The position numbers and the translations under genes were made by a program. Below the pieces are notes generated by a model. The model worked only from the letters and a program-made list of their open reading frames with translations, was not told where the DNA came from and did no database searches. From Parapristionchus giblindavisi (lineage: Eukaryota; Nematoda; Chromadorea; Rhabditida; Diplogasteridae), in NCBI GenBank assembly GCA_943737045.1, contig CALSFV010000009.1, positions 682,001 through 746,000 on the forward strand: a stretch of 64,000 nucleotides of DNA. The letters run 5' to 3'. Position 1 is the stretch's first letter. Each line of letters begins with the position of its first letter. Shown one piece after another: positions 1 through 64,000 of this stretch.

Positions 1-650
1 GCGTACTATGTAAACACAATTGAGTCGAACTATTAAATTTCGAGTCCCAAGAATTTTTTCCTGAATGAACTGTGATGCGGTGTGACTTTTTCAAAACGTT
101 CGCCCGCCGTAACCTCAGCCGTAACGACAGATACGGTACGGCGGAGGTTACGGCGTGCGCACGTTTTGAAGATGTAACACCGCATGAAGACAAAAATGTT
201 GCAAAAGTTGTGCTGTAGCTACCTACCGTACTATTATATTTAATTTACGGTGATACATCATATTGATCTCTAGAAACATCAATGAACCATCTGGCCCTTG
301 CATTAAAAAGGGCATTTTTTTGAAAATTGAGAAAATTCGGCAATAGGTTTCGCACTTGCAACAAAGAAGTAACGAGCCCGAACGTTTATTACTGCGCTAT
401 TGGGCAGATGATATGGCTGCGTTAACATACCGCATGGAATTTGCGCAAGATAAATGTGATTTCAAGAACATCTCCATCTCTAACCGATGAAAAAGGTGAA
501 TAAAATCAAAAGAAAATGAAACGAGAAATCAGCTCGTCCTAGACCGTTATTACAAAATTATTTTTTTGACTCCAAGAGGACTTTAAGCGGGAAGTGTTAA
601 AGGTACACTCTAATGTTACACCTTAACATTATACCAATACAATACAAAAA
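1..650. repeat. Left edge of unit 1: decayed TTAA-MITE material with an inserted small hairpin
   Basis: The first 60 bases match the stretch starting near 35083, so this is the left side of the repeated unit. Positions about 187-380 match, in reverse orientation, the body of the TTAA MITE family seen at 46665-47004. That match is interrupted at 75-185 by an inverted repeat whose arms start ATGCGGTGT and end ACACCGCAT, sitting inside the motif that reads actgtgaagacag elsewhere. No coding exon was recognised. Confidence 0.6.
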
Positions 651-672
651 ACATTTATCTTGACAGCACTAA

Positions 673-1248
673 CAAGGAAGGCACAACTGAAAACATGTAT
701 GATTCCGAACGGGACTCATATGGTTGGTCAGAGTTGAGGGGGAGATGGCCAACACACTTTTCAAAAAGTGCTCATCGGACCTGCTAATCGATGTTTTCGA
801 TCGATGTTTTTTTCGGCCCATTTTTCGCTAAAATCCCCCTATGTATTACACAGTAGAGCGCTTGGATACCCTGTGAGTGGCAAGGTATAGAGAGCATCTG
901 CCTCGAGGGCACAATCGGGATCGGGAGGTAAAAATTTGCAAAGAAATTTTGACAGCGGAGGAATAGTACTAGGGGGTATTGGGGAAATAGTCAGATGCGC
1001 TCCCGATTGAGCCCTCGAGGCCGATGCTCTCTATACCTTGCCACTCATAGGGTATCCAAGCGCTCTACCGTGTAATACAAAGGGCGACTTTAGCGAAAAA
1101 TGTGCCGAAACAAACACCGATCGAAAACATCGATTAGCAGGTCCGATGAGGACTTTTTGAAAAGTGTATTGGCCATCTCCTCCTCAACTCTGACCAACTA
1201 TATGAGTCCCGTTCGGAATCATACACGCTTTCGGTTGTGCTTCCCTTG
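673..1248. mobile_element. PIF/Harbinger-like MITE, 576 bp, TSD TAA
   Basis: Near-palindromic element with ends CAAGGAAGGCACAAC and GTTGTGCTTCCCTTG. It is flanked by TAA at 670-672 and TAA at 1249-1251. The arms are long and similar over about 250 bp each, including the shared text TTGGATACCCT and its reverse complement. A 3-bp TAA duplication is typical of PIF/Harbinger. It has no transposase, so it is non-autonomous. The 60- and 74-residue open frames at its right side are incidental. Confidence 0.85.
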
Positions 1249-1577
1249 TAAGTGCAGAAGAGTCAGGGCGGGGGGAAATTGATCGCAATTTCTTATTCTT
1301 CAGTCTCTGAGAGATTTTTCTTCGTTCAAGAGTCGAAATCGAAATTTTACAAATTAAAAATTACAAATTTCTTCAAACCTCAATCCTCAATTCCTCAATT
1401 CATGCAAATTGCGAGGCACAATCGTTCGGAATGGAGAAATTTCATGGCAACCCAGCTACGAAACACCCACCATTAGCTGATAAAGTTGTTCAATGTCAAA
1501 AAAATGTCAATGCTTCAAACCTGGCCCAATTTGAATCACATCGAAGTCACATCATGTATGGAAAAGAAACGTCAGGA

Positions 1578-1670
1578 ACACATAAATACAATACCACAAC
1601 GAGGTAGTACGGTTGAGTAATGTTTGTTTATTCAACCTTACTGCCTCGTTGTGGTATTGTATTTATGTGT
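1578..1670. repeat. Perfect-type hairpin insertion, unit 1 only
   Basis: Inverted repeat with arms ACACATAAATACAATACC and GGTATTGTATTTATGTGT around a short loop. Unit 2 joins the two flanks nearly directly (about 35885-35905), so this hairpin and some adjoining bases are extra in unit 1. Confidence 0.7.
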
Positions 1671-1824
1671 ACCTAATGTTACTTCTCTATGTATCTCATT
1701 ATCTTGCTTACCTTTAACCCACATAAAGAAAATATTATATAATGAATGGCTCAAGATCGCACACGTCAGATCGTACATAAATGGATGCGAGTGTTCTACC
1801 TCACTTAGATTGGTATCATGATCA

Positions 1825-1897
1825 GCCATGATAGCTCAGTTGGGAGAGCGTATGACTGAAGATCATAAGGTCGCCGGTTCGATCCCGGCTCGTGGCA
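1825..1897 (+). tRNA. tRNA-Phe (GAA)
   Basis: A 73-base cloverleaf can be drawn by hand. The acceptor stem GCCATGA pairs with TCGTGGC with one G-T pair. D stem GCTC/GAGC. Anticodon stem TATGA/TCATA encloses loop CTGAAGA, giving anticodon GAA. T stem GCCGG/CCGGC encloses TTCGATC. The discriminator base is A. CCA is not encoded, as normal for eukaryotes. The internal Pol III A and B boxes are present. No intron was seen. A second copy lies at 35987. Confidence 0.93.
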
Positions 1898-2056
1898 TTT
1901 TTGCAATTCACAGTTTTGCTTATTTTACTGTTAGTAATCTAATTGTTTATAATACTTCTACATTATTTTGTTCAAAAGACCAAAATATTTTACATAGCAA
2001 GTAGGTCGTTTCGGATTTTTGAATATGTATTTTTATTTATTACATTTTCACAGAGA

Positions 2057-2763
2057 TAGCAGATATTATCAATGATCATCTGAAGCGTGAGCATAAATAT
2101 CCTCGACTCTACATATCTTATCTCCTATGCTTGATCATATATCTAAACGTTAAAAAAAAGGTATAGGTACAACTCGTTATTAAAGGCACACGATGTCCTA
2201 CGATCAGTGATCACTGCTTGATCAATGATGTGATCACTGCTAGGCCAGTGATAGTTCATGGCCAATTCAGTCCGGAGCGCCTAATCTCTTCTTCGGTCCT
2301 ACTTTACCGCATTATCTAGTCATTACCAATTCCCCTTTCGGGCGCATTGCTGGTACTGGGGCGGTGTAATAACCGAGAATCGAATATATGTATAATTTCT
2401 GAAATGTTGATAAAACATGAAAAAGAATGAAAAGAAAGGTAAAAATTGGTAAAAATAGTTCATCAGCCACTCATCGAATTATTGATTTTCCGGCTCTGGT
2501 AGATTATCCTAACAATTTTTGAAACTACTATTGGGCAACCCTCTGTTAGGATGGAATACCCAGCCCTACAACATCCTTGTTGATCTTCGATCTATATGTA
2601 TTTAGTGTTATTATGTCGTATTATTATAATTATATTGTTTTGCATTTCCTTGTTTAGGTACTGGCTCTCTTATCAAACAGAACAATTTCCGCAAGGAAAT
2701 TCACAGCTTCGCAGACCACCAAAAGCCTATTCGCCCCGAAATATTCCGATAAATGGTGACGAA
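2057..2763. other. About 700 bp present in unit 1 but absent from unit 2
   Basis: The text on both sides (tattacattttcacagaga and ggataggataagaaaaa) is contiguous in unit 2 near 36200. This stretch is therefore either an insertion in unit 1 or a deletion in unit 2. I see no clear terminal repeats, target duplication or convincing exon in it. Confidence 0.5.
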
Positions 2764-3066
2764 AAAGATAGGATAGGATAAGAAAAAGGGGAAGAGGAGG
2801 AAGGTGTAAACCTCCTGCTCCTACGTTCAGAATCTCTCTCTGACACAGAGGAGGGAATTGAATGGGCAGGGCTATATCTACCTCTTAATCTCTACACAAA
2901 ATATAAACAACACCTTAAGTCATTACAGCCCATGAAAAATGTATTATTATGAGATATTAAATTATTTTATTGCGGTACATATATTGTGAATATAAAAAAT
3001 AAAATACAATAAAATAATATTTGAACAAATCGTCGTCATCACGGTTGCCCTGAGGTCTCTTCATTC

Positions 3067-3252
3067 CTATGTGTGATGTGTCTCTGGAGATACCCCGCTA
3101 GTGGGGATCTCGCTTTCATCCTCCACTCCCTCGAACAGGTTGTCATACTCATCTTGGACTGCAACTCTCATTAGCAGCTCTACGTCGAATAGCGGTTCAG
3201 TCTCGTATTCAGTGTCGAATAATGCGTTTACTTCATCTATTTCCTCCTTTAT
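3067..3252 (-). pseudogene. Acidic-protein terminal exon, unit 1 copy with divergent C-terminus
   Basis: Reading the minus strand from the acceptor ctttttag-like site at 3253, the frame opens IKEEIDEVNALFDTEYETEP, runs 61 codons and stops at 3067-3069. The first about 40 residues match the copies at 36524 and 55660 with mainly third-position changes, so the ancestor was translated. After the NLF motif, about 70 bp differ completely from the other two copies and give an unrelated tail ending in ETHHT. The putative upstream exon (starting GTCACCTATACTGGCCG on the minus strand) has stops in all frames. I do not recognise the family. I call it a pseudogene because no start exon can be joined in frame. 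Confidence 0.5.
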
Positions 3253-3299
3253 CTAAAAGATTTTAGAGGGGTGATTGATTTTTAAGCCTTGATAAAAAT

Positions 3300-4587
3300 T
3301 ACCTTTCATTATATTATTGAACATTTGCATGTTACGTAATAGCATGAATATAATTCATATGAATTTGACGGCCAGTATAGGTGACCTGAAATAGGAAAGC
3401 ATATTTATATTTTATATGGGCTTTAACAATGGGAAAGGTGAATGAATGAACGGAATAAACACCCCTTTGCTTAACCATAATTTTCAAAATTAACACCCTT
3501 TTGCTTATTCCGAGTGCTATTCCCGGGAAGTTAACACGGCATGAATGAATGAGGTGGTGTAGCTAAAGAAATGAATAATGTAATAGCATTGTCGAATGAA
3601 AAGTCAGTGGATACGGAACAATGACAAATTATCAATATATTTGGTATGAGTATTGATTATTTCTTAAGTGAAGCCAATTAATTGTGGACAAGATGGAGAT
3701 GGACAGATGTTAGTTTATCATGCTATGTTTCCACTCCAAAAAAGTATTTGGTGTGGAAACACAGTATGCTGCTTTAGTGAACAGCTTATGTTTATTTATT
3801 TATTCATCACACATCCAATAAAGATGTGACAACATTTGAAACGACGATTGAATAAATAAGTGAATAAGTGAATCGGGAAAGTGTTATGTGAAAAGAATAA
3901 CTCAGTAAAGCGAGTTGCGTTTAAGGTAAGATCATTACAAATAGTGCTGAAATCATTGTAAAGCGGTAATTCGCGTTATTGATTGCAAACAATGCAAGTT
4001 AGCACTGAAAGAAGCGTTATCACAAGGGAGAGAAGTGAAGTGTGCATTGGTGCTTACACACGTGCTTGTGACCGCGACGCGTCCAAAATGCAATACTTTG
4101 GGGCAGATTGATGACTAGCAGTGGTAGCCTGCCAATGTATGCGTAATATGCTAAGAGATAGTTGTGATATTGTAATTTTTTTGCAAAGTGTGCAAGTGGC
4201 AATTGGTAAAGTGGCATGCAAGGCCTGTGCATTTTTCCTTTTTTTTTCTCTCGTTTTTTTTTTCTTAAAAAATATCTAAGATTTTTAATAAATTTCAGAA
4301 ACCCCGAAAACATATTTGGAATAAAAAGCTCTAAATTTCAACAAATCGGAAAGTGTTGTCATTTTCGACATTTTATATGAAAATATAGTTTTTGATGTCA
4401 TCATTTGAATTGTTGATTATCTTTTGAACTTTTCGGATCTCTTCTAAATACCTCAAGTGAACAATATCATTTGCCTTGAGAGCACTGATTGTGTAAATTT
4501 TATTTTTTTTCGTGCGTGAGCATGCGATAAATATAAGTATATCAGTTTAATTGTTAATTAGACATAAACAAAGAGATAGAGAGAGAT

Positions 4588-4650
<63 letters not shown>

Positions 4651-5650
4651 AACTGGGTTGTTTTGGAAATTGTTAAAGAAATAATTATTATAAAATCGAT
4701 TACAATACTGATACTCATAGCAAGCTCGCAAATTGCACAGAATCAATATAATACAGCTAAAGATGATATAATTTGTGAAGAATATGTATTGTTGATATTG
4801 TGCTGATATATGAACAGTGTATGAACTTCACTAATTTTTTTGCATTAATATTTTTCACTATATTTCTTGATTTATACCCTGATTGATACGATAGAATATT
4901 ATATTTAAACTTTTTTCATTTAAAATCTCTAAATGTGCTCGCATAATCTGAAATGGTATTATGAGATGTACAGGGAAAACAAAACAAATCTTCGAGGTTA
5001 AAAATACAGCCAATTGTAGAGTATGTTCAACCACATTTTTATTATAATATTTTTTAACAATTTCGAAAAAGATTACCGTATCACTCCTTTCTCTTCTTAT
5101 CTTAGGCATACACAGGCCGGCTACCACTGCTAGTCAACAATCTGCCCCAGAGCCTGAAATTTGAGTCGCGTCGCGGTCACGCGCGCGTGTGTTTGCACCA
5201 ATGAAGACTTCGCTTCTTTCCCTTGTGACAACCTCTCCTTTCCTTGCTAACTGGCATGGTCTTCTATCAATCACGCCAATTACCGATTTACATTGATCTC
5301 ATGGCTTATCATTATGATTTTGCCTTATAAGAAACGTTTTGTACTCAGTTATTCTTTTCGCATGAAACATTTCATTAAAGGAGCTTACTTTCTTTGTACT
5401 ACAAACTCAACGGAAATTTGTCATTGTTTCGTATTCACTTAATTTTCATTGGAAAATGTCACTACTTTATTCATTTCTTTTCTTTAACGACACGATGTCA
5501 TTCATTTATCTTTCCCATTGTTCCCGTCAAGATACAAATATGCTTTACTATATATATTTTCAGGTCACCTATAATGGCCGTCAAATATAAATTAATTATA
5601 TTTTAATACTATTACATAATATTCAAATGAACAATATTATTAAAAAAAGG
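3300..5650. mobile_element. Long foldback element F1, unit 1 copy
   Basis: The left half (for example GACGGCCAGTATAGGTGACC near 3370 and the GTGACCGCGACGCG block near 4067) reappears in reverse complement in the right half (GGTCACCTATAATGGCCGTC near 5563 and CGCGTCGCGGTCACGCG near 5167). The arms are about 1 kb each and noticeably diverged. Copies lie at 36780-39470 and 55930-59060, with a partial one at 30600-31600. The outer arm segment is the decayed exon linked to the acidic pseudogene, so the element may have arisen around a gene fragment. It has no transposase. Edges are approximate. Confidence 0.7.
4570..4652. repeat. GA/GATA microsatellite
   Basis: Runs of gagagata and gaga lie within foldback F1. 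The equivalent repeat is pure GA at 57524-57556 in unit 3 and nearly absent in unit 2 (38455-38462), so the length varies between units. Confidence 0.85.
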
Positions 5651-6182
5651 TAAGGGATGAAGCATAAATTGTTAGACAAAACAATAAAATGACACTATAT
5701 TTTATAGCTTTGAACTGCATATTTTTCAGTAAGAGAGGGAGCAAAACAAGTCCTTCAACGTTCCCTTGGAAGAAATATCCCTCGCTTGGTTTGGCAACAA
5801 TTATATGTACCTTGTTGGAAACGTAAGCGATTATACCTTATGTTAGACAACAATCACAATAGACTGCTCTAACAATATGCCATTTTTTGGAAAGTCAAAC
5901 AATAGAGGATTAATTTTGAGAGAGTTTCTATGCTGAGCGGTCATTCTTGCTCTGAAAGTAATGAGAGACTGCGGAAGAGAATAGCTATCTACATAAAACA
6001 AAAAAATCAGCAACTGAATTTTTTTTTGGTATATTGGAGAGAAAATGTTCATGTTTATGTTAAGTATGGTAATTACAGGCAGAATTTGAGGCATTGGAAT
6101 AAAGTGTTCCACTGCAACGAACCATCAAAAGCATTCGCACACATCCTCATCTTCTTCGTATACTATCGTCGCTGTCGATGTC

Positions 6183-6341
6183 ATGGTTGTTCCAAAGAAA
6201 TCCAAGAATGCCCCGACTCGCGGTCCACTACGCCCCATCCGTCCAATCTCTGCGTTCACATCGTCGTACCGCCGCCGCCGTCACACTTGCGCCACTTTCG
6301 TATCAGCCGTCAAGCACGTCCTCAATGGTATAAGAGAGTGA
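6183..6341 (+). CDS. Possible 52-codon basic ORF
   Basis: The frame begins MVVPKKSKNAPTRG and contains SSYRRRRHTC. It is repeated at 40009-40167 with two amino-acid changes (Ile to Ser, Ile to Val). The stretch is GC-richer than its surroundings and coding-like, but the other two frames are also open across most of it. No splice sites or promoter were firmly placed. Both changes are nonsynonymous, which argues against constraint. Treat it as a candidate only; I know no family match. Confidence 0.2.
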   Translation: MVVPKKSKNAPTRGPLRPIRPISAFTSSYRRRRHTCATFVSAVKHVLNGIRE

Positions 6342-6801
6342 TGCATTGATATCAAATGAACATCGTGTAAGGCGAGAAGACCATCGGCTATGATGAGAAA
6401 ATGGTACCAATTATTCAAGAACGATGAATACTTCGACTACGAAGACAAGTCAATGAACGTTGATTATATTTTGTCACGCAATAAAGAAATTAAAATTTAA
6501 AGAAATTAAAAATTGCGTTGTTACATTTTCAGTTCAAGAGATACTTTACAGTTTACGATGAGATGTTGAGCACTCAGCACATGAGATAAGGAGCGGGGAG
6601 AGTAGTACATTCATGAAGAATTAACTCACAACGGAATGCTCACAATTATGTAGCTGGCAATTCAGTTGATATTTTAACGCTGATATTCTTTGTGACTAGA
6701 ATATATTTCAACTTTAAAAAGGCCATCAAAAGTTTCGATTCATTAATATTTCATGCAAAATATCGGCAAAAATCTCCAAAACAGTTTGAAAAAATAGCTA
6801 A

Positions 6802-6902
6802 AGTGCTTACAACACCGAGGATTCGATCTGCCAAGTTCAGCAACGGCCTAGTTAGTATGTACTTGGATCGGAGACGGCTTGGGAATCCTGGGTGTTGTAA
6901 GG
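6802..6902 (+). pseudogene. 5S rRNA-derived sequence in a hairpin, unit 1
   Basis: Positions 6824-6902 match the 3' two-thirds of eukaryotic 5S rRNA: gatctgccaagttcagcaac, gttagt, acttggatcggagacggc, tgggaatcctg, gtgttgtaag. The internal control region C-box part (acttggatcggagacggc) is kept. It has a 4-base insertion (atgt) after gttagt. The 5' third of 5S is missing. Just upstream, 6806-6823 holds cttacaacac...ggattc, the reverse complement of the 5S 3' end, so the whole forms a hairpin. This is a pseudogene or a 5S-derived repeat, not a functional 5S gene. Confidence 0.8.
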
Positions 6903-7592
6903 AATAACGTGATCTCTAGTATCAAGATCAAAGATCAAAGTGAAATAAATGATGTACGGTAGATGAGGACCTAGCGGGAAGAGCACCGAAAAGTCAGCAT
7001 CGACAAATACGTGAAAAAATCCTAACAATTATCGACCTCCTTTCTTCAATAATAACTTCGAAGAACTCGAAATTTCATGAAGCACTAGTAAACCAATCGA
7101 TCGGGCTCATACTTGGCCAGATTTTGTATCACTCATGGGCTAATATCTCTGCCAAGTTTGGAGCTTGCAGCTTCATTGGTCACAAAGGCTCATCTGAGTC
7201 AAGTTATGAGATTGCAATTAATAGGCGAATACTTTGGGTTGCTACTGTAACTCGGAAACTGGCATTGCTAATATAATATATATTTGAGTTTATTTGACTA
7301 TTTTTGAATCGACATTCTCTGAAAGCATGAAAATTTTTCAGTGCTCTGCATTTTTTGCAGGTTAATAGAGAAATAAGTATCGATTGGTTATACGCTTGTA
7401 AGAAGAAATGCATCGGATGTGGCTCTCGTTTCTTCAAGAAAAGTGTCCTTTCCGGTGCTTTATGAAGCAATCACAAGCCTTCTGTATCATAAAATTGGTT
7501 TATCTTTTCTCGTTCACTCTGTTCGCCTCTTATCTCTAATATTTTTTCACTATTTCTTGTATATAAGAAGCAATTATATTTCGCTAAAATCA

Positions 7593-7599
7593 TATAAAA
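7593..7599 (+). promoter_or_regulatory. TATA box of secreted cysteine-rich gene, unit 1
   Basis: TATAAAA lies 36 bp before the start codon at 7629, leaving a very short 5' leader (caattcatattgaggaacatagac region). The same box and spacing occur at 41415 in unit 2. Confidence 0.6.
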
Positions 7600-7628
7600 G
7601 CAGTTAATTCATATTGAGGAACATAGAC

Positions 7629-10600
7629 ATGAAGACGATCTTGATTCTGGTGTCGATAGCGGCCTATATTCACATTGGTAAGTGTTCTAATATCTCTGTC
7701 TGTAAGTATTATATTATAATTAACTTATTACACTAACAAAGTCGGTTTCAGCCCTAACTAAATGTGAACTTACACCGGCTAATCTTTCGCCCGATTACTT
7801 GCCACCAGGCTATAGACGGAGTAATGCTACAATGATAAAAAATGGAATGCTCGGATGTAGTGACAATGAGGGTAGCACTTCTTCAGTTTTATGGGTGAGA
7901 TGTTGATGGAAAAAATATGACAAAACATTACTTGGAAACTCGTTCGAAGTTTAAAAGGCGTTCTCGCTAAGATGGCAAGCAAAGTGGCACAGTTGGTGAA
8001 AATCGTTTCTATGCGCTCAAACTTCACAGATGGAGTGCCTAGGAGTGGGATACACTTCAGCCAAAAAATTGGACTCCAAATGTGATCTTTGATCTTTGAT
8101 CTCGCGAAAAATAAAGTTGAGATTTTCCTATCTTGTTATATACCATTCGAAAGAGCGCAAAAAGTTATGCTAGAATATAAAATTTCAGAGCTCTAGGGCT
8201 AGTATAGCTCCCGTTATGTGCGAAAAACCAATTTTTTTGGACGTTTTCAATCTTTAAAAAAAATAAATCAGCACTTTACAATAATCTCCGGGGAATTTCA
8301 CTGACGCTATCTTGTAGCAAATTTCATGTAGAATTTAATAAAAATTAATTGAGAAAAATCGATTTTGTCGGAATATCACTTTTAAGCCAACGCTATCGCC
8401 CGATCGAGCTCATTTTCCTAGGGTGGGTTCGAACCCCACCCCAGGACAATGTTTTTTGCTGATTTTTCACTGGCTTTCTAATGCTGCCCAAGGCTTTTGC
8501 CAATGTGTATGACCTTAAGAAAGTGGTTTTCTTGACATATTTAGCTGATAAAGTATGAGTTCTTGACTCTACTATAAAGTCACGATCGCTGAATAGCACG
8601 AGAGAGTTATTTCATTCTACAAAATGATAGGGCACGTCTGTCTATTTGTTTGTTTGTTTATGTGTCCGTCACACGCCCCTTTCTCCTTTAGGATTGTTTA
8701 GAAACACTTCATTGGGTATTCAAATGTACGACTCTGTCGTATGACAGTTACCTGGTTGATACTGCCAGCGGTGATATGCTCAGATAAAAGAATAAGCCAT
8801 GCATGCCTGCGAACAAGACTCATTTGGGGGCAAACCATTAGTACGGTTCCAGATTCATTTTTTCGGTTCCAGATTATGTAATGTATCACTCCATACCATA
8901 AGAGTACAATAATGTACTTTCTAACGTGAACATCGATTGGTTGAGCTTGTATGAATCTGGACCCGTACTAATAGTTTGCCCCCAAATGAGTCTTGTTCGC
9001 AGGCATTCATGGCTTAATCTTTTATCTGAGCATATCACCGCTGGCAGGATCAACCAGGTAACTGTCATACGACAGAGTCGTACATTTGCATACCCAATGA
9101 AGTGTTTCTAAACAATCCTAAAGGAGAAAGGGGCGTGTGACGGACACACAAACAAACAAACAAATAGACAGACGTGCCCTATCATTTTGTAGAATGAAAT
9201 AACTCTCTCGTGCTATTCAGCGATCGTGACTTTATAGAAGAGTCAAGAACTCATACTTTATCAGCTAAATATGTCAAGAAAACCACTTTCTTAAGGTCAT
9301 ACACATTGGCAAAAGCCTTGGGCAGCATTAGAAAGCCAGTGAAAAATCAGCAAAAAACATTGTCCTGGGGTGGGGTTCGAACCCACCCTAGGAAAATGAG
9401 CTCGATCGGGCGATAGCGTTGGCTTAAAAGTGATATTCCGACAAAATCGATTTTTCTCAATTAATTTTTATTAAATTCTACATGAAATTTGCTACAAGAT
9501 AGCGTCAGTGAAATTCCCCGGAGATTATTGTAAAGTGCTGATTTATTTTTTTTAAAGATTGAAAACGTCCAAAAAAATTGGTTTTTCGCACATAACGGGA
9601 GCTATGCTAGCCCTAGAGCTCTGAAATTTTATATTCTAGCATAACTTTTTGCGCTCTTTCGAATGGTATATATCAAGATAGGAAAATCTCAACTTTATTT
9701 TTCGCCAGATCAAAGATCAAAGATCACATTTGGAGACCAATTTTTTGGCTGAAGTGTATCCCACCCCTAGGCACTCCATCTGTGAAGTTTGAGCGCATAG
9801 AAACGATTTTCACCAACTGTGCCATCTTCCATCCCGTTCACTGCATTCTTACCGAGAACGCCTTTTAAGTTTATTACGTATCATATTTTTCTATTAAATT
9901 CAAGTTTCCAGGTGAGCTCAAAAACCAGTTTTTATGGAGTTATCGAGTTTTTCTATTGCTACGATGACAGGTGATTGAGAATTTAAATTGTAGAAAAAAA
10001 AACAATCAGTTAATCGAAAATTGTAACTAAATTACCTGCATGTCTGTGATAAATTATAACATTTCAGATGGGCCACTCAATCAGGATACATGCTGGATCC
10101 GCAGGATAAGGTTCGTTTGCCGGCTTTTTACAAGATAAAAAAAACACATAATATTTTGCAGATTGGATGTGCATTGCCGCTAGATTGGTCACCAAGTCGG
10201 TGCATTCAACGTTTCACAGTTGACTTATTTCTGAACAACTTACAATTAAATTTACAATTTAATGATCAATTGGCGCAGAACCATTTCTGGACATTGTGGA
10301 ATATTAACTTTTTTTGGTTTTTTCCCGACGAAATATATATTTTATCGACATGCTCAGCATGAAACATGTGGTTGAAGCAAAAATAAATAAATAAGTCACA
10401 GAAATACTCTCGATAGGGATTGATCTTAAAGAGGGTACCAAATACGAGGTTTCAACGTCGTTCGTTTTCCAAAATTTCTTGAACCAGAAGCGCTATTATG
10501 AAATTCCGTGTTTGTTGCAGATTGTATCACGCCGTGCAATAAGTCCTTTACTGTGTAATTTTCTTTCCGCTGTGTCCTCTGTCTAGTCAAACACCCTCTC

Positions 10601-13600
10601 GGGCCCCTGTTCTTACTTTCCTTTTTGCTCACGATGTGACTTAATTCTGCCCCGCCTTCACGCATCTTAGTGTAATATAGTGTGTATTCTTCTGTTTCAC
10701 AAACTGAAACACAAAATTTCGGGTATGTGTTTTGAACCTGATAAGGGAAGCACCAGTTGCGACGGAAACAATTCTGAAAGTGACCACCATGGGTGGCTAG
10801 CAGGGCTGGGATTTTTGTTTGGTTTTTCTGCAAAAACCAAAAAATAACAAAAAAATCGGATAAAGAAAATTTACACAAATTTGCTTGAAAAGGAAGTTTA
10901 TGATCAGTTTTCTTGTTCATTTTCACCGTAAGACAATATTGGTGAGTGTAATATTACGGAATAGTGTTTTTCTTGAGTGACTATGCTTGTCAGGCAGGGC
11001 TATAAATGACATCTACCAAAATACAAAACCAATATTATCTCAAATTATGGATGCCCCGGAATACCGTAATTCGAGACATGAAAGTTCGTTGTTGCGACAA
11101 GGAAATGCCAGGCACAATTCGAATTTGAAAGCTGAATATAGAGAAAATCGCAAAAAAAGGGAATCCAAACCGGCGTTGTGCGATTACAAGCGTTGATTAC
11201 TAACAACTGCTCCACGGGAAACGCTTTTGGCCTTTCGAATTTATTAGAGAATACAGAATGCCACAATTGGTCCCAAGTTCTTCATGATAATATGTAGCGC
11301 ACCCCATACATTTTCATACCATCACAAGGTGAGGATCGACCCACTCTATACGGCTCTCTTTAGCATCTACCCACTATAAAAGGGTCCTTTTTTAAGCTAA
11401 AAATTACAATTCAACCGAAAAATAACGAAATCGACCCACTATATTAAAATAAAACGGTGAGGGTACCGAAAATGTATGGCGCACCCTCAATTTCCTGATT
11501 CCCCTACATTAACTAATCAATAAAATGCTGCCGATATCAAATCGACAACGAATTTATCTTTTATGTTTGTTTTAGTTGTTGATTTTAAGAATTTTGACTC
11601 TGAATGAATAATAGTTGCTATTCAAAGGAAGAGTAAAACGAGATAATGTTGAAATATTCTGGGAACAGTGGGAAAAAATAATTATTTTATTTTTTTTGGT
11701 TTTTTTGGGTTTTTTTGTTTGGTGAGAAATTTTTTTTTGTTGAAACCAAACAAAAAATTTTTTGGTCGAAATAATTTTTTGTCCCACCCTGGTGGCTAGG
11801 GTTGAAGGAGAGATGCTAAAAATATTGTTTCTATTACAGAAAAGAGCGGGGTTTGGGGAATTTACAAAAGATGAATCAAGAATATTCCATTTATTAATAA
11901 ATCGATTCGACAAGAAAGATCTAAATCTGCGACGACTGGAAATTCTATGAACGTGAAGTTTTTGGGGGTGACCGCGATTTCGGTGAAGTGAAATGGAGAA
12001 ATTGAAAATTTTTACGGGGTCAATATCTATAAAGCAATTAAAAATCTTGAAAGTAGTTGTCACATCGATGATGTTTCTATGGGTGGCGAGGGATTGAAGG
12101 TCAAGAAGAGACGGCCTATGGGATACGACATCTACGAAGAACCATTCTGGAATGCGTTTTAAGGACAGATTCAACATGCTCACCGATATCGCTACATTAG
12201 CGACGGACATCCATCACTCCCTTTATGTCCTTATTTTCTTGTTACGCATATTATGATGGAATAAAGAATAAGATAAGATAAGATAAGATGCTCTTGCATT
12301 GATGAGGACGAAGTGGACCAAAGTTCACTACATTACTCAAACTGCGTCCGGCGCCTCCCCTTTGGCAGAGAGTGCGGGGAGCACCTTTAGACTGGCCTCT
12401 TAAAAATGAGAGATCAGGCCTCCCCCTTGCTGTTCTGATAATGCAGAACTTCTGCAAAAATACCCATGTAAAAAAAAAAGAAAAGCACAAGATTTCGGAC
12501 CTCAATCTCTACCGCTATTGTTGAACAGGTCAATGTGTGCGTTACCAGTGCCATTAGCTTATACATATGTGCATTATTGTCGTCGGTTTCCATCCGTTAG
12601 ACGTCTCCTTCCTGAATATTGGACATAGCTTTGTGAGCCTGCATTGTGGATTTTTTCGGAGCCAGGATTTAAAGGTGGAATGTTCATGCAAATCTCTTGC
12701 ATCTCGCTTATGCAAGTGTAAAGTGATATGCAAGAAGAGTGAGTGACACATCATCAATCCCTTGGCGCAGTGGTAACACTTCTCACTAGATAGCGCATGG
12801 CCGTGGGTTCGAATTCTATTGCCGAACTTTCCTATTTTCAAAAAGCGCGCCTTTGCCTGCGATTGCAAGCATGATTCATTCATGTTTCTAGCTATCAATA
12901 AGCTGAATTAGCGTTGAATAAATGGTGTACTGTATGTAGAATAACTTTTGCTAACTTTCTGTGTTTACAGTTTGTTCACGAAAATATTCGCGGGGGTCCA
13001 CCTTTAACCCCAGAACCTCTCGTTTCGGACCTCTTGCTTTATCGGGTAACATACCTCCCCTAAAAGTACCACACAGTATTTAAAAAAGTCACAACAGTTA
13101 TTCCACATTGAGAGATAGAAATCGTTGTTCGCATACAACATTAACCACAGTCTTTGATTTTAAACGTTTGAAGCCTTTTTATTCAAACGTTTGCAGTATT
13201 ACTTTAGTAAGTAAATCAATGTACAGGAGTGATATGCATGCGCGTATTTAAAATAATTGTAACAATAAAGCTATTAAGTAATGATGTGCTTCGTGATATG
13301 TCAAATATAGTTTTTTTCTCTTTCAGAGCAAATATCCCATGTAATTTCAGCTTGCAACTTCAGACATGTCATCGACGAAAACAGGATTTTCCTCGCCATG
13401 ACGATGAATTCAACCAGATCGTGCCCGAATGGCCAACAACTTAAAGGATCTGGACCAAATGTGGAATCTTACATTGGAAAATTATTAAAATGCAACGAGA
13501 ACCAGGAAATATTTATCGATGAAAAGCTGTTGGGGAAAAAAGATGTACTTGTATCATGCGAAGGTGAGTGGAATTTGGTAATGGATGCTGCATTCAAAGT

Positions 13601-13955
13601 GGACAAAGTCGCCGGTCAAACGATTGCGCATTTGAGATTTGGTGGAACAGAACCTTTTGTTTCAAAGCTAATTTCACAGTCGCTGTACACTTAGTGAAAA
13701 TTCACAAATAGTGTTGGAAATTAATTCCGGAACTAAGCTAAAACATTTAATCGTTAATTTTTTTTTAATTTTCAACACTGAAAGTGATTATTTGCCTTTG
13801 CCACGACACCGGAATCTTCGAGTATCTAGAGAAATAATGCAAAAAGCTCCTCGTATACTGTACCAGATACAATGTGCCTAAAGCATTATCAATGCATTCG
13901 AATTTTTCTCATTTCAGATATCCCATCAACTGCGACGGTTCAACCAGAATGTTGA
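7629..13955 (+). CDS. Secreted cysteine-rich protein A, unit 1 (7 exons, 200 aa)
   Basis: Exons: 7629-7677, 7752-7894, 9912-9970, 10068-10110, 10162-10195, 13327-13563, 13918-13955. All phases join and the sum is 603 nt. The protein opens MKTILILVSIAAYIHIALTK, a clear signal peptide, followed by KCELTPANLSPDY and NGMLGC. Nine cysteines follow the signal, the last immediately before the stop (QPEC). The downstream gene at 21369 has the same exon phases, nearly the same exon lengths (49/46, 143/137, 59/62, 43/43, 34/37, 237/219) and aligned cysteines. This is the strongest support for the model, since they are otherwise diverged. AATAAA lies at 13979. The exon 5 donor (GTCGGT) is weak and is placed mainly by comparison. 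Intron 2 holds the 18S-bearing foldback; intron 5 holds MITEs. Spacing of the first four cysteines and a Trp loosely recalls CCP/sushi, but I do not assign a family. Confidence 0.82.
8749..8825 (+). pseudogene. 18S rRNA 5'-end fragment, left arm
   Basis: The text begins TACCTGGTTGATACTGCCAG, which is the universal start of eukaryotic small-subunit rRNA with one substitution (C to A). It continues GCGGTGATATGCTCAGATAA and AAGCCATGCATGCCTG, the next conserved 18S blocks. After that it degrades (gcgaacaagactcat, an internally deleted match to the CGAAyGGCTCAT region). It is far too short to be functional. Confidence 0.88.
8985..9060 (-). pseudogene. 18S rRNA 5'-end fragment, right arm
   Basis: Reverse complement of 9060 downwards reads TACCTGGTTGATCCTGCCAG exactly as in canonical 18S, then GCGGTGATATGCTCAG and AAGATTAAGCC. 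The right arm therefore keeps the canonical bases (GATCC, AAAGATTAAG) where the left arm is mutated, while it has GCCATGAATGCC where the left has GCCATGCATGCC. Confidence 0.88.
10980..11500. mobile_element. TTAA-MITE-related fragment with tRNA-like segment, intron 5
   Basis: About 11160-11300 matches the inside of the intact element at 52298-52661: text such as ggaatccaaaccggcg, ttgattactaacaactg and gtagcgcacccc corresponds to ggaatcgaacccgcg, ctgactactaaccactg and atagcgcacccc. In the intact copy this is an antisense tRNA-like segment. Position 11295-11490 has weak inverted ends around gcgcaccccatac and gtatggcgcaccc. The 69-73 aa open frames here are TE noise. Confidence 0.5.
11838..12162 (+). 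pseudogene. Frameshifted relic of an unknown protein gene, unit 1
   Basis: Three successive coding-like stretches lie in different frames. The first, after the acceptor-like ctattacag, reads KRAGFGEFTKDESRIFHLL to LRRLEIL. The second reads YEREVFGGDRDFGEVKWR. The third reads FYGVNIYKAIKNLE and ends in YEEPFWNAF followed by TAA at 12160-12162. A polyadenylation motif AATAAA follows near 12261. Residue composition looks like real protein, but the frame must shift twice. In unit 2 the third stretch is deleted after the equivalent of 12050 (46300, an A-rich join). I do not recognise the family. It lies inside intron 5 of the cysteine-rich gene. Confidence 0.4.
12673..13003. mobile_element. TTAA MITE with tRNA-like body, one terminal repeat damaged
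   Basis: Right end ATTCGCGGGGGTCCACCT is followed by TTAA (13004-13007). The left end, after TTAA (12669-12672), reads AGGTGGA and then jumps to ATGTTCATGC; compared with 46665, nine bases (gacccgcga) are missing. Inside, about 12763-12830, is a tRNA-like stretch with an A-box (TTGGCGCAGTGGTAAC) and B-box (GGGTTCGAATTC). It is not a folding tRNA. Confidence 0.8.
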
Positions 13956-14545
13956 AGTTGCAGCACACATACTTACCAATAAAATGTTCAATGAATATTT
14001 TCTTCGAGTGTTGTGCTTTGTATCTTTTCCACAATAATTAATGAATTAGGTTAAAAAGACTAGTGGCTGGAAAAAAAAGCATAAAGTGAAAGAAGATGGT
14101 TCCGCACAGCATTTTGAGAGCGGACATACGAGAGAGTGAGGAGATTAGCTTCGGCAGCGCTTGGAGTGCTGGCTATCAATAAATATGTGACCACATACAG
14201 ACACACAGATGGAAAAACAATTGATTATAGGTAAAATTAACCTAGGTAGAAGAGATACGCCCTATTTTAGAGTTAATTTCACTCTACTCTCAATTAAAGC
14301 ACTTTCTTTGTCTGTAATTAGTGCTTTGATCTACAGATACTTGTACACTTCATCATCTGATTATTGATTGGACAGGATGAAAGAAGTGACAAGAACCTAG
14401 AGATAGCATAGCAAGATGAATTAAGAGGAATCATGAATAAAGAAGGAGGAGCTCTCAACAGATGGTCCTTTATTTTGTTGTAAGTGAGGGAGAAATGGAA
14501 TTTGAATAGACGATCTCTTCTTGAAAGATACCTATATTGTACTGA

Positions 14546-15044
14546 CAAGGGAATCCTTTCAGCTCGCGGAAAGCAATCCAGATGAAAATTTGCAGAAGCA
14601 TTGTTGAAGGCGATAGAAAATGATATGTGAAGTCGAAAAATGCAGCAGGGCAATACCCTAGCCGCAGCATCTATCCAAACTTAGTCAAACTTAGTGCGCA
14701 TTCGCCGCATTCTGAAGCAATGATTGAAACCTTATTGGTGGCGCAGTTCCTTCGTACAACAGCTTTGATGTTATCATTTCGGAATCTTTTTGTCTGTAAT
14801 GTTCGAGATACTTTCCAATGCATTCACCAATCAAATTGATACCATTCTTCAGAGATAGGGACAATAAATTCAAATTATTGGCGGCGAATGCGCACCAAGT
14901 TTTGACCAAGTTTGGATGGATGCTGCGGCTCGGGTTTTGCCCTGCTGCATTTTCCGACTTCACATATCATTTTCTATTGCTTTCAACAATGCCTGTGCAA
15001 ATTTTCATCTGGATTGCTTTCCGCGAGCTGAAAGGATTCCCTTG
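14546..15044. mobile_element. PIF/Harbinger-like MITE, 499 bp, TSD TGA, absent from unit 2
   Basis: Ends are CAAGGGAATCCTTTCAGC and GCTGAAAGGATTCCCTTG, flanked by TGA at 14543-14545 and 15045-15047. Unit 2 has the uninterrupted site tgtactgagcag at 48531-48541. The element therefore inserted into unit 1 after the duplication (or excised precisely from unit 2). Arms are mutually inverted over most of their length and share the AGCTCGCGGAAAGC block with the next element. Confidence 0.92.
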
Positions 15045-15111
15045 TGAGCAGTTGCGATGATTCTAGTCATTATATTTTACCTCAATTGCCAATCTGACCC
15101 TCTCCTTCTAA

Positions 15112-15971
15112 CAAGGGAACTATCTCAGCTCGCGGAAAGCAAACTGGATGAAAATTTGCATAGACATAGCTGAACGTGTTATAAAATCATTGGTGAAGTT
15201 TAAAAATTCTGGCGTGCAATAGCCGAGCCAGAAAATGGGTCCAAAGGTTGGTCACATTTGCAGAAACTCTGCCTGTAATCGATTTTTCGCTGAGATACCC
15301 AACGTACTGGCCACTATACCACCGCTCCACTTGTTATCAGGGAACAAGACATGCATCGAAAAATCGTTTACAGGCGGAGTTAATGCAAATGTGGGTGATA
15401 AGACGTTTCAGAAATTTCACTTCGGAAAAGGACACTTCAGAAACTAGTTTTCAGAAAAGGACGTTTCAGAAATTTCGCTTCAGAAAATGCCAACTCAGAA
15501 AAGGACGTTTCAGAAATTGGCACTTCAGAAATTCCAACTCAGAAAAGGACGTTTCAGAAATTTTTTTTAAGAAATATCAACTCAGAAAAGGACGTTTCAG
15601 AAAATTTTCCCGTTGTAATTGAATGCTACTACATCTAAATTTAATTTAATTTATTTTCTGAAACGTCCTTTTCTGAGTTGATATTTCTGAAAAACAAATT
15701 TCTGAAACGTCCTTTTCTGAGTTGGAATTTCTGAAGTGGAAATTTCTGAAACGACCTTTTCTGAAGAGGATTTTCTAAAATAGCACTTTCTGAAGTGATA
15801 TTTCTGAAACGTCTTATCACCGCAAATGTGACCAAACTTTGGATCCATTTTCTGGCTCGGCTATTGCACGCCAGAATGTTTGGACTTCTCCAATGATCTT
15901 GTAACACGTTCGGCTCTGTCTATGCAAATTTTCATCCAGTTTGCTTTCCGCGAGCTGAGATAGTTCCCTTC
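15112..15971. mobile_element. PIF/Harbinger-like MITE with inverted minisatellite arms, 860 bp
   Basis: Ends are CAAGGGAACTATCTCAGC and GCTGAGATAGTTCCCTTC. The left TSD is TAA (15109-15111); the right end base and TSD are mutated (C, GGA). The left arm holds tandem copies of a roughly 25-bp unit based on CAGAAAAGGACGTTTCAGAAA (15440-15605); the right arm holds the reverse complement (15652-15820). Open frames rich in FQKRTF motifs come from this repeat. Unit 3 has an empty site at 61785-61795 (ccttcgaagtcattgagg). Confidence 0.88.
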
Positions 15972-16053
15972 GGAGTCATTGAGGGATAAATAAAAGATTG
16001 TTTGGGCACCACATCCATATGCTAAAATACGCATTTGACACTTTATGAACTAC

Positions 16054-16372
16054 CTCCGCAATTTTAGGGGAGCCAATAATTTGGTCGAAGTGGGGTCAAT
16101 AATTTGGTGGACCGTAAAAGTTGGCCCTAAAATTTGGCTACCAGAGAAGCCCCACTTTTAAAGTTGAGTAAATAATTTGGTGGTTGTGCCAATAATTTGG
16201 TTCGAAGTGGGGCTAGAATTTTAGACTAAAATAACAGCCCCACTTCGAACTAAATTATTGGCACAACCACCAAATTATTGACCCAACTTAAAAGTGGGGC
16301 TTGTCTGGTAGCCAAATTTTAGGCACCCAAAATTGTTCGACCAAATTATTGGCCCCCCGTAAAATTGCAGAG
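16054..16372. mobile_element. CTCCGCAATTTTAG palindromic MITE, unit 1 site
   Basis: A 319-bp nearly perfect palindrome with ends CTCCGCAATTTTAGG and CGTAAAATTGCAGAG. It is built from repeated blocks AATAATTTGGT, AGTGGGGCT and their inverses. Unit 2 reads atgaactacaatgtgctctg without it (49687-49706), so the site is occupied only here, with a 2-bp AC repeat on each side. The same family is inserted at a different nearby point in unit 3 (61833). Confidence 0.85.
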
Positions 16373-17110
16373 ACAATGTACTCTGCTTCTAGACAAAGCC
16401 TCGGATCATTTTGGACTTTTGCTCTAGTTCTTATCAGTGAAAACTCATTTTGAGTGCTTGTTTCTATGATCTTGCTTTGATGCTAAAGCACCCATTGGCA
16501 GCAACAATAATAATTAAATTTATAATATAGAAATCTTGCTAGTACAGTTACAATTTTGTTTTCGCAAATGTTCTTCAATACAATTCAAAGACGTTTGATG
16601 AAGCTTCGTGTAGCAATTGCTCACGGTCGAGGAATTCATTTTGAACTCTTCATTTTGATTCGTTGAGAATAAATAGCAAACGAACGAGACGTGAGTACGA
16701 CAAAACAGCAAATACAAAACCGCAAAGTGGCGAAAACTTCGGCCAGAGTTGTACAATCATGGTCAGGTTGGACTGTTTGAGCTCCTTTGCCTCATGGCTA
16801 TTATGTCATTATTTGGTCTTTGATCTCTGGTCCCTATGGCGAGTTGCGCTTTTGCCGGTTTTTTTAAAATTTATTTATTTATCGCATGTCACAACGGTGT
16901 TTCGATTGCGCGTATTTTTCGTTTTTGGACAGTTGCGCTTTTGTCGTTGTGCTTTTGTCATACTTCCAGCGAGACTAACCTCTCGCCAAGACAGACACAA
17001 AGAACTGAACCTCTTATCTCGTCAGGTACACATATTTTGGCATCCCTCTCTCGTAGACAAGGAAAGCGAGAAACCAAGGGCGGACAGCAACAAATCAGCT
17101 CGGGATGCGG

Positions 17111-17120
17111 GTTTATAAGG
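17111..17120 (+). promoter_or_regulatory. TATA box upstream of trypsin-like gene, unit 1
   Basis: gtttataagg is conserved with unit 2 (ctttataagg near 50426). The distance to the ATG at 17562 is about 440 bp. A 3' splice site (gtttcag) abuts that ATG, so a non-coding leader is spliced off or replaced by a spliced leader. Confidence 0.4.
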
Positions 17121-17335
17121 CACAGTGTAGCCGACTTAATATCAGTTTTGTTCTCTTGTCTAGCCTTCCATTATCCATTATATTCAGTGTGCGTAGAAAT
17201 ATTTTATACAAACGAATTTTAGCTTTATTTGTTTATTTTTTTATTAGAAAAAATTATGGAATATAAAACTTGGTCTCACAAGTCCAAAGTGTACAAATAA
17301 ATTAATAAATATAATTATTATTATTATTATTATTA

Positions 17336-17510
17336 CACTGAGAGCAAACTGATCTGGCAAATCGTTACCCAGATACACCTTCCTGGCAAACGATTACCCC
17401 AAATGGTGAATTCAGCGAAAGGAATTCAACGGCTGAATTTGGGGTAATCGTTTGCCAGGAAAGTGTATCGGGGTAACGATTTGCCAGGTAAGTGTGCTCT
17501 CATTGTCAGT

Positions 17511-17511
<1 letters not shown>
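17336..17511. mobile_element. Mariner-like MITE, 176 bp, TSD TA
   Basis: Ends CACTGAGAGCA and TGTCAGTG are flanked by TA (17334-17335 and 17512-17513). The inner palindrome includes TCTGGCAAATCGTTACCC and GGGTAACGATTTGCCAGG. It lies in the leader region of the protease gene, inside an ATT-rich stretch. Unit 2 lacks it. Confidence 0.75.
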
Positions 17512-17541
<30 letters not shown>

Positions 17542-17561
17542 GAGAATTGAATAAGTTTCAG

Positions 17562-18681
17562 ATGAGGAGAGTCGTGCTCTTTCTCGCCACGGTGGCGGTG
17601 CCTCTCGCAATAGAAGGGTTTGTTGCTCAGTTGCTTATTACCCACATTTCTTTTATTTTGTTGTAAATATGTCGGATAAAATACACTTGTTTACACTTGT
17701 TTATTTGGTACGGGAGTAGCCGCAACGCCTCTTCCATATTTAGAGAGAGAGAGCCAAGCGAGATAGTGCGTATGTAGATCAGACAGAAAGCGAGGAGGAG
17801 CGGAGGGACTGGGGGGTGGACTCATAGAAGCTGGTATTTCACAGTACATTTTATACGGACAATAATTTCCTTTCAAAAGCGAAAGCAATATGAACTTCAT
17901 TTTATGAAAATCACGTATTACAGCTGCGGTCAGACGCCCATTCCTCCGAACCTGGCAACCGCCAATCCCATGACGCAGAATGATATCGTAGGCGGGAACG
18001 TTGCCGTCCCGTACTCGTGGCCATGGCAGGTTGTTTGGTGCTCAAAGGGTAAGTCGGAATCGTCAACTACTAGTTTACTTATTTCCACTTGAAGTATGCT
18101 TGCAAGTCTACTTCTAGTTAGAGGTAAGTTTACTACAATTGGCGTTTAATACTATACTGAATTTTGTCAAATGTTCTTCCAATTGTTGTGAACTTACAGT
18201 AAACTTCTAGTCAGTGATGTATTTTACGAAATAACAAAGTAAAATATATAATGAGAAAGTTTTTTTTTGAATGTTATAAGCACTTCATCTCCTCCCAACT
18301 TTTTACCCCACACGCACAAAAATACTCCGTCCAACTGCATATATATTTCTTTAAAATAATTTACATTTTATGTGCATGCTAACCCCCCTGCCCTGACTTA
18401 CTCTTCTGCACTTAGGGCTGATAAGATAAATGTATTGTATTGTATTGTGCAGGCAAACCTATAAATACTTACATCTATTATTATAATAATATATATGTAA
18501 TATTATTGTTAATATAAAATTATTGTATATAATAATATATACATAATAATATAATGTATAATAATATAATAATATATGAAATATTATTGTTAATTTTATA
18601 TGTAATTTACAGGATGGAGCGGTGGTTGCGAGCTTGAATGCGGTGGAACCGTTGTCGCACCTGGATGGGTCATTACTGCTG
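17562..18681 (+). CDS. Trypsin-like S1 protease, 5' exons only, unit 1
   Basis: Exons 17562-17617, 17924-18048 and 18613-18681 join in phase. The protein starts MRRVVLFLATVAVPLAIEG (signal peptide), then CGQTPIPPN, then the S1 zymogen cleavage motif DIVGG followed by YSWPWQVVW, then a Cys pair in GGCELECGG and VVAPGWVITAG. In S1 proteases the next residues would be the catalytic His segment (AHC). The last exon ends on a donor (G|gtatgcc) just before that point. I find no later exon with His, Asp or GDSGGP before the next gene at 21369. A TTAA-type transposon end starts about 15 bp after the donor. So this is a truncated copy, or its remaining exons have diverged beyond recognition. The acceptor gtttcag directly before ATG suggests spliced-leader trans-splicing. 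Confidence 0.75.
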
Positions 18682-18699
18682 GTATGCCATGGCACTTAA

Positions 18700-19680
18700 A
18701 GGGAGCGTAAACACTTTTTAAAGAACTCGTATTGAAGAACTCGTCGAGTAGAACAACTTTCATGTTGGACATTTTGTCTGAGACTCATGTACAAGAGAGT
18801 TACACACGTTTTTCTGCTAATTTTGAGTGAAACGAAAATAAAATATTTTTAAAACAAAAAAGTGCAGTCCAATGTTTGCCTTATCTTATAGAGCAAAAAA
18901 TTCCGCGTCGAATAAGGGAAAAAAATCAAAAATCGAAGGACCCGTCTTTTGAGATAAATGAACCTGAAGATGACCCGAAAATATTTTTGTTTTCAAACCC
19001 CCTCATGTTTGTACTCATATTGAAGAGCTCGTCGAGTAGAACAACTTTCATGTTGAAGGTTTTGTCTGAAACTCATGTGCAAGAGAAAAACATGAGTTTT
19101 ATTTATTCGCACGGTTGTTCACACAATTTTGAGTAAAACGAAAGTAAAATATTTTTTGTGTACAAAGCGATTACGCCTATATTGTAGAACGCAAAAATCC
19201 ATACTTACTTTATTGTTTCACGAAAAAAAATTGTAGACCCCCATGCTGAAAAAAAAATGGCCTGGAAATTAGTATTGAAAAAAAGTTGTCGTAACCTTGC
19301 CATGTTTATACTCATTTTAAAGTACTCGTCAAGTGCATCATTTTTTATGTTGGTCGTATTCTATGAAAGTCGTTTGTTCTCAAGATACAAGCGATAATAA
19401 AGATTTGGATCCAATAAATCTTAATTCATGTATTTCTCTTGTACATGAGTTTCAGACAAAACGTTCAACATGAAAGTTGTTCTACTCGACGAGTTCTTCA
19501 ATATGAGTACAAACATGAGGGGGTTCGAAAACAAAAATATTTTCGGGTCATCTTCAGGTTCATTTATCTCAAAAGACGGGTCCTTCGATTTTTGATTTTT
19601 TTCCCTTATTCGACGCGGAATTTTTTGCTCTATAAGATAAGGCAAAAATTGGACTGCACTTTTTTGTTTTAAAATTTTAA
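18700..19680. repeat. Inverted repeat block replacing the 3' part of the protease gene
   Basis: Text at about 18870-19100 (cttatagagcaaaaaattcc, cctcatgtttgtactcata, agaacaactttcatgttgaa) reappears in reverse complement at 19430-19660. A third, diverged copy is at 54690-54990. The mirrored open frames starting MPYLIEQKIPRRIREKN on both strands are therefore one sequence read twice, not two genes. Confidence 0.75.
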
Positions 19681-21320
19681 ATAATTTTGGAATGTTCTGA
19701 GGAGGTAAAAAAATCAGTTTGCGATCGGATCTCCGGACCGTCGTATAGCCAGTTTTTGTTGTCTATTTATACTTATAATTAATCGACACTAACATTGGTC
19801 CTAGGTCGCTCCATTTTTTTCTGGTGAAAATCGAGTTTTCAAATTTCGAAAACCCGCCACATCTGTGTTTCAAGGAACCAGCCGAAATGAATACCCATTT
19901 TGTGATGGGGGCCCATGGGGGTACCCATAAAAAACTTTTGGGCCAAATCGGTGAGGTCGATGTCCGGCACTTCCTGGAATCTTACTGAGCCGATGTCTTA
20001 AATCGACATTGTGTTCGCTCCTGTAGGATTTCAAACTGCTTCATAAGGACAGAATATTGAAGAAGTGTTGCAATGAGTACCGGATATTCAACGGCAAGTC
20101 CATCTTGGACGATGTCCCTTATCGTCAGGAATCGCGATCTGATTTTTTCCAGTCGACCCATGTCCCGGGATTCATGATTGTAAATGGCAGAAGTCGAAAA
20201 ATTCATGATGCTCCGAGAACAAATAATAGTTGTCACTATATCGACAGTGACCCAACATTCTAGATACCGTAACCCAACCTACCGTAATCGCATAGGGATT
20301 TGCCGTGAATTTCGCTACAATATTATAGGGTACGGTAGCTACATTACGGTAGTTCGGGTTACGGAATCCAGAAAGATAAAAGTTGGCTCACTGTTGATAT
20401 AATGAGAACTAGTATTTGGTCTCGGAGCATCATGCATTTTTCAGCTTCGACCAATTTCAACCATGAACGGGTCATGGGTCAACTAAAAAAATCAGTTCGC
20501 GATTCCTGACGGTTACGGTAGCACAATACCGTACACTTCTACTGATAACAATGGTAAAACTTATGTTGCCGTAGGTCACCTTCCAACCATCGTTGTTCGT
20601 TGCCCATCCCCCGTCTTGTGCGGTCTCTTAAAATTTACGTAAAATATCTAAAGCGCGAAATCATGATGTATGATAAATAAAAAATAAAAAATCATAAGAA
20701 ATTGTTTCAAATTTATTCCGGATGACGAGATCAGCGACTACCCATACAAATATCTAACTACTCTCTTATGCAAGTGACAAAATATAAGCAAGAAGTTAGA
20801 TCTTATGAAAATATTCGTGGGACTCCATCCCAAAGATTGATTTTCCACCATTTTTAAAAATTAATTTCATCAATTTTCCAGTTTTTTGCCATTTTTTCGT
20901 TTCGTTACATTTTCACTGTTGGTATTATAAAATTTTACGTCGCAAAAATACAACGAAAACTGTCGTAAAAGCGTAAAACGTAAAATGCACATCCCTGATA
21001 TCTTCAGAAATGCCATTATCGCAGCCGCACACTAATGTACCACTCCACTTCCTCAAACCTAACTCGTCAGACCTTCGCCGCACTGATTTGATACGAATAG
21101 GGGCGCGTTCATATTTTAGAAAGATTGCATGCAAAAGATAAATAGTCATTGAGGCTACTATGAGAGCAAATATACATATAAGGAACATTAGGAAGAAACG
21201 CGGAAACGTTGAAATTGTCATTTAGATCCACATTTTGAAGAATATCGCCCATTTCTTTCGTGGCTTCCGTTTCTCTAACAGTCCTTACTCTCCCATTTCT
21301 TCATTATCTCTTCCGAATAT
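19680..21320. other. Non-coding stretch between protease and cysteine-rich gene B
   Basis: Repetitive DNA with TACGGTA-type short palindromes (20270-20360). I found no set of exons that join. The 84-98 aa frames here lack splice support. The text around 19890-19990 and 20010-20250 resembles fragments near 53700-54260 in theme but not clearly in alignment. Confidence 0.4.
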
Positions 21321-21368
21321 ATCTACATAAAAGAGGGCCGTAACACCCCCAAAATCATTGAGATCACA

Positions 21369-24971
<3,603 letters not shown>

Positions 24972-25065
24972 TCATATTTATTTATTTATTTATTTATCAT
25001 ACATCCAATAAAGATGTGACAACATTTGAAACGAATAATAAATAAGTGAATAGGAGAATCGTGAA
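24972..25065. repeat. Short dispersed repeat, AATAAAGATGTGACAACATTTG type
   Basis: The block (tttattta)n-catccaataaagatgtgac-aacatttgaaacgaa follows the stop of gene B directly. It recurs at 3790-3845, 37270-37325 and 56415-56475, and inverted at 32160-32215. Its AATAAA could serve as the polyadenylation signal of gene B. Confidence 0.6.
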
Positions 25066-25339
25066 GTGGGTGGTAGGAATTGGGGAGGGAGAAGTGGGAG
25101 GAGAGTGCGGGTCTTCATATATTCTTTCATCATTCATTCGTTTTCGTATTCTTGTCCGTAATTTATCAAAAATCATAAATATTATAATCGTCACAATAGT
25201 TGTTATTTTATACCGTAATACCGAATTTTTGAAAGATCAATATATAGAAAATTGGAAACGGGAATCGAGCCCCAGGGGAATCGAAAAACCTCTAAGCTCT
25301 GAAATTTACAGAATTTTATTTCCCTCACTGCAAATACTG

Positions 25340-25575
25340 TCACATTTATCAAGAGTAGGCTCTGACGTACATGGTGGACAACTCCGGACTTCTTGCTTGT
25401 CTCAGGAAAGTAGGACCGGCGATTCGCATGAAGAGATCCTTCAATCTTACTGGTGGGCATCCGCGTCCCCGTTTAGGTCCTCGAGGGGTCCAACCGAGTG
25501 CAGATCTGCTCCACTTTAAGTCTCTATCATTGGCAATCTTATGAACCCAAAGCCATTTCCTTTCAATGCAACTCG
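25340..25575 (-). pseudogene. LINE (RTE-type) ORF 3'-end remnant
   Basis: On the minus strand one frame reads KWLWVHKIANDRDLKW, ALGWTPRGPKRGRGCPP and VRLKDLFMRIAG. This resembles the conserved tail after the reverse transcriptase domain in RTE/endonuclease-reverse transcriptase elements (W..H..R, AL.W.P.G.R.RGRP). Only this tail remains, with a frame change on its 5' side. A protein search against RTE ORFs would settle it. Confidence 0.5.
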
Positions 25576-25921
25576 AACAACGTCCCTCATGAGTCCCTCA
25601 CAACACCTATGTAATGTCACTATCAGCTCTGAAATTTACGTAATTTGAATTTCCTCACTGGAAATGTTGTCACTTCACGATAATGTGTGACTTGTTCTGC
25701 TTGAGAGATAATTGAAGAATTGCACGTTTCCACAATTCCCAGTCACCAATTTAATCGAGTTTTCAAAATGCTAGATCATTTGGAATGCTTCTAATTTCTT
25801 AAAATTAAGTTTGCGACTAATCATATTAAATTATTAATTTCGCATGCATCGTTGTACTCTCCCAAGCATTTCATTTCGCACCATTTCATTCGTCCAGAAC
25901 GGTTCTTTTCTCCCCATAATC

Positions 25922-27776
25922 ATGAGAGGAAAGTCGACGCTGCCAGTCAAGGCAGAGATCTCTCAGTCAACTTGTACGTCGACTTTCCTATTATTTTATC
26001 TAATAATCAATAATATCTCAGCTTCCGCAACGTCCACTGACGTCAGCAGTCCACGTAATCGATTTTGAGGGATCGCAGATCAAAGATCAACCTTGAAAAA
26101 TTGCAGGTAGTGACACGGACACAACGACATCTACGGCTCGTTCAATCGGCAGAAAGAAGAGATCTACAAAAGAAGACCAGAAATTACCAAGAAAGAACTT
26201 AGATCCTTTCAATCTGATCTTTGATCTTTGGTCTTTGATCTCTAGATGTCTGATAGTCCGTCGTTCTCGCCCCAACAAGGACACAGTCAAGACTGAAGTT
26301 CGTCTCGTCATCTACGATAAGGCTAATCCAGAAGATGAGAAGCGCAAGCTCGAGGTGGATTTCAGTCAGTTTACGATTGCAATATTTGGTTACCTACAGT
26401 ATCCCGCCCTTATGGACGTTAATGAGATGCTTGCCGACCGCATCAAGGAGCTCGAAAGGAACGATATCAAGCAAGTGGTACGGTATCTGCCGCTTGATAT
26501 TGATTGGTTACCGTAATATTACAGTATACCAAGGATCTATCGATTCGAAAGAAACTCGAGGGTGAGCCGCGTCCTGATGCCAATATCCCTGAAAAGAAGA
26601 TAATCGACATTCTCAAGGTAATGGTGCAATGGTGGGTTGGTGTACTGTAGTTTGTTGCATTCTTTCTTTTCCAGAAACGCGGTTCATCCATGTGCAATCG
26701 TTCCTCACCAATCTCGGTCAACTCGGTCACGCCTGAGAAGGAACCTGTAATGATTATCGATTATTGATTGAATAATCAATCAATAATTCCATCCACTTAC
26801 CGTATACTTCCAGACCGTTACCGAATCTCAGTCATCAACAAGTATCTACTCTAATTCCTCTCAGGTGCAATATAGCAGCCCAGCCACGCAAGAATTTATA
26901 TTCCATGCAATACTGTAGCCCCATCAATTTGCAGACCACGATGTATACGACCACTAGCAGCAGCAGTGAAAGCATCACCGACACGACTACGGTACTAATC
27001 GATCTATTGATATATCAATGAAACTCTTCGTTCGTCGTTTCGTAATTCTTCGTAGCAGAATGATGTTGCGAATTATACATCGATATTGTCAGGGCCCATA
27101 TCCGATATTAACAAAACATGATTACTCCTGAACTTTGATCTTTGATCTTTGATCTTTGATCTCTAATCGTTGATTTTTTACTTTAGTGCACTGATAGCGA
27201 TTGTTGTATGAAGAGAATGTCAGTATCGAAGGGATCCATGGCAGAAATCGAAGATAGTCTTCGTATCCTCAAGGTTGATCTTTGATCTTTGATCTTTAAT
27301 ATTTACGATTTAAAATATTTTAGCTCGTTTATGAGCGTCTCCAAAACTCGAAGAAGTTTCATGGTCCAGAGTTCGAATCGATCAAGATGAAATTCGAATG
27401 CATCATCGAGTTAACGATACAATCCTGTCTATGTAAAATATATTGCAAATTTAGGCAGCTTGAGATGAAACTCGCCTCCGGCAGAAAGTTGACCTCTTCT
27501 GACCTCATTGCAGTTCGCGTAAGTTCTATTCTAAAGATAACAGATCCGCCTTGAAAATATCCAAGAATAGTTCAAATAAAGAATAAAAGGGGCGGTACCT
27601 AGACATGATTGTAAATAATTTCACTTAAAGAAGCTGGCCTTTGTCGTGGCTGAGCTACGCCGTTCATTTGTTTCCATGACGTCTACCGTAGTAAGTCGAC
27701 GTTTCACAATTACACCACCAAACACAGGACATTGCAGCCTATTACCGAGACGGTATCGACTGACAACGACCACTAA
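25922..27776 (+). CDS. Ser/Thr-rich, partly basic protein (12 exons, 353 aa)
   Basis: Exons: 25922-25973, 26022-26054, 26107-26474, 26525-26617, 26675-26746, 26814-26864, 26935-26991, 27187-27273, 27324-27409, 27455-27518, 27631-27690, 27738-27776; the sum 1062 nt is one open frame. The N-terminus MRGKSTLPVKAEISQST has no signal peptide. A Thr/Ser stretch is followed by a basic segment (GRKKRSTKEDQKLPRKN, possible nuclear signal). Next comes a folded-looking part (RLVIYDKANPEDEKRKLEV, NEMLADRIKELERNDIKQ), a Ser/Thr linker and a C-terminal helical part (SMAEIEDSLRILK, LVYERLQNSKKFHG). Most introns are short (40-70 nt), as usual in nematodes. Exon 3 contains a GATCTTTGATCTTTGG run that is intronic elsewhere; no GT-AG pair removes it in frame, so it is read through. 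Family not recognised. Confidence 0.72.
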
Positions 27777-27864
27777 TGGCTCATATGACCTGATCGAATC
27801 TCAATCCTATTGATAAACGAGTTCGATGTCATTCTTGGAAAGATTTGCAAAAAAATACCCCCCC

Positions 27865-27936
27865 CCCCCCCTGCAGAAATCGAATCTGCGACCTTCGCTT
27901 TACGAGAGAGACGCTCTGCCCCTAAGCCAAGGTGGC
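27865..27936 (-). pseudogene. tRNA-Thr (CGT)-like pseudogene
   Basis: Minus strand from 27936: acceptor GCCACCT, D-stem GCTT/GAGC, anticodon loop CTCGTAA (CGT), T stem GCAGA/TCTGC around TTCGATT. One anticodon-stem pair is T-C, and the 3' acceptor strand is overrun by a poly-C/poly-G tract (AGGGGGG where AGGTGGC is needed). It is therefore unlikely to be active. Confidence 0.65.
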
Positions 27937-28454
27937 GAGATTGAAAAATTGTCTACACTCTTTAATATCGATTTTGTCAAATGGTGTAATTTCAGTTAGA
28001 GCTCACTGAATATGGATTATATTTCTATAGTTTTATGAGTTCCGTTAAGGCAAAACACATTTTGGGGAAAAACAAGAAATGTTGATCACGTCAAAGACAC
28101 GAATAGAGAAAGAGACCATCAAGTTTTTTTGTGACCAAACTGGCCAAGCAGAACTATCTCACTGATTATCCCATCCTACAAGCAGCATTGTCTAGAGCAA
28201 TAATAATAATAATAAATTTATCACGTCAAGCGATCATCGCTAGGTGGGGATGGAACGGGTAAAGTCATGACTATTCATACTCCACCATGTAGATCCGATC
28301 GTTCTTGTCAAATATTATTATTATTATTATTATTATTATTGGGGCTTATATTTGGGCTTAAATTGGGGCTTATATTGGCTTATATTGTCTAGAGCAATGA
28401 AAATCAATAAATATGTGCACAATTTGGCATCACACAAAACAAATCCGGGCTTAA

Positions 28455-29190
28455 AGGTGGAGTCCGACGAATATTTTCGTGAACAAACTGTGAAGACAGA
28501 AAGATAGCAAAAGTTATTCTGCATACTGTACATTAATTATTTTATGCTAATTCAGCTTATTGATCGCTAGAATCATGAATGAATCCATGCTTGATGTACA
28601 GGCAAAGGCGGGAAATTTTGAAAATAAGAAAGTTCAGCAATAGGTTTCGAACCCACGTGTAGCGACCTTCATTCATAATTAGTTCACTCTGCAACAATAA
28701 TATTCAAATTGGTATAAACCAATTACCAATCATTCATAATATCATCTCACTAGTATATAAGACCATTTCATCATCAACCACTTCACCTTTTCGGTCCGAC
28801 CTTGGCAGTCGTTATTCAGTCTGTATTATTCAATCAATCCCGCAATATCAAGTGGTTAAACCCCACACCTCAATCCCCGTGGTTAAACCCCACTCCAACC
28901 TGTACGATCCCCAACTGTTTATATTATAAATAAATATATTTAAATAATCCCTTGTATTGCACTACCATTGTACCAAATAAGGGCAAGGGTAATTCTCCTC
29001 CGTTGTATTCCATAAGTCAAACAACACTCCCGAAGGGAGTCGTTACACCACGAGGTTACGCTAACTAGGCAGCGCATTTACCACTACGCCACGGTATGCA
29101 TGCATGGAAGATCTAATTTTTTGCATATCATTTATACTTTGTATACCCGATATGTTACACATTAGCATAGACATTCGAGGGCCTCCATCT
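28455..29190. mobile_element. TTAA MITE interrupted by a solo LTR
   Basis: The left end AGGTGGAGTCCGACGAAT follows TTAA (28451-28454). The right end ATTCGAGGGCCTCCATCT precedes TTAA (29191-29194). Removing the LTR insertion leaves about 340 bp, the size of the intact copy at 46665-47004. Its tRNA-like block, antisense here, is split by the LTR: ...gtttcgaacccacg | LTR | ccacgaggttacgctaactaggcagcgc..., with a B-box on the left and an A-box-like atttaccactacgccacgg on the right. Confidence 0.8.
28658..29047. mobile_element. Solo LTR, 390 bp, TSD CCACG
   Basis: Begins TGTAGCGACC and ends GTCGTTACA, so it has TG...CA ends with an inverted TGTAGCGAC/GTCGTTACA. A 5-bp repeat CCACG flanks it (28653-28657 and 29048-29052). 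Inside are TATATAAG near 28754 and AATAAA near 28929, suiting promoter and polyadenylation signals. No internal gag-pol is present, so this is a recombination remnant of an LTR retrotransposon. Confidence 0.85.
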
Positions 29191-29400
29191 TTAAATTGAA
29201 TCTTTGAAGGAACACATCTTCGCGGGAGTTCGGACGAAAGGTTAGTAGCGAGAGAAGGAGACGGGAAGACCGAGGGTAACAAGTGAATAGGGCGATTAAT
29301 AGAAGAACAAAGTAAAGATCAAAGATCAAAAATCATCTTTAAAAGGAAAAAAAGCGAAGATGTGATGAGAAGAGGAAGCCCGGATTTAATCCCGGGTTTA

Positions 29401-30012
29401 AGCCCCAATCTAAGCCCCAATCTAAGCCCCAATCTAAGCCCCAATCTAAGCCCCAATCTAAGCCCCAATCTAAGCCCCAATCTAAGCCCCAATCTAAGCC
29501 CCAATCTAAGCCCCAATCTAAGCCCCAATCTAAGCCCCAATCTAAGCCCCAATCTAAGCCCCAATCTAAGCCCCAATCTAAGCCCCAATCTAAGCCCCAA
29601 TCTAAGCCCCAATCTAAGCCCCAATCTAAGCCCCAATCTAAGCCCCAATCTAAGCCCCAATCTAAGCCCCAATCTAAGCCCCAATCTAAGCCCCAATCTA
29701 AGCCCCAATCTAAGCCCCAATCTAAGCCCCAATCTAAGCCCCAATCTAAGCCCCAATCTAAGCCCCAATCTAAGCCCCAATCTAAGCCCCAATCTAAGCC
29801 CCAATCTAAGCCCCAATCTAAGCCCCAATCTAAGCCCCAATCTAAGCCCCAATCTAAGCCCCAATCTAAGCCCCAATCTAAGCCCCAATCTAAGCCCCAA
29901 TCTAAGCCCCAATTTAAGCCCCAATTTAAGCCCCAATTTAAGCCCCAATTTAAGCCCCAATTTAAGCCCCAATTTAAGCCCCAATTTAAGCCCCAATTTA
30001 AGCCCCAATTTA
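29401..30012. repeat. 12-bp tandem array, 51 copies in two blocks
   Basis: The unit AGCCCCAATCTA is repeated 42 times without visible error, then AGCCCCAATTTA nine times (29905-30012). A few scrambled units (ggggcttatatttgggctt) sit at 28341-28385. Because 12 is divisible by 3, long frames exist on both strands (up to 299 codons), but they have no splice or start support. The minus strand carries GGGG every 12 nt. Confidence 0.97.
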
Positions 30013-30044
30013 ATTTAAGCCCGAATCCCCCCTGACCTCGATGA

Positions 30045-30125
30045 TCTTCATCTGGGATTCGAACTTTCTTGCCGACCAACCGCTCGGAAGGGCCGTCTGA
30101 CCTGTTATCCACTAGACCATGGGTC
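30045..30125 (-). other. tRNA-related segment
   Basis: The minus strand reads ATGGTCTAGTGGATAACAGG (A-box/D-arm type) and, about 45 nt later, AAAGTTCGAATCCCAG (B-box/T-arm type). A full cloverleaf cannot be drawn. About 80 bp away (30195-30250) is the GACAGACGTGCCTTATCATTTTATAGAAT block also found in the arms of foldback F2. Confidence 0.6.
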
Positions 30126-30264
30126 CCTATTAACAGACATTTCATATGATCTAGATATACTTTCCCGGTAAAATGTGAATGAAATGAATGCATGAATTGT
30201 GACGGACAGATGACAGACAGACAGACGTGCCTTATCATTTTATAGAATAAAGTAATTATTACCT

Positions 30265-31600
30265 GCTACCATCGGAAAATTTATTTTATCAAATACGGCA
30301 CTCCATTTAAAATGTATAAACGCGATGGGGTCAGCAAGGTTGGAATATTATGAAATGTTATATGAGATGTGTTTCCCAACTGCACTCGACATTTAATGAA
30401 AATAAATTTATCATCTTTATCATATTTATTATCGCCGTATTTGATAAAATAAATTTTCGACGACATCGAAAATTTATTTTATCAAATACGGCGATAATGA
30501 CTGCGCCTTCAGATAATATTTACATTTAAAATGTATAAACGCGATGGGGTCAGCAAGGTTGGAATATTATGAAATGTTATATGAGATGTGTGGGAGAGGT
30601 TGATCCCAACTGCACTCGACAGCTCCATTCACTATTTCCTTTACAAAACATATTTTCGAGAGTTAAAAATACAGAAAATTGCAGAATATTTTTATTTTAA
30701 TTATAGTGTTATTATTATACTTTTGCGCACTATGAGAGGATTACAACACCATGTCTTTCTCTTCTAGTGTTGATCATGCATAGGCTGGTGCTAACAATCT
30801 GTCCCAGAGCCTGACATATGGTAGCGTTGCGTCGCGGTCATGCGTACGCGTGTGCAAGCACACTAATCAAAACTGCACTTATTTCCCTTGTGAGAACCGA
30901 TTCATTCATTGCTTACTGGCATTGTTTTCTATCAATCATCGCTTTACAATGATTTAAGGGTCATCAAAATGATTTTGCCTTACAACCAACGCACTCTACA
31001 GGGTAATTCTTTTTATATGAAGCTTTTTATAAGAGCAGATCAAGCTTGCCGTGCCCATTGGACATTTGTCGTTATTTTGCATTTGCTTTATTTAAATTGG
31101 AAAATGTCATTTCCTCCTTCCCATCCTTGTTACTTTGGCACTACTTCAGAATAGGGTACCAGTACACCGGGCAAGTCCAAAAGGACATGACAAATGAAAT
31201 TAACACAAAGGAAAGGACGTTTATATGAGGCAATTATACTATTATTTTGGACTGGTACCCTATTCTGAAGTAGTGCCGAAACTTTTATCACCATGGCCCA
31301 TTCATAAATATTTTTCCCTTAATAATCACATTTTTTTATATTTCAAACCCGTTTCTCTCGACATATTTATGTGTCTCGTTTCGTGCATACGTACGTTGAT
31401 ATAATAAAATAATAATATTTCTGTTCTTGAGCGACACGACGTCATCCGTTTATCTTCCGATTGTTCGAATATACACATAATATGCCTTCCTTATGTCTTC
31501 CTAATTTCAGGCCACCTATACTGGCCGTCAGATATATGTATCTATGTTCAAGCCATGTTATTACATAACATTCAAATGTTCAATAATATATAAACGGTAC
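30265..31600. mobile_element. Partial foldback F1 plus local inverted repeats
   Basis: Positions 30640-31580 match the right arm of foldback F1 (for example gttgcgtcgcggtcatgcg near 30828 and caggccacctatactggccgtc at 31510). At 30283-30495 the text gaaaatttattttatcaaatacggc is present three times in alternating orientation, and the atgtataaacgcgatggggtcagcaag block is duplicated (30316 and 30529). Confidence 0.6.
31134..31281. mobile_element. Small TIR element inside the partial F1 arm
   Basis: Ends TTTGGCACTACTTCAGAATAGG and its inverse CCTATTCTGAAGTAGTGCCGAAA, about 148 bp in all. In the other F1 copies the corresponding text continues without this segment, so it is a nested insertion. 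Confidence 0.65.
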
Positions 31601-31973
31601 TTTTCATCTTTTTTTTTGTATAAATCGCTTAAAAATCGTTCATTCTTCTAACATATTTTGCATGTAAAAAAAAATATGCACCCAAAGAACGGCACCTTTA
31701 CAAAAACATTAAACAGAGAGAGATATAATGATATCTAATCGTTGTTCTATGACTATCTCCCCCTATCCCTCTTTATAAAACGATTTCTCTTCCTTCTTAT
31801 CGTACTCCTGTGAGCCGTTGGTTTATATCTTTATTCATATACATATATATATATTTATTCGCATTTAGCGAACAAATGATGTGAAACAAATAAATAAACT
31901 AGTGAAGAACATAATGAATGGAATGAAATAGTGATTATGGATTGAGCCTAGAAGGAGATATCAGTGTTCTTAA

Positions 31974-32086
31974 AGGGAGGGTAACCTCACTCAATAGTCT
32001 CTTCGACGCGCAATGCTCTCTCGTTGTTAGAGAACAGAGAAATAGTGTGCGCAATGAAGAGGCCATTGAGTGAGGTAACGCTCCCT
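31974..32086. mobile_element. TTAA MITE, AGGGAGSGTAACC type, 113 bp
   Basis: Ends AGGGAGGGTAACCTCACTC and GAGTGAGGTAACGCTCCCT are flanked by TTAA (31970-31973, 32087-32090). An unoccupied copy of the flanking sequence lies inverted at about 37855-37900 (cccttaggaacactgatatc). The left end of the same family begins just after exon 3 of the protease copies at 18697 and 63972. Confidence 0.85.
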
Positions 32087-32449
32087 TTAAGGGACTATTA
32101 TTCTCATTATCAATCAATCAAAACCATATTAGCGAAGATAATCCCATTTCATTCATTCTTCGTTTCAAATGTTGTCACATCTTTATAGGATATATGATAA
32201 ATAAATAAATAAATAACTTTCGAGGTGCTATGCGAGTTTTCACCTTCCTGTGACTCGTCTACCTCTTCAAAATGCCGTTATCTACATATTCCGGAAAACT
32301 TGATCATCTTAGTAGAGGCAATGAGCGATCTCCGCATATAACAACAATTTCAAACTTGTACTACATTTTATTAGGTACATTTCTTTAATTTTCTATTAAC
32401 AGTTTTCTTCATACAATTTTACTAACCCGTTCACAAATGAGATTTTTTT

Positions 32450-33973
32450 GGGGGGGTGACATTTCGGCAACCGACATTTCGGCAACCGTCATTTCGGCAA
32501 CCGACATTTCGGCAACGGGGCATAACTCGGTTCGTAGGGGTCATAGAAACTTGGGATGGGTATCATTGTGATCAGCATCAGTAACACTACCGTAATCTAC
32601 CGTAACCCAGTTCGGTGGGTCAAATCAAGTTCGGTGGGTCAGATCGGGGATAACTCGGTTCGTAGGGGTCATAGAAACACGAGATGGGTATCAATGTGAT
32701 CATCACCAGCAACACTACCGTAATCTACCGTAATCCAGTTCGGTGGGTCAGATTAAGTTCGGTGGGTCAGATTTCACTAAAAATTGTCGGAACAGCCACT
32801 ACTTGTGCGAAATCATTATCAGCTATTGTAAACTACAGTAACCTACCGTAACCCGGTTCGGTGGGTCAGATCAAGTTCGGTGGGTCAGATTTAACCAAAA
32901 ATTGTCGGAATGGCGACTACGTGTGCTTTATCATTATGAGCTATTGCAAACTACCGTAATCTACCGTAACCCGGTTCGGTGGGTCAGATCAAGTTCGGTG
33001 GGTCAGATTTCACTACAAACTGTCGGAATGGTCACTACGTGTGCGATATCATTATGAGCTGTTGCAAACTACCGTAATCAGGTTCGGTGGGTCAGATCAA
33101 GTGCGGTGGATCAGATCTCAGTATAAATTGTCCAAATGGTCAGTATGTGCGGGGTATGATTATGAGTTATTGTAAACTACCGTAATCCACCGTAATCCGG
33201 TTCGGTGCGTCAGATCAAGTGCGATGTGTCATATTTCACTAAAAAGTGTCCAAATGGTAGTTTACAATAACTCATAATCATACCACGCGCATAGTAATCA
33301 TTTGGACAATTTTTAGTGAAATCTGACCCATCGCACTTGATCTGACCCACCGAACCTGGTTACGGTAGTTTGCAACAGCTCATAATGATATCGCACACGT
33401 AGTGACCATTCCGACAATTTTTAGTGAAATCTGACCCACCGAACTTGATCTGACCCACCGAACCGGGTTACGGTAGATTACGGTAGTTTGCAATAGCTCA
33501 TAATGATAACGTACACGTAGTGGCCATTCCGACAATTTTTGGTTAAATCTGACCCACCGAACTTGATCTGACCCACCGAACCGGGTTACGGTAGATTACT
33601 GTAGTTTACAATAGCTGATAATGATTTCGCACAAGTAGTGGCTGTTCCGACAATTTTTAGTGAAATCTGACCCACCGAACTTAATCTGACCCACCGAACT
33701 GGATTACGGTAGATTACGGTAGTGTTGCTGATGATGATCTCATTGATACCCATCTCGTGTTTCTAAGACCCCTACGAACCGAGTTATCCCCGATCTGACC
33801 CACCGAACTTGATTTGACCCACCGAACTGGGTTACGGTAGATTACGGTAGTGTTACTGATGCTGATCACAATGATACCCATCCCAAGTTTCTATGACCCC
33901 TACGAACCGAGTTATGCCCCGTTGCCGAAATGTCGGTTGCCGAAATGACGGTTGCCGAAATGTCACCCCCCCC
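32450..33973. mobile_element. 1.5-kb foldback F4 with internal satellite
   Basis: Outer ends GGGGGTGACATTTCGGCAACC and the inverse GGTTGCCGAAATGTCACCCCC. Each arm is a series of roughly 110-120 bp repeats built from CTACCGTAATCTACCGTAA, CGGTTCGGTGGGTCAGATC and CACTAAAAATTGTCGG. The symmetry centre is near 33215. There is no coding content. An end block (gacatttcggcaaccgacattt) is itself repeated about four times. Confidence 0.88.
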
Positions 33974-34423
33974 ATTTTTTTCTGCTCATTCAAAAGGGCA
34001 TTTATATGTATGCAGAACTTTCCAGGTAGATCGTATCTTCTGCGAGAGTCTGGCTACTGCCTTATAATTCCAATTCTAATTAAAACATAATATTATAATT
34101 ATCATAATATAATTTTAATTATTATTAGATGTTTACCAAATATGTGATCAAACCGCTATTCTGCACGGATGTTCGCGCCTATACAACCTCTTCCTCGTTC
34201 AAGAATTCACAAATATTTTTATTCCATTAATTGTTTCATTAAATTAGTATTATTAATAAAAGTTCAAGTTTAAGTTTGCATGCACTTTGAATGAATGGAA
34301 AAACTTTAAAAATAATATTGTTTTTTTTGAGAAAAAAATGGAAATAAATAAATTTAAATAAAGGAATTAGTTTCACTTATTCACAGATCATTAAGATATA
34401 GAGCAAAACGTGATGTTATATAA

Positions 34424-34710
34424 TAGAGTTGGCTATTCGGGGGTTGCGGCCCGCAATGGCCTCGACTCTTTATTTCTAATGATTGCGGGCCCGCAATGCG
34501 GTGTAAAATCATTGCGGGCCCGCAATGCCATTGCGGGCCCGCAATGATTCTGTTCTCTCAAGCAAACGAGAGAGCGAAGGAAAGTTAAGAGAACAAAAGA
34601 ACGACCGATCACAAAAAGTGGCCAGATAGGAATAAAGTAGTCATTGCGGGCCCGCAATGATTTAACAAGCATTGCGGGCCCGCAATGCGTGTCCGTTATT
34701 GCCAACCCTA
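34424..34710. mobile_element. hAT-like MITE, TSD TTATATAA
   Basis: Ends TAGAGTTGGC and GCCAACCCTA, flanked by the 8-bp TTATATAA on both sides (34416-34423, 34711-34718). The inside carries five copies of ATTGCGGGCCCGCAAT, a 16-bp perfect palindrome, and the text GAACGACCGATCACAAAAA. Confidence 0.9.
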
Positions 34711-34779
34711 TTATATAATACTTTCAAAACGCTTCTCCGTACGTTTTACTAACTGAAAAACGAACGTGTACGTGTGCAC

Positions 34780-35012
34780 TAGGGTTGGCTATTCGGGAGC
34801 GATTGCGGGCCCGCAACCATTTCTTTATTCCTACCAGGCCTATTTTTGTGATCGGTCGTTTTTTTCTGTTCTCTTAACTTGGCGAAGCAAACGAGAGAAC
34901 GAAGGAAAGTGAAGAGAATAGAAAATAACGACCGATCACAAAAATAAGAAGGGATATCATGCCATTGTAATGCCATTGCGGGCCCGCAATCGCTCCCGAA
35001 TAGCCAACTCTA
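34780..35012. mobile_element. hAT-like MITE, TSD GTGTGCAC
   Basis: Ends TAGGGTTGGC and GCCAACTCTA, flanked by GTGTGCAC (34772-34779, 35013-35020). Same family as the element 70 bp upstream, shorter, with GCGGGCCCGC at each side and the GACCGATCACAAAAA block in both orientations. Confidence 0.9.
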
Positions 35013-35145
35013 GTGTGCACGTTTTGAAAATGTAACACCACATGATAAGGCGGGGTGTTTAGGAAGAATGAAGAATGGACAAGCGTACTATGTGAGCACA
35101 ATTGAATCGAATTATTAAAGGTCGAGTACCTAGAATATTTTCTTT

Positions 35146-35610
35146 AAAGATGGTGGCCCGCGAATGTTCATATCACTACACCCCTCTTGTGCGAATGCAA
35201 AGTGATATGCGAAGAATTAGCGCAGTCACTCATCTATCCCATGGCGCTGTAGCAAACGTTCAGACTCGTTACCCGTATTTTCCTCAATTTTCAAAAAGCG
35301 CCCCCTTCCCTGAACCGGCCTGATGGTTCATTGATGTTTCTAGCGATCAATAATCTAAATCAGCATAAAATAAATAGTGTGCTGTATGTAGAATCACTTT
35401 TGCTACCTTTCTGTCTTCACATTTTGTTCACGAAAATATTCTGTGTAAACTGTGAAGACAGAAAGGTTGCAACAGTTAGTCTGCCTGCCGTACTATTTAT
35501 TTTACGGTGATGCATCGTCATATTGATCGCTAGAAACATCAATGAACCCACAATAAAAGTTCACTTTTTGAAAATTGAGAAAATTCGGCAATAGGTTTCG
35601 CACTTGCAAC
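35146..35610. repeat. Two opposed fragments of the TTAA MITE family
   Basis: Positions 35150-35445 follow the sense order of the 46665 MITE (TGGCCCGCGAATGTTCA, a degenerate tRNA-like block near 35230, TTTGTTCACGAAAATATTC). Positions 35446-35610 repeat its end in reverse (CTGTGAAGACAGAAAGG..., GCTAGAAACATCAATGAAC). They are diverged. Confidence 0.6.
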
Positions 35611-35986
35611 AAAGAGGAAAAACAAAGATAAAATAAAAATAAAATAAAAAGAGAAATCAGCTCGCCTTCGTCCCAGACCGTTTTTGCACTTGCAGAGTAT
35701 TAAATGTGCACTCCAATGATAGATACTTAAATCGGAGAGATTTTTTTCGGTTGAAGAAAACAGTCGAGATCGAAATTGGTGGAGTACTCCAAATTGCTTC
35801 AAACCACTGGCTAGCAGTACTTCGCAGGACTTCGTGTGCCTTGAATAACGGGTTGTACCTTTACCTTCTTCAAACCTGGCCCAATTTGAATAAAATCGAA
35901 GGCATGAATGGCTCAAGATCACACACGTCAGATTGTACATGAATGGATGCGAGTGTTCTACCTCACTTAGATTGGTATCGTCATCA

Positions 35987-36059
35987 GCCATGATAGCTCA
36001 GTTGGGAGAGCGTATGACTGAAGATCATAAGGTCGCCTGTTCGATCCCGGCTCGTGGCA
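35987..36059 (+). tRNA. tRNA-Phe (GAA), copy with a T-stem mismatch
   Basis: Same 73 bases as 1825-1897 except G to T in the T stem (GCCTG against CCGGC), leaving a T-C mismatch and altering the B-box edge. The acceptor, D and anticodon arms are intact. Possibly a declining copy. Confidence 0.85.
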
Positions 36060-36277
36060 TTTTTGCAATTCATAGTTTTGCATATTTTATTTTTAGTAAT
36101 CTATTTTTTTATAATTTTTCTTCACCATTTTGTTCGAAAGACCAAAATATTTTACATGGCAAGTAGGTCGTTTCGGAATTTTGAATATGTATTTATTACA
36201 TTTTCGCAGAGATGGGATAGGATAAGAAAAAAAGAGGGAAGAGCAGGAAGGTGTAAACCTCCTGCTCCTACATTCAG

Positions 36278-36282
<5 letters not shown>

Positions 36283-36322
<40 letters not shown>
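36283..36322. repeat. (CT)n microsatellite
   Basis: About 20 CT units. Unit 1 has only tctctctctg here (2825-2840) and unit 3 about 16 units (55448-55477), so it has expanded differently in each copy. Confidence 0.95.
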
Positions 36323-36323
<1 letters not shown>

Positions 36324-36523
36324 CCAGAGGCAGGCAAGAGAGGGGCTATATCTACCTCTTAATCCCTACACAAAATACAAACTACAAAATGCAAACTGTA
36401 GGCTTTAACTCATTACAGCCCATGTAAAATACATTGTTATGAGATATTAATTATTTTATTGAGGTACATATATTGCGAATATAAAAAAATAAAATAAAAT
36501 AATATTTGAACAACTCGTCGTCA

Positions 36524-36730
36524 TCATGGTTGCCCTGAGGTCTCTTCATTCCTGTGTGCTATCTCTCGGGAAAGACATCGAGCGTCCATCATTATGATGA
36601 CTTCATCCACGAACAGGTTGTCATACTCATCTTGGACTGCAACTCTCATTCGCAGCTCTACGTCGAATAGCGGTTCAGTCTCGTATTCAGTGTCGAATAA
36701 TGCGTTTACTTCATCTATTTCCTCCTTTAT
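36524..36730 (-). pseudogene. Acidic-protein terminal exon, unit 2 copy
   Basis: Minus-strand frame IKEEIDEVNALFDTEYETEP through ELRMRVAVQDEYDNLFVDEV, IIMMDARCLSREIAHRN and EETSGQP, then TGA at 36524-36526. It matches the 55660 copy until one extra C (gttgccctgagg against gttgcctgagg) moves the stop forward, so it lacks the Asp-rich end. The acceptor is CTTTTAG. The upstream exon is broken, as in unit 1. Confidence 0.5.
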
Positions 36731-36779
36731 CTAAAAGATTTTAGAGGGGTGATTGATTTTTAAGCCTTGATAAAAATTA

Positions 36780-39470
36780 CCTTTCATTATATTATTGAAC
36801 ATTTGCATGTTACGTAATAGCATGAATATAATTTATATAAATTTGACGGCCAGTATAGGTGACCTGGAAATAGGAAAGCATATTTATATTTTATATGGGC
36901 TTTAACACTGGGAAAGGTGAATGAATGAACGGAATAAACACCCCTTTGCTTAACCATAATTTTCAAAATTAACACCCTTTTGCTTATTCCGAGTGCTATT
37001 CCCGGGAAATTAACACGGCATGAATGAATGAGGTGGTGTAGCTAAAGAAATGAATAATGTAATTGCATTGTCGAATGAAAAGTCAGTGGATACGGAACAA
37101 TGACAAATTATCAATGTATTTGATATGAGTATTGATTATTTCTTAAGTGAAGCCAATTAATTGTGGACAAGATGGAGATAGACAGATGTTAGTTTATCAT
37201 GCTATGTTTCCACTCCAAAAAAGTATTTGGTGTGGAAACACAGTATGCTGCTTTAGTGAACAGCTTATGTTTATTTATTTATTCATCACACATCCAATAA
37301 AGATGTGACAACATTTGAAACGACGATTGAATAAATAAGTGAATAAGTGAATCGGGAAAGTGTTATGTGAAAAGAATAACTCAGTAGAGCGCGTTGCTTA
37401 TAAGGGGATCATTATAATAAGTGCTGAAATCATTGTAAAGCGGTAATTCGCGTTATTGATTGCAAACAATGCAAGTTAGCACTGAAAGAAGCGTTATCAC
37501 AAGGGAGAGAAGTGAAATGTGCATTGGTGCTTACACACGTGCTTGTGACCGCGACGCGACCCAAATGTCAGACCCAGGGGCAGATTGATGACTAGGAATG
37601 GTAGCCTGCCAATGTATGCAAATTTAGGATTTCAAATAAGAAAAATCACTATTTCAAAACATATATTACAAGAAATGGGTTGAATTTCTCCAATTCAGGG
37701 TCCCGTTTCCAATACAGGCACAATAACTTCTTTTTGCGAGCGGCCCGTTTGCTTACAAAACCCGAAAATAGAATCTCCTTTGATGTTGGAGACTGATCTG
37801 CATGTCCTGTTGTCGCCTATTCATACAGATTCTCTTCCCTCCCCCCAATTCTATCGTCCCTTAGGAACACTGATATCTCCTTCTAGGCTCAATCCATATG
37901 CACTATTTCATTCCATTCCTTATTTTCTTCATTTGTTTATTTATTTGTTTCACATCATTTGTTCGCTAAATGTGAATAAATATATATATATATGTTAAGA
38001 GATAGACGTGACAATGTAATTTGTCTTCAAAGAGTGCGAATGACAAGTGATAACGTGGTATGCCAGGCCAATGTATTTTTCGTTCTTGTCTAGTTTTTTT
38101 TTCGTTTTTTTTTCAAAAAATATGTTCAATACTCAATAATTTTTTCAATATAGTTTTCAATAAATTTCGAAAAATCCCGAAAAAAGATTTTGAATAAAAA
38201 GCTTTATTTCAATAAATCAGAAATTTCTGTCATTTTCGCCGTTTTGTAAGAAAATATAGTTTTCATGGGTCTTCATTTCTGCAATTATCTTTTGAACTTT
38301 TCGGATCTCTTCTACATCAAGTGAACAATATCATTTGCCTTGAAAGTACTGATTGTGTAATTTTTTATTTCTTCTCTTATTTCGTCTGGCTAGTTCTTGC
38401 GTGAGCATGCGATACATATAAATATATCAGTTTAATTGTCAATTAGAAATAAAGAAAGAGAGAGTTGGAAATTTTCAAGAAAAACTTAAAATAAATGATT
38501 AAAATCAATATTTATACTCATTGCTACCTTGCAGATTGCAAAGAATTGCTATAATACAGCTGAAGATGAAAAGAATAAGTGAAGAAAATGTATTGTTGAT
38601 ATTGTGCTGATATATGAAAAGTGCATGAACTTTACTAAATTTTTTGGATTGATTTTTTCCCTATATTTCTTGATTTCAACCCTGATTGATACGATAGAAC
38701 ATTCCACATTATATATTTTTTTTCATTTGAAGTGTCTAAAAGTGTTCGCAAGGTTTGCATAATCTGAAACGGTATTATGAGATGTAGAGGGAAAACAAAA
38801 CAAAACTTCGAGATTAAAGAAATACAACAAATTGTATTTATGTTTAACCACATTATTTTTATTGTAATATTTTTAACGTTTTCGAAAAAGATCACCATAT
38901 CATTCCTTTCTCTTCTTATGATAGGCATACACAGGCAGGCTACTGCTAGTCAACAATCTGACTCAGGGTCTGAAATTTGAGTTGCGTCGCGGTCACGTGC
39001 GCGTGTGTACGCATCAATGAAGACTTCGCTTCTTTCCCTTGTAACAACTGCTTCTTTCAGTGCTAACTGGCATTATCTTCCATCAGTCACGCAAAATACC
39101 TCTTCACATTGATTTTACAGCTTATCATTATGATTTTGGCTCATAAGAAACGTTTTTTACTCAGTTATTCTTTTCACATGAAATATTTCATTAAAGGAGC
39201 TTACTTTGTTTGTACAACAAAGTCAAAGGGAATTTGTCATTGTTTCGTATTCACTGCATTTTCATTGGAAAATGCCACTACTTTATTCATTTCTTTTCTT
39301 TAGCGACACGACGTTATTAATTTATCTTTCTCATTTTTCCCGTCAATATGAATAAACAAATATGCTTTACTATATTCAGGTCACCTATAATGGCCGTCAA
39401 ATATAAATTAATTATATTTCTTAATACTATTACATAATATTCAAATGAACAATATTATTTAAAAGGTAAG
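36780..39470. mobile_element. Long foldback element F1, unit 2 copy
   Basis: Matches 3300-5650 in order and orientation and carries a separate insertion at 37620-37995. The GA repeat is reduced and the right arm has drifted (for example aggcaggctactgctagtcaac). Confidence 0.7.
37620..37995. mobile_element. About 375-bp insertion within F1, unit 2 only
   Basis: Units 1 and 3 read ccaatgtatgcgtaatatgctaag across this point; here the text after ccaatgtatgc is replaced until atgttaagagatag. The right part (37855-37993) is the reverse complement of 31835-31970 without the 113-bp MITE. It ends in a tatatatatata run, so a short retroposon-like repeat is possible. Confidence 0.6.
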
Positions 39471-40008
39471 GGATGAAGCATAAATGGTTAAACGAAATAA
39501 TATAATGACATTAGGCTTATAGCTTCCATGAACTGCAGATTTTTCAGTAAGTGAGGGAGCAAAACAACTCCTTCAACGTTCCTTTGGATGAAATATCCCT
39601 TGCTTGGTGGTAGAATTGGCAACAATTATATGTACCTTGTTGGAAACGTAAGCGATTATAACTTATGTTAGATAACAACCACAATAGACTACTCTAACAA
39701 TAATCCATTTTTTGGCAAGTCGAACAATAGATGATTAATTTTGAGAGAGTTTCTATGCTGAGCGGTCATTCTTGCTCTGAAAGTAATGAGAGACTGCGGA
39801 AGAGAATAGCTATCTACATAAAACAAAAAAAATCAACAATTGAATTATTCTTTGGTATATTGGAGAGAAAATGTTCATGTTTATGTTAAGTATGGTAATT
39901 ACAGGCAGAATTTGAGGCATTGGAATAAAGTGTTCCACTGCAACGAACCATCAAAAGCATTCGCACACATCCTCATCTTCTTCGTATACTATCGTCGCTG
40001 TCGATGTC

Positions 40009-40167
40009 ATGGTTGTTCCAAAGAAATCCAAGAATGCCCCGACTCGCGGTCCACTACGCCCCATCCGTCCAAGCTCTGCGTTCACATCGTCGTACCGCCG
40101 CCGCCGTCACACTTGCGCCACTTTCGTATCAGCCGTCAAGCACGTCCTCAATGGTGTAAGAGAGTGA
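40009..40167 (+). CDS. Possible 52-codon basic ORF, unit 2 copy
   Basis: Duplicate of 6183-6341 with two amino-acid differences. The same doubts apply: alternative frames are open, no promoter or splice support exists, and I know no family. Confidence 0.2.
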   Translation: MVVPKKSKNAPTRGPLRPIRPSSAFTSSYRRRRHTCATFVSAVKHVLNGVRE

Positions 40168-40628
40168 TGCATTGATATCAAATCAACATCGTGTAAGGCG
40201 AGAAGACCATCGGCTATGATGAGAAAATGGTACCAATTATTCAAGAACGATGAATACTTCGACTACGAAGACAAGTCAATGAACGTTGAATATATTTTGT
40301 CACGCAATAAAGAAATTAAAATTTAAAGAAATTAAAAATTGCGTTGTTACATGTTCAGTTCAAGAGATACTTTACAGTTTACAATGAGATGTTGAGCACT
40401 CAGCACATGAGATAAGGAGCGGGGAGAGTAGTACATTCATGAAGAACTAACTCACAACGGAATGCTCACAATTATGTAGCTGGCAATTCAGTTGATATTT
40501 TAACGCTGATATTCTTTGTGACTAGAATATATTTCAACTTTAAAAAGGCCATCAAAAGTTTCGATTCATTAATATTTCATGCAAAATATCGGCAAAAATC
40601 TCCAAAACAGTTTGAAAAAATAGCTAAA

Positions 40629-40724
40629 GTGCTTACAACACCGAGGATTCGATCTGCCAAGTTCAGCAACGGCCTAGTTAGTACTTGGATTGGAGACGGC
40701 TTGGGAATCCAGGGTGTTGTAAGG
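40629..40724 (+). pseudogene. 5S rRNA-derived sequence in a hairpin, unit 2
   Basis: Same arrangement as 6802-6902, without the 4-base insertion: gatctgccaagttcagcaac, gttagtacttggattggaga, then cggcttgggaatccagg and gtgttgtaag. One C-box base differs (gattgg for gatcgg). The short inverted start cttacaacaccgaggattc precedes it. Confidence 0.8.
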
Positions 40725-41450
40725 AATAACGTGATCTCTAGTATCAAGATCAAAGATCAAAGTGAAATAAATGATGTACGGTAGATGAGGACCTAGCGGG
40801 AAGAGCACCGAAAAGTCAGCATCGACAAATACGTGAAAAAATCCTAACAATTATCGACCTCCTTTCTTCAATAATAACTTCGAAGAACTCGAAATTTCAT
40901 GAAGCACTAGTAAACCAATCGATCGGGCTCATACTTGGCCAGATTTTGTATCACTCATGGGCTAATATCTCTGCCAAGTTTGGAGCTTGCAGCTTCATTG
41001 GTCACAAAGGCTCATCTGAGTCAAGTTATGAGATTGCAATTTATAGGCGAATACTTTGGGTTGCTACTGTAACTCGGAAACTGGCATTGCTAATATAATA
41101 TATATTTGAGTTTATTTGACTATTTTTGAATCGACATTCTCTGAAAGCATGAAAATTTTTCAGTGCTCTGCATTTTTTGCAGGTTAATAGAGAAATAAGT
41201 ATCGATTGGTTATACGCTTGTAAGAAGAAATGCATCGGATGTGGCTCTCGTTTCTTCAAGAAAAGTGTCCTTTCCGGTGCTTTATGAAGCAATCACAAGC
41301 CTTCTGTATCATAAAATTGGTTTATCTTTTCTCGTTCACTCTGTTCGCCTCTTATCTCTAATATTTTTTCACTATTTCTTGTATATAAGAAGCAATTATA
41401 TTTCGCTAAAATCATATAAAAGCAGTTAATTCATATTGAGGAACATAGAC

Positions 41451-44400
41451 ATGAAGACGATCTTGATTCTGGTGTCGATAGCGGCCTATATTCACATTGG
41501 TAAGTGTTCTAATATCTCTGTCTGTAAGTATTATATTATAATTAACTTATTACACTAACAAAGTCGGTTTCAGCCCTAACTAAATGTGAACTTACACCGG
41601 CTAATCTTTCGCCCGATTACTTGCCACCAGGCTATAGACGGAGTAATGCTACAATGATAAAAAATGGAATGCTCGGATGTAGTGACAATGAGGGTAGCAC
41701 TTCTTCAGTTTTATGGGTGAGATGTTGATGGAAAAAATATGACAAAACATTACTTGGAAACTCGTTCGAAGTTTAAAAGGCGTTCTCGCTAACAAGGGAA
41801 CTATTTAACCTTACCACAAAATTCTCTAATTTTGATATGCTAGCGTAAATCTACATGGAATAAGGTTTCTAAAAAGTTATGTCAAAGGTTCCACATTCGC
41901 GTTTTAAGCTTATTTTTGGACCTCTGAAAATTGATTTTTTAGGCCTTTTTGTGCCTTTTTGTACCTTTTTGGACCTTTTTGGGTCTCATTTTTGTGTATT
42001 TGTGGCTTTTTTGGGGCCTTTTTGTCTTTTTGGGGCTTTTGGACTCTTTGGTGTCTATTTGGTTAAATTCAGTTAATTTTTCAGATACCCAAAAAGGGGC
42101 TTAAAGGGCGAATGTGGAACCTTTAATATAACTTTTTAGAAACCTTATTCGATGTAAATTTACGCTAGCATATCAAAATTAGAGAATTTTGTGGTAAGGT
42201 TAAATAGTTCCCTTGTAAGATGGCAAGCAAAGTGGCACAGTTGGTGAAAATCGTTTCTATGAGCTCAAACTTCACAGATGGAGTGCCTAGGAGTGGGATA
42301 CACTTCAGCCAAAAAATTGGACTCCAAATGTGATCTTTGATCTTTGATCTCGCGAAAAATAAAGTTGAGATTTTCCTATCTTGATATATACCATTCGAAA
42401 GAGCGCAAAAAGTTATGCTAGAATATAAAATTTCAGAGCTCTAGGGCTAGTATAGCTCCCGTTATGTGCGAAAAACCAATTTTTTTGGACGTTTTCAATC
42501 TTTAAAAAAATAAATCAGCACTTTACAATAATCTCCGGGGAATTTCACTGACGCTATCTTGTAGCAAATTTCATGTAGAATTTAATAAAAATTAATTGAG
42601 AAAAATCGATTTTGTCGGAATATCACTTTTAAGCCAACGCTATCGCCCGATCGAGCTCATTTTCCTAGGGTGGGTTCGAACCCCACCCCAGGACAATGTT
42701 TTTTGCTGATTTTTCACTGGCTTTCTAATGCTGCCCAAGGCTTTTGCCAATGTGTATGACCTTAAGAAAGTGGTTTTCTTGACATATTTAGCTGATAAAG
42801 TATGAGTTCTTGACTCTACTATAAAGTCACGATCGCTGAATAGCACGAGAGAGTTATTTCATTCTACAAAATGATAGGGCACGTCTGTCTATTTGTTTGT
42901 TTGTTTATGTGTCCGTCACACGCCCCTTTCTCCTTTAGGATTGTTTAGAAACACTTCATTGGGTATTCAAATGTACGACTCTGTCGTATGACAGTTACCT
43001 GGTTGATACTGCCAGCGGTGATATGCTCAGATAAAAGAATAAGCCATGCATGCCTGCGAACAAGACTCATTTGGGGGCAAACCATTAGTACGGTTCCAGA
43101 TTCATTTTTTCGGTTCCAGATTATGTAATGTATCACTCCATACCATAAGAGTACAATAATGTACTTTCTAACGTGAACATCGATTGGTTGAGCTTGTATG
43201 AATCTGGACCCGTACTAATAGTTTGCCCCCAAATGAGTCTTGTTCGCAGGAATTCATGGCTTAATCTTTTATCTGAGCATATCACCGCTGGCAGGATCAA
43301 CCAGGTAACTGTCATACGACAGAGTCGTACATTTGCATACCCAATGAAGTGTTTCTAAACAATCCTAAAGGAGAAAGGGGCGTGTGACGGACACACAAAC
43401 AAACAAACAAATAGACAGACGTGCCCTATCATTTTGTAGAATGAAATAACTCTCTCGTGCTATTCAGCGATCGTGACTTTATAGTAGAGTCAAGAACTCA
43501 TACTTTATCAGCTAAATATGTCAAGAAAACCACTTTCTTAAGGTCATACACATTGGCAAAAGCCTTGGGCAGCATTAGAAAGCCAGTGAAAAATCAGCAA
43601 AAAACATTGTCCTGGGGTGGGGTTCGAACCCACCCTAGGAAAATGAGCTCGATCGGGCGATAGCGTTGGCTTAAAAGTGATATTCCGACAAAATCGATTT
43701 TTCTCAATTAATTTTTATTAAATTCTACATGAAATTTGCTACAAGATAGCGTCAGTGAAATTCCCCGGAGATTATTGTAAAGTGCTGATTTATTTTTTTT
43801 AAAGATTGAAAACGTCCAAAAAAATTGGTTTTTCGCACATAACGGGAGCTATACTAGCCCTAGAGCTCTGAAATTTTATATTCTAGCATAACTTTTTGCG
43901 CTCTTTCGAATGGTATATATCAAGATAGGAAAATCTCAACTTTATTTTTCGCCAGATCAAAGATCAAAGATCACATTTGGAGACCAATTTTTTGGCTGAA
44001 GTGTATCCCACCCCTAGGCACTCCATCTGTGAAGTTTGAGCGCATAGAAACGATTTTCACCAACTGTGCCATCTTCCATCCCGTTCACTGCATTCTTACC
44101 GAGAACGCCTTTTAAGTTTATTACGTATCATATTTTTATATTAAATTCAAGTTTCCAGGTGAGCTCAAAAACCAGTTTTTATGGAGTTATCGAGTTTTTC
44201 TATTGCTACGATGACAGGTGATTGAGAATTTAAATTGTAGAAAAAAAACGATCAGTTAATCGAAAATTGTAACTAAATTACCTGCATGTCTGTGATAAAT
44301 TATAACATTTCAGATGGGCCACTCAATCAGGATACATGCTGGATCCGCAGGATAAGGTTCGTTTGCCGGCTTTTTACAAGATAAAAAAAACACATAATAT

Positions 44401-47400
44401 TTTGCAGATTGGATGTGCATTGCCGCTAGATTGGTCACCAAGTCGGTGCATTCAACGTTTCACAGTTGACTTATTTCTGAACAACTTACAATTAAATTTA
44501 CAATTTAATGATCAATTGGCGCAGAACCATTTCTGGACATTGTGGAATATTAACTTTTTTTGGTTTTTTCCCGACGAAATATATATTTTATCGACATGCT
44601 CAGCATGAAACATGTGGTTGAAGCAAAAATAAATAAATAAGTCACAGAAATACTCTCGATAGGGATTGATCTTAAAGAGGGTACCAAATACGAGGTTTCA
44701 ACGTCGTTCATTTTCCAAAATTTCTTGAACCAGAAGCGCTATTATGAAATTCCGTGTTTGTTGCAGATTGTATCACGCCGTGCAATAAGTCCTTTACTGT
44801 GTAATTTTCTTTCCGCTGTGTCCTCTGTCTAGTCAAACACCCTCTCGGGCCCCTGTTCTTACTTTCCTTTTTGCTCACGATGTGACTTAATTCTGCCCCG
44901 CCTTCACGCATCTTAGTGTAATATAGTGTGTATTCTTCTGTTTCACAAACTGAAACACAAAATTTCGGGTATGTGTTTTGAACCTGATAAGGGAAGCACC
45001 AGTTGCGACGGAAACAATTCTGAAAGCGACCACCATGGGTGGCTAGCAGGGCTGGGATTTTTGTTTGGTTTTTCTGCAAAAACCAAAAAATAACAAAAAA
45101 AATCGGATAAAGAAAATTTACACAAATTTGCTTGAAAAGTAAGTTTATGATCAGTTTTCTTGTTCATTTTCACCGTAAGACAATATTGGTGAGTGTAATA
45201 TTACGGAATAGTGTTTTTCTTGTGAGTGACTATGCTTGTCAGGCAGGGCTATAAATGACATCTACCAAAATACAAAACCAATATTATCTCAAATTATGGA
45301 TGCCCCGGAATACCGTAATTCGAGACATGATAGTTCGTTGTTGCGACAAGGAAATGCCAGGCACAATTCGAATTTGAAAGCTGAATATAGAGAAAATCGC
45401 AAAAAAAAGGGAATCCAAACCGGCGTTGTGCGATTACAAGCGTTGATTACTAACAACTGCTCCACGGGAAACGCTTTTGGCCTTTCGAATTTATTAGAGA
45501 ATACAGAATGCCACAATTGGTCCCAAGTTCTTCATGATAATATGTAGCGCACCCCATACATTTTCATACCATCACAAGGTGAGGATCGACCCACTCTATA
45601 CGGCTCTCTTTAGCATCTACCCACTATAAAAGGGTCCTTTTTTAAGCTAAAAATTACAATTCAACCGAAAAATAACGAAATCGACCCACTATATTAAAAT
45701 AAAACGGTGAGGGTACCGAAAATGTATGGCGCACCCTCAATTTCCTGATTCCCCTACATTAACTAATCAATAAAATGCTGCCGATATCAAATCGACAACG
45801 AATTTATCTTTTATGTTTGTTTTAGTTGTTGATTTTAAGAATTTTGACTCTGAATGAATAATAGTTGCTATTCAAAGGAAGAGTAAAACGAGATAATGTT
45901 GAAATATTCTGGGAACAGTGGGAAAAAATAATTATTTTATTTTTTTTGTTTTTTTTTGGGTTTTTTTGTTTGGTGAGAAATTTTTTTTTGTTGAAACCAA
46001 ACAAAAAATTTTTTGGTCGAAATAATTTTTTGTCCCACCCTGGTGGCTAGGGTTGAAGGAGAGATGCTAAAAATATTGTTTCTATTACAGAAAAGAGCGG
46101 GGTTTGGGGAATTTACAAAAGATGAATCAAGAATATTCCATTTATTAATAAATCGATTCGACAAGAAAGATCTAAATCTGCGACGACTGGAAATTCTATG
46201 AACGTGAAGTTTTTGGGGGTGACCGCGATTTCGGTGAAGTGAAATGGAGAAATTGAAAATTTTTACGGGGTCAATATCTATAAAGCGATTAAAAATCTAA
46301 AAAAAAAAATCCAAAGTTCACTACATTACTCAAACTGCGTCCGGCGCCTCCCCTTTGGCAGAGAGTGCGGGGAGCACCTTTAGACTGGCCTCTTAAAAAT
46401 GAGAGATCAGGCCTCCCCCTTGCTGTTCTGATAATGCAGAACTTCTGCAAAAATACCCATGTAAAAAAAAAGAAAAGCACAAGATTTCGGACCTCAATCT
46501 CTACCGCTATTGTTGAACAGGTCAATGTGTGCGTTACCAGTGCCATTAGCTTATACATATGTGCATTATTGTCGTCGGTTTCCATCCGTTAGACGTCTCC
46601 TTCCTGAATATTGGACATAGCTTTGTGAGCCTGCATTGTGGATTTTTTCGGAGCCAGGATTTAAAGGTGGAGACCCGCGAATGTTCATGCAAATCTCTTG
46701 CATCTCGCTTATGCAAGTGTAAAGTGATATGCAAGAAGAGTGAGTGACACATCATCAATCCCTTGGCGCAGTGGTAACACTTCTCACTAGATAGCGCATG
46801 GCCGTGGGTTCGAATTCTATTGCCGAACTTTCCTATTTTCAAAAAGCGCGCCTTTGCCTGCGATTGCAAGCATGATTCATTCATGTTTCTAGCTATCAAT
46901 AAGCTGAATTAGCGTTGAATAAATGGTGTACTGTATGTAGAATAACTTTTGCTAACTTTCTGTGTTTACAGTTTGTTCACGAAAATATTCGCGGGGGTCC
47001 ACCTTTAACCCCAGAACCTCTCGTTTCGGACCTCTTGCTTTATCGGGTAACATACCTCCCCTAAAAGTACCACACAGTATTTAAAAAAGTCACAACAGTT
47101 ATTCCACATTGAGAGATAGAAATCGTTGTTCGCATACAACATTAACCACAGTCTTTGATTTTAAACGTTTGAAGCCTTTTTATTCAAACGTTTGCAGTAT
47201 TACTTTAGTAAGTAAATCAATGTACAGGAGTGATATGCATGCGCGTATTTAAAATAATTGTAACAATAAAGCTATTAAGTAATGATGTGCTTCGTGATAT
47301 GTCAAATATAGTTTTTTTCTCTTTCAGAGCAAATATCCCATGTAATTTCAGCTTGCAACTTCAGACATGTCATCGACGAAAACAGGATTTTCCTCGCCAT

Positions 47401-47946
47401 GACGATGAATTCAACCAGATCGTGCCCGAATGGCCAACAACTTAAAGGATCTGGACCAAATGTGGAATCTTACATTGGAAAATTATTAAAATGCAACGAG
47501 AACCAGGAAATATTTATCGATGAAAAGTTGTTGGGGAAAAAAGATGTACTTGTATCATGCGAAGGTGAGTGGAATTTGGTAATGGATGCTGCATTCAAAG
47601 TGGACAAAGTCGCCGGTCAAGCGATTGCGCATTTGATATTTGGTAATACAGAACCATTTGTTTCAAAGCTAATTTCACAGTCGCTGTACACTTAGTGAAA
47701 ATTCACAAATAGTGTTGGAAATTAATTCCGGAATTAAGCTAAAAGATTTAATCGTTAAATTTTGAACACTGAAAGTGATTATTTGCCTTTGCCACGACAC
47801 CGGAATCTTCGAGTATCTAGAGAAATAATGCAAAAAGCTCCTCGTATACTGTACCAGTTACAATGTGCCTAAAGCATTATCAATGCATTCGAATTTTTCT
47901 CATTTCAGATATCCCATCAACTGCGACGGTCCAACCAGAATGTTGA
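41451..47946 (+). CDS. Secreted cysteine-rich protein A, unit 2 (7 exons, 200 aa)
   Basis: Exons: 41451-41499, 41574-41716, 44159-44217, 44314-44356, 44408-44441, 47328-47564, 47909-47946. Same protein as the gene at 7629 as far as I can read; the exon differences I found (CTG to TTG for Leu, GTT to GTC for Val) are silent. Introns differ more: intron 2 gained a 423-bp MITE inside the foldback, and intron 5 lost about 250 bp. TATAAAA lies 36 bp before the ATG and AATAAA follows the stop near 47970. Signal peptide MKTILILVSIAAYIHIALTK, nine cysteines, final residue Cys. The function is unknown, but the lack of amino-acid change beside indels and TE insertions suggests a young duplicate or constraint. 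Confidence 0.82.
41793..42215. mobile_element. PIF/Harbinger-like MITE, 423 bp, TSD TAA, absent from unit 1
   Basis: Ends CAAGGGAACTATTTAACC and GGTTAAATAGTTCCCTTG, flanked by TAA (41790-41792, 42216-42218). Unit 1 has the single TAA at 7968-7970 in ctcgctaagatggc. The inside holds a degenerate run of ccttttt/tttttgg blocks that gives a spurious FG-rich frame. Confidence 0.95.
42996..43072 (+). pseudogene. 18S rRNA 5'-end fragment, left arm, unit 2
   Basis: TACCTGGTTGATACTGCCAG and the following GCGGTGATATGCTCAGATAA block, the same as 8749-8825 including the C to A change. Confidence 0.88.
43232..43307 (-). pseudogene. 18S rRNA 5'-end fragment, right arm, unit 2
   Basis: Reverse complement of canonical TACCTGGTTGATCCTGCCAG and the following 18S blocks. 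It differs from unit 1 by one base (ggaattcatgg for ggcattcatgg). Confidence 0.88.
45235..45750. mobile_element. TTAA-MITE-related fragment, unit 2 copy of 10980-11500
   Basis: Matches the unit 1 block closely, with a few single-base changes and one extra A that lengthens the chance frame. It holds the same antisense tRNA-like remnant. Confidence 0.5.
46665..47004. mobile_element. TTAA MITE with tRNA-like body, intact ends, 340 bp
   Basis: Ends AGGTGGAGACCCGCGAAT and ATTCGCGGGGGTCCACCT, flanked by TTAA (46661-46664, 47005-47008). The body has CTTGGCGCAGTGGTAACAC (A-box) and GGGTTCGAATTC (B-box), 50 nt apart, as in a tRNA. Reference copy for the damaged one at 12673 and the interrupted one at 28455. 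Confidence 0.9.
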
Positions 47947-48602
47947 AGTTGCAGCACACATACTTACCAATAAAATGTTCAATGAATATTTTCTTCGAGT
48001 GTTGTGCTTTGTATCTTTTCCACAATAATTAATGAATTAGGTTAAAAAGACTAGTGGCTGGAAAAAAAAGCATAAAGTGAAAGAAGATGGTTCCGCACAG
48101 CATTTTGAGAGCGGACATACGAGAGAGTGAGGAGATTAGCTTCGGCAGCGCTTGGAGTGCTGGCTACCAATAAATATGTGACCACATACAGACACACAGA
48201 TGGAAAAAAACAATTGATTATAGGTAAAATTAACCTAGGTAGAAGAGATACGCCCTATTTTAGAGTTAATTTCACTCTACTCTCAATTAAAGCACTTTCT
48301 TTGTCTGTAATTAGTGCTTTGATCTACAGATACTTGTACACTTCATCATCTGATTATTGATTGGACAGGATGAAATGAGTGACAAGAACCTAGAGATAGC
48401 ATAGCAAGATGAATTAAGAGGAATCATGAATAAAGAAGGAGGAGCTCTCAACAGATGGTCCTTCATTTTGTTGTAAGTGAGGGAGAAATGGAATTTGAAT
48501 AGACGATCTCTTCTTGAAAGATACCTATATTGTACTGAGCAGTTGCGATGATTCTAGTCATTATATTTTACCTCAATTGCCAATCTGAACCTCTCCTTCT
48601 AA

Positions 48603-49613
48603 CAAGGGAACTATCTCAGCTCGCGGAAAGCAAACTGGATGAAAATTTGCATAGACATAGCTGAACGTGTTATAAAATCATTGGTGAAGTTTAAAAATTC
48701 TGGCGTGCAATAGCCGAGCCAGAAAATGGGTCCAAAGGTTGGTCACATTTGCAGAAACTCTGCCTGTAATCGATTTTTCGCTAAGATACCCAACGTACTG
48801 GCCACTATACCACCGCTCCACTTGTTATCTCACTCAGGGAACAAAACATGCATCGAAAAATCGTTTACAGGCGGAGTTTATGCAAATGTGGGTGATAAGA
48901 CGTTTCAGAAATTTCACTTCGGAAAAGGACACTTCAGAAACTAGTTTTCAGAAAAGGACGTTTCAGAAATTTCGCTTCAGAAAATGCCATTTCGGAAAAT
49001 CTTTTCCAGAAAAGGACGTTTCAGAAATTTTCATTTCAGAAATCCCAACTCAGAAAAGGACGTTTCAGAAATTGGCACTTCAGAAATTCCAACTCAGAAA
49101 AGGACGTTTCAGAAATTTTTTTTAAGAAATATCAACTCAGAAAAGGACGTTTCAGAAAATTTTCCCGTTGTAATTGAATGCTACTACATCTAAATTTAAT
49201 TTAATTTATTTTCTGAAACGTCCTTTTCTGAGTTGATATTTCTGAAAAACAAATTTCTGAAACGTCCTTTTCTGAGTTGGAATTTCTGAAGTGCCAATTT
49301 CTGAAACGTCCTTTTCTGAGTTGGAATTTCTGAAAAAAAATTTATGAAACGTCCATTTCTGGAAAATCATATCTGAAGTGGAAATTTCTGAAACGTACTT
49401 TTCTGAAGAGGATTTTCTAAAATAGCACTTTCTGAAGTGATATTTCTGAAACGTCTTATCACCGCAATTGTGACCAAACTTTGGATCCATTTTCTGGCTC
49501 GGCTATTGCACGCCAGAATTTTTGGACTTCTCCAATGATCTTGTAACACGTTCGGCTCTGTCTATGCAAATTTTCATCCAGTTTGCTTTCCGCGAGCTGA
49601 GATAGTTCCCTTG
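48603..49613. mobile_element. PIF/Harbinger-like MITE with inverted minisatellite arms, 1011 bp
   Basis: Same element and site as 15112-15971 but with both ends and the TAA duplication intact (48600-48602, 49614-49616). It has more copies of the CAGAAAAGGACGTTT unit in each arm, including variants with ggaaaatcttttccag. It shows that the unit 1 copy lost repeat units and its right terminus. Confidence 0.93.
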
Positions 49614-50676
49614 TAAGTCATTGAGGGATAAATAAAAGATTGTTTGTGCACCACATCCATATGATAAAATACGCATTTGACACTTTATGAACTACAATGT
49701 GCTCTGCGTCTAGACAAAGCCTCGGATCATTTTGGACTTTTGCTCTAGTTCTTATCAGTGAAAACTCATTTTGAGTGCTTGTTTCTATGATCTTGTTTTA
49801 ATGCTAAAGCAACCATCGGCAGCAACAATAATAATTAAATTTATAACATGCAAATCTTGCAATTACAGTTACAAGTTTGTTTTCGCCAATTTTCTTCAAT
49901 ACAATTCAAAGTTTGATGAAGCTTCATGAAACACTTGCTTGCGGTCGAGGAGATAGATCACTTTGGACTCTTCATTTTGATTCGTTGAGAATAAATAGCT
50001 GACGAACGATACGGGAGTACGACAAAACCGCAACGACAAAAGCGCAACTGGCGAAAACTTCGGACAGAGTTATCGAATCATGGTCAGGTTGGACTGCTTG
50101 AGCTCCTTTGTCTCAGAGCTATTGCGTAATTATTTTGTCTATGATCTCTGGCCCCTCTGGACAACTCTAGCCGAAGTTGCGCTTTTGTCGTTTTTTTTAA
50201 AATTTTTTTTATTTATTGTACACCACAAGGGTGTTTTGGTTGCGCTTATTTTTCGTTTTGCGCTTTCGTCATACTCCCAGCAAGACCAACCGCTCACAAT
50301 CGAGATAGACGCAAAGAACTGAACCCCTTATCTCGTCGGGTACACATATTTTGGCATCCCTCTTTCGTAGACAAGGAAAGCGAGAAACCATGGGCGGAGA
50401 GTAACAAATCAGCTCGGGATGTGCCTTTATAAGGCAAAGAGTAATTTATGATACCGCCAAACATCTTCCCTATATGAAGTGCTCAATATCAGTTTTGTTC
50501 TCTTGGTCTAGCCTTCCATTAACCATTGTATTCAATGTGCGCATTAATATTTTGTACAAACGAATTTTAGCTTTATTTGTTTATTTTTCATTGGAAAACA
50601 ATTATTTAATATAAAACATTTAGCGTATCTCTATTTTAAATAAATAAATTAATAATGAGATTTTAATAAGTTTCAG

Positions 50677-53672
50677 ATGAGGAGAATAGCGACCCTCCTC
50701 GCCACGGTGGCGGTCTGTATCGCAATCGATGGGTTTGTCGCTCAGCTTCTTATTTCCCACAATTCTTATATTCTTTTCCTAAATATCTCGAATAATTTCC
50801 TTACGAATTCGAAGGCGATGTGAACATCATTTCATGAAAATCGCCTTCTCTTTTAATAATTTTGATATTTTATATATTTTCGTGCACTCGAACATTTTGT
50901 ACTTGTTGAAACACCCTCTGGACGTGTGCCTGTGGTCATCTGTGTGATGTACGATAAATAAAATAAATAAATAAATATTGCAGCTGCGGTCAGACGCCCA
51001 TTCCTCCGAATCTCGCAACCGCGAATGCCAAGACACAGAATGACATCGTAGGCGGAAACGTTGCTGTCCCGTACTCGTGGCCATGGCAGGTTGTTTGGTG
51101 CTCGAATGGTAAGTCGGAATCGTCATCTTCCTCTCGTATTTCTAAACTAGTAGTTTACTAAACTAGAACTAGACTAGACTAGTAGTCTACTTCTAGTGAC
51201 TACTTAAACTAGTAGTCACTGGAAGTAGACTTGCAAGTCTACTTCTAGTTAGACGTAAGTTTACTACAAGTGGTGTTTAATATTGTACAGAATTTTGTCA
51301 AATGTTCTTTCACTCGTAGCAAACTAGCAGTAAGCTTCTAGTCAGTGATGTAATTTAAGTTGCCGCTAGTTACGAAATACCAAAGTAAAATAAATAATGA
51401 GAAAGATTTTTTTTTGCATTTTATAAGCACTTCATCTCCTCCCAACTTTTAACCCCACACGCACAAAAATACTCCGTCCAACTGCATATATATTTCTGTA
51501 AAATAATTTACATTTTAATGTCCCTGCAAACCTATACTCTCTGGTATTTTCAAACTAGTAGTTTACTTATATTTGCCACTAGTTAAAAGTAAGTTTACTA
51601 GAAGCGGTGTATAATACGGTAATGCATTTCATCAAATGTTATTTCACTGGTAGTAAACTAACAGTAAACTGCTAGTCTGGGACGTAACGCAAGTAAACTA
51701 CCAGTTTGGAAATACCAGAGCTTGTACATCTATTATTTTATTATTATTAACACGGGTCTCCTGTAAAAGTGTATGAAATCATTCGACAGGAAAAAATTGG
51801 ATTGCCTACTTTTTTATTGATAGTTGTTAGATAGGTCTAACTAAGTGCGAAAACAACATTCTTAAATTTTGCTTTTCGAAATTTGCATATCTATGTAATT
51901 TTTTTACTGTCAACTTCAAATGAATGTAACTCTCTTCGTTTTTGAGCAACCGCGTAAATTTTTTTTTCAATCTGTTGCTGATGACCTTGTCTACAAATAA
52001 CTCAATTAAGGATATGGTCCTAAATGCTGTTTTTCATGTGTTATTGCATGAAAACTGTTTTTTAACATGAAAAATGAGATGTTTCTCGAAAATTTTCTCT
52101 AAAGGATAAGAGTTTTATTGCAGATTCGGATTCCCCGTCCACGAATTGGGGTATCCTGATATATGTTTTAGCCCAACTCTGTCCCCCCAATAGTGCTACT
52201 GTATATCGTCCTGGACTTAGCGCAATTTTTCCTCAAATCACATTTTTGACTGTAAATCAGCTCAAACTTATGTTAATGTTCTGATTCGCATATTTAAAGA
52301 AGGGGACCCACGAGTTTTTTCGTGACTAAACTGGCCAGGCAGAACTATAGATCACATCTTCCTGTATGCAAAAACAATTTTCCCTAAAACTTTAGGTGAC
52401 CCAGCATGTTGTAATCCGAGCATAAAGTTCATTGATCCCCCAGGGAAAGGCGCGAGTTTTTGAATTTGAAGGACAAATATACAGAAAGTTGCAAACGGGA
52501 ATCGAACCCGCGTGTCGCGGTTATAAGCGCTGACTACTAACCACTGAGCTACACGCTACATACGTTCAATCTCTCAAATCTAATAGAGAACATAATGTCG
52601 CTTCCTATGTCCCACGTTCTTCTTGTCAATAGCGCACCCCAAATCTCGTGGGCCCCCTTCTTTAAACCGTGTATCTCGACCAACCTTACAAAATTGTCTT
52701 AATGGCTCGAATTCTCAACAACAATCATTTTCTAGACATGAATCGAAAACTGATTTTATTAACGATTTTTCGATTCTTTCGTGGAAGATCTTTGTTTATT
52801 CTTTATTTCCATTTTCACTGTTTTTATTTATCGTTTATTGATATTATTTTATTGATCGTTAAGGTCGAAGAAACTGTTTGAATCAAGAATATCCAGGCAG
52901 AAGGGCGACAAATCGTTAATAAAATCAGTTTTCGATTCATATCTAGAAAATGATTGTTGTTGAGAATTCAAGCCATTAAGACAATTTTGTAAGGTTGGTC
53001 GAGATACACGGTTTAAATATGCTAATCAGAACATTAACATAAGTTTGAGCTGATTTACAGCCAAAAATGTGATTTGAGAGAAAATTCCGCGTCCAGGACG
53101 ATATACAGTAGCACTATTGGGGGGACAGAGTTGTGTTAAAAGATATACCCCAATTCGTGGACGGAGAATCCGAATCTGCAATAAAACTCTTTTCCTTTAG
53201 AGAAAATTTTCGAGAAACATCTCATTTTTCATGCTGAAAAACAGTTTTCATGCAATTACACATGAAAAACAGCATTTAGGAAAGAATCGAAAAATCGTTA
53301 ATAAAATCCATATCCTTAATTGAGTTATTTGTAGACACGGTCATTAGCAACAGATTGAAAAAAAATTTACGCGGTTGCTCAAAAACGAAGAGAGTTACAT
53401 TCATTTGAAGTTGACAGTAAAAAAATTACATAGATATGCAAATTTCGAAAAGCAAAATTTATGTTGTTTTCGCACTTAGTTAGACCTATCTAACAACTAT
53501 CAATAAAAAAGTAGGCAATCATTTTTTTCCTGTCGAAAAAGGTTCTAATTTTCATACAATTTTACAGGAGTTCCGTGTTAATTTAATATGTAGTTTACAG
53601 GATGGAGCGGTGGTGGTTGCGAGCTTGATTGCGGAGGAACCGTTGTTGCTCCTGGATGGGTCATTACTGCTG
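50677..53672 (+). CDS. Trypsin-like S1 protease, 5' exons only, unit 2
   Basis: Exons 50677-50732, 50984-51108, 53601-53672. Signal peptide MRRIATLLATVAVCIAIDG, then CGQTPIPPN, zymogen site DIVGG, YSWPWQVVW, GGGCELDCGG and VVAPGWVITAG. There is one more Gly than in unit 1, and conservative changes elsewhere (ANAKTQND). The reading frame is open throughout, and gtttcag precedes the ATG. Intron 2 is about 2.5 kb because of foldback F5. As in unit 1, no exon for the catalytic His, Asp or Ser was found to 55 kb. It could be a truncated duplicate. Confidence 0.75.
51747..53581. mobile_element. Long foldback element F5 in protease intron 2
   Basis: Ends TTAACACGGGTCTCCTGTAA and TTTTACAGGAGTTCCGTGTTAA; arms are about 0.7 kb, nearly identical, for example TTAGATAGGTCTAACTAAG and inverse. 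The left arm bears the nested MITE at 52298-52661; the right arm is unbroken at that point. TTAA at both ends fits a TTAA duplication. Confidence 0.88.
52298..52661. mobile_element. TTAA MITE with antisense tRNA-like segment, 364 bp
   Basis: Ends AGAAGGGGACCCACGAG and CTCGTGGGCCCCCTTCT, flanked by TTAA (52294-52297, 52662-52665). The opposite arm of F5 reads ggtttaaatatgc uninterrupted near 53012, giving the empty site. Minus strand 52560-52490 reads GTGTAGCTCAGTGGTTAGTA, CTTATAA and CGGGTTCGATTCCCG, close to a tRNA with a TAT-like anticodon, but the anticodon stem does not pair well. Confidence 0.9.
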
Positions 53673-54351
53673 GTATGCCATCACACATAACCCAGATATT
53701 GTGCATTATAACTTTCATCGGTCTCCCCCCGGTATGTGCCTATGATGAAAGTATTGAGGCCCAGATCGAAAGTCCTCGCGAATGTCCTGCGGGGGGTCAA
53801 AATGCTCGAGTCTTACCGAGCCGGTCTTTTAAACCAAGAAAAAAATCAAAAACTATTTTTATTGAATTTAAACGAAAAAAAAATGAAACATTTGTGGCAA
53901 ATTGTGAAAACATTTGTCAAAACTTAACAGCATTTACTTTTTTACCATTTTCACGGTCTTGATGTAGTATTATTCATCTATGATTTGAATTGTATTTTAA
54001 AAAGGAAATGCTGTTAAGAGGCCGTTTGCGTAAGAGTCGAACAAGGGTTGGCACAGGCCAAAAATTTTAATACCTTCAAAACTTGTGTATAGGGGTTATC
54101 GACCCCGCTGATGAAGATGGACATAGTTATTTTGGCCCCAGTGGTCCCGCAACGCCTGGGACGGATTACGGTAACATCACGTTTTCAAGTCGTTCTCGGT
54201 CCATGGTTGAGCTAGAGGTATGAAAATTGGGCTCCTGGGTCAGAATTCGATGGCGATGATGGCTGTCTACGTCATTAGTTTTGAAAAGTTTTCAAAAGGT
54301 TGATTATTGGAAATTTTGATGGACACGGATGCGGGCATAGCGAGTATGACA

Positions 54352-54660
54352 GTTCGAACCGGCGTGACGAGAGCATTCCAATGATATATCATGAGCCCAT
54401 TCGTACATTGCCATCTCAATATTGCCTCGATATAGTGAGCTGCGAAAGAGGTAAACAAGAGGACTCTCTCAATTCCGCGCGTTCTCTCGCACTCTCGAGA
54501 GAGCACGGCGAAATGAGAGAGTGTCGAGAGAGCGCGCGGAATAGAGAGACGCAGACAACTCCTCGTGATTTTGCAGCTCACTATATCGAGGCAATATTGA
54601 GATGGCAATGTACGTATGCGCTCATAATACATCATTGGAATCCTCTCGTCACGCCGGCTA
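54352..54660. repeat. Palindrome with CTCGAGAGAGC core
   Basis: The arms GAACCGGCGTGACGAGAGCAT and the inverse, plus CTCAATATTGCCTCGATATAG and the inverse, surround a purine-rich core of gagagag units. Overlapping 150-residue frames on both strands result from the symmetry. Confidence 0.8.
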
Positions 54661-54689
54661 ATCGATATACCCCTATTTTGAGAAAAATG

Positions 54690-54990
54690 GGCCTGACCAT
54701 GACTCGAAAATATTTTTGTTTTCAAACCCCCTCATTTTTGTGCACATATTGAAGATCTTTTTGGGTAGAACAACTTTCGCGTTGGACAATTTGTCTGAAA
54801 CTCATGTACAAGAGAGATACACACGATTTTGTGACCAATTTTGATTTAAGCGAAATAAATTTTTTTTGCAAATATCTCTCTTGTACATGAGTTTCAGACA
54901 AAACGTTCAACATTAATGTTGTTCTACTCGACGAGCTCTTCAATATGAATACAAACATGAGGGTTTTAAAAACAAAAATATTTTCGAAGG
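54690..54990. repeat. Inverted repeat related to 18870-19660
   Basis: CCCCTCATTTTTGTGCACAT, AGAACAACTTTCGCGTTGG and CTGAAACTCATGTACAAGAG on the left mirror CTCTTGTACATGAGTTTCAG and CGACGAGCTCTTCAATATG on the right. Confidence 0.75.
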
Positions 54991-55659
54991 TGTAAAAATC
55001 CTGCTCCTACTTTATTACTCAGACGTTTCGAGGATTATTTCCTCATCATCAGTGAGATTGGATTACCTACAATGGATGGAATGAGAATATATGAAAAATC
55101 AACGACTAGAGAACAAGAGCAGAACCGAATAGGAAATATGGAAAAGATGCACAGGAGTGAATGAATGTAATAACAGAACCGAATGTGGAGTCTAATATTG
55201 TACCAGTGAAGGAATGAGAGGTGGGGTCAGCGGGATAGATAGAGAGAGAAGGGGAGAGGGAGGCGAGAGAACATAGAAGTGGAAATGGTCAGAGGTCAAA
55301 GTTAAGTAAGGCCAATTGTGAGAGTTCAATGGACAATTCAGCACGATTAACCTCACACAGCATCTCACACAGCATCCACAAGTCACACCAAATATACACC
55401 AAAATGAAGATAACTGAGTATTCTAAATTCCTGCTCCTACGTTCAGAATCTCTCTCTCTCTCTCTCTCTCTCTCTGACCCAGAGGCAGGAAAGAGAGGGG
55501 CTATATCTACCTCTTAATCCCTACACAAAATAGAAACTACAAAATACAAACTGTAGGCTTTAACTCATTACAGTCCATGTAAAATGCGTTATTATGAGAT
55601 ATTAATTATTTTATTGAGGTACATATATTGTGAATATAAAAAAATAAAATAAAATAATA

Positions 55660-55884
55660 TTAGAACAAATCGTCGTCATCATGGTTGCCTGAGGTCTCTT
55701 CATTCCTTTGTGCTATCTCTCGGGAAAGACATCGAGCGTCCATCATTATGATGACTTCATCCACGAACAGGTTGTCATACTCATCTTGGACTGCAACTCT
55801 CATTCGCAGCTCTACGTCGAATAGCGGTTCAGTCTCGTATTCAGTGTCGAATAATGCGTTCACTTCATCGATTTCCTCCTTCAG
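55660..55884 (-). CDS. Acidic-protein terminal exon, unit 3 copy (longest)
   Basis: Minus strand after the acceptor ctttcag: LKEEIDEVNALFDTEYETEP, LFDVELRMRVAVQDEYDNLF, VDEVIIMMDARCLSREIAQR, NEETSGNHDDDDLF, stop. There are 74 codons, mostly Asp/Glu rich, probably helical. AATAAA lies about 45 nt after the stop. The preceding donor (acaag|gtaatt near 55934) closes a short intron, but the upstream exon does not join in phase. Against unit 2 the differences in the first half are mainly silent, so selection acted on it. It may be the surviving end of a gene disrupted by F1. Family not recognised. Confidence 0.45.
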   Translation of the reverse strand: MKEEIDEVNALFDTEYETEPLFDVELRMRVAVQDEYDNLFVDEVIIMMDARCLSREIAQRNEETSGNHDDDDLF

Positions 55885-57216
55885 CTGAAAGATTTTAGAC
55901 GATTGGACGATTTTGAATCGTTTATGAAAATTACCTTGTATCATAGTATTGATCATTTGCATGTTACGTAATAGCATGAATATAATTCATATGAATTTGA
56001 CGGCCAGTATAGGTGACCTGAAATGGGAAAGCATATTTATATTTCATATGGGCGGGAACAATGGGAAAGGTGAACGAATGAACGGAATTAACACCCCTTT
56101 GATAATCCATAATTTTCAAAATGAACACCCTTTTGCTTATTCCGAGTGCTATTCCCGGAAAATTAACACGGCATGAATGAATGAGGTGGTGTAGCTAAAG
56201 ACATGAATAATGTAATAGCATTGTCGAATGAAAAGTCAGTGGATACGGAACAATGACACATTATCAATATATTTGGTATGAGTATTGATTATTTCTTAAG
56301 TGAAGCCAATTAATTGTGGACAAGATGGAGATGGACAGATGTTAGTTTATCATGCTATGTTTCCACTCCAAAAAAGTATTTGGTGTGGAAACACAGTATG
56401 CTGCTTTAGTGAACAGCTTATGTTTATTTATTTATTCATCACACATCCAATAAAGATGTGACAACATTTGAAACGACGATTGAATAAATAAGTGAATAAG
56501 TGAATCGGGAAAGTGTTATGTGAAAAGAATAACTCAGTAGAGCGCGTTGCTTATAAGGGGATCATTATAATAAGTGCTGAAATCATTGTAAAGCGGTAAT
56601 TCGCGTTATTGATTGCAAACAATGCAAGTTAGCACTGAAAGAAGCGTTATCACAAGGGAGAGAAGTGAAGTGTGCATTGGTGCTTACACACGTGCTTGTG
56701 ACCGCGACGCGTCCAAAATGCAATACTTTGGGGCAGATTGATGACTAGCAGTGGTAGCCTGCCAATGTATGCGTAATATGCTAAGAGATAGTTGTGATAT
56801 TGTAATTTTTTTGCAAAGTGTGCAAGTGGCAATTGGTAACGTGGCATGCAAGGCCTGTGCATTTTTCGTTTTTTTTTCTCTCGTTTTTTTCGTTTTTCTT
56901 AAAGAATATCTAAAATTTTTAATAAATTTCAGAAACCCCGAAAAAAGATTTGGAATAAAAAGCTCTAAATTTCAACAAATCAGAAAGTGTTGTCATTTTC
57001 GACATTTTATATGAAAATATAGTTTTTGATGTCATCATTTGAATTGTTGATTATCTTTTGAACTTTTCGGATCTCTTCTAAATACCTTAAGTGAACAATA
57101 TCATTTGCCTTGAGAGTACTGATTGTGTAATTTTTTTTATATTTCTTCTCATATTTCCTCTGTCTCGTTCGTGCGTGAGTATGCGATAAATATAAGTATA
57201 TCAGTTTAATTGTTAA

Positions 57217-57503
57217 AGATGGAGACCCACGAGTTTTTTCGTAATAAGACTGTTCGGATAGTATGATAGAGATTCATCACACGAATCGAAAGACATATCT
57301 GATATTGATTCCCGATATGTTTAAAGCTCACTGTGAGCATTGAAAGTACAACTTTCAAGGCATGTAGAGAGTGCACATCCGATTTGCATACTTGCTCTCT
57401 CATTTTCTCATTATCCCTTACGCCAATTCACATATAATATAAACAATAGCCAGCATGCTTATCGTGGCGGGAGTCAGTCATGCCAACTCGTGGGTCCCCT
57501 TCT
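57217..57503. mobile_element. TTAA MITE, AGATGGAGACCCACGAG type, 287 bp
   Basis: Ends AGATGGAGACCCACGAG and CTCGTGGGTCCCCTTCT, flanked by TTAA (57213-57216, 57504-57507). Unit 1 has the empty site ttgttaattagac at 4551-4563. No coding content. Confidence 0.93.
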
Positions 57504-57518
57504 TTAATTAGACATAAA

Positions 57519-57560
<42 letters not shown>

Positions 57561-57877
57561 GGGTTGTTTTGGAAATTGTTAAAGAAATAATTATTATAAA
57601 ATCGATTACAATATTGATACTCATAGCAAGCTCGCAAATTGCACAGAATCAATATAATACAGCTAAAGATGAAAATAATTTGTGAAGAATATGTATTGTT
57701 GATATTGTGCTGATATATGAACGGTGTATGAACTTCACTAAATTTTTTGCATTAATATTTTTCACTATATTTCTTGATTTTTACCCTGATTGATACGATA
57801 GAATATTATGTTTAAACTTTTTTCATTTAAAATCTCTAAAGGTGCTCGCATAATCTGAAATGGTATTATGAGATGTA

Positions 57878-58366
57878 CAGCCCCGCAGAATCTCCCTTCG
57901 TGTATGTGATCCCGGGGATCCCCGGGATCCCCCCGTGCTCCTCGATTTTTTGTGCTGTGAATATTGAATATGAGGTGTGACAATTGTTCTTATTGTTTTC
58001 CTCTTTACTTGAACTATTTTATCAAGGACAGTTTGGAATTTTATCAATTACGTAGCCCGAGAACAGATATTGAAATTATTAATTTTTAGCAAATGCCGCG
58101 CAAAAATATTGAAGAACTCGCGCACATTCGGCTTTATTAATCTCAAAGTGACTTTTTTCGGCATTTCTATTTCTTAGGATAATTTAATTGACAAGCGTTC
58201 GAAAATTCCAAATTTTCCTTGATAAAATAGTTCAAGTAAAGAGGACAACAATAGGGACAATTGTCACACCTGATATTCAATATTCACAGCACAAAAAATC
58301 GAGGAGCACGGGGGGATCCCGGGGATCCCCGGGATCACATACACGAAGGGAGATTCTGCGGGGCTG
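57878..58366. mobile_element. Mariner-like foldback MITE, 489 bp, TSD TA
   Basis: Ends CAGCCCCGCAGAATCTCCC and GGGAGATTCTGCGGGGCTG, flanked by TA (57876-57877, 58367-58368). Units 1 and 2 show the empty site (gagatgtacaggg at 4963, gagatgtagaggg at 38780). The arms contain GATCCCGGGGATCCCCGGGA, itself palindromic, and unusually high GC for this window. Confidence 0.93.
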
Positions 58367-60002
58367 TACAGGGAAAACAAAACAAATCTTCGAGGTTAAA
58401 AAAAACAACAAATTGTGGATTATGTTCAACCACATTTTTATTATAATATTTTTTAACATTTTCGAAAAAGATTACCGTATCACTCCTTTCTCTTCGTATG
58501 TTAGGCGTACATAGGCAGGCTACCACTGCTAGTCAACAATCTGCCCCAGGTCTGAAATTTGAGTCGCGTCGCGGTCACGCGCGCGTGTGTATTCACCAAT
58601 GAAGACTTCACTTCTTTCCCTTGTGACAACCTCTTCTTTCACTGCTAACTGACATTATCTTCTATCATCATGCGAATTACCACTTCACATTGATCTTACG
58701 GCTTATCATTATGATTTTGCCTCATAAGAAACGTTTTTTTTTTACACAGTTATTCTTTTCACATGAAATATTTCATTAAAGGAGCTTACTTTGTTTGTAC
58801 AACAAACTCAACGGGAATTTGTCATTGTTTCGTATTCACTTACTTTCATTGGAAAATGTCACTACTTTATTCATTTCGTTCCTTTAACGACACGATGTCA
58901 TTCATTTACCTTTCCCATTGTTCCCGTCAAGATACAAATATGCTTTACTATATATATTTTCAGGTCACCTATAATGGCCGTCAAATATAAATTAATTATA
59001 TTTCTTAATACAATTACATAATATTCAACTGAACAATATTATTTAAAAGGTAAGGGATGAAGCATTAATGGTTAAACGAAATAATATAATGACATTAACG
59101 AAATAATATAATGACATTAGGAAGCATTAATGGTTAAACGAAATAATATAATGACATTAGGCTTATAGCTTCCATGAACTGCAGATTTTTCGGTAAGAGA
59201 GGGAGCAAAACAAGTCCTTCAACGTTCCCTTGGAAGAAATATCCCTCGCTCGCTTCGCTTGGCAACAATTATATGTACCTTGTTGGAAACGTAAGCGATT
59301 ATAACTTATGTTAGACAACAATCACAATCGACTACTCTAACAATATACCATTTTTGGCAAGTCAAACAATAGAGGATTAATTTTGAGAGAGTTTCTATGC
59401 TGAGCGGTATTTTTTGCTCTGAAAATAATGAGAGACTACGGAAGAGAATATGTGAGCTATCTATCTACACAAAACACGCTATTTGAAAAAAAATCAGCAA
59501 CTGAAGTATTTTTTGGTATATTGCCGAAAAAAATTTCATGTGTATATTAAGTATGATAATTACAGGCAGAATTTGAAGCATTGCAATAAAATATTCCAAA
59601 GCAAAGAACCAACCAACATGAATCGAGTAACAAACACTGGGAGAACTGGAAGCATAAGTACTCAATGGCATAAGAAAATGATGCTGTAATACAAAATCAA
59701 CATCGTGTAAGGCGAGAAGACAATCGGTCATGATGAGAAAATGGTACCAATCGTTCAAGGAAGACGAGTACGACCACGAACCTGCCAAGGAACCTTGAAT
59801 ATAAACACATAATAAAGAAATTAAAAATATATATTGCGTTGTTACTTATACTGTTCAAGAGATACTTTACAATTTACAATGAGAAGTTAAGCACACAGAA
59901 TTGCACATGAGATAAGGAGGGATGAGAGTAGTACATTCATGGAGAAATAACTCACAACGGAATGCTCCGCTGGCGGAAGGCAATTGATATTTTAAAACTG
60001 CT

Positions 60003-61181
60003 ATTTATGAGAGACTATCTGACTCAGTGAACATATTTTGCTTATGGCTTGGCACTTGGTCAAAAAGTGATATGAACCGATCGGGCCCCAATCGTGCACA
60101 GCTGTAGTAGGGGGTGGGATGAGCTCGCAGACGGAGTTTGGGTTCGTCATATCTACATCCTCAATAAATAACGTAAGTTCGATAAAATGGCATCGAAATT
60201 TCAAAGTTTACGGATTCGCTCGATATGTGTATACGACGATGGGCAATAATAAGCAGGTAAATCCCACCAAGTGTCATCCCGATCCAAAACTGCAAGGCCC
60301 AGAAATAATTTAAAAATCAATAAATATATTTTGTTTTATTTTTCCTACAATTGCCTCTCGGTGGCTGACTTTTTTTATTCCTTCAATTTGACGAGTATTC
60401 ATTAGTGTAACTATTGTATGAAAATGAACTAAAACAAATTGGGAAAAAGTTGCCTTATTCCCGAAAAAACCACGACTAAGAACGAATTATCGTGTGCCGA
60501 TTACGGTAATGCAAATGCGTTAATTCAAAATTCAGCATTTTTCTTCTTTTTTTCCCGAGATATGTGTCATATTACTCCTTAGATATTCATACAACAAGCT
60601 AATAATGAAAGAAAACAATAGTATGCTATCGAAATCGAATGCTAAATAATAGTAATTACCGAATTTTGAATTCCCGCATTTGCATTACCGTAATTGGCAC
60701 ACGATAATTCTTTCCGTTTGCCATGAAAAGGCGAATTAGTCGTGGTTTTTTCGGGAATAAGGCAACTTTTTCCCAATTTGTTTTAGTTCAATTTCATACA
60801 ATAGTTACACTAATGAATACTCGTCAAATTGAAGGAATAAAAAAAGTCAGCCACCGAGAGGCAATTGTAGGAAAAATAAAACAAAATATTTTTATTGTTT
60901 TTTTTAAATTATTTCTGGGCCTCACGGTTTTGGATCGGGATGACACTTGGTGGGATTTACCTGCTTATTATTGCCTATCGTCGTATACACATATCGAGCG
61001 AATCCGTAAACTTTGAAATTTTGATGCCATTTTATCGAACTTACGTTATTTAGCGAGGATGTAGATCTGACGAATCCAAACTCCGTCTGTGAGCTGATGC
61101 CACCCCCTACTACAGCTGTGCACTATTGAGGCCCGATCGGTGCCAAGAGAATGTCACTTGAGCCAGATAGTCTCTCTTATT
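60003..61181. mobile_element. Long foldback element F3, unit 3 copy
   Basis: Second copy of the element in intron 1 of gene B. It starts ATGAGAGACTATCTGACTCAG and ends CCAGATAGTCTCTCTTAT, with ATT on both flanks. The inner part differs (reverse-complement pair GAATTATCGTGTGCC and GGCACACGATAATTC). Units 1 and 2 lack it at the corresponding place (ctgatattctttgtgac, 6679). Confidence 0.8.
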
Positions 61182-61274
61182 CATTGTGAATTGAATCTAT
61201 AGTTCGATTTATTAAGATCTGACGCAAAGTATCGAAAAAAAATCTCCAAAAAATTTTGAAAATATAGCAAAAGT

Positions 61275-61355
61275 GCTTACAACACACATGATTCCAAAGC
61301 CGTCTCCGATCCAAGTACTAACTGGGCCCACCGTTGCTAAAATTGGCAGACCAGA
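61275..61355 (-). pseudogene. 5S rRNA-derived sequence, opposite strand, unit 3
   Basis: The minus strand reads CTGGTCTGCCAATTTTAGCA, ACGGTGGGCCCAGTTAGTAC, TTGGATCGGAGACGGCTTTG, then GAATCATGTGTGTTGTAAG. In units 1 and 2 only a short antisense piece remains at this place, followed by the sense copy. So this looks like the other arm of an originally symmetric 5S element. The canonical gtccagttagtacttgg text is better kept here (cccagttagtacttgg). Confidence 0.75.
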
Positions 61356-61832
61356 CTGGATGCCTTGTTTTCAACGAGGAATGGTCGTAGGCGAGATAGA
61401 GTGCGTGTGAGGTCGGGGACTATTCAGCGCTCACCACAAGTAAACGTATAGATGGAGAAATCGATGAATGAACTTTGTTCTTTGATCTTTGAGGCTCGTT
61501 CTATCATTCTTTTGTTGCAAGTGGTGTGAAATGGAAATTGAATAGATGATCACCTCTTATAATATACCTACTACGTAATATTGTACATACAGAGCACTTG
61601 ATGAGCAATGAGATGAATATTGTACATACTGAGCACTATACGTCTGATTATATGTATATAGCTGGTCACTCATTTTGCAGCAAAAGTTCACAAGTGCGAC
61701 AGCATCTTTTGGAACAAAGTAATCAGCATGGAGAACTGACTCTAGTCATGATATTTTCATCTCAATAGCCAGGCTGACCCTCCCCTTCGAAGTCATTGAG
61801 GGATAATAAAAGATTGTTTGTGCACCACATTT

Positions 61833-62150
61833 CTCCGCAATTTTAGGTGAGCCAATAATTTGGTCGAACATTTTTGGGTGCCTAAAATTTGGCTACCAGA
61901 CAAGCCCCACTTTTAAGTTGGGTCAATAATTTGGTGGTTGAGCCATTAATTTGGTTCGAAGTGGGGCTGTTATTTTAGTCTAAAATTTTAGCCCCACTTC
62001 GAACCAAATTATTGGCTCAACCACCAAATTATTGACTCAACTTTAAAAGTGGGGCTTGTCTGGTAGCCAAATTTTAGAATCAACTTTTACGTTCCACCAA
62101 ATTATTGGCCCCACTTCGCCCAAATTATTGGCTCCCCTAAAATTGCGGAG
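61833..62150. mobile_element. CTCCGCAATTTTAG palindromic MITE, unit 3 site
   Basis: Ends CTCCGCAATTTTAGG and CCTAAAATTGCGGAG, flanked by TTT (61830-61832, 62151-62153). Same family as 16054-16372, but inserted about 50 bp away in unit coordinates, between accacat and atccatgtgata. The two insertions are therefore independent. Confidence 0.88.
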
Positions 62151-62832
62151 TTTATCCATGTGATAAAATAAGCATTTTACACTTTATTAACTACAATGTA
62201 TTCTGCGTCTAGACAAAGCGTGGGATTATTTTGGACTTTTGTTCTAGTTCTTATCAGTGAAAACTCAATTTGAGTGCTTGTTTCTATGATCTTGCTTTAA
62301 TGCTAAAGCACCCATTGGCAGCAACAATAATAATTAAATTTATAATATAGAAATCTTGCTAGTACAGTTACAAGTTTGTTTTCGCAAATGTTCTTCAATA
62401 CAATTCAAAGACGTTTGATGAAGCTTCGTGTAGCAATTGCTCACGGTCGAGGAATTCATTTTGAACTCTTCATTTTGATTCGTTGAGAATAAATAGCAGA
62501 CGAACGAGACGGGAGTACGACAAAACAGCAAATACAAAACCGGAAAGTGGCGAAAACTTCGGCCAGAGTTGTACAATCATGGTCAGGTTGGACTGTTTGA
62601 GCTCCTTTGCCTCATGTCTATTATGTCATTATTTGGGCTTTGATCTCTGGTCCCTATGGCGAGTTGCGCTTTTGCCGATTTTTTTAAAATTTATTTATTT
62701 ATCGCATATCACAACGGTGTTTCGATTGCGCGTATTTTTCGTTTTTGGACAGTTGCGCTTTTGTCGTTGTGCTTTTGTCATACTTCCAGCGAGACTAACC
62801 TCTCGCCAAGACAGACACAAAGAACTGAACCT

Positions 62833-63953
62833 GTGGCAGTGTCTCTCGCAATAGAAGGGTTTGTTGCTCAGTTTCTTATTACCCACATTTCTTTTATTTT
62901 GTTGTAAATATGTCGGATAAAATACACTTGTTTACACTTGTTTATTTGGTACGAGAGTAGCCACAACTCCTCTTCCATATTTAGAGAGGGAGCCAAGCGA
63001 GATAGTGCGTATGTAGATCAGACAGAAAGCGAGGAGGAGCGGAGGGACTGGGGGGTGGACTCATAGAATATTTCTGTCTTTACAATTAGCAGCTGGTATT
63101 TCACAGTACATTTTATACGGACAATAATTTCCTTTCAAAAGCGAAAGCAATATGAACTTTATTTTATGAAAATCACGTATTACAGCTGCGGTCAGACGCC
63201 CATTCCTCCGAACCTGGCAACCGCCAATCCCATGACGCAGAATGATATCGTAGGCGGGAACGTTGCCGTCCCGTACTCGTGGCCATGGCAGGTTGTTTGG
63301 TGCTCAAAGGGTAAGTCGGAATCGTCAACTACTAGTTTACTTATTTCCACTTGAAGTATGCTTGCAAGTCTACTTCTAGTTAGAGGTAAGTTTACTACAA
63401 GTGGCATTTAATACTGTACTGAATTTTGTCAAATGTTCTTCCAATTGTTGTGAACTTACAGTAAACTTCTAGTCAGTGATGTAATTTAAGATACTGCTAG
63501 TTTTGAAATGCCAAAGTAAAATATATAATGAGAATTGAATAAGTTTTTTTGAATGTTATAAGCACTTCATCTTCTCCCAACTTTTACCCCACACGCACAA
63601 AAATACTCCGTCCAACTGCATATATATTTCTTTAAAATAATTTACATTTTATGTGCATGCAAACCCCCCTGCCCTGACTTACTCTTCTGCACTTAGTGCT
63701 GATAAGATAAATGTATTGTATTGTATTGTGCAGGCAAACCTATAAATACTTGTACATCTATTATTATAATAATATATATGTAATATTATTGTTAATATAA
63801 TATTATTGTATATAATAATATATACATAATAATATAATGTATAATAATATAATAATATACGTAATATTATTGTTAATTTAATATGTAGTTTACAGGATGG
63901 AGCGGTGGTTGCGAGCTTGAATGCGGTGGAACCGTTATGGGTCATTACTGCTG
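62833..63953 (+). pseudogene. Trypsin-like S1 protease exons, unit 3, broken
   Basis: The first exon survives only from GTGGCAGTGTCTCTCGCAAT (62833-62858). A deletion has joined upstream text (agaactgaacct) to it, removing the leader intron, splice acceptor, ATG and half the signal peptide. Exon 2 (63186-63310) is intact, with the DIVGG zymogen site. Exon 3 (63896-63953) lacks 11 bp (gtcgcacctgg) relative to unit 1, a frameshift in the GTVVAPGW segment. No start and no frame: a clear pseudogene. Confidence 0.85.
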
Positions 63954-63971
63954 GTATGCCATAGCACTTAA

Positions 63972-64000
63972 AGGGAGCGTAACCCCTTTCAATGGTCTCT
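63972..64000. mobile_element. Left end of an AGGGAGCGTAACC TTAA element, cut by the window edge
   Basis: TTAA (63968-63971) followed by AGGGAGCGTAACCCC and caatggtctct, matching the end of the 31974 element. It starts 18 bp after the exon 3 donor, the same point as in unit 1 (18697). Confidence 0.6.

Follow-up and report, generated by a model that had tools for sequence, protein, structure and literature searches.

A foldback element with ribosomal DNA in both arms

Analysis of the window, i.e. the whole 64-kb stretch of DNA analysed in this study, revealed a foldback element whose long inverted arms make up most of its length and contain a piece of ribosomal DNA each (Table 1). The inverted repeat described here by the first-pass annotation is real, with arms of about 0.9 kb, and its outermost parts (7951-7977 and 9842-9868) form an outer inverted repeat that is 89% complementary. 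Arms making up most of the element were also found in other copies; L015 and L016 are represented by a single arm in the stretch taken. The arm contains GGTTCGAACC, which we take to be a tRNA-like B box, and no tRNA was called at this position. The best Rfam match in the element was MIR841, a microRNA precursor family (90.9 bits against a cut-off of 200, E 9e-20). A microRNA gene was not accepted, as this match reflects the long hairpin.

Table 1. Positions of the element, its parts and associated features. Positions are those of the window unless a contig is named.
Feature	Position	Strand	Basis or remark
Foldback element, copy 1	7951..9868	.	TTAA at both ends; element proper 7955-9864
TTAA target-site duplication, left	7951..7954	+	Comparison of family ends; no empty site for this insertion
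TTAA target-site duplication, right	9865..9868	+	Comparison of family ends; no empty site for this insertion
Left arm	7974..8858	+	885 nt, 98% complementary to right arm
Right arm	8951..9835	-	885 nt, 98% complementary to left arm
Stretch between arms	8859..8950	.	Longer in other copies, e.g. L012
5' ETS-derived part, left arm	8716..8748	+	Aligned to own rDNA upstream of 18S start
18S nt 1-67, left arm	8749..8815	+	2 mismatches in nt 1-57
18S nt 1-67, right arm	8994..9060	-	nt 1-53 exact
5' ETS-derived part, right arm	9061..9093	-	Aligned to own rDNA
Predicted intron 2 of host gene	7895..9911	+	Exons read by eye; prediction only
Copy 2 of the same insertion	41773..44115	.	Interrupted; inside ~34-kb duplication
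424-bp MITE-like insertion in copy 2	41793..42216	.	Inverted ends (CAAGGGAACTATTTAACC), TAA duplication; absent from copy 1
ETS-18S segment, left arm of copy 2	42963..43062	+	Alignment to own rDNA
ETS-18S segment, right arm of copy 2	43241..43340	-	Alignment to own rDNA
Clustered units with ETS-18S head	C3:1617541-1848540, C11:1613025-1689560, C49:694492-776056, C48:8035-24953, C451		Single orientation

The homology of both arms to 18S rRNA, also claimed in the annotation, was borne out by Rfam and by the alignment to the species' own rDNA that the annotation had proposed. In Infernal alignments to the Rfam family SSU_rRNA_eukarya, both arms match from the first position of the model, with E values of 5.7e-7 and 9.2e-6 and scores below the gathering threshold. 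When aligned to the species' own rDNA, the arms are 90-91% identical over 100 bp, comprising 33 bp of external transcribed spacer (ETS) and 67 bp of 18S, with E values of 1.5e-33 for 8716-8815 (+) and 1.3e-34 for 8994-9093 (-). The right arm was said to keep canonical bases that the left arm has lost. Within 18S nt 1-57 this is true of two bases, but a third shows the opposite, being kept by the left arm and lost by the right. Apart from the ETS-18S segments listed in Table 1, queries with L030, L044 and L045 found no rDNA match in the 64-kb window.

The description of a single locus was incomplete, as a second copy of the same insertion was overlooked. This copy, whose left end is split by the 424-bp insertion, lies in a segmental duplication with an offset of about 34 kb (window ~1.8-20 kb and ~36-54 kb), of which a third, partial copy is found at ~55-64 kb. 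Identity between the duplicates is a mosaic, with 99.5% over 7968-12047 and 93.8% over 4663-7970, and may reflect conversion between the duplication copies.

Placement of the element in a gene intron agrees with an open frame and with GT-AG exons read by eye, although the gene is a prediction only. Its predicted exons are 7629-7677, 7752-7894, 9912-9970, 10068-10110 and one from 10162, and no difference from the second copy was found in the five exon stretches compared. The protein had no homologue at E 1e-3 and no Pfam match.

Further foldbacks with other ends are present in the window at 666-1255, 18847-19674, 21693-22841, 32473-33964, 57874-58370 and 60048-61141. Those at 21693-22841 and 60048-61141 start with CTTGGCACTTGG, and the one at 32473-33964 has tandem repeats of about 118 bp inside. 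A 12-bp tandem array at 29220-30018 leaves several frames open (SPNL and QSKP repeats). The sole 5S rRNA match in the window, at 61274-61392 (-), is a gene or a pseudogene.

Copies, ends and target sites in the genome

The assembly searched comprises 251.4 Mb in 703 contigs. A total of 254 family ends (132 + 122, at most two mismatches) and 61 arms with the rDNA junction (29 + 32, at most three mismatches) were found, and the reversed-pattern control gave 0 in each case. The search for further copies suggested in the annotation thus showed that the element is not a lone misjoin. When arms less than 3.5 kb apart were joined, the 61 arms fell into 38 groups, of which 23 comprise two arms. The 38 probably include the C307 element twice, its arms being 6.2 kb apart, and the window's insertion also accounts for two groups (near C9:690 kb and 725 kb) through its duplication. 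A facing pair of 18S starts at C343:308882-309454 was missed by the junction pattern, so the number 61 falls short of the total and more diverged foldbacks exist.

For the comparison of ends, 49 ends from the fetched copies and the window were used, each included only if the BLAST alignment reached its first three bases; three further end rows were left aside as those of a distant relative. The predominant sequence, TTAAAAGGCGTTCTCG, was found at 40 of the 49 ends, and the remaining nine differ from it by one base, six of these nine belonging to the mirrored stretches L019/L020. The flanks at these ends are different, and the ends carry one of two subterminal sequences (L and R types), a different one at each end. 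A distant relative at L009:7858-8092 is about 70-71% identical over 211-243 bp and has the end TTAAAACGCGTTCTCC.

Flanks joined with one TTAA matched the genome across the join at five of 14 sites (L014, L018, L021, L026 with 100% over 224 bp, and L028; 40 of 7196 candidates scored), and L024 gave a partial match. No empty-site match was found at eight of the 14 sites, the window's own included, among the same 40 scored candidates. As the joined flanks with a single TTAA are uninterrupted elsewhere, insertion duplicates TTAA.

Classification by terminal sequences

Duplication of TTAA is common to Kolobok and piggyBac elements. The termini of piggyBac elements are of the CCC/GGG type, which does not occur at the ends of this family. 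Kolobok elements, which have been reported in nematodes, are described in the available part of the source as having a TTAA duplication and 5'-RR / YY-3' ends (PMC9587614), and the ends found in this study, 5'-AAGGCG ... CGCCTT-3' beside TTAA, follow that rule. Judged by these ends, membership in Kolobok is probable. The alternative that the element is of piggyBac rather than Kolobok type draws on the TTAA duplication and is unlikely, since the ends begin with 5'-AAGG, the purine-purine start of the Kolobok rule as given in that source (PMC9587614).

No transposase was recognised in the frames of the copies (frames of at least 80-90 aa listed, a few scanned with Pfam), so that mobilisation in trans is presumed. 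A search for PF13843 (DDE_Tnp_1_7) gave 0 candidates, with its control likewise silent (0 of 14 genomes). An acidic frame shared by L012, L039 and L048 matched 147 places in the genome when the query was taken from L048. A longer frame, of 412 aa at C8:383540-384778, has only sub-threshold C2H2 zinc-finger matches and no homologue at E 1e-3. The internal open reading frame, which lies in foldback loops (L048:872-1417), was rejected as a transposase and taken as a fragment of a multi-copy gene with a basic stretch followed by an acidic one.

Similarity of the two arms within elements

In 18 two-armed elements (one arm being short in three; first 60 columns left out), 262 private variants were counted: 71 are shared by the two arms of an element and 191 are confined to a single arm. 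Left out of this and the following comparisons of arms were L010, L011, L013, L020, L022 and L025, which are near-identical or mirrored, as well as window copy 2 and L046-L050. True pairs of arms gave 72 two-arm variants against a mean of 0.47 and a maximum of 2 in 200 re-pairings of the arms. Private variants common to both arms indicate that arms are homogenised within elements. The two arms of an element are on average 97.1% identical (15 pairs), compared with 95.6% for arms of different elements (579 pairs), among which single pairs reach up to 99.1%; in L028 the same stretch is missing from both arms. In a tree of 33 arms, the two arms of an element are sisters in eight of 13 elements; they are not in the other five, so homogenisation is incomplete or these elements have other histories. 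A single captured piece would reach both arms if conversion or template switching took place inside the palindrome.

The 18S window differs among copies by 1.6% against a mean of 2.55%, which is the 168th lowest value of 963 windows. Copy divergence over these 963 windows gave no sign of selection on the 18S part or of its conversion by rDNA. The rDNA piece is most likely a passenger.

Predicted hairpin and possible small RNAs

A total of 627 matches (reversed control 0), including a ~1.17-kb tandem array, were found for a pattern that we take to be the SL1 leader of nematodes, and the host is accordingly regarded as a nematode. Folding of the predicted element transcript with ViennaRNA gave -1640 kcal/mol for 1918 nt, compared with -443 to -473 for five mononucleotide shuffles, and 53 of the 57 18S bases are paired to the other arm in the predicted fold. 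The right arm contains 53 nt exactly antisense to 18S. The long hairpin pairing rRNA with its complement, as proposed in the annotation, therefore holds as a prediction. Because each arm carries the ETS-18S junction, RNA transcribed across the element would be double-stranded over the 18S start, and small RNAs against rRNA from the element are plausible on this model.

In Caenorhabditis elegans, according to the available part of the report, pre-rRNA decreases when the worms are fed dsRNA against 18S, and NRDE proteins become bound to it (PMC8450093); in view of this response a natural effect of the element is possible. It could be proposed that intronic copies are functional loci that are transcribed and diced and feed 22G-type antisense ribosomal siRNAs lowering pre-rRNA. 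The exact antisense stretch in the predicted hairpin and the nematode host, given the NRDE-associated response described for C. elegans (PMC8450093), agree with such a function; however, conservation of the 18S part among copies is unexceptional and self-targeting of rRNA would presumably be costly, and we consider it very unlikely. There is also a small chance, if anything slighter, that transcribed copies would act as built-in triggers of nucleolar RNA interference via siRNAs against the 18S/ETS start. If this were true, a mobile element would tune rRNA synthesis in this nematode, or be tolerated or policed through it. Given that C. elegans is described as lowering pre-rRNA on 18S dsRNA (PMC8450093), the nearly forty natural loci allow a direct test of the genome's tolerance for hairpins against its own ribosome.

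Source of the rDNA segment

The annotation had placed the start of the homology at the mature 5' end of 18S rRNA, and this is refuted by the alignments. For the reference arm (L012) the match is to rDNA type 1 and extends over 114 bp (88.6%, E 3e-37), consisting of 47 bp of 5' ETS and 18S nt 1-67; in the window copy 33 bp of ETS are aligned. By manual count, 10 of the 47 ETS positions differ from present-day rDNA, whereas none of 18S nt 1-57 does, both the reference arm and the consensus arm being identical to the gene there. A diverged ETS beside an unchanged 18S stretch is the pattern expected from fast evolution of the spacer in the host. The ETS sequences of the genome's two rDNA types are hardly alignable with each other, and the match to type 2 (C149) covers 70 bp and starts only 3 bp before the 18S start. 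In Rfam, L012 shows just 17 nt of 18S (14.6 bits, E 0.5), along with a weak match to CRISPR-DR49 (E 0.16), so the case for this copy comes from its BLAST match to the species' own rDNA. In 225 kb of other loci, mostly picked for carrying the element, all 138 matches are to the ETS-18S segment and no other rDNA was found.

The two rDNA types, C129 and C149 (L044, L045), have different ETS and 18S variable regions. Units of type 1 are at least 12 kb with a spacer of about 8 kb and those of type 2 about 7.1 kb; the types may be real variants or one may come from a second organism. The 18S core pattern occurs at 27 places in the genome.

Relatives without rDNA and the module outside foldbacks

Five copies with the same ends (L046-L050) were picked from places outside the list of rDNA junctions. 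L046-L048 have outer arms that are 77-84% identical to the reference in the end pieces and have no rDNA part; these three are therefore same-ended relatives without the host fragment, as in Pack-type elements. L049 (93%) and L050 (87%) are short and the whole inner arm is absent, so these two may be deletion derivatives, and the case for an older, rDNA-free state comes from L046-L048. Arms of the rDNA-bearing subfamily differ from their consensus by a mean of 2.55%. By these comparisons, the rDNA seems to characterise a single young subfamily.

In the inner arms the rDNA is part of a chimeric module of 47 bp of 5' ETS, 18S nt 1-67 and about 190 bp of other sequence. A pattern for 18S nt 1-35 occurs at 127 places, and among the 100 listed many are neither genes with the 18S core nor junction arms. 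Two of these places, both of them clustered units, were read (L055 and L056). Both share with the arm the 18S part and about 130-190 bp downstream, and in both the 18S homology breaks off where it does in the arm, after about nt 67; before the 18S, 43 bp of ETS are aligned in L055 and only 6 bp in L056. With L056 as query and 40 of 285 candidates scored, 32 of 46 matches combine the 18S end with the inner part in direct orientation; they are spread over 12 contigs, keep to one strand per contig and are often clustered (C3, C11, C49, C48, C451). With L055 as query, four units 3.8 kb apart were found on C49 with the inner part inverted. At 18S nt 39 both clustered copies differ from 18S and the arm does not, so the arm was not copied from either of them in its present form. 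The most economical scenario suggested by these alignments would be that rDNA was joined to the inner sequence a single time and that the product then reached two different contexts.

An internal deletion of 18S was considered, as CTGCGAAC..CTCATT after nt 57 resembles 18S nt 85-100 (11 of 2000 shuffles as good). This reading was dropped because L055 and L056 align straight to about nt 67 and then have the common junction AGCCTC.

The module contains CCAAT and octamer motifs, presumably those of histone genes. Histone gene clusters were rejected as a general explanation of the clustered units, the canonical histone arrays being on C74, C224, C216, C268 and C4. At distances of 1-3.3 kb from units on C457 and C3 there are three weak, partial matches to the histone fold, which are kept as a lead; the two C3 units concerned are without the 18S part.

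Proposed origin of the element

The annotation further suggested capture exactly at the rRNA 5' end, by an RNA-templated event or by breakage there. Neither is supported, as the segment begins 47 bp upstream, inside a chimeric module that is common to other repeats. Copying of mature 18S rRNA from its 5' end would accord with the identity of the consensus arm over 18S nt 1-57 and with the short aligned ETS in L056; but ETS precedes 18S in the reference arm and in L055, and the spacer match is to rDNA type 1. Inclusion of 5' ETS means that capture from mature rRNA fails, and the segment is not an rRNA retropseudogene, i.e. a copy of processed rRNA. RNA-templated capture is thus contradicted for mature rRNA and highly improbable overall; a pre-rRNA template is possible. 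An assembly artefact or a degenerate rDNA repeat, which the difficulty of assembling rDNA arrays and the mirrored stretches L019/L020 and L021/L022 might suggest, can practically be dismissed in view of 38 arm groups, differing flanks, near-constant ends and empty sites.

We therefore interpret the element as a non-autonomous, TTAA-inserting foldback DNA transposon with Kolobok-type ends, belonging to a young subfamily with the ETS-18S chimeric module in both arms (probability roughly 0.8). In the proposed sequence of events, a segment of rDNA (or pre-rRNA) would have been joined once to the inner sequence, and the resulting module would have been inserted into a foldback, either in one of its arms or at its centre. 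The module would then have become palindromic through copying from arm to arm, and a TTAA transposase supplied in trans would have spread the element. Intronic copies, if transcribed, would form a hairpin of about 0.9 kb that includes the exact 18S antisense stretch.

Comparison with known systems

Foldbacks with the ETS-18S junction in both arms were not found reported in the open PMC literature, in searches partly aimed elsewhere. The PALTTAA repeats of C. elegans are likewise palindromic TTAA repeats of a nematode, and we know of no rDNA content in them. From the Kolobok superfamily the present element differs in its very long foldback arms and in having no transposase in the frames read.

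Tm1 of root-knot nematodes, a Mutator-like element, is likewise a foldback family, some members of which carry a host RNA-processing motif, and it is described as having MITE-like derivatives and one putative autonomous copy (PMC3169594). In contrast to the 4-bp TTAA and the rDNA inside the arms observed in this study, the duplications of Tm1 are 9 bp long and a histone hairpin lies between its repeats, as far as the available part of that report goes (PMC3169594). Tetris and other Drosophila foldbacks share the long inverted arms, the modular structure and a shorter MITE-like relative, and a sign of homogenisation was reported in two of three complete copies (PMC4079207). Their captured content is different, and rDNA is unmentioned in the available text (PMC4079207).

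Pokey of Daphnia, in the piggyBac superfamily, resembles the present element in being a TTAA-inserting DNA transposon with sequence derived from rDNA spacers (PMC4912750). According to the available part of the source, Pokey has IGS/ITS-derived repeats at the 5' end and also inserts into 28S (PMC4912750), whereas the present element has ETS and 18S coding sequence in both long arms. DNA transposons with pieces of rDNA spacer are thus already known from Pokey; the family described in this study shows arms that are kept alike within elements, and this would account for how a single captured piece can end up in both arms.
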